Shown: in pieces, positions 1 to 26,994 of the stretch
Layout: each line of letters begins with the position of its first letter
How positions within the stretch are numbered: the first letter of the stretch is position 1
From: a virus
Strand: one strand, 5' to 3'
IMG/VR virus record: IMGVR_UViG_3300017717_000057
Span: 1-26,994 of that record
DNA: 26,994 nucleotides
Program-made: the position numbers and the translations under genes
Notes under the pieces: model-generated
What the model was told of the DNA's origin: nothing
What the model saw: only the letters and a program-made list of their open reading frames with translations
The model's database searches: none

Positions 1-912
1 AGAAGACGCTACTCTGTATCGAGCCGCAAAGTCATTTATCCCTGATACATTAGATGCTACCGTATTTACGTTAGAAATATCAGTAGCCACAGTTGATATG
101 TTTGATATAACACCTGATGCGTTGAGTGCCGCCATGTGACCTACAACAGTAGAGGTTCCTAAATTACCCATTGCTGTTACGTTTGCAGATGTTCCAAGAA
201 AACCCATGTCTTCTACAATAGCAGACGTGCCAAGCAAAGCCATGTCAGCTATAACTGTACTTGTTCCAAGTAAAGCCATTGCGCTTATGTTAGAGCTTGT
301 ACCTAGCAATCCCATATCTTCTATAACTGCTGTTGTTGCAAGCAATCCCATGTCTTCTACTACTGCTGAAGTTCCTAATAGGTTTATAGATGTTGCTACA
401 TTAGCTACACTCTGAACAGCAGTAATAGTTGGTCCAGCTTCTGGCACACCAGTTGTAGCATTGAACGCAAGAACTGTACCTTTTCGTGTATCTTTAAGAG
501 GCAATGTTGTTGTAACAGCATCATCAGATTCCTGTAATCTTAATCCTCTATCGGCAGTATCATCCACATCAGCGTGAATTGCTATGATTCTATCCAGTTC
601 TGTATTCAGAGAAGAAATATTAAAAGCACCAGAAGTAGGAAAGTCAGTAGTTCTCTCGAGTGCTATTGCTCTTACAATGATAACTGTCGAACCACCACTT
701 GCTCCAGTCACACTCATTGTTACTGTCCCAGTTGAGCCATTACCCCCTGATACGGTGTAGTGAGTGGTTATTGTTTTGAGTGTATTATCTACAAAAACTC
801 TTAGGTCTGCATCTGCAAAGAACTCAAAGTTAACTGTAAACGATGTCTGCGTTGCACCCTCAGATACAGCATACGATACTCTCGGTGTATTATTTGAAAC
901 TGATATTGTCAT
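1..912 (-). CDS. Tail fibre protein, N-terminal part (runs off left edge)
   Basis: Open from ATG at 912 to the window edge with no stop, giving 304 residues of a longer protein. The first ~130 residues resemble the N-terminal tail-attachment domain of T7 gp17-type fibres (start MTISVSNNTPRVSYAV, then a FADADLRVFVDN-like stretch). About residues 170-270 form a tandem array of roughly seven 12-aa units of the type GLLGTSxVIxDM. An NVNTVASNVSGI segment and AARYRVASS follow, which in marine phage fibres usually precede the shaft. The gene begins 3 nt after the stop of the 1164-aa ejection protein and is the last gene seen of the late operon. The receptor-binding end lies outside the window. Fibre assignment is confident; host specificity cannot be read. 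Confidence 0.85.
   Translation of the reverse strand, partial: MTISVSNNTPRVSYAVSEGATQTSFTVNFEFFADADLRVFVDNTLKTITTHYTVSGGNGSTGTVTMSVTGASGGSTVIIVRAIALERTTDFPTSGAFNISSLNTELDRIIAIHADVDDTADRGLRLQESDDAVTTTLPLKDTRKGTVLAFNATTGVPEAGPTITAVQSVANVATSINLLGTSAVVEDMGLLATTAVIEDMGLLGTSSNISAMALLGTSTVIADMALLGTSAIVEDMGFLGTSANVTAMGNLGTSTVVGHMAALNASGVISNISTVATDISNVNTVASNVSGINDFAARYRVASS
105..395 (-). repeat. 36-bp tandem repeats inside tail fibre gene
   Basis: Imperfect 36-bp units encode 12-residue repeats with an LGTS core and a DM or AM end. About seven units can be followed in a row, and the ATGG of each unit recurs at 36-nt spacing. Units differ by several substitutions, so this is an old protein-level repeat, probably a coiled or beta-structured fibre segment, and not recent slippage. 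Confidence 0.8.
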
Positions 913-915
913 GTT

Positions 916-3900
916 TTACCCCAATCTTCCAGCAATACCTCGGCTCATGTCGTTTACAAAGTCTCTAAGAAACCATAACCTAGCTCCAGGTAAATTGCTA
1001 ATAAATTCTTTTGCACCCTCTCCGTAGTTACCAGAGAGAAATGTTCCCATCGATGTTACTAAGTCAGAAGTAATGCTAACTCCACTCCCACCAAGACCAG
1101 CAACAGCATCGAGTGTGCTTTCCTTTTGCGGAAACTTAGGACTAATCATACCCATACCAATGTCAGGTCCACCAAGAGCCATTGACGTATGCATCGCAGT
1201 ATAAAAAGTATCAGAGTATAAGGCGGCAAGACCAGACATATCAAATGCTCTAGCCATTTTATCTTCAAGAGTCATCTGTTCGAGAACAAAAGGATTGCTT
1301 CGATACTTAAGTTGCATACCCATATACGCTAATCCCATTGCCGCAACAATACCGGTCAATCTATTTGTTACTTGGTCTTGAGCGTACAGCGTTGTTATCT
1401 TGTTTAGAGCGGCGAAAGAATAAGAATAAAACTGAAAGGGTAAACCAAGCATTGCATTTTCAACTCGAGCATAGCCTCTTATCCTCTTGTCTTCAGTAAG
1501 TCTCATCAACCTACCAATAGCCATAGGAACATAAAAGACTCCATCAACAGCGATTGGCTTGTCTGCTGGTGAACCCATAAGAACTGTATTTTTTACAGTT
1601 GCATTTAGTGTTCTTCTAAATATTTGCGTAGCTTCTGGGTCATCCCATGCTTCTGAATTAGCAAGATAAAAACCATCAGAGTCTTCGATGAATTCTTTTT
1701 TACGCATGTTGTTAATTTTTGTTGCATCTTTTTTGTTGATTCCATTTTTTAACAACCACTTTATTTCTTTATCGCCAGCAGTACCATTAGCCATTTTAAT
1801 AGAGTAGTCAATAATAGTGTGGCTGTTTGCCATAGAAGAAAACATTTTAAATGTACGAGTCATTGGACCCAGCAAGTTAAGCTGGAAAAAAGTATTCTTA
1901 GCTTTTGATGTCCATGTACTTTGAAAAGGATTATTAAGCATGTCTTCCATAAGACGCAAGTGTACATCACCCTTTAATATCTCCAGCATTTCTCCAGCAA
2001 GACGAGCTTCCATAGCGTTCATTCTTACCTTTTCATTATCAAGAACACGAATAACTTGACTAAACAATGGCTTTAAATCATTTGTCATCATTACAACGGC
2101 GGCATCAGGAAGAGTAGAAAACCCAGCACTACCAAGATAATTCAGAGTAGCAAGGTCTTTCATTACAGTTGCAATTCTTAGATTCAGAGCTTCTGGGTTC
2201 TGTAAAACTACGCCAGCAACTCTATCATAGCTGTGTAAAAAATCTCTACGAAGTTTATTAGCTGATTTCTTGCTTACTCCTCGAGCAAGCTCTTTTGAAA
2301 TAATATCACTTATAGCTATCTCTGGGTCTTCAAAATCAAACGCTTTATAAAACTCATACTGTGATGCAGTCCTGTTTGTGTATGCCATCATTACTTGCAC
2401 AGGATTTGTTATAATAAAATCTTGCACAATCTCATTTGGCACATCAATGTTTCTATGTTTAAAATGCTTTGACTTACCAAACCCATAGGACATTGTTTGA
2501 AATGGGTCGCCTTCACCAAGTATAGCTTCAATAGCTTCATCAGCCCTCTTCTCTATGTCGGATTCATTAACAGCAAGTTTAACATATTCCTTATTCATAA
2601 AAGTTTTTGCTTCTGTACCAGTTAATTCTTCACGACTTACTTTCTTTCCGTCTTTAGCATAACGTTTAACATAGGAAATTTGCTCTGGGTTCTTACGAAA
2701 CTCATTCATAAGTATCTGCTTAAAAGACTGACGTTGTTCTTTAATTCTATTTTTATTCCAGAATCTAGGGAAAAAACTGTCTTCACCAGCTTGTGATTTA
2801 TACGTTGCCTCACTTGGAGTAACTTCAAGAGCACTCTCATTCTTTTGTATTTCTTTCGATAACTTATCTTTTTGAAAATTAAGTTCTTCTATTAGGTCTT
2901 TGTTGCTACCAGCTTTTTCTAATCGTTGATTTATTTTAAAAATTCTATCTGCCGCCGTTTGGTTTCTAGCTATAAGATTTTCTTTTGTAGCAAGATGTCC
3001 AGTCTTTTTAAGCCTATCCTCCCATGTTTGGAAAAACTCGTTCCAACTTCTTACAGCTTTTTGCTCAAGCTCTGTCATAGCTAAACCCTTTGGGTCTTTT
3101 AAACTTTTCTTCCAAGTTTCTTCAAGCCATGTTTCGAAACCTTTACGTCTAAATAGATAATCAAACTTAGCCTCAACTGGTTTACCCTTACCAGTTATCT
3201 GCCCATAGATATCTAACAGTTCATCATAACGTCTTACCCATTCGCCTTCATAAGCTGATGCATTTATATAAACACTATCAGGAGCTTTTGCTCCGTTCTG
3301 CTGTGCTTGGAGAGCAGTTCCATGGTCACCAATCAATCGTATCATTGCTAGTTTTGCATCTTGTGAATATTCTTTTGACTGGAGAACACGCTTATATGGA
3401 TTAGTAACACCTTTATATAACCAACTTTTTGTAAAAAGATTTTCCATAAGATTGAAATTATCTTTCATATCTCCATTTTTATTCTCAAGAGTTCTTAATT
3501 GTTTCTCACCTTCAAAGTATTTATTCATAGCTTTAATATTATCTTGTGTAAGATTGCCTCTTAATTGACTATCTGAGTACATCTTTTTGCCTTCAGAATT
3601 AACTCGATTTTGTAGAAAATCTACAGCACCATTTGGATTTGTTAACTTATCAACATCAGCATCAGACAACTCATCCATTCTTAAATTAAAAAACTCAGGT
3701 GTAGTTTGCCTTTGCTTACGTTGACCAACCAATGCCATTTGTTCAGCATCAACAGAGTTGGTTACTCTTGCCATCTCAGATATTTCTTGTTGTGTTTTAA
3801 ACATTGCATTAACGCGTACATTACCAGCTACAGCAGTAAGACCACCAAGAGTACCACCTACAAAAAAACCAGCACCAAGATTCAAAGCTGACTCACCATA

Positions 3901-4410
3901 GGTTGCTGTTGGGTCAAATAGCTGGCGACCAACCTCGAGTGGAGCTTGAAGTGCAGTAACACCAAGACCAACTCTTAAAGCAGATTTAGCTACACCAAAC
4001 GCTGGACCTCCAAACGGCAAAGCAATTAAGTTAAGTGGGTCAAAGATACCAGTTGTAAACTGAGCAAACAAACTTGAGTTAGCAAGTATTTGTCTTCGCC
4101 TTTTCATAGCATCTACTTGTGACTTCAAATCATTTAGATGATTTATATTTTTGGCATCTTTAAAAGAATTATAGTATTGCTCATATTGACTTCCTTTAAT
4201 CTCTTCCATGACATTCAGAGAATCATCATAAGCAACATCTCCATATCTTGATTCAATGTATGCTGCATTAAGAAATGATTGATAGTTGTATCCTATTTGT
4301 GCGTGTAGAGTTTCTGTCCAAGTTGGAGAAGAAAGAACTGGGTCAACTCTTTGTGTATTAAATTGATACTCAGGTTCATGAGCGTATATTCTTCCTTCTA
4401 GTTGTCTCAT
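916..4410 (-). CDS. Internal virion (ejection) protein, T7 gp16-like
   Basis: A 1164-aa protein in the position of T7 gp16: after the gp15-like protein and directly before the tail fibre. In T7 this protein is part of the ejected core that forms the trans-envelope DNA channel. Hydrophobic Gly/Ala-rich stretches lie near residues 115-200 (FDPLNLIALPFGG, LNLGAGFFVGGTLGGL). The C-terminal ~120 residues are rich in Met/Gly/Ser (GGPDIGMGMISPKFP) and end in a DFVNDMSRGIAGRLG-type tail. T7 gp16 carries an N-terminal lytic transglycosylase domain. I see no such domain here, since the protein starts straight with a soluble region. The start overlaps the upstream stop as ATGA. Identification rests on length, order and overall style. 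Confidence 0.75.
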   Translation of the reverse strand: MRQLEGRIYAHEPEYQFNTQRVDPVLSSPTWTETLHAQIGYNYQSFLNAAYIESRYGDVAYDDSLNVMEEIKGSQYEQYYNSFKDAKNINHLNDLKSQVDAMKRRRQILANSSLFAQFTTGIFDPLNLIALPFGGPAFGVAKSALRVGLGVTALQAPLEVGRQLFDPTATYGESALNLGAGFFVGGTLGGLTAVAGNVRVNAMFKTQQEISEMARVTNSVDAEQMALVGQRKQRQTTPEFFNLRMDELSDADVDKLTNPNGAVDFLQNRVNSEGKKMYSDSQLRGNLTQDNIKAMNKYFEGEKQLRTLENKNGDMKDNFNLMENLFTKSWLYKGVTNPYKRVLQSKEYSQDAKLAMIRLIGDHGTALQAQQNGAKAPDSVYINASAYEGEWVRRYDELLDIYGQITGKGKPVEAKFDYLFRRKGFETWLEETWKKSLKDPKGLAMTELEQKAVRSWNEFFQTWEDRLKKTGHLATKENLIARNQTAADRIFKINQRLEKAGSNKDLIEELNFQKDKLSKEIQKNESALEVTPSEATYKSQAGEDSFFPRFWNKNRIKEQRQSFKQILMNEFRKNPEQISYVKRYAKDGKKVSREELTGTEAKTFMNKEYVKLAVNESDIEKRADEAIEAILGEGDPFQTMSYGFGKSKHFKHRNIDVPNEIVQDFIITNPVQVMMAYTNRTASQYEFYKAFDFEDPEIAISDIISKELARGVSKKSANKLRRDFLHSYDRVAGVVLQNPEALNLRIATVMKDLATLNYLGSAGFSTLPDAAVVMMTNDLKPLFSQVIRVLDNEKVRMNAMEARLAGEMLEILKGDVHLRLMEDMLNNPFQSTWTSKAKNTFFQLNLLGPMTRTFKMFSSMANSHTIIDYSIKMANGTAGDKEIKWLLKNGINKKDATKINNMRKKEFIEDSDGFYLANSEAWDDPEATQIFRRTLNATVKNTVLMGSPADKPIAVDGVFYVPMAIGRLMRLTEDKRIRGYARVENAMLGLPFQFYSYSFAALNKITTLYAQDQVTNRLTGIVAAMGLAYMGMQLKYRSNPFVLEQMTLEDKMARAFDMSGLAALYSDTFYTAMHTSMALGGPDIGMGMISPKFPQKESTLDAVAGLGGSGVSITSDLVTSMGTFLSGNYGEGAKEFISNLPGARLWFLRDFVNDMSRGIAGRLG

Positions 4411-7352
4411 TTATCTTCTTTCTTGAGAAACTCACCAGTATCTTGCCAATGCCTAAACTCTTCAAAAGATACTGTAGCTAATTCTTTATCGCTTGCTATA
4501 AAACTAAGCTCACTAGATATACCTTCAGTTAGAAAGAAAGTTACATTATGCTTTTTAATCTCAGAATATTCATCAGTCGATGTAAATTGTTGAGGAACTA
4601 ACCATGCTTTTTTTGCACCAGTTGTATCAAGTTGAGGACTGCCACCAGCAACCTGAGATATAGCTGACACGATTCCAATAACACTTCTTGAAATTGCATC
4701 ACCGCCACGACCACCAGCTCCTTGAATACCATCTCTGTTTCCCCCTCGAATATCATACTGACCATAAGTCTCTAACTTTTCTTGCACATACTCTAACCAA
4801 GATTCTTTTGTTTCGTCGTTAGGAAATATTCTATTAAGAGCCATAGATGAACGCACCTGTCCATCTATAGAAACAGCAACAGGGTCAATAACATAATCCT
4901 CTGTTGGACCGAAAAAAGTATCCATAGTTGAAACTGCATACCTTGTTATATCTTTGATGTTTATATCGGCATTTTTATTTTGAAAAATGTAGTGAGGAAC
5001 AGCTTTCATAAGCAATTCGTGAAACATACTGCCGTTACCTCCAGCGGCAATAACAACATCTTCTGATGCAATTTCATCTCGTATTTTCTTTACTGCATCT
5101 GCATAAGAATCAACATCCTTAGTAAAAGTAGAGCTGTTTACTACTTCTTTTAATTTATCTTTATATGACTGACTGTTAACATACTCTCTTTGATTCTGTA
5201 ATACTCTAGCAATATTCATAGTGCCACCAGTAATCTGACTTATCTTATAGGCTTCTTGGATATCTAATACAGCTCCATGAAGTTCTTTATCGACTCTAAA
5301 TACATTGTATGGTCTATATCTTATTGCTCCCTCGTTTGTTTTTTCAGCAATAAGAGTTGTTCCTTTGACTATATAATCAAGAAACATTTGTGCTGGAGGC
5401 CCAGTTATCAAACCATCTCGCACTTGAAATATAAGTTCTTTTGTTTCTTGTGATACAATCCCATTCTTTTGTAGAAGGTTAGTAAACACTTTTTGTATTT
5501 CGCTGTTAGGTTCTGCAAACTCTTTACTCATCAATATTTGCTTTACGCTTTTACCTTGTAATCCTGGAATATTACTTGCAACAGCAAGAATAAACTCATC
5601 TGCCGCTTTGCTGTTTGCTGGGCTGTTTGTCATAAACACACCTGAAGTAACATTATTAGCAAATGTTTCAGCTTTTCTTTGAGCAACCAGCTCACCAGCT
5701 ATTTGATTTGCATTATTTATTTCAGCTTTTATATGAGTGGCGATTGCTTTTCGTGTACTTAAAGCAAGGTTTGTCTGACCACCCTCTGATATTTCCTGAC
5801 CTCCAGCTCCAACTGCTCTTCCTTTTGTTAGAGAAGGAACAATAGTTTCAACTGCTTTTTTTTGTTTAGGAGAAAAGTCTTTATATCCTCTTATCTTAGC
5901 AACATCAAAAGGTTTTCCTTGTGCTATGTTATTAGTCATTGCAGACACAATATCTCTTAGCTTTACTGAGTCGAGTTGATTGTTGTTAGTAAAAGAATTT
6001 ATAAGCTCAGAAGATACTGATTGAGCTATCATTGACCTAACTTGACCTTCAACTTGACGTAACTCAGGATTAGTAAGAATAGTTTTCTTTGCTTTCTGTG
6101 TTTTACCATCAACTTCTTTTTCAATAATCGTATTTGCTTCTTTTTTTATTTTTGCTAGCTCGGTTAATCCATACTCTATTTTTCCTTCAAGAGTTGGAAT
6201 AGAAGCAATCTCTGACGCAAACGTTGCATTTTTAGAACCACCTTCGCCATAATCAAACAAATCCATTTTTCTATCAAAGGCTTCTCCTTCTATAGCATTG
6301 CTTATTTCTGCTTGATTTAGTCGGCTCTGTTGATTTACATAACTTTGAATTTGACTTTCATTTGCTATTAAAGTTTTAAGAGATGAATAAAGATTACTTC
6401 TACCTTCTGGGTCAGCAACAACGTGCTTCATCATTTTCCCAATAATTTTTTTATCATCATCCTTTATGTTTTCAATAGAATTTATACCAGCACCATTTGC
6501 TACTTGTGCCATCCTCATAACAACTTTTAAATCTTCAGGAGCGTATTTCCTCATGACTGATTTAATTCTTGCAATACCTAGCTCTGATGCATGATGTACT
6601 TTAAATTGATTAGCACTTCGCGTTTTACCACCACTAAAAGTATTACTATTATTTTTTGTTTGATGAAGAGACTTTAGTTTATCAGTAGTTGGGTTAAGAG
6701 CTTCAGCTATCATTTTGTCAGCAGTCTTTTGGTCAGAGACTGTTTCCATAATGCTTCGTTCATTGTTTAAATAGTTCTGTGTAATAACTTGGTCATTTTG
6801 CAAACTGATAGATATTTGATTATTTGCTTGTCTAATCAGTAATGTATTCCGAACCCCAGAAGTAAATTGAGTTCCATAAGAAAGAATTTTATTCTTATAT
6901 TTTCCTTCATACTTCGATGCAAGTTCATCTGTAAACTCCTCGAGCATTGCACTTGCTTTGCCTGGATTGAGTGGAAACTTAGCTTGAGCATTTGCTCCTT
7001 GCTCACGAAACTTTGTTTCAAGAATAATACCAAATCTTTTGGAGGCTTCAGACTTAATAGCTTCTTGTGCTATCATGCCGTATCCTTTAGTTGGTAAATT
7101 CGCTAGAAGCTCACTCATTACATTTTTTGCTTGACCAGTCTCAGGGTCGATACCGAATAACTCATCATCACTTTTGCTTGAAATATAATCACGACCACGC
7201 TCTTCAGCTTTATCTGCCGCCATCTTAAATGCCTCATTAGACATTTTATTTACAGCACCTGATATTTGACCGAGAGAATTAGCGACACTCATGTCAGCTC
7301 GGATGACTCCTATCTCACCACTTCTTACTTGTCTTTTATATCTTGCAACCAT
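4407..7352 (-). CDS. Internal virion (ejection) protein, T7 gp15-like
   Basis: A 981-aa, largely helical protein between the gp14-like and gp16-like genes. By position it is the middle component of the internal core that is ejected into the cell and lines the DNA-entry channel. It begins with a basic segment (MVARYKRQVRSGE) followed by long amphipathic helices with many Lys, Glu and Asn and few cysteines. No enzymatic motif is visible. The start ATG at 7352 lies 6 nt past the upstream TAG, with a short AGGT as possible ribosome site. The stop overlaps the next gene by ATGA. Function comes from gene order and size (T7 gp15 is about 750 aa), so the call is positional. Confidence 0.7.
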   Translation of the reverse strand: MVARYKRQVRSGEIGVIRADMSVANSLGQISGAVNKMSNEAFKMAADKAEERGRDYISSKSDDELFGIDPETGQAKNVMSELLANLPTKGYGMIAQEAIKSEASKRFGIILETKFREQGANAQAKFPLNPGKASAMLEEFTDELASKYEGKYKNKILSYGTQFTSGVRNTLLIRQANNQISISLQNDQVITQNYLNNERSIMETVSDQKTADKMIAEALNPTTDKLKSLHQTKNNSNTFSGGKTRSANQFKVHHASELGIARIKSVMRKYAPEDLKVVMRMAQVANGAGINSIENIKDDDKKIIGKMMKHVVADPEGRSNLYSSLKTLIANESQIQSYVNQQSRLNQAEISNAIEGEAFDRKMDLFDYGEGGSKNATFASEIASIPTLEGKIEYGLTELAKIKKEANTIIEKEVDGKTQKAKKTILTNPELRQVEGQVRSMIAQSVSSELINSFTNNNQLDSVKLRDIVSAMTNNIAQGKPFDVAKIRGYKDFSPKQKKAVETIVPSLTKGRAVGAGGQEISEGGQTNLALSTRKAIATHIKAEINNANQIAGELVAQRKAETFANNVTSGVFMTNSPANSKAADEFILAVASNIPGLQGKSVKQILMSKEFAEPNSEIQKVFTNLLQKNGIVSQETKELIFQVRDGLITGPPAQMFLDYIVKGTTLIAEKTNEGAIRYRPYNVFRVDKELHGAVLDIQEAYKISQITGGTMNIARVLQNQREYVNSQSYKDKLKEVVNSSTFTKDVDSYADAVKKIRDEIASEDVVIAAGGNGSMFHELLMKAVPHYIFQNKNADINIKDITRYAVSTMDTFFGPTEDYVIDPVAVSIDGQVRSSMALNRIFPNDETKESWLEYVQEKLETYGQYDIRGGNRDGIQGAGGRGGDAISRSVIGIVSAISQVAGGSPQLDTTGAKKAWLVPQQFTSTDEYSEIKKHNVTFFLTEGISSELSFIASDKELATVSFEEFRHWQDTGEFLKKEDK

Positions 7353-7358
7353 AATAAC

Positions 7359-7802
7359 CTACATGCTTCTGTAAAAATCACCAGCTCCACCAACAACTGT
7401 ACTCAATGCTGTCATCTGAGATGCTCTAAGTGCGGCATCACCAGCTCGTAAAGCTCCAAGTCTTCTAAGTCGTAGCTGTTCCATTTGTGCAAGACCTTGA
7501 AAGTCCATTCTCTTTATATCAGAACTAGCTAATGACTTTTGAGAATCCTTAAATGCTTTCAATGACCTATCATCATCTCTATTCATAAATGCAAATTGTG
7601 CTTCGTTTACTTCTTCTGCTTCATCTAACTGGTCAAGAATATCATTATGGGCTTCCATAGTTTGTATCTTACGCTGGAATCTTTCTTGCTCAAGCTGTGC
7701 CGCTTCCATTTCTTTCTGTCGCTTTTGTTCTTTCCCTTGTGCAATAGTTGCACTTGCACTTAAAAGAGAACCAGCGAAACCTAGTATTGAAAATGGGTCC
7801 AT
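7359..7802 (-). CDS. Internal virion protein, T7 gp14-like
   Basis: A 147-aa protein starting with a hydrophobic helix (residues ~3-25, ILGFAGSLLSASATIAQG). A long, highly charged coiled-coil-like segment follows (KEQKRQKEMEAAQLEQERFQ), and the protein ends with an Ala/Gly-rich tail. This is the usual build of gp14-type proteins, which insert into the outer membrane during DNA ejection. It sits directly after tail tubular protein B, with TAATG overlap, and before the gp15-like gene, the conserved podovirus order. Assignment is from this order and architecture; sequence identity to T7 gp14 is not evident by eye. Confidence 0.7.
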   Translation of the reverse strand: MDPFSILGFAGSLLSASATIAQGKEQKRQKEMEAAQLEQERFQRKIQTMEAHNDILDQLDEAEEVNEAQFAFMNRDDDRSLKAFKDSQKSLASSDIKRMDFQGLAQMEQLRLRRLGALRAGDAALRASQMTALSTVVGGAGDFYRSM

Positions 7803-10066
7803 TAGAATGTTACCTCTGCTATCAATGAGTTGACTTGTAATGACAATGGAGCTGACTGACTAATTGTTACTTGTGGGTCTTTTGAAAATCCAAGTAATCT
7901 AAATTCTTTTTTGCCAGTAACAGCTGTTCTTGCCAAACTTAAATCATCAGTAACCTGACGAATAATAAGATTATTATTATTTACAGATACCGATAATGTA
8001 TTAGATAAATCTAATATAACTTTGTTCATACTTCTTGGTTCTCCAGTCATTGGACCTGATTGAGACATAGTATCTATTGGGTTTGTTGTAAGAGTAACAT
8101 CAAACTTAAATCCTATTTCCACTGATGAAAGACTATTGTCCACAGCCGATACATCGATGTTCCCACTACCCACAGTAAACTGACCAAGATAATGAGTGCC
8201 AGAGACCACATCGAGGACTGCACCGTTAGCAAAATCAGAGCTGACATCGAAGACTCCGCTAGAGCCAGAATATGTTTTAGCCATATCAGTATTAAAGCTA
8301 CTGTCAAACTCACAGAGAATATATTTATTTGCACCATCCCCTTTATCAAACTTAACTACAGCATACACTCTTGTATCAACTGTGCAAATAGAATGAAATG
8401 TTCCTTGACTTGTAAACTGCGTCCAGCCAAATCGTTGCTCACCTCTATTTGAATTGAATACACCAAGAGTTCCATTTGCATCTACAAGAAAGTAGTAGCT
8501 TTCAGCTCGGTCGATACCACCAGCAAGAGTGCTGGCTTGTATTGGGTTTTGTATTAGATGAGAAGCAAGGCTTGATATAGGTTGTCCAGTATATGCGTTC
8601 TGTCCGTCATCAAACAGCATCTCTCTTACTATTTCACCAGAACCCTGAATATAAACAGTTGCACCATCAAACACATAAGGTCTTACAAAAGATGCACCAA
8701 AAGGTGTTTGTCTTTTTATTGTAGCATTTGTAGGGGTTGTAGGCTTTTCAACAAAAGCTGGCACAATAAATTCATCAGTAGATGTAAACGCTTGCAAATC
8801 TCTATTCGATACAAGATGTTTGATTGTATTTACTTCTCCTATTGCCGCACGAATATCAATAGAATCATTGTCACTTGCGTCACCAATATCAAAGTTAAAA
8901 AACTGATTCGACTTACTCGCCCATAATCCATCAGGTTGAGATATAGTCCCAGCATACCACAATCTATTCTGATGAAAAGTAACAGCTCCAGGGAATCCTC
9001 TTAATACAGAGTAAGATTGCTCAGACCAGTTCGTAGCTGGTGCATGAGTTTCAAGGAAGGGAGTACCACCACCAGCTACAGAATCATTCGCATTACCACC
9101 AGCATTAAAAGTAAAAGTATTATCATCAATTACTTCAGCAACAGTTCTTGCTCCATTTAAATTACTTGCAGAAATGCCACCGACTGTATTTGCATTTGCT
9201 ATTGTAAACGCATCACTTGCGGAGAATCCGTGATTGACTAGTGTCACCTCTACTGTAGCCACGCCGTTGTCCGTCCGAAAAGAATCAACCTTAAGTTTCT
9301 TCTTAAGAGTAGCTAAAGCATTTCCTGTTGCTTGGGTTGCTGACTGTACAGATGTAATTGTTATCTCTTGGTCATGATACTTAATTGTAAGACCAACATG
9401 TTTTGAGTCTGCATAGTTACCACCAGATTGTGAACCAGTTAAATCCCAATACGCTTCACTTGTTGTAAGAGTTATGCCATTACCAGAACTAGCTGATGGG
9501 TCGAGAGTAACTCCCAAGTCTTGAAACTGAAAGTATGGTTGATAAATCTTTGCACCAGCAGACTGCGTATCAAATGTCTTTGTCTCCATCTGAAATGATG
9601 TAAGACCAGTACGCACAAGTTTACGCACCATAAATGTTTGATGAGCAATAAACATAACATCACCAGCTTGAGCATAAGTAACTTCATGCATATTAAGATT
9701 GGTTATAGGTATGGTAGCACTGCTTGAATCTGCTGTAAGTGTAGTTGCAAGCGTAACATTGTTACTGGTATCTATTGAAAACACTCTTATCTTTTGATGC
9801 TCCAGAGAAACAATATAGCGTTCATCATCAGAAAATATAAATGGAACCAGCCTATGTTGCTGGACTTTAGCTGTATCTATAGATGTATCAAACTCATATA
9901 TCTTGGAAAGACCAGCACGTTTAATAACTCCACCTTCTGCTCGAAGAAAGAAGTTCTCAATCTTTTGAGCTGAGTTATTGTATACCCTTGTGTCTGTTCT
10001 TGATATCAAGCTGGGACTTACTTCACCAAACTGAAAGTTAGTTAGAGCTACTTTTGCTTTTTGCAT
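7802..10066 (-). CDS. Tail tubular protein B (T7 gp12-like nozzle)
   Basis: A 754-aa protein with the characteristic gp12-family start: FQFGEVSPSLISRTDTRVY, then a KIENFFLRAEGGVIKRAG segment (about residues 12-55). The middle is rich in Thr/Ser/Asn beta-structure and includes the RLWYAGT and SKSNQFFNFD-type motifs (about residues 365-395) seen in this family. Gp12 forms the tail nozzle below the gp11 ring. Length matches T7 gp12 (about 794 aa). Coupled to gp11 by TAATG and to the gp14-like gene by TAATG. Confidence 0.9.
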   Translation of the reverse strand: MQKAKVALTNFQFGEVSPSLISRTDTRVYNNSAQKIENFFLRAEGGVIKRAGLSKIYEFDTSIDTAKVQQHRLVPFIFSDDERYIVSLEHQKIRVFSIDTSNNVTLATTLTADSSSATIPITNLNMHEVTYAQAGDVMFIAHQTFMVRKLVRTGLTSFQMETKTFDTQSAGAKIYQPYFQFQDLGVTLDPSASSGNGITLTTSEAYWDLTGSQSGGNYADSKHVGLTIKYHDQEITITSVQSATQATGNALATLKKKLKVDSFRTDNGVATVEVTLVNHGFSASDAFTIANANTVGGISASNLNGARTVAEVIDDNTFTFNAGGNANDSVAGGGTPFLETHAPATNWSEQSYSVLRGFPGAVTFHQNRLWYAGTISQPDGLWASKSNQFFNFDIGDASDNDSIDIRAAIGEVNTIKHLVSNRDLQAFTSTDEFIVPAFVEKPTTPTNATIKRQTPFGASFVRPYVFDGATVYIQGSGEIVREMLFDDGQNAYTGQPISSLASHLIQNPIQASTLAGGIDRAESYYFLVDANGTLGVFNSNRGEQRFGWTQFTSQGTFHSICTVDTRVYAVVKFDKGDGANKYILCEFDSSFNTDMAKTYSGSSGVFDVSSDFANGAVLDVVSGTHYLGQFTVGSGNIDVSAVDNSLSSVEIGFKFDVTLTTNPIDTMSQSGPMTGEPRSMNKVILDLSNTLSVSVNNNNLIIRQVTDDLSLARTAVTGKKEFRLLGFSKDPQVTISQSAPLSLQVNSLIAEVTF

Positions 10067-10653
10067 TAGCTTCTCCTAAAAGCACTAAATCTTGTTTGAG
10101 GTATAGTCCTTGTTGTTTGTTGTTGTGAGTCAATGTTTCTTGCTTTTAACATTGCTCGGTCTGCCATTGTAGACATCAACTGCATTAACTGAGCATCTCT
10201 AGCAATCGATGTAGCAAATGCAGAAGCTAAACCATACTCAAGAGCAATAGTAAAATAACTAGGAAAGTTCTCTTCTGTTGCTCGAAATGTAAAGTCAGCT
10301 ATTACAGTATCTTGTGTTGAAGTATCAGCATATACCATGTCACCATATATCTGATAATTTATCTGTCCATCATTCACAGTTACAGCATGAACTAGCAATG
10401 TATCTGATGGGAGTTGATATGCAAAATCATATCGACCAGTTGGAGCATCTGTCAATCTGTTAAGAACAGCTTGATTTGTTGCAAACCTCCAACGTGTATT
10501 CGATAAAGCACTACGGCAGATATCTTCATAGAGACTTCCAGCTACTAATGATTCTGTTGTACCATCAGTAAAAGAAGTTATCGGTTCAGCTCCTATCAAG
10601 ATAAGAGCACGACTCGAAATATCTATTGCACTATCTGCCGCAGTTGAAGTCAT
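10066..10653 (-). CDS. Tail tubular protein A (T7 gp11-like adaptor)
   Basis: A 195-aa protein of the gp11 family, matching the usual ~196 aa. Visible family features are an N-terminal ALILIGAEPITSFTDGT segment, a following R-ALSNTRWRFAT motif near residues 49-60, and YQLPSDTLLVHAV near residues 78-92. Gp11 forms the 12-mer adaptor joining the portal to the nozzle. It overlaps the stop of the small head gene and the start of the gp12-like gene, both as TAATG. Confidence 0.9.
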   Translation of the reverse strand: MTSTAADSAIDISSRALILIGAEPITSFTDGTTESLVAGSLYEDICRSALSNTRWRFATNQAVLNRLTDAPTGRYDFAYQLPSDTLLVHAVTVNDGQINYQIYGDMVYADTSTQDTVIADFTFRATEENFPSYFTIALEYGLASAFATSIARDAQLMQLMSTMADRAMLKARNIDSQQQTTRTIPQTRFSAFRRS

Positions 10654-10916
10654 TAGTCGCCGTCTGTTTCAACAATAGCTGTACCATTAGATACATCTAC
10701 TACAGTCCCAGTATTTGACAAAACAGTTACAAAGTTTGTCGTAGGAGTGTTTGTATCAGCAACAATTATAACATCTCTAATAGCAAGCATATTTGCGGCA
10801 CTATTAAAATACCCTTCAGTATTTATAGTTGCAATAGCATCTGTGGTTACATAACTCCACAGATTCATATTTGATGAACCAGCTAATCGAGATAATCCAC
10901 TAGCACTATAAGCCAT
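10653..10916 (-). CDS. Small conserved protein after capsid (head or decoration protein candidate)
   Basis: An 87-aa protein starting MAYSASGLSRLAGSSN, then a WSYVTTDAIATINTEGYF segment and a RDVIIVADTNTPT beta-strand. Proteins of this layout commonly lie between the major capsid and the tail tubular A gene in marine podoviruses and some siphoviruses. Their role is not established; head decoration or stabilisation is an inference from position. The gene follows the capsid gene by 14 nt carrying a GAGGTATTG-type ribosome site, and runs into the next gene by TAATG. Confidence 0.75.
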   Translation of the reverse strand: MAYSASGLSRLAGSSNMNLWSYVTTDAIATINTEGYFNSAANMLAIRDVIIVADTNTPTTNFVTVLSNTGTVVDVSNGTAIVETDGD

Positions 10917-10930
10917 TTCAATACCTCCTA

Positions 10931-11743
10931 TTAATTGTTATCTAAGACTTCATAGATACCATTGTCATCAATAACAACAGCACCCATTGACATCATAGAC
11001 GTTGCAAGATGTGACGCTCGTTCTGCAACATAGTTAAGTTCAGTTTGAACGTCAGAGTTTATACCAAGACCAACCGATGTTGTATGATATGCCATATTCT
11101 TTCCAGCTGTGATAGCCGCAGTTGAAAAAATTTGAAATCCAAGAAAAGACTTCATAGTCATACCACCAGCATATGGTAGATTCTGCTCACCCACAAAGTC
11201 AGATGATGCAAACTCAGTTATATTAAACAAGTCTGCAAAACCCTTTGGGTGCATTGCAAGGTATCTGCCACCATCCTCTGGGATGTTTGCAGTTCCAAAA
11301 GTTTCAAAGAGTGACAGTAAGTCAGCCTTCTCGATGGCACTACTTGCATCATGAATCTGAGTTGAGTTTGCACCAGCATCCATTGCTGTATACAAAATCT
11401 CATCAGTCTTACGACCAAGAGCCGCCGCCGCTGAAGTAGCAACTGCTTGTCTCTCATTGATATTTGTTTTTAGCTCATCCAACTTGTCGATGTATTCTGC
11501 GGCATAGAAGTCACTCATTGTCGCTTCAACAGTTGTATGGGCTAGTTCCATTGGAGTAACAAGACCATTTCTGGACTTAGTACTCGCACTACCAGTTCCA
11601 ATCTTCTGGAAACGTACTACGTTACCAGTCACATTGTTTGCCATTCGTACAGTATTTCTAAGTTTAGAACCCATACGCTGATAAGCAAGGTGAACTTCAG
11701 ATTCGAACTGCTTAATAAAGGCTGTGTCAATCGTATTAGCCAT
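10931..11743 (-). CDS. Major capsid protein (HK97-fold type)
   Basis: A 270-aa protein downstream of scaffold, with features of a phage major capsid. These are an N-terminal helix (IDTAFIKQFESEVHLAYQRM), a T-G-N-V-V-R-F-Q-K-I strand, a KLDELKTNINERQAVATSAA helix resembling the E-loop/spine region, and a central GGRYLAMHPKGFADL. It is shorter than T7 gp10A (about 345 aa), so it appears to belong to the short capsid family frequent in marine podoviruses. It is preceded by an 84-nt gap, the largest inside the late operon after the packaging genes, and by a GAGGTGCTAAT ribosome site 6 nt from ATG, which fits high expression. Confidence 0.85.
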   Translation of the reverse strand: MANTIDTAFIKQFESEVHLAYQRMGSKLRNTVRMANNVTGNVVRFQKIGTGSASTKSRNGLVTPMELAHTTVEATMSDFYAAEYIDKLDELKTNINERQAVATSAAAALGRKTDEILYTAMDAGANSTQIHDASSAIEKADLLSLFETFGTANIPEDGGRYLAMHPKGFADLFNITEFASSDFVGEQNLPYAGGMTMKSFLGFQIFSTAAITAGKNMAYHTTSVGLGINSDVQTELNYVAERASHLATSMMSMGAVVIDDNGIYEVLDNN

Positions 11744-11827
11744 ATTAGCACCTCATAAGTTAAGTTTCAGTTTACGCTTCCGATTGTCCTTTGCAATTTT
11801 CAACGAAGTTATCCATAAAGGGCTTCT
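11744..11827 (-). promoter_or_regulatory. 84-nt leader of the capsid gene (possible internal promoter)
   Basis: A short gap before the major capsid gene. On the minus strand a TTGCAA, 16 nt, TAAACT arrangement could be a weak sigma70-like promoter, and a GAGGTG ribosome site precedes the ATG. No terminator-like hairpin with a T-run is seen. Promoter assignment is weak and stands only on box resemblance and the need for high capsid output. Confidence 0.25.
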
Positions 11828-12442
11828 CTAATGCAGTACGGGTCTTTCACTTAATCTATTATTAGACTCAAATTTATTTAAATTGCAATAGAAAACTCGC
11901 ACAAACTCATGGTCATTGATAAAATATTGCTGATTTTCTACCTGAAACCCTATCCATCTTAGCCATCTGATAGTTTTTTCATGGTCAACTGGCACATAAT
12001 TTTCTACAATATCATACCCAATAGACAGAAAACTTAGAATAAGTTTGCTATGTTTGTAAAAAGATTTCCATATATTATCCACTTCATCTGTACCGAGAAA
12101 CCAAATCTTTCCAGTATGCATATACTTATCCATCGAAGTAATACCACACATAGCTATAGGCTTTCTCTTATGACAGATAGTAAAACCTCTTGAATCTTTT
12201 TCTTGGAAAGGTACATGGAGTGCAATCATTGGAGTCACACCAACCAATGCACACTCTCTGATATCAGGAAGACGCATATTATCGAGAATAATATCAACAT
12301 CAGATACAACACATGGTCGAAACTCAAGGTTGCCTCTTCTGATATATGTCAATACTTTATCGGTTTCTTTACTTTTTTTTTGGTCATCTGTTGTACATCT
12401 TCTTAAATCCTTCATCAACCATTTTGACAAAGGCTGGGTCAC
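11828..12442 (-). CDS. GNAT-fold virion-associated protein (T7 gp13 / DUF2833-like)
   Basis: An ORF of up to 204 aa between scaffold and capsid. The region from about residue 40 onward (LEFRPCVVSDVDIILDNMR, then an IAMCGITSMDKY strand and ENYVPVDHEKTIRWLRWIGF) has the layout of GNAT acetyltransferase-fold proteins. It resembles the T7 gp13/DUF2833 family carried by many podoviruses. The start is doubtful. The longest form begins with GTG at 12442 and overlaps scaffold by 59 nt with no Shine-Dalgarno; ATG at 12415 is also inside scaffold, also without one. An A9 run (12371-12379) lies just after the scaffold stop. Family call moderate; catalytic activity unknown. Confidence 0.65.
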   Translation of the reverse strand: MTQPLSKWLMKDLRRCTTDDQKKSKETDKVLTYIRRGNLEFRPCVVSDVDIILDNMRLPDIRECALVGVTPMIALHVPFQEKDSRGFTICHKRKPIAMCGITSMDKYMHTGKIWFLGTDEVDNIWKSFYKHSKLILSFLSIGYDIVENYVPVDHEKTIRWLRWIGFQVENQQYFINDHEFVRVFYCNLNKFESNNRLSERPVLH

Positions 12443-13094
12443 GTTGGTTTGGGCTAAAGTATCTGGGGTCTTGCATCATCTCCTTTAGCTTATCATCTGT
12501 AAGAACAGCTACTGGCTGACCAGTTCCTGATACTGGGTTCTCTTTCAGAGACTCCATCATAAATTCAACAACCTTTATACCTTCGGCTGTTGCACATAAG
12601 TCATCAATAGCTGGTCGTAACTCTTCTGGAAAGTTCATCTCAACAAAAGAACCAACTGCACTTACACGTTCTTCGGCATGGTCGCCTAGCTCTTCCATCT
12701 CATAATCAACATTGTAGCCATCATTGACAGCCTCATGAAACATCATAATGCCTTCTTCAAATTCTTTTTGACTAAATCCATTTTCATAGGAATGGTCAGC
12801 CCACCAGTTAAGGAGGTCATTATCTTTTGCCGCTTCGTCATCTATTACATCAGGTAAAACATAGTCACCAGCTTCTGCTGGTCTTTCTGAATATGCTTCT
12901 GCTTGTATCTCTTCCATGACAGCATTGCGTATTTCTTCTTCTTTCTGTCCAATCTTTGATTCAAGATTTGTATAGCTACTTGCTAAATCTTCAGGGCTAT
13001 TAAACTTTTCAGGAAGCCACTCAGGTCGAGCATCGGCATACTCTTGAGGAACTTCTATTGTTTGCTCTTGTGCTTCTGCTTGTTCTTCACTCAT
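12384..13094 (-). CDS. Capsid assembly scaffolding protein (T7 gp9-like)
   Basis: A 236-aa, very acidic protein between portal and capsid. The N-terminus is Glu/Gln-rich, followed by RPEWLPEKFNSPEDLASSY (about residues 23-41), the typical scaffold motif, then helix-rich acidic sequence. The C-terminus (DPAFVKMVDEGFKKMYNR) is a basic amphipathic helix, like the capsid-binding tail of scaffolding proteins. It overlaps the upstream 88-aa gene by 8 nt and ends in TGA just before a long A-run. Scaffold proteins guide procapsid assembly and then leave. Assignment is good from motif plus position. Confidence 0.85.
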   Translation of the reverse strand: MSEEQAEAQEQTIEVPQEYADARPEWLPEKFNSPEDLASSYTNLESKIGQKEEEIRNAVMEEIQAEAYSERPAEAGDYVLPDVIDDEAAKDNDLLNWWADHSYENGFSQKEFEEGIMMFHEAVNDGYNVDYEMEELGDHAEERVSAVGSFVEMNFPEELRPAIDDLCATAEGIKVVEFMMESLKENPVSGTGQPVAVLTDDKLKEMMQDPRYFSPNQRDPAFVKMVDEGFKKMYNR

Positions 13095-13353
13095 TTGATT
13101 TCACCTTATGTCCATGTTGTATACGTCTTTCAATTAAGCCAACAATATATCGCTGACCTTCTGCATGTCGAAGAGTATCATTAGTTACAGCCGAACCATG
13201 CACAGCTTCTATTGTTACACTTCTTAAATACTTAAGTATCTCTGCACCAGCTGGTGATGAAAACAGAGAAGCAAAAGTTAATGATATGTTTTGTTCATTA
13301 GATGTTGCTCTTGGAAACCCATCAAGACCAGAGATATTAGTTTGCTTGTTCAT
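13087..13353 (-). CDS. Small portal-linked protein (Bbp19-like)
   Basis: An 88-aa protein overlapping the end of the portal gene by 17 nt and the start of scaffold by 8 nt. It has the pattern F-x3-F-x2-PAGAEILKYLRSVT followed by a charged EGQRYIVGLIERRI helix. This is close to small Bbp19-type proteins found next to podovirus portal genes. Their molecular role is not established. Confidence that it is a real gene is high because of the nested overlaps; the family name is moderate. Confidence 0.7.
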   Translation of the reverse strand: MNKQTNISGLDGFPRATSNEQNISLTFASLFSSPAGAEILKYLRSVTIEAVHGSAVTNDTLRHAEGQRYIVGLIERRIQHGHKVKSNE

Positions 13354-14911
13354 CCATAGTTCCTTGTTGTGGCACTAAGCCTTGCTGTTGCATCATGCCT
13401 TGTTGTTGTTGAAGCTGTTGCGCCATAGCTACAATCTGTTTACGCTCCTCTAAATCTCTGAGAAGATAATCAGGGACTCCAAACTTCTTCGCTAAATACA
13501 CAGCAGTCTCTTCTGAGTTGATAAGGATATTAACTAACTCAGGCCCGAAACGCACCCCAACCATTTCTAAAAACCTATTGATTGATGTTATATCTTGATT
13601 TGATTGCGCTTGCGAAAGTGGTGAAACGGAACGGACTTTGATTTGTCTGCCGTTGATTGTTGGTATATTTATACGACCTTGCTTCTTCAATATGTAAACC
13701 ACACGCTGAAGAACTGGCTGTACCAACTCAGCTTGTAATCGACCAAACGCAGAACCAATACGTCTTGATAAATCTGCCATGCGTTCTGCTATCTCTGTTG
13801 CACTTGCTGGTGTTCTGTCAGGATTACCAAGCATATCATTATACAATGCTCTCTTAATATTAAGTCTCATATCAGAAAGAATAATGTTTGCTACATCAAA
13901 TGACCCAGCCGCTTTGACTGGCTGTAGTCCAGCAGAGTTTGGAGCTTTTGGAATAACTGTCCCAGGTACAAGATTAATTGTATCAGGATTTATTACACCA
14001 TCATCATCCATTTGATACACACCAGAGATTGCCATCTGTGCATTTTCTAGTATAAGTTCTATTGTCAGATTAGTAGTTTTAATCGCACTCAATGCGTTGA
14101 TAAGTGGACCTCGCCCATAGACCGCACCGGGGTCTTTACTCCAGCGAAAACATATAAATGGGTTACTGCCAGTACCTTTGTACTCTTCATACTTTAATAA
14201 ACACTTTGTGCTTATATCAAAAATAATACAGTAGTACGCATCCTCATTTGGCTTGGTGTAATTACGACAGATTATCTCAAGAACTTTTGTTCTTCCATCT
14301 GGAGTTGACATTATCTGATTAGCAAGCCGTGGATTTATTTTTGCTTTTGGATACAGTATTTTTATATCAGAATACCGAACATCCCTTTCCCTATATACAT
14401 GGTCAATCCTATCGTCAGGACCAACATCCAATACAACATGAGGTAAAGGCAGAGCTGTAAAATTAACAGGATTAATAGCATCGCCCTCCTCGACATGAAG
14501 TACACCAGTACCAAGTGCCAAGTCCATAAACGATTCATGCACCTCTTGACCAAAGTTTGAGTTCTGAATAACCTCAAAGACATATTCAGTAACCTCTTCG
14601 AGTTCGTTATTTACACCATCACGTTGTTCTTTAGGCACTTCGCTACCAGCAGTAAAGTCAGCCCAACGAGCAAAGTTAGGAACAAGACCAGCTTGTAATC
14701 TCGACGCAAACTCCTGTACTCCAACGACAGCAGTCTCATCAAAGATTTTATCATCTCTTCTATCGCCTATTGATTGTGTAGCGAATGTCTGACGCATAGG
14801 AAGTGCATACTCATAGCACTCATCAAATAAACTTTCCCATCGTTGTCTAACTGATTTTGCACTTTCATACTTTTTTAAGAATGAGTTTATTAGCTCTTCA
14901 TCAGATTTCAT
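13337..14911 (-). CDS. Portal protein (podovirus head-to-tail connector)
   Basis: A 524-aa head-tail connecting protein of the type described for T7-like and marine podoviruses (family PF12236-like). It begins with a helix (EELINSFLKKYESAKSVRQ) and a WESLFDECYEYALPMRQ segment near residues 25-41. Internal features include FASRLQAGLVPNFARWADF (about residues 72-90), a RWSKDPGAVYGRGP loop and GNPDRTPASATEIAERM in the stem/wing helices. The last 40 residues are a Gln/Met-rich tail (QQLQQQQGMMQQQG), probably disordered. The portal forms the 12-fold ring through which DNA is packaged and ejected. ATG overlaps the stop of the 97-aa gene (TAATG). Confidence 0.93.
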   Translation of the reverse strand: MKSDEELINSFLKKYESAKSVRQRWESLFDECYEYALPMRQTFATQSIGDRRDDKIFDETAVVGVQEFASRLQAGLVPNFARWADFTAGSEVPKEQRDGVNNELEEVTEYVFEVIQNSNFGQEVHESFMDLALGTGVLHVEEGDAINPVNFTALPLPHVVLDVGPDDRIDHVYRERDVRYSDIKILYPKAKINPRLANQIMSTPDGRTKVLEIICRNYTKPNEDAYYCIIFDISTKCLLKYEEYKGTGSNPFICFRWSKDPGAVYGRGPLINALSAIKTTNLTIELILENAQMAISGVYQMDDDGVINPDTINLVPGTVIPKAPNSAGLQPVKAAGSFDVANIILSDMRLNIKRALYNDMLGNPDRTPASATEIAERMADLSRRIGSAFGRLQAELVQPVLQRVVYILKKQGRINIPTINGRQIKVRSVSPLSQAQSNQDITSINRFLEMVGVRFGPELVNILINSEETAVYLAKKFGVPDYLLRDLEERKQIVAMAQQLQQQQGMMQQQGLVPQQGTMDEQAN

Positions 14912-15204
14912 TAGCCGTACATTCCCCCACCACTAAGTGGGCTTCTGAAACCAACGCCACCACGATTAGAAGTATACAAAGCTCTGCGACCTCTACTGCC
15001 TCTCATTACTGCTTGACCTTTTTTCTTCCCAGTCTCGTAAGTTAATGATGTTTTTATTGGTTGCTCTTGAGCAATAGTCTCTTCTTTCTCATCTTGCCTA
15101 CGCTCGATAGTTCTTTTTTTCTCTTCAGCTTCTTTTGCTTTCTGCTCTTCGTCTACAACTGGACTTGTTTTTTCTGGCTCTGAGCCACCACCACCGAAAC
15201 ACAT
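14911..15204 (-). CDS. Small Gly/Arg-rich protein between terminase and portal
   Basis: A 97-aa protein with three zones: an N-terminal MCFGGGGSEPEK, a highly charged middle coiled-coil-like region (residues ~20-55), and a C-terminal RGRRALYTSNRGGVGFRSP. The GRR-L-T-S-GG-GF tail recurs in proteins at this exact place in many marine phages. Function is unknown; a virion or neck-associated role is only a guess from position. A strong ribosome site (AAGGAG, 7 nt to ATG) precedes it and the stop overlaps the portal start. Confidence 0.75.
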   Translation of the reverse strand: MCFGGGGSEPEKTSPVVDEEQKAKEAEEKKRTIERRQDEKEETIAQEQPIKTSLTYETGKKKGQAVMRGSRGRRALYTSNRGGVGFRSPLSGGGMYG

Positions 15205-15215
15205 ATCATATCTCC

Positions 15216-16736
15216 TTATAATCTATTCCAGAAGGAACCACTTTTTCTAACATTAGCCGTTCTTTTAAAAATATCAAAGCCTTTTCTAGCGTTGAACGCT
15301 TTGACTGGTTTTTGACCAGCTATCAAACTACGTCCTTCACCAGCACCAAGCATCATATATTGCAACGCATCATGAATGTGAGAGTACATATTCTTATCAG
15401 GCTTATCATCATAACGCTCACCTGATACTTGCATACGTCTATAACAATAGCCACCTTGAAATCCTTTGAGTAATGTCTGGCAACGTCTATCAACTAAGAA
15501 CGCTGGCAATCCTTCAGACATCTTTGTTAACTGAGAAGCAACAGCTTCTAATCTTAAATCGACACTATTGCTAGGAGCTGGTACAGCTTTCAATCCAGCA
15601 CCTCTAAGGATTTGAAATGGAGTTGATTCATCTGTTTGCGCTCTGAAGTCACCAGCTGGGTCGCCATAAATATAAACATCTAGTCCACTAAATCGTGTAG
15701 CTATTTCTTGTCGGAGCAACTCAGCAAATCGCACAACACCCATATCAATAGCAACTATCTCAGCTTGCACCAGCCATCGACCTCGAACCTTTTGTCCAAA
15801 GACAGCAGAAGGAGTAAGACCAAAGTCAATGCCAACATACAATGGCACACCAATAGCAATAGGTATTTCTTCTTCAGCAAGATGTGTTTCAGTAACAAAG
15901 TCAGGATATACTGGCTTACCTTCCTGAATAAGACCCAATCTATTCATAACGTAGACATCTATCCAGTTCTTAGTCTTACCTCTAATGAGATTCGTATAGT
16001 ATGTGCCAAGAATATTTTTTTTATTTTCTGCGTCTTTATTCAGAGAATAAGAAGTTATTTCTTTTCTTTCATTAATATGTTCTTTCATAGCTGGAGGCTG
16101 TGCAAAGAACTTCCAGTTATCAGGCTTTACTAACATGGTAGCTTGTTCTCGAGGAATGTGGTCAGGTATGGGAACTTCTCCTGACATGATAGCCCACCAA
16201 TGGTCTTCCTCTGGTGCGTTAGTATCACAGATAACTCCAGACCAACTAGCACCACCTTCTCTCATACTTGGATATCGACCAACACGCATAGTACATGCAT
16301 CGATAATACTCTTCGGAATCTCTCTAGCTTCGTTCACCCATATACCAGTTAGTTCAAGAGAAAGAAGTTTCTTAACATCTTCTGGTCTGTCGAGAGCAAG
16401 AAAGATAACTTCAAGGTCTAAGTCATTAACAGTAATGTGATGAGTATAAGGAACTGACCACTTAAAGTTTCCCCAGTCTGATTCTGGAAACCAGTCTAAC
16501 CAAGTCTTAATAGTTGTAGTTCTTAACTGTGGATTTGTATTTCGTATGATAGCCCAGCGTGATTTACGAATCCCATCTTCATTTGGCTTCTGTTCTAATG
16601 CTCTTCGAAATACTTCAACACAGCATCCAACAGATTTACCAGAACCAACTGGGCCTCGGATACCACGAAAGAAACTTTCATCCTTCATAAAGTTTTTGAG
16701 AACATCACCATCAGGTTTGTACTTAAAGTCTGTCAC
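15216..16736 (-). CDS. terL: Terminase large subunit
   Basis: A 506-aa DNA-packaging ATPase/nuclease. The Walker A motif GPVGSGKS is at residues 28-35. A Walker-B-like strand GIWVNEARE with catalytic Glu lies near 131-139. A C-terminal RNase-H-like nuclease domain shows VGIDFGLTPSAVFGQ (about residue 300) and IYGDPAGDFR (about residue 350), whose Asp residues would bind metal. The protein powers DNA translocation through the portal and cuts the concatemer. The start codon appears to be GTG at 16736, 2 nt after the stop of the 78-aa gene. No ATG upstream is in frame without entering that gene, and the sequence just after GTG fits the terminase N-terminus. Confidence 0.95.
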   Translation of the reverse strand: MTDFKYKPDGDVLKNFMKDESFFRGIRGPVGSGKSVGCCVEVFRRALEQKPNEDGIRKSRWAIIRNTNPQLRTTTIKTWLDWFPESDWGNFKWSVPYTHHITVNDLDLEVIFLALDRPEDVKKLLSLELTGIWVNEAREIPKSIIDACTMRVGRYPSMREGGASWSGVICDTNAPEEDHWWAIMSGEVPIPDHIPREQATMLVKPDNWKFFAQPPAMKEHINERKEITSYSLNKDAENKKNILGTYYTNLIRGKTKNWIDVYVMNRLGLIQEGKPVYPDFVTETHLAEEEIPIAIGVPLYVGIDFGLTPSAVFGQKVRGRWLVQAEIVAIDMGVVRFAELLRQEIATRFSGLDVYIYGDPAGDFRAQTDESTPFQILRGAGLKAVPAPSNSVDLRLEAVASQLTKMSEGLPAFLVDRRCQTLLKGFQGGYCYRRMQVSGERYDDKPDKNMYSHIHDALQYMMLGAGEGRSLIAGQKPVKAFNARKGFDIFKRTANVRKSGSFWNRL

Positions 16737-16738
16737 AA

Positions 16739-16975
16739 TTAATCTTGTCTGCCTGACCTAATACGATACATGTAATCTGTATCGCCATACTGATTTTCAA
16801 ATCTATTCATATAATCATCAAAATCTTTTGGTTTCAAAACTCTTATTTCTTTTGAGCTTAATCCAAAATGTTCTTTTAGGATTCGCACATCACCCCTATC
16901 TAACTTTGCCATATCGATACCTTTGGCTTCTTTAGACATCTTTGGTTTCTTTTTATAAAGAGGTTCTTTTTTCAT
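16739..16975 (-). CDS. Small hypothetical protein directly before terL
   Basis: A 78-aa protein with a Lys-rich N-terminus (MKKEPLYKKKPKMSKEAKG), then KLDRGDVRILKEHFGLSSKEIRVLKPKDFDDYMNRFE, and a polar tail. The middle reads like a small helical, possibly HTH-like unit (VRILKEHFGLSSKEIRVL), but no known family is clear. TAATG overlap upstream and a 2-nt gap to terL. Its place before terL would fit a packaging accessory. The terminase small-subunit candidate is, however, the first gene of the operon. Confidence 0.65.
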   Translation of the reverse strand: MKKEPLYKKKPKMSKEAKGIDMAKLDRGDVRILKEHFGLSSKEIRVLKPKDFDDYMNRFENQYGDTDYMYRIRSGRQD

Positions 16976-17175
16976 TATACATCTCCTTGCTGTACGCCAG
17001 TTCTTACCATCGTCTCTGCGACTTCAGGTCCGATGTTCTCAATAATATTATCTAGCATTTTATTAGTGACGAAGGAAGCTCCATGTTTCTCATCAAAGTA
17101 TTGAAAGTGTATTTCCTTTACCACTCGACGAAGATATCTATGTTCTTCAGGCTTTAAGTTATTTATGAAGCTCAT
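16975..17175 (-). CDS. Small hypothetical protein
   Basis: A 66-aa helical protein. It contains LKPEEHRYLRRVVKEIHFQYF and a closing NIGPEVAETMVRTG segment; a GPEVAE-type ending recurs in short proteins placed before marine podovirus terminases. Coupled upstream by ATGA overlap and downstream by TAATG. Function unknown. Confidence 0.65.
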   Translation of the reverse strand: MSFINNLKPEEHRYLRRVVKEIHFQYFDEKHGASFVTNKMLDNIIENIGPEVAETMVRTGVQQGDV

Positions 17176-17414
17176 GCAAATTTCCTATAGAGTGCTGTCT
17201 TTTTTGCTATTTGCTTTGGTTGAGAAGAAAATTGTTTCCCTTTCTTCTTTGCTTTTCTTTTCTCTGCGGTGGTTCGTGCGTACTCTTCTGATGACAGAGC
17301 TTGTATTGCTTTCTTTGGTAGATACCTTTCCCCAGTCTCTGAAGACTTCTTTCCACTTTTCGTTTGCCAATCCTGTTCCCCCCAAGACTTTAGACTTCTT
17401 TGCGACTTCTTCAT
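17172..17414 (-). CDS. Small basic conserved phage protein (DUF5872-like)
   Basis: An 80-aa Lys/Arg-rich protein with the signature SLKSWGEQDWQTKSGKKSSE and TGERYLPKKAIQALSSEEYA, ending in KQIAKKTALYRKFA. This signature recurs widely in marine phages and giant viruses, usually as a DUF5872-type domain (name recalled, not searched). Function is unknown; nucleic-acid binding is suggested by charge. A second frame through the same bases is also open (17185-17430), but this frame carries the signature. TAATG overlap with the upstream gene fixes the start. Confidence 0.75.
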   Translation of the reverse strand: MKKSQRSLKSWGEQDWQTKSGKKSSETGERYLPKKAIQALSSEEYARTTAEKRKAKKKGKQFSSQPKQIAKKTALYRKFA

Positions 17415-17581
17415 TAGGTATAACCACCACCCTTTGATTTATAAGACTTAGCTAACAACTGTGCCTTTCGAGCAGACCACTTACCAGCCGCTGTACCTTG
17501 AACAGCTCTATTCTTTATAGAGTTAAATAAGGCTTTACGCATCTTTGGTTTGGTATAATTGCCAGCCGCGTTAACTGCCAT
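17414..17581 (-). CDS. Small conserved basic protein, WSARKAQ family (55 aa)
   Basis: A 55-aa ORF reading MAVNAAGNYTKPKMRKALF at the start and GKWSARKAQLLAKSYKSKGG near the end. The combination of YTKP-x-MRK near the start and W-SARKAQ-LAK-YK-GGGY at the end is a well-recurring small phage and viral protein type. It overlaps the preceding 38-aa ORF by 11 nt (start 17581) and its stop is shared with the next start (TAATG). Function unknown. Confidence 0.75.
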   Translation of the reverse strand: MAVNAAGNYTKPKMRKALFNSIKNRAVQGTAAGKWSARKAQLLAKSYKSKGGGYT

Positions 17582-17687
17582 TCATCTTCCCCTTGTCATA
17601 CAAAGGTTTCTTTTTCTTTTTAGCCTTTGTCTGCATAATCTTTTTCTTAAGGAAGTCAGGTAAAGTTTTTTGTTTGTCTGTTAACAT
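17571..17687 (-). CDS. Tiny Lys-rich protein (38 aa)
   Basis: A 38-aa ORF starting MLTDKQKTLPDFLKKKIMQT, followed by a Lys cluster and ending PLYDKGKMNGS. The LTxKQKxLPxxLKKxIM start is a pattern I recognise from very short proteins in marine phage late operons. It begins 1 nt after the stop of the 57-aa gene and overlaps the next ORF by 11 nt. Gene status is supported by its tight fit between neighbours; function unknown. Confidence 0.6.
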   Translation of the reverse strand: MLTDKQKTLPDFLKKKIMQTKAKKKKKPLYDKGKMNGS

Positions 17688-17688
17688 A

Positions 17689-17862
17689 TTACTTTCCTTT
17701 TATTAAAGACCAAAGAGGAGCTTTAATCATTGGCATATTCCTAATAATTTTTTTATCAGGTCGTGTGCTAAACTTCTTTTTACCTAAATAATCAAGAACG
17801 GCTTTATCCTTCTTAACATTAGGCATGTTCATAAACGGCATGTTTTTCATATATCCAGGCAT
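17689..17862 (-). CDS. Small Met/Lys-rich protein (57 aa)
   Basis: A 57-aa ORF whose start overlaps the stop of the 260-aa gene (TAATG). It begins MPGYMKNMPFMNMPNVKK, with a regular run of Met and Pro, and ends IRNMPMIKAPLWSLIKGK. No family recognised. The Met-rich start and basic character match the surrounding set of short genes. Confidence 0.6.
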   Translation of the reverse strand: MPGYMKNMPFMNMPNVKKDKAVLDYLGKKKFSTRPDKKIIRNMPMIKAPLWSLIKGK

Positions 17863-18644
17863 TATTTCTTTTTCCTTTTCATGTTTAAGAAAGCTCTCAA
17901 AGTATTCTTCTTTATCTTGCCACTCTTTTGTGCCTTGTCAATCTCATCTTGAGTAACGGCGGCATAAGACTTCCCTCTCCAACTAAAGTTCATACCCTTG
18001 CCTTCTTTCCTATCTTTCAATCCTTGTTTAAACGCTTCTTTGAAAGTTATGTCTTTCTTGCCAGAGGTTGTAGAAGGGGAGGCATCTGAACTAGGCTTAC
18101 TCGTTTGACCAGCTTTTTTCTGAGAATCAGACATAGTTGCTTTAGACCTTCGAACAGCTCCCCTTTTCTGAGCATCAGACATAGTAGAAGATGACTTAGG
18201 AACTTGTCCTCTTTTCTGTGAATCAGACATAGACTTGTCAGTTGTTAAATTCATCTTCTGGGAATCAGACATAGTACTCTTTGCTTTAGCTACTTGAGAT
18301 AATTTTTTCTCAGCATCTGACTTGGTAGACTTTCCTCTCTCAGTCATTCTCTTTGCTCTCTCAGCAGAACCTTGAAGAGTTCTTCGAGCTTGGTTGTCAA
18401 CTTCTCCCTCACCAGAATAACGTCTCTTGGCTTCTTTACCAATACCACCACTCTCTCTGCTGGTCTTAAGTCTGCTCTTTATGTCAGCTCTTTTCTCATC
18501 TCTTGATTTCTTTGGAGAACCATCAGGCTTATGGGTCTTCTTATACTTCTTGTCCCAAGCCTTTGCAGCTCTTCTCGATGCCAAATAATTTACATGATAG
18601 GTAATCTTTGGTCTTGGTTTTATCTTCTTATCTTCTTCAGCCAT
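17862..18644 (-). CDS. Lys/Ser-rich repeat protein with C-terminal FTWRGK-type domain
   Basis: A 260-aa, strongly basic protein. Residues ~1-115 are charged (KITYHVNYLASRRAAKAWDK). Residues ~100-180 hold about five copies of a 15-17-aa unit with core (S/A)TMSDSQK or KSDAEKK. The last ~60 residues contain ITFKEAFKQGLKDRKEGKG and NFSWRGKSYAAVTQDEIDKA. The final module, F-x2-AF-x-G-x4-G-x2-F-W-x-GK-Y, is common as the C-terminal end of marine phage proteins of unknown role. The repeat section is probably disordered. A strong ribosome site (AAAGGAG, 6 nt) precedes ATG. DNA-binding or capsid-internal use is inferred from charge only. Confidence 0.7.
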   Translation of the reverse strand: MAEEDKKIKPRPKITYHVNYLASRRAAKAWDKKYKKTHKPDGSPKKSRDEKRADIKSRLKTSRESGGIGKEAKRRYSGEGEVDNQARRTLQGSAERAKRMTERGKSTKSDAEKKLSQVAKAKSTMSDSQKMNLTTDKSMSDSQKRGQVPKSSSTMSDAQKRGAVRRSKATMSDSQKKAGQTSKPSSDASPSTTSGKKDITFKEAFKQGLKDRKEGKGMNFSWRGKSYAAVTQDEIDKAQKSGKIKKNTLRAFLNMKRKKK

Positions 18645-18669
18645 TTACTTCTCCTTTGGTTCTGGATTC

Positions 18670-18987
18670 TCACCCTACGTTTTTATTTGAACTCTTCGCT
18701 TTATTACGCTTACTAATAGCTTTTGCCTTTGCTCGAGCATCAGCCTTACTACTTGCTCCCCATGCCCTAAGACTAAGAAGAAGTCTTGTGGGTTTGCCAT
18801 CCTTATACTCAGGACCATTTGCATTACCCATCCTAGCTAAGAAGCTAGCTCTTCGAGGGTTGTCTCCGCTTTTTACTGGCGCTTTGAGATTCATCCCTTG
18901 CTTTTTTGCTGAGTCTCTTCCCTTTTGGTTGAGACCGCCGCTTGGATTCTTTCCCTCTTTTCTTTGCCACAGTGGTGTCTTTGACAT
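18670..18987 (-). CDS. Small conserved basic protein (DUF6321-like)
   Basis: A 105-aa basic protein with WQRKEGKNPSGGLNQKGRDS (about residues 7-26), VKSGDNPRRASFLARMGN, KDGKPTRLLLSLRAWGASS and a Lys/Ala-rich end. WQRKEGKNPxGGLNxKG with a later RRASFxARM is the signature I associate with DUF6321-type proteins of marine phages. Function unknown. GAGGAG 7 nt before ATG supports this start even though it lies inside the overlapping 77-aa ORF. Confidence 0.75.
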   Translation of the reverse strand: MSKTPLWQRKEGKNPSGGLNQKGRDSAKKQGMNLKAPVKSGDNPRRASFLARMGNANGPEYKDGKPTRLLLSLRAWGASSKADARAKAKAISKRNKAKSSNKNVG

Positions 18988-19078
18988 CGACTATCTCCTC
19001 TTCAGAAAGACTATCTACGTTCTGTTTTGTTTGCAATAACTTTTTAAGCAGACCAGCCATCATCACTCCTACTCTCAT
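18845..19078 (-). CDS. Short ORF overlapping the DUF6321-like gene (77 aa)
   Basis: A 77-aa ORF whose ATG has an excellent ribosome site (AAGGAG, 7 nt upstream). Its first ~30 residues (MRVGVMMAGLLKKLLQTKQN, then DSLSEEEIVDV) precede the 105-aa gene. The rest is an out-of-frame reading of it, ending in Lys/Arg/Ser low complexity. The two are offset by +1. A second AGGAG sits before the internal ATG-ATG pair. It may be a real short protein with an overlapping tail. The N-terminus supports coding; the tail may have no selected function. Confidence 0.5.
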   Translation of the reverse strand: MRVGVMMAGLLKKLLQTKQNVDSLSEEEIVDVKDTTVAKKRGKESKRRSQPKGKRLSKKARDESQSASKKRRQPSKS

Positions 19079-19257
19079 GTGTAAACTCCTTTTTTAGAAA
19101 ATAATGTCAGGGCAAGACCATCGCATTGTCATGCCTGTGCAGTTTTTAACCCCCCACGGGGTCTTAACTGCTGTCAAGCATGACGTATATATATCTGTGT
19201 AGTTGTACGCTCTGCAAGCATCGCAGACAACTACGCTTGTATAGTAAACCGAGAAGC
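19079..19257. other. 179-nt gap holding two compound inverted repeats
   Basis: This is the only sizeable gap between the packaging genes. First structure: GTCATGC at 19128-19134 pairs with GCATGAC at 19178-19184. It encloses GCAGTT (19139-19144) with AACTGC (19166-19171), which in turn encloses CCCC (19150-19153) with GGGG (19158-19161). Second structure: GTAGTTG (19199-19205) pairs with CAACTAC (19228-19234), enclosing TCTGC (19211-19215) with GCAGA (19223-19227). Neither ends in a strong T-run on the minus strand. On that strand TTGCAG (19217-19212), 18 nt, TATATA (19193-19188) could be a weak promoter. An attenuator, processing site or packaging signal is possible. Confidence 0.7.
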
Positions 19258-19626
19258 TCAAGACAAATCAATCTTTACATTAACATTACCAACATGACTA
19301 TGCATTACCTTATCAGGTGCTTTAAAGCCAGCTCTATCTAGCAAATCTTTACTAGCCTCAAGGCTAACATACTCAGACTTAGCATTACCTGATAGCTGTA
19401 CTATCTTACTCAATGCTTTCGTAGCGTTTATACTCATGCTATCTGCTATTGCTGTCATCATGTATTGTTGCACATGTGGTATCCTCAAAGCCTTGCTAGC
19501 AGTTACTCTGCCAGATTCACCCTTTGCGTATCCAGCTTCATCACTAGCCTGTTTGATACTACATCCTTTTGCTACTAACGTATCAACCAGCTTCTTCTGT
19601 TTCTCGGTTATCTTCACAAGTGTCAT
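19258..19626 (-). CDS. Terminase small subunit-like protein
   Basis: A 122-aa protein, first gene of the leftward operon. It has the usual build of small terminase subunits: an N-terminal HTH (TEKQKKLVDTLVAKGCSIKQ, then ASDEAGYAKGESGRV, about residues 7-43). A helical LRIPHVQQYMMTAIADSM region and an oligomerisation-type segment (SEYVSLEASKDLLDRAGFKA) follow. It would recognise packaging sites and hand DNA to the large subunit encoded 2.5 kb downstream. The start is not fixed: ATG at 19626 has GAGG only 1 nt away, while GTG at 19617 has better spacing. A transcription regulator is an alternative, but RAGFKAPDK-type endings are typical of small terminases. Confidence 0.75.
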   Translation of the reverse strand: MTLVKITEKQKKLVDTLVAKGCSIKQASDEAGYAKGESGRVTASKALRIPHVQQYMMTAIADSMSINATKALSKIVQLSGNAKSEYVSLEASKDLLDRAGFKAPDKVMHSHVGNVNVKIDLS

Positions 19627-19656
19627 GCCTCAATTCTTGCCGTTATTTCATACCCT

Positions 19657-19716
19657 TGTCAATATGTTAATTGTACCACAAGCAACATTCTTGCGAATGA
19701 TACATTCACAAGCAAC
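19657..19716 (-). promoter_or_regulatory. Putative late-operon promoter and operator
   Basis: On the minus strand an extended -10 box TGGTACAAT lies at 19678-19670, and a perfect TTGACA at 19662-19657. Around the first are two direct copies of CACAAGCAAC (19677-19686 and 19707-19716), 30 bp apart, and between them the dyad GAATG-ATA-CATTC (19695-19707). The spacing of about three helical turns and the dyad resemble a regulator-binding site upstream of the terminase small subunit gene. Which box is used is not determined; the -10 partner of TTGACA is poor (AAGAAT at 18 nt). Confidence 0.4.
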
Positions 19717-19782
19717 CAACTTAGTGTGGTCGCTGATGCCTGACTTGTCCCTACTGAGCTTCGCCCAGAGAGGCAAGACAGA

Positions 19783-20218
19783 CACGCTCTTGCGTCTCCA
19801 ATGTGCCAATGCTTGTCAGCTCTTCTTCGCAGAGCCGATAAGCAAATACCACAAAGTCGCCTATATGCTCCAAGCTCATTTCATTCGGCACTCGTTCCTC
19901 CACGACATATACTACACTTCGGCAAGCTATGCTTGCTCTGCGTTTCGTGTCGCTCCCCACTCGCACCTCATTCCAATCGGCGTCGCATCGCCACACGGAC
20001 ACACACACGAGTTCCTAGTATACAAGATTGCTCGCTTGACGCTCCGCTACGAGCAACTTTATGCAAGACAACCCTTTCGGCGTAGCTCAAGGGTCGCCAC
20101 AAGAACATTGCCTACCAGCCAGTCATTCGGACAAGCCGAATAACGATGTCTGCTAGTCTATGAGCTTGCGGTATAATCTTGCATTGGGCAAACATAGTCG
20201 TCACGCTCACGCGTCTCC
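19783..20218. repeat. Two copies of a 17-nt hairpin motif
   Basis: The sequence CACGCTC-NN-GCGTCTCC occurs at 19783-19799 (NN=TT) and 20202-20218 (NN=AC). Each contains a small hairpin ACGC-loop-GCGT (TCTT loop in the first, TCAC in the second). The two differing bases fall in the loop, and the stem and 3' flank are the same. Confidence 0.6.
20172..20177 (+). promoter_or_regulatory. TATAAT box, possible promoter for the 20410 gene
   Basis: A perfect TATAAT with no matching TTGACA 17 nt upstream (the bases there read TCTGCT). A TG lies 4-5 nt before it but not at the extended -10 spacing. If used, transcripts would start near 20184 and carry a leader of about 225 nt with the hairpins at 20203-20214, 20243-20304 and 20307-20380. 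Evidence is the box and the lack of a better candidate. Confidence 0.3.
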
Positions 20219-20242
20219 TTGTTTGATAACGGACAAATCGAA

Positions 20243-20304
20243 TAAAGATACAGAAAAATAGCTCGTCGTCCCTCCTCGACAAAGCCTATTTTTCTATATC
20301 TTTA
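20243..20304. repeat. Inverted repeat with 19-bp arms
   Basis: The arm at 20243-20261 matches the reverse complement of 20286-20304 at 18 of 19 positions; the single mismatch is C20251 against A20296. The arms are A/T-rich (core AGAAAAATAG) and the 24-nt loop is G/C-rich with a small GTCG/CGAC stem. It is the longest inverted repeat in the window. There is no T-run right after the second arm beyond its own TTT, so it is not a standard terminator. Confidence 0.8.
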
Positions 20305-20306
20305 CC

Positions 20307-20380
20307 AGCAGACAAGTCTGCTTTTCGAGTTCGCCCTGCTAATCCTAAAACTGTTATTAGGAACTCGTATGTATGAGTTC
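20307..20380 (+). promoter_or_regulatory. Candidate attenuator in the leader of the 20410 gene
   Basis: AGCAGAC-AA-GTCTGCT (20307-20322) is followed by TTT and could act as a weak terminator. Next, CGAGTTC (20326-20332) can pair with GAACTCG (20361-20367), enclosing CCTAA/TTAGG (20344-20348, 20357-20361). GAACTC (20361-20366) can instead pair with GAGTTC (20375-20380). The same six bases are claimed by two partners, so the two folds exclude each other. All this lies within 105 nt of the start codon at 20410. Confidence 0.45.
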
Positions 20381-20409
20381 TGTAACTTAACTTAAAAAAG
20401 GAGTCTATC

Positions 20410-21183
20410 ATGGACATCAAAGAGAAAATCAATTCAGTAATTAGTACTTATCGTATCACCGAAGACCATATGGAAACCACATGGTCATCTCTACAGAAGG
20501 CACTTGACAAGAAGTCAACTGCCAACGCATATGCTTCGTTGAATCCTCAACTCTGCATGCTTCGAGTCATCGAATACCTCATGGGTGATGGCAATGCTTG
20601 CCATCCCTTCGAAATGTATTTCGATATCGACGCTGGCGAGCATCGATACCAGAAGCAAGTCGGTACGACAGCTTCTGGAGAGCGTGTCATGGAGGACACA
20701 GATGAAACTGTCCCAACAGGACAGCTTGGAACGCTTCGCTTCTTGCAACCACTTCTTGAATCTTTCCACAGAAAGACAAAGACTGGAGAAGATAGCTCTG
20801 CTATCGCCTCCACTCTCAAGGTCGCTGGATATCAAGAGGCTAAAGCCATTCGAGATGCCATCCTCCACAACAAGGGCATGGGTTCTCGTGACCCAGAGTG
20901 CATAGCACATGACAGTAACAGGTCTGACATCAACACCGATACAGCTACTCGCATCTACGAGATTCAGTCAGTTGTCGAGGCTTGGTACAGAGCATCTCAA
21001 GGTGAGACTTTTGTTCCTTGGTCACAAAAGCAAGCAAAAGCTGAGACAGCTTCTGCTGAGCAAGGTCAAGCCTTGCTAGCACAAATCCGAGCTAACGCTA
21101 AGACCAAGCAAGTACTCAGCAACCAAGTTACTGAGTCCAAGCTCAAAGAGCAAGCTGACGAAGCCGATGGCATCGACAGCTAG
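20410..21183 (+). CDS. Unrecognised 257-aa protein, first gene of rightward operon
   Basis: The start ATG at 20410 has a clear ribosome site (AAAAGGAG, 7 nt). No known family is apparent. The first 150 residues are mixed alpha/beta with ASLNPQLCMLRVIEYLMGDG (about residues 42-61) and a TGQLGTLRFLQPLLESFHRK helix (about 102-121). The last 70 residues are Ala/Gln/Lys-rich and look like a long helix (EQGQALLAQIRANAKTKQ). There is no signal peptide or membrane segment. Codon use is visibly richer in G/C third positions than in the genes at 21.6-26.8 kb. Its isolation between two hairpin-rich gaps suggests separate control from the rest. It could be an early host-takeover or replication-linked protein, but nothing in the sequence decides this. 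Confidence 0.8.
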   Translation: MDIKEKINSVISTYRITEDHMETTWSSLQKALDKKSTANAYASLNPQLCMLRVIEYLMGDGNACHPFEMYFDIDAGEHRYQKQVGTTASGERVMEDTDETVPTGQLGTLRFLQPLLESFHRKTKTGEDSSAIASTLKVAGYQEAKAIRDAILHNKGMGSRDPECIAHDSNRSDINTDTATRIYEIQSVVEAWYRASQGETFVPWSQKQAKAETASAEQGQALLAQIRANAKTKQVLSNQVTESKLKEQADEADGIDS

Positions 21184-21194
21184 TACTTCCACAC

Positions 21195-21225
21195 GAGCAG
21201 TACCCACAGGGTACTGCTCTCTTTC
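21195..21225 (+). terminator. 11-bp hairpin after the 257-aa gene (terminator-like)
   Basis: GAGCAGTACCC (21195-21205), loop ACA, GGGTACTGCTC (21209-21219): 11 perfect pairs with a 3-nt loop, 12 nt after the stop codon. The following TCTTTC is only a partial U-tract, so termination may be incomplete. An RNA-stabilising 3' end is the alternative. Confidence 0.6.
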
Positions 21226-21237
21226 AGGAGATATCAA

Positions 21238-21318
21238 ATGATACGCTACGCGCTCATAAACCTATTCATGCTAACATGTACTTTGTACATGATAGCCGTG
21301 ATTCTACTAGCCATATAG
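21238..21318 (+). CDS. Candidate 26-aa membrane microprotein
   Basis: A short ORF with a strong ribosome site (AGGAG, 7 nt before ATG). It reads MIRYALINLF then MLTCTLYMIAVILLAI, a single hydrophobic span of about 20 residues with one Arg at position 3. This fits a tiny inner-membrane protein of the kind phages use for antiholin, superinfection or host-membrane functions, but no family is recognised. Two inverted repeats overlap it: CATGTAC-TTT-GTACATG (21275-21291) inside the ORF, and a 10-bp stem (21303-21312 with 21318-21327) spanning the stop codon. Coding is supported only by the ribosome site and hydrophobicity. Confidence 0.45.
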   Translation: MIRYALINLFMLTCTLYMIAVILLAI

Positions 21319-21605
21319 GCTAGTAGACACACGCAATCTACATGCTTCGCATGCAATGTAAACCATCGCTCTAGCTCACGCTATCACGATGCCGTCAAAG
21401 ACAAACAAGAGTAACGCAAGGCGCGAGTGTTGCGCCGTGTCGCCTCGATGTGAGGCAGATGAAAATATATTTCACAATGTCAAGCAAATCGATTCCGATA
21501 ACACAGTCTTTCCATCTCGCGTAAAGGTTTCCCTTCGGCGGCTTCGCCGACCTTGACGCTTGGAAAGGCCATGTTATTCGGGTGTTGTTTTTAAAGGAGA
21601 AAGCT

Positions 21606-21914
21606 ATGCTTAAGTTAAATGAAGTAACTAGATACTGGGGGGTTGACCACATGTACGACAGCGAGATGAACAGCGTACAATACCACAGATTATTCAACAA
21701 TGGTGACATACAGATATGGATGACGTACTGTAAAGACCCACAGAAAACCATGTATGAACTGGTCGATGTCGCATGTGGCGACAGCCGAGTTTACTCTCGA
21801 TTGTCTGACGCAATGGCGATGGGTGTTCTGTATTACATGGAGACTCAGCCCAGGTATTCTACCATGGGTCATCTGCAAACCAAAGAGATGCAGAATAGTA
21901 ATGTAACTAGTTGA
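21606..21914 (+). CDS. Hypothetical protein (102 aa)
   Basis: The start is placed at ATG 21606 because AAAGGAGAAAGCT directly precedes it; the in-frame upstream codon lies in the structured leader without a ribosome site. The protein (MLKLNEVTRYWGVDHMYDSE...) is mixed alpha/beta with WMTYCKDPQKTMYELVDVA in the middle and a polar end. No family recognised. It is the first of a run of short early genes; the next one shares the leader GGAGAAAGCTATG. Confidence 0.7.
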   Translation: MLKLNEVTRYWGVDHMYDSEMNSVQYHRLFNNGDIQIWMTYCKDPQKTMYELVDVACGDSRVYSRLSDAMAMGVLYYMETQPRYSTMGHLQTKEMQNSNVTS

Positions 21915-21939
21915 TTTAGTTGAACAATTAACCTATAAT
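21911..21939 (+). promoter_or_regulatory. sigma70-type promoter
   Basis: TTGATT (21911-21916), 17-nt spacer, perfect TATAAT (21934-21939). It overlaps the stop codon of the 102-aa gene and lies just ahead of the ATG at 21957, so transcription would start near 21946 with a very short leader. It would drive the small-gene cluster to the right. Confidence 0.6.
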
Positions 21940-21956
21940 CATAAGTGGAGAAAGCT

Positions 21957-22328
21957 ATGAACGATGATACATTTAATTATGCAAAAGAAATACTGAAGCA
22001 AATCCAGTATGCCGACCCCAATGCAATGAACTGTTGGGGAGTGAGAGTTGGATTCAACTGCTTTGCATTACCTGAAACTAAAGAACGCAGAGCTGGTATC
22101 AAGATGGATACCAACGGCTTCAAGCATCAAGGTCGCGTAGACATTGACCTGACTTGGGCAGATGATTACACAATAAAATTCTACGACAAAAAAGAAAACG
22201 TCATCAAGTCTTTGGAGCGTGTGTATGCACCAGAGCTATGCCGTACTCTTGATATACATATCGAGAGTGGACCTGATTCACCAGTAAAAGATTTAGAGTT
22301 CACAACAACTGTCATGGAGGTAAACTAA
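21957..22328 (+). CDS. Hypothetical protein (123 aa)
   Basis: ATG 21957 is preferred over an in-frame GTG at 21945, since GGAG lies 7 nt upstream of the ATG and the GTG overlaps that ribosome site. The protein starts MNDDTFNYAKEILKQIQYAD and is beta-rich afterwards (VRVGFNCFALPETKERRAG, VDIDLTWADDYTIKFYD). No family recognised. The stop overlaps the next start (TAATG). Confidence 0.7.
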   Translation: MNDDTFNYAKEILKQIQYADPNAMNCWGVRVGFNCFALPETKERRAGIKMDTNGFKHQGRVDIDLTWADDYTIKFYDKKENVIKSLERVYAPELCRTLDIHIESGPDSPVKDLEFTTTVMEVN

Positions 22329-22651
22329 TGGACAGATATGAAACACAAAAACAAAAGATACTTCACCATCTCAATACGCATGGTGGTATCACACCAAAAG
22401 AAGCACTCTTTCAGTATGGGTGTATGCGTCTATCAGCACAGATACTAAACATCAAAGAGGATGGCGTTCGGATTATCACACTTATGAAACAAGAAAGTGA
22501 TGCACACTTCGCAGAGTACTGGCTGGAAGAACGCTACAAGAAAGAGCATGACCAAGCAGTCAACTTCAACCTAGCTAACAGCGGTGCAAATATGCCTGTA
22601 CCCAAAGCATACTTCATGAAAGATAGAAAGAACTATGGACAAGAAGTATGA
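22328..22651 (+). CDS. Helix-turn-helix protein (HTH_39-like)
   Basis: A 107-aa protein whose first ~60 residues read as a winged HTH: QKQKILHHLNTHGGITPKEA then LFQYGCMRLSAQILNIKEDG. The pattern ILxHLxxxGxITPxEAxxxYGxMRLxAxIxxLxxxG is that of the HTH_39 family found in many phages. It probably binds DNA and regulates phage genes. The C-terminal third is polar and less structured. Coupled upstream by TAATG; overlaps the next ORF by 17 nt. Confidence 0.75.
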   Translation: MDRYETQKQKILHHLNTHGGITPKEALFQYGCMRLSAQILNIKEDGVRIITLMKQESDAHFAEYWLEERYKKEHDQAVNFNLANSGANMPVPKAYFMKDRKNYGQEV

Positions 22652-22958
22652 GCATGTAGGAACATTCGTGTGGAATAAACTAACACACGATGTAAGAGTA
22701 AGTCGTGATTATTTAAACTACTCAGAGCATGGTATGCCCTATGTAGTTGACCACTTCGAACTCAATGTAACCGATGTAAATAGTAACAAAGTAAAGAGTC
22801 CGCTGACAGAAACTGGGTATCGTTCGTACATGATGTCAAGACGTTCAGAACATTACGGCGGCACAACTCATTGCGACACACCAATGACCGATGAGGAGTT
22901 TCTGTCCAGCTTAAAATATAAACTAGGCGATGAGCCACAACAGAAGGAACTATTCTAA
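22635..22958 (+). CDS. Hypothetical protein (107 aa)
   Basis: A beta-rich 107-aa protein (YEHVGTFVWNKLTHDVRVSR, DHFELNVTDVNSNKVKS) with Ser/Thr/Gly-rich YGGTTHCDTPMTDEEF near the end, closing in QQKELF. It resembles generic phage early proteins of unknown role. Nested overlaps with both neighbours (17 nt upstream, TAATG downstream) support that it is real. Confidence 0.65.
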   Translation: MDKKYEHVGTFVWNKLTHDVRVSRDYLNYSEHGMPYVVDHFELNVTDVNSNKVKSPLTETGYRSYMMSRRSEHYGGTTHCDTPMTDEEFLSSLKYKLGDEPQQKELF

Positions 22959-23227
22959 TGAAAACAGTACGAGGAAAACAAATGGTAACACTTGAAGAAA
23001 GACTCAGAGCAGACATGCTATTCTATGAAGCGTTGCACGAAGATGAACAACGATTCCCATCATGGGATACACGCTATGATTTGAAGGGTATATACAAATC
23101 ATTGAAGTGTGTAGTAGAGAAGTTCAACTTTGTTGATAGTATGCGTAACGAGTTGAATCTACCGAACGAAGAAGAAACAGAAGGTAGAACTATTCATTAT
23201 GGAAGTGATGATGTCACATCCAATTAA
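22958..23227 (+). CDS. Hypothetical protein (89 aa)
   Basis: An 89-aa, acidic helical protein (LEERLRADMLFYEALHEDEQ, GIYKSLKCVVEKFNFVDSM). Two starts are possible: ATG 22958, coupled to the previous stop (TAATG), and ATG 22982, with GAGGAA 7 nt upstream. No family recognised. Confidence 0.6.
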   Translation: MKTVRGKQMVTLEERLRADMLFYEALHEDEQRFPSWDTRYDLKGIYKSLKCVVEKFNFVDSMRNELNLPNEEETEGRTIHYGSDDVTSN

Positions 23228-23390
23228 TGATATCATACTAGCTGGTATCGAGGACAAGGTAAACTCCATGCCTTGCCTCGAACTACTTAACTATTGTGAT
23301 GAAGTAGGTATCAAGACAACTAATATTCCAATGGAAGTATTAATGGATTTAGTTATTGAAGACCTAACTGAAAGAGCAATGCAACCATAA
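23199..23390 (+). CDS. Hypothetical protein (about 60 aa)
   Basis: A short acidic helical protein (INDIILAGIEDKVNSMPCLE, PMEVLMDLVIEDLTERAMQP). It overlaps the previous gene by 29 nt if the first ATG is used. The ATG pair at 23208 and 23211 is better placed behind GGAAG, so the real start is probably one of these. No family recognised. Confidence 0.55.
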   Translation: MEVMMSHPINDIILAGIEDKVNSMPCLELLNYCDEVGIKTTNIPMEVLMDLVIEDLTERAMQP

Positions 23391-23391
23391 C

Positions 23392-23418
23392 AAAAAAGGG
23401 GAGGTGCAGAGCCTCCCC
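23392..23418 (-). terminator. Intrinsic terminator pointing leftward (minus strand)
   Basis: Stem GGGGAGG (23398-23404) with CCTCCCC (23412-23418), 7-nt loop. Read on the minus strand it is followed at once by TTTTTT (23397-23392), a canonical rho-independent terminator. On the plus strand it is followed by AGTTTG, so it should not stop the operon it lies in. Confidence 0.7.
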
Positions 23419-23436
23419 AGTTTGAAGGATACTATA

Positions 23437-23826
23437 ATGAAAAAACTTTCGTCAGTTCAAGTTCGTATACTTGCAACAATAAAACTATACCACGATAAGT
23501 CAAACCCTAAACCTCCAAGAATAACAAATAGAATTATTCAGAAGGAACTACCTGATATCAGGCAAGGAACCATTAGCACAACACTACACTCACTTGAATC
23601 TAAGTATGGATTCATCGTAGCTGTAAGAGTGCATGACCATGAGCGAGTGTTGTACCCAAAGAGCAAGGCTGGTACAATCAAGAAATATTTTATTACCGCA
23701 TTGGGTACAAAAACAATCAACAGGTACTTGTACCAAGAGGCAAAGCGTAGTAGACCTAGACTCTATGAAAAGTTATTTGGAACAACTAACAGTTCAATCA
23801 GAGAATCAGAAGGTCAGTTTGCGTGA
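23437..23826 (+). CDS. Winged-helix DNA-binding protein (129 aa)
   Basis: ATG 23437 is chosen because AAGGA lies 8 nt upstream; an in-frame GTG at 23404 falls in the terminator hairpin loop. The first ~75 residues look like a winged HTH of the MarR/PadR style: SSVQVRILATIKLYHDKSN, ITNRIIQKELPDIRQGTIS (recognition-helix region), TTLHSLESKYGFIVAVR (wing). A basic C-terminus follows (QEAKRSRPRLYEKLFG). Probably a phage transcription regulator. Its tail overlaps the next HTH ORF by 62 nt. Confidence 0.65.
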   Translation: MKKLSSVQVRILATIKLYHDKSNPKPPRITNRIIQKELPDIRQGTISTTLHSLESKYGFIVAVRVHDHERVLYPKSKAGTIKKYFITALGTKTINRYLYQEAKRSRPRLYEKLFGTTNSSIRESEGQFA

Positions 23827-23956
23827 TGCATTTTACTGGGCTGGTCTATCGAAGACCACCTACTATCGACAACTGAAAGGCACAGAGCTACGCTATGCAA
23901 CTGCTATCAAGATTGAACACGCTATTGACCGACTTGCGACGCTCAAAAAAAAGTAG
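23765..23956 (+). CDS. Small Cro-like HTH protein (63 aa)
   Basis: Starts MKSYLEQLTVQSENQKVSLR and continues with DAFYWAGLSKTTYYRQLKGT and a closing ATAIKIEHAIDRLATLKKK. Residues ~17-55 match the XRE/Cro-type helix-turn-helix (AFYWAGLSKTTYYRQLKG as the HTH core). No clear ribosome site; the gene begins inside the preceding wHTH gene. It ends in CTC-A8-G-TAG. Loss of one A from that run would join it in frame to the zinc-ribbon ORF that follows. Confidence 0.65.
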   Translation: MKSYLEQLTVQSENQKVSLRDAFYWAGLSKTTYYRQLKGTELRYATAIKIEHAIDRLATLKKK

Positions 23957-24125
23957 TGGTGAAGAGGTAAGAACACCTCGTATCTGTGATGCGTGTGGAA
24001 ACCAGACGCTATACTTTGTAGTCTTTCTATATAGAAGCAGTCTTATCTGTATGAAGTGCTACGAGGAGGATACATGGTTAGCAAAAGTAAAGCAAAAGGA
24101 AGCTACCACGAAAGGTGGTTTCTAA
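23895..24125 (+). CDS. Zinc-ribbon ORF, start uncertain
   Basis: Up to 76 aa. The conserved part begins at about residue 28: PRICDACGNQTLYFVVFLYR, then SSLICMKCYEEDTWLAKVKQ. The CxxC...CxxC arrangement (CDAC and CMKC) is a zinc-ribbon knuckle pair. The only in-frame ATG (23895) is inside the HTH gene with no ribosome site, and the stretch before the ribbon is an out-of-frame reading of that gene. It is therefore probably translated as a fusion with the HTH protein or by an unusual start (TTG codons exist at 23928 and 23937). Confidence 0.5.
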   Translation: MQLLSRLNTLLTDLRRSKKSSGEEVRTPRICDACGNQTLYFVVFLYRSSLICMKCYEEDTWLAKVKQKEATTKGGF

Positions 24126-24406
24126 AACTATTCAATAGTCTAGGAATAAAAACAAAGAAGCAACCACTATCGGGCAGTCTAGGTGGTGAATACAAAGCGG
24201 ACTTGACTATCGAGATTGATGGTCAGGTTCTCTTTGTAGAAGTAAAGTATCGAGACAAGAGTTCTTTTCCAAACGTATTCAATCTACTAGAGGATAGAGA
24301 CATGGCAGTCTGCAAGCGTAAGACTGGCGACCCTCGATATTGTGTAATAATTAGTGACCGAGTATGGGAATCAACATTTAAAAAATTAATAAGTAAGGAG
24401 AACTAA
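24074..24406 (+). CDS. Holliday-junction-resolvase-like nuclease
   Basis: A 110-aa protein; ATG 24074 is chosen for its GAGGAGG ribosome site (an in-frame GTG at 24056 has none). It shows a PD-(D/E)xK core: Glu13 in GSYHERWFLKLF, Asp43 in GGEYKADLTIEIDG, and Glu56-x-Lys58 in LFVEVKYRDKSSF. This arrangement, with a basic KTKKQPLSGSLGG segment between, matches archaeal Hjc-like and phage resolvase-type nucleases. It would act on branched DNA in replication or before packaging. VRR-NUC or another small endonuclease is an alternative. The start overlaps the zinc-ribbon ORF and the stop is shared with the next start (TAATG). Confidence 0.75.
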   Translation: MVSKSKAKGSYHERWFLKLFNSLGIKTKKQPLSGSLGGEYKADLTIEIDGQVLFVEVKYRDKSSFPNVFNLLEDRDMAVCKRKTGDPRYCVIISDRVWESTFKKLISKEN

Positions 24407-24891
24407 TGTCTAAAGTCGTATCAATAGGAGAGGGTGGCAACGTCACCACTCTTGTTTCATTTCGCTCACCAACAAAAGCAAACGACCAACTAGTCCGAGA
24501 GCTAAATGCTTTGGGGTCTGTTGATGTTCGCGTGTTGGATGTGAGCTGTACCAAGCTAGCAGATGCTATTGCTGCAAAAGCAAACGTCGAAGCATACCTA
24601 ACACCACACAGACCGGACAGAGTTCGTCAGCTATTCAGTCGCTGGAAGTATCTGTTCCAACGTCCATACGAAACAAGCATGGATGAGTGTAGTGAACGTG
24701 TCGAGATAATGATTGAGAGTCTGATTGATATACCAGCCGACTGCATCATGCATATCTACAACATGTCCATCAAAACATTTCGCATACTTCCACCCTACTC
24801 AGATATATACGGACTAGTAAAACCAGAGCTAGAAAGACGCAGATATTATCTCGATAGGTTTGATTATTTTATTGACCAGTTGCAGAAGTGA
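24406..24891 (+). CDS. Hypothetical protein (161 aa)
   Basis: Start coupled to the resolvase stop (TAATG) with AAGGAG upstream. The N-terminus MSKVVSIGEGGNVTTLVSF is polar; the middle is helical (KLADAIAAKANVEAYLTPHR) and the C-terminus is KPELERRRYYLDRFDYFIDQ. The layout (short conserved helices followed by a Pro-rich turn RILPPYSD and a charged C-terminal helix) recalls small replication-associated phage proteins. I cannot name a family. Confidence 0.7.
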   Translation: MSKVVSIGEGGNVTTLVSFRSPTKANDQLVRELNALGSVDVRVLDVSCTKLADAIAAKANVEAYLTPHRPDRVRQLFSRWKYLFQRPYETSMDECSERVEIMIESLIDIPADCIMHIYNMSIKTFRILPPYSDIYGLVKPELERRRYYLDRFDYFIDQLQK

Positions 24892-24900
24892 TACTACAAT
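24872..24900 (+). promoter_or_regulatory. sigma70-type promoter for recombination cassette
   Basis: TTGACC (24872-24877), 17-nt spacer, TACAAT (24895-24900), each box one mismatch from consensus. It overlaps the end of the 161-aa gene. Transcription would start near 24907 and run through the exonuclease, the 73-aa gene, the annealing protein and the 125-aa gene to the terminator at 26884-26924. Confidence 0.65.
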
Positions 24901-24924
24901 CGCCATATAAATAAGGAGAAAACT

Positions 24925-25755
24925 ATGGATAGACAAGGATTTATCGGTGGCACAGATGCCATCAGAATTATGAATGGAGAGTGGGCAGACCTCTACCAAG
25001 AGAAAGTAGGACTGGTTGAAAGCAAAGACTTGACTGATGTTTTTCCTGTTCAGCTCGGTATATTCACAGAAGAATTTAATCTAAACTGGTGGGTGCAAGC
25101 TCATTCACCTGGCTATACAATGGCTGGCACTCAACGTATTCTTCAACATGAGTTCAGATACGATGATGACTATGTACCCTTCAAAGGTACAGCAGACATG
25201 ATGTGTGTAGACAGCGCAAAGAAAAGCTACATTGTTGAAGCAAAACATACCAATGCTTTTACAAACATGAACGATATAATCGAAAGATACATGCCGCAGA
25301 TACAATTCTATATGCACTTACATAATATACATTGTGAAGAGTACGACTACAAACCAGATGGATGTTACTTATCTGTTATATTTGGCAACAGTAAATGGGA
25401 ATCAAGACATATTGCATACGACCCATTATACTCATACAAAATGCTTGGTAAAATTCAACAGTTTTGGAAACATGTAGTCAAGAAGAAACCTCCTAGTAAT
25501 CGTGATGCGGAGACCCCAGATATCTCAAGCATCGCGATTGATAGGAAGGTTAAGTTAGATATGAATGAGAGTAATGAGTTTATGTCTGATGCTCATGACT
25601 ATGTTGATACACTTGAGTCAGCAAGAAAGAATGAATCAGCTAAGAAAAGACTGATGAGTCACATCCCACCTGATGTATACCAGATGGACTGTGATGTATT
25701 ATCTGTAAACATAACCGACAAAAGAAGAACAATAAAAGTGAAGGAGAAAGCATGA
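24925..25755 (+). CDS. YqaJ / lambda-Exo-type exonuclease
   Basis: A 276-aa nuclease of the RecB-like PD-(D/E)xK superfamily. Features are GGTDA at residues 8-12, the conserved start of YqaJ proteins, then GIFTEEFN (about 45-52) with the conserved Glu. The catalytic core is FKGTADMM (Asp91) followed by YIVEAKHTN (Glu105, Lys107), with a PQIQFYMH motif at 124-131. Lambda-Exo-type enzymes degrade 5' ends of dsDNA to leave 3' single strands for an annealing protein. One is encoded two genes downstream, as in other phage recombination pairs. Ribosome site AAGGAG, 7 nt. The C-terminal ~100 residues are charged and may bind partners. Confidence 0.85.
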   Translation: MDRQGFIGGTDAIRIMNGEWADLYQEKVGLVESKDLTDVFPVQLGIFTEEFNLNWWVQAHSPGYTMAGTQRILQHEFRYDDDYVPFKGTADMMCVDSAKKSYIVEAKHTNAFTNMNDIIERYMPQIQFYMHLHNIHCEEYDYKPDGCYLSVIFGNSKWESRHIAYDPLYSYKMLGKIQQFWKHVVKKKPPSNRDAETPDISSIAIDRKVKLDMNESNEFMSDAHDYVDTLESARKNESAKKRLMSHIPPDVYQMDCDVLSVNITDKRRTIKVKEKA

Positions 25756-25973
25756 GAGGTAAAAGAAACAAAGATAACGAACTATGGTCAGGCAAGTGGC
25801 TTACAATAAACAGAGTTGAAATTCATCAAGATGATGATTTTACTATGATAGTTAAAGACAACGGACATTTTAAGTTACAAGAGTTTGAAAAATTTAAAAT
25901 GCATCCGCAAGATTTAAGAATGATTGCAAAGTTAGCTAGATTAAATGCAGAAAAAGAGAAGGAGAAAGCATGA
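25752..25973 (+). CDS. Hypothetical protein between exonuclease and annealing protein (73 aa)
   Basis: A 73-aa protein overlapping both neighbours by 4 nt (ATGA). It starts MRGKRNKDNELWSGKWLTIN, continues with a beta-rich IHQDDDFTMIVKDNGHFKL, and ends in a Lys/Glu helix. No family recognised. Its place within the recombination cassette suggests an accessory role, which is inference only. Confidence 0.65.
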   Translation: MRGKRNKDNELWSGKWLTINRVEIHQDDDFTMIVKDNGHFKLQEFEKFKMHPQDLRMIAKLARLNAEKEKEKA

Positions 25974-26455
25974 ATACTAAAGACCCTGATTACAAAACAA
26001 CTATGCAGAAGAAGCAGAACATGGATTTGTGGCTAGCACTAGCACCATCTGACATGAAGTATCTTAAGAAGGTTGCGTTTGGTTCGCGTAAGTTTACATC
26101 GATTGACCCACAGTATCAGATAATGAAGATGACTGAGAAGTTTGGACCAGTTGGTGTAGGGTGGGGATACAACGTAGAGTATGACTACCCATCTACAAAC
26201 GATGTAGTTTTGATTGTAGCGAAGGTAAGTATATGGACTACTCTACCTGAAAATATATTTGGTCCAATTGCTGGAAGCAGAACATTCTGGCATAAGGATA
26301 TGAAACGACCAGCAGAAGACGCTGGGAAGATGGCATTGACTGATGCCTTAACTAAAGGTCTGTCTCATCTAGGTTGTGATGCTGATGTGTTTCTCGGTAA
26401 GCACGACAACAAGTACAACGCTGATGATAAAAAGTCAGACTTAAATCCATTCTAA
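25970..26455 (+). CDS. Single-strand annealing protein (Rad52/ERF/Sak-type)
   Basis: A 161-aa protein beginning MNTKDPDYKTTMQKKQNMDL. The core LKKVAFGSRKFTSIDPQYQI and KMTEKFGPVGVGWGYNVEYD is the pattern of phage annealing proteins of the Rad52-like group. The late motif MALTDALTKGLSHLGCDADV-FLG resembles the conserved AxTDALxKALxxLGxxxDVFLG stretch of those proteins. It ends in a flexible acidic tail (DDKKSDLNPF). Its role would be annealing 3' ends made by the exonuclease encoded just upstream. ERF, Sak3 and Rad52 subgroups cannot be told apart by eye. Confidence 0.75.
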   Translation: MNTKDPDYKTTMQKKQNMDLWLALAPSDMKYLKKVAFGSRKFTSIDPQYQIMKMTEKFGPVGVGWGYNVEYDYPSTNDVVLIVAKVSIWTTLPENIFGPIAGSRTFWHKDMKRPAEDAGKMALTDALTKGLSHLGCDADVFLGKHDNKYNADDKKSDLNPF

Positions 26456-26467
26456 TACGGAGGTAAT

Positions 26468-26845
26468 ATGGAATACGATAACACTAATACTGGAGCTATA
26501 TTCAATAGCAAGAGTGACCAGCTAATCCTAGTTGGTACTGGTAGCCTTAACGATGAAGGTGAAACCAAACGCATAGCAATGCTCAAGGATGTAATGCCTG
26601 ATGGTACTACAATAAGAGACATCTATGTGAAGGTAGGTAGGTTGTGGGATAACAAGAGCGATACACCAAACGCACCAACCTTTACTGGTGTAGCGGAAAC
26701 ATCTTCTGGAGAAAAGAGAGTTGCCGCTTGGGTCAAGCAGACAGAGAGAGGTAACATTCTGTCAATGAAAATGACTGAGAAAAATGCAATGTCAGGGGAT
26801 AATGGTGTTGACAATGCAATAGAATCGGATGAAATACCGTTCTAG
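26468..26845 (+). CDS. Small beta-rich protein with SSB-like acidic tail
   Basis: A 125-aa protein with ribosome site GGAGGT 3 nt before ATG. The body is beta-rich (TGAIFNSKSDQLILVGTGSL, DIYVKVGRLWDNKSDTPNAP, ERGNILSMKMTEK). The last residues NAIESDEIPF match the acidic DDIPF tip by which bacterial SSB recruits partner proteins. Last gene before the terminator and next to the annealing protein. A DUF736-like fold is another possibility. ssDNA-binding is an inference; no classic OB-fold signature can be proven. Confidence 0.6.
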   Translation: MEYDNTNTGAIFNSKSDQLILVGTGSLNDEGETKRIAMLKDVMPDGTTIRDIYVKVGRLWDNKSDTPNAPTFTGVAETSSGEKRVAAWVKQTERGNILSMKMTEKNAMSGDNGVDNAIESDEIPF

Positions 26846-26883
26846 GGATATAGTTTTCTCCAAAATAACTTCATCCTAGAACA

Positions 26884-26924
26884 AGCTAGGGGGTCTAATA
26901 CTGCTCAGACCTCCTAGCTTTTTT
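26884..26924 (+). terminator. Strong intrinsic terminator
   Basis: AGCTAGGGGGTCT (26884-26896) pairs with AGACCTCCTAGCT (26907-26919): 13 pairs with one G-U, 10-nt loop, then TTTTTT (26919-26924). It ends the recombination operon 38 nt after the stop codon at 26845. Confidence 0.9.
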
Positions 26925-26938
26925 ACAAGGAGATGACT

Positions 26939-26994
26939 ATGATAGAAAAGATGACCCACACTATCATTCTCATGCTGACTATAGACCTCGAGTC
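26939..26994 (+). CDS. Start of a further rightward gene (cut by window edge)
   Basis: ATG at 26939 with AAGGAG 6 nt upstream, reading MIEKMTHTIILMLTIDLE to the edge. It is open but only 18 codons are visible, so no function can be given. It follows the terminator, so it needs its own promoter or read-through. Confidence 0.55.
   Translation, partial: MIEKMTHTIILMLTIDLE

Follow-up and report, generated by a model that had tools for sequence, protein, structure and literature searches.

The late and the early genes of the virus record studied here (26,994 bases, called the window because it is the whole stretch of DNA analysed) run away from each other from a long gap, positions 19627-20409, and the question raised by this locus is what the gap contains. 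An earlier note, made from the letters alone, had described it as a hairpin-dense non-coding region and had proposed for it structured small RNAs, a promoter/operator complex, a replication origin or a packaging site. The answer favoured here, with a probability of about 0.55, is that the region encodes a large structured non-coding RNA (ncRNA) on the strand of the small terminase gene (terS), from a family absent from Rfam, most likely a stand-alone or processed RNA or an RNP.

Layout and coding status of the divergent junction

The late genes, located on the minus strand, code for tail, internal virion, major head and connector proteins, and the late run from terS extends over about 19.6 kb and fills the window down to position 1. 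The terS gene begins at 19626 and the early genes, on the plus strand, begin at 20410; the gap does separate the late and early operons, as had been described. The main landmarks are:

15216-16736, minus strand: large terminase (terL), in the late run
19258..19626, minus strand: terS (small terminase subunit), which opens the late run and has PF03592 and phrog_2538 matches
20410..21183, plus strand: e257, divergent early gene, 257 aa, without known family
24925-25755, plus strand: RecE-like exonuclease, an early gene

Among relatives terL is 88-99% and terS 78-97% identical, whereas e257 and its counterparts in other clades share 21-41% identity; e257 is a fast-diverging early protein and the genes flanking it are well conserved. 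Its AlphaFold model has a pLDDT of 82, and the fold was dropped as a clue to function because no match with E below 0.001 was obtained among PDB and viral structures.

Three open reading frames overlap the gap (19436-20143 and 19801-20085 on the plus strand, 19751-20008 on the minus strand). The Pfam search of these frames gave no matches and, in the relatives, the frames of the same region carry frameshifts and/or internal stops; the protein-coding reading was therefore rejected. Neither a credible gene, which the earlier note had also failed to see, nor the clear protein conservation that would have contradicted it is present. The identity of a tRNA or tmRNA was ruled out, none being detected in the window, and so was that of a known Rfam family, since neither the window nor 13 related loci matched any Rfam 15 family at gathering score, and 19500-21700 had no GOLLD match even at E 5.

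Folding, architecture and compensatory changes

When the region was folded against dinucleotide-shuffled controls, as had been suggested, both strands were far better than the controls and the minus strand more so. For 19627-20409 the MFE is -222.7 kcal/mol on the plus strand (z -5.8) and -289.5 kcal/mol on the minus strand (z -7.1; 40 shuffles), and a second set of 20 shuffles gave z values of -4.6 and -8.3, respectively. The refined element, 19992-20383, reaches -8.7 on the minus and -6.5 on the plus strand, with 0/100 shuffles equally good. The count of at least eight inverted repeats made at first sight is borne out: on the terS strand, 11 short-loop hairpins have stems of 6 bp or longer, and further inverted repeats comprise one 19-nt pair and one 21-nt long-range pair. 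Since the helix count of the region (10, against a shuffled mean of 5.0) is only about twice chance, the case rests on folding energy and covariation. Direct repeats or iterons were not found in the region.

The hairpins are dense as described, but they are not peculiar to the gap: hairpin density and higher G+C extend through e257 to about 21600. The stretch 19627-21600 is enriched in words like GCAAGC and CGAAGC, and this, together with the continuation of the hairpins through the e257 coding sequence and the next gap, would fit short inverted repeats that spread in a recombination-prone region without any specific function. Such an origin is highly improbable, considering that compensatory changes and invariant internal loops persist between clades and that the position is conserved.

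Nor is the gap the only long one: 19627-20409 is non-coding and so is 21184-21581 (398 nt), between e257 and the next early gene. This second gap is gene-free and hairpin-dense, and the folding energy of either strand is very low. Its early-mRNA strand folds better in L033, L036 and L039, and a second structured RNA element is therefore possible there. An unusual degree of structure is also seen within the e257 coding sequence, at 20461-20760 (z to -8 on the minus and -5.5 on the plus strand); L032 and L033 share it, other clades far less so.

With the early protein and terS as queries, 87 loci were retrieved. In alignment A1, 20000-20409 is well conserved among seven sequences and 19690-19990 varies, with indels and an insertion of about 200 nt in L004 and L005, and the conserved element corresponds to the right half of the region, 20000-20375. 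The consensus fold of 19992-20383 and its relatives contains 126 pairs on the minus strand (-141.9 kcal/mol) and 113 on the plus strand (-107.3 kcal/mol). Over the 126 pairs, 98.7% of the cells of alignment A3 (7 contigs) are paired, and both sides have changed in 12 pairs and 25 cells (10.1 cells in shuffles, 0/500 as high), although these are not counts of independent events, since they come from a small set of related sequences (7 full-length and 9 core). Sliding the structure by 1-3 columns leaves 0 or 1 doubly changed pair. The covariation looked for in related viral contigs is thus present, and the opposite outcome, a fold no better than shuffled sequence and no conserved stems, did not occur. 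As is proper to a structured ncRNA, compensatory base changes are maintained across relatives and reading-frame conservation is absent. The element and its surroundings are organised as follows, in the order of the minus strand:

20000..20375, minus strand: structured RNA-like element, about 376 nt, 10 predicted helices and 126 pairs, P1 joining the ends
20359..20375, minus strand: P1 5' arm, CATACATACGAGTTCCT, pairing with 20000-20016 over 17 bp
20307..20322, minus strand: short hairpin AGCAGAC/GTCTGCT, present in all relatives
20242..20305, minus strand: long hairpin of 21 bp, stem retained in relatives with 5 compensatory pairs
20191..20223, minus strand: hairpin with internal loop
20095..20173, minus strand: core domain (model R1, 83 columns), with a 7-bp closing helix and 10-bp and 8-bp helices
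20069..20096, minus strand: hairpin ACCCTT..AAGGGT, compensated in L003
20024..20059, minus strand: hairpin AAGTTGCTCG..CGAGCAATCTT
20000..20016, minus strand: P1 3' arm, AGGAACTCGTGTGTGTG, pairing with 20359-20375
19663..19999, no strand assigned: outer part separating the element from the terS promoter, variable, with indels and clade-specific hairpins (e.g. 19690-19712)

P1 is the top long-range helix of the region, with a score of 40, whereas the best of 12 shuffles reached 34, and its inner end shows a compensatory C-G/U-A change. At the tip of the 20242-20305 hairpin some relatives carry a 40-nt insertion bearing its own hairpin, and in the L029 clade the place equivalent to 20191-20223 is occupied by GCAC(GTCTATCA)GTGC.

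The core domain combines variation of its helices with almost invariant internal loops (CTCATAGACTA / TAGGCAATGTT). Its closing helix appears, according to the clade, as CCGCAAG/CTTGTGG, CTTGCCA/TGGCAAG or TTTGCCA/TGGCAAA, all 7 pairs being replaced, and the second core helix also varies in a compensatory way. Among 9 distinct core sequences (alignment A5), 95.2% of the cells are paired and both sides have changed in 9 pairs and 29 cells, against 9.4 cells when shuffled. With the R1 covariance model, cores score 94-107 bits and occur, in the loci searched, only upstream of terS in the loci of this clade; the extra score of R1 on the terS strand is partly due to its construction. A 65-nt match extended the reach to more distant phages. 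The core is present in 13 contigs besides the window and contig 3300017750_000706, which is identical to the window across the region and was left out of the count. No further true member was obtained by pattern scans of the viral collection, and the extra matches of a looser pattern in viral contigs were dismissed as chance, none having an R1 score above 16.3 bits; the core DNA has no match among annotated phages. The search for the core was also negative in the Pelagibacter phage Hodr (see below), in other terS relatives and in PBGS01000047, a contig labelled as a Euryarchaeota MAG. The latter, the one contig retrieved when the genome collection was queried with the terS protein, carries a terS relative (57%; L103 5001-5375) and is probably a mis-binned phage contig.

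Strand, promoters and mode of action

Read on the terS strand, lone mismatches in Watson-Crick helices are far more frequently G-T than A-C, with 13 vs 2 in class A (shuffles 6.2/4.8) and 25 vs 10 in class B (shuffles 9.2/6.0), counts that are inflated by the relatedness of the sequences. Of the 34 stem-supported hairpins with a GYCUAUCR loop seen across the loci, whose stems vary yet remain complementary, 33 lie on the terS strand. They are found mostly upstream of terS, with some in the second gap and a few weak ones elsewhere; distant relatives have some of them about 336 nt before terS, and the window itself has none. On the other hand, local folding in L011, L019 and L024 is equal or better on the opposite strand, and L036 and L039 have no significant local fold. 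The terS strand is, in consequence, likely rather than proven to be the RNA-encoding strand, and an RNA of the plus strand (an early leader) is less likely, since it folds less well, has fewer compensatory pairs and shows more A-C mismatches. The proposal of structured small RNAs stands as regards structured RNA, to which the compensatory changes and the G-U strand bias point, and needs amending as regards size, one large element fitting better than several small ones.

In the second gap, the hairpin GCGAGC(GTCTATCA)GCTCGC is found on the terS strand (L011 2643, L012 2287, L019 2724, L021 2589, L026 2776), sharing its loop with the region upstream of terS. This recurrent GTCTATCA loop could be a protein- or RNA-binding site.

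The G-T asymmetry bears on whether the hairpins act in DNA, as a replication origin, a site for primosome or primase loading, or a site recognised by the terminase. The location between divergent modules beside terS and the hairpins on both strands would suit such a site, and strand-specific ssDNA origins could also produce a wobble asymmetry. Nevertheless, an excess of G-T over A-C, a 375-nt multi-branched fold with a long-range closing stem, covariation and invariant internal loops argue against it, as does the lack of direct repeats or iterons. Besides, a sequence that is hypervariable among phages with nearly identical terS is unsuited to be a TerS recognition site. A DNA-level role is considered quite unlikely, and the origin and packaging site put forward earlier found no positive evidence here.

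The promoter component of the earlier proposal is supported by a sigma-70-like site adjoining terS and kept in relatives:

19633..19662, minus strand: terS promoter, TTGACA - 18 nt - AAGAAT, pattern match 10/12, about 6 nt before the terS start

Close relatives have TTGACA and a NANANT hexamer at the equivalent place, and terS mRNA is therefore probably almost leaderless. Upstream of the predicted RNA, L014-L016 contain TTCACA-17-TATAAT within the first early-gene codons, oriented to terS and with a predicted RNA start just before P1; related weaker sites are present in L011-L013, L020 and L022. In the window itself no convincing promoter for the RNA was seen, nor was a convincing terminator downstream of P1.

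In put-type antitermination, the nascent RNA makes the polymerase resist downstream terminators in cis. The main rival to a separate RNA, itself rather improbable, is a structured cis-acting leader of the late operon that modifies the polymerase as HK022 put does or controls entry into the late run. The element lies on the strand of the late run, directly upstream of terS, at a position conserved in all close relatives and with no clear terminator in between, and HK022 put sets the precedent of a nascent phage RNA with an effect on transcription (PMC9378689). However, the conserved promoter between the element and terS would give a nearly leaderless terS mRNA without the element, and the interior of the element is swapped freely between near-identical phages in which terS is 93-97% identical. 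Like put, the element would be a structured phage RNA upstream of a long operon and on the operon strand, but it is several times larger, precedes late instead of early genes and is followed by a separate promoter before the first gene.

A stand-alone or processed RNA is preferred on account of the paired ends of the element, the additional promoter lying between it and terS, and its body, which unlike terS is exchanged. The RNA would start close to the e257 start codon, fold into a domain of about 375 nt in which P1 pairs the ends around the conserved core of 83 nt, and work as RNA during infection, most likely alone, processed or within an RNP. That it is transcribed, where its ends lie and that it acts separately instead of as a leader are what we infer.

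The locus in relatives and known phage RNAs

All close terS relatives have the same arrangement: terS, 540-1150 gene-free nt and a divergent early gene of about 250 aa. In most clades the top long-range helix starts just past the ribosome site of the early gene, and the domain that it closes measures about 200-430 nt. The helix beats 12/12 shuffles in the window, L015, L019, L024, L027 (where it is located elsewhere, not near the early gene), L029, L030, L033, L034, L036 and L039, ties in L016, and is not above all 12 shuffles in L011, L012, L014, L020, L028 and L032. The P1-like arms of the window, L029, L034, L030, L024 and L036 have a CA-rich 5' side and a UG-rich 3' side, the outer arms of L030 and L024 having been paired by eye.

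The RNA region and e257 are exchanged partly independently (75% for e257 and 5% for the RNA between L011 and L015; 33% and 58% between L012 and L021), and for this reason a tight co-evolution of both was abandoned. The same exchange weakens the notion that a minus-strand RNA, beginning opposite the e257 start, controls e257 in cis by pairing with its leader. It is true that the leader and ribosome site of e257 lie opposite the start of the proposed RNA and that 20235-20326 on the minus strand gives a weak match, below threshold, to the antisense RNA family ctRNA_pND324 (25 bits for a cut-off of 45, E 0.8). A covarying fold of 375 nt would be unnecessary for antisense control alone, and we regard this control as very unlikely.

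Returning to the separate structured RNA, the odds are roughly even that it represents a new family of large phage ncRNAs, found so far only in one marine podovirus clade, in which an 83-nt core sits within a hypervariable, exchangeable body, always between terS and the first early gene and with recurrent modules (P1 and the GYCUAUCR-loop hairpins); its product may be a particle of RNA or RNP, or may regulate the early-late switch in a phage-specific manner. To our knowledge, few large structured phage RNAs are known, and this one has no Rfam counterpart; no report of an RNA in these phages was found in the open-access literature.

GOLLD and ROOL form homo-oligomeric RNA-only assemblies, as seen by cryo-EM. 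The element resembles them in kind, as they are large, elaborately folded ncRNAs of phages and prophages (Rfam; PMC12286853), and GOLLD likewise has one conserved and one variable part (PMC12286853). By Rfam it belongs to neither, their models having no match in the window or the 13 related loci; it is also shorter (about 375 nt in the window) and is flanked by terS and an early gene, in a window that contains no tRNA. The prohead (packaging) RNA of phi29 is another structured phage RNA, comparable in that the element adjoins a terminase gene, but the window phage has a pair of large and small terminases, unlike phi29, and no match to that Rfam family was obtained.

Pelagibacter (SAR11) is an abundant ocean bacterium, and these phages are related to an isolate grown on it. 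A large RNA located where early and late genes meet, with a body swapped between near-identical phages and a retained core, would allow RNA-based control or RNA machinery to be tested in a common marine virus, and the core model can be used to search marine metatranscriptomes for the family.

The nearest isolate found is Pelagibacter phage EXVC031P Hodr (OQ414635), the sole annotated phage with a related terS (57.6% identical). Its early and late genes also diverge from a gap that holds a long inverted repeat, although this gap measures only 337 nt and lacks the core. This repeat, AATAATAACAAC...GTTGTTATTATC, was located by eye before record position 12374 (L100 being Hodr 8000-18000) and is possibly an analogous but unrelated element.

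Finally, a downstream module, ACAGCGTTCT...AGGTTGTG, consists of two hairpins within a stem (L014 2800-2870) and has equivalents in L011, L020 and L027. By eye, its TCTATC loop in L014 could pair with GATAGG just past the stem, forming a pseudoknot.
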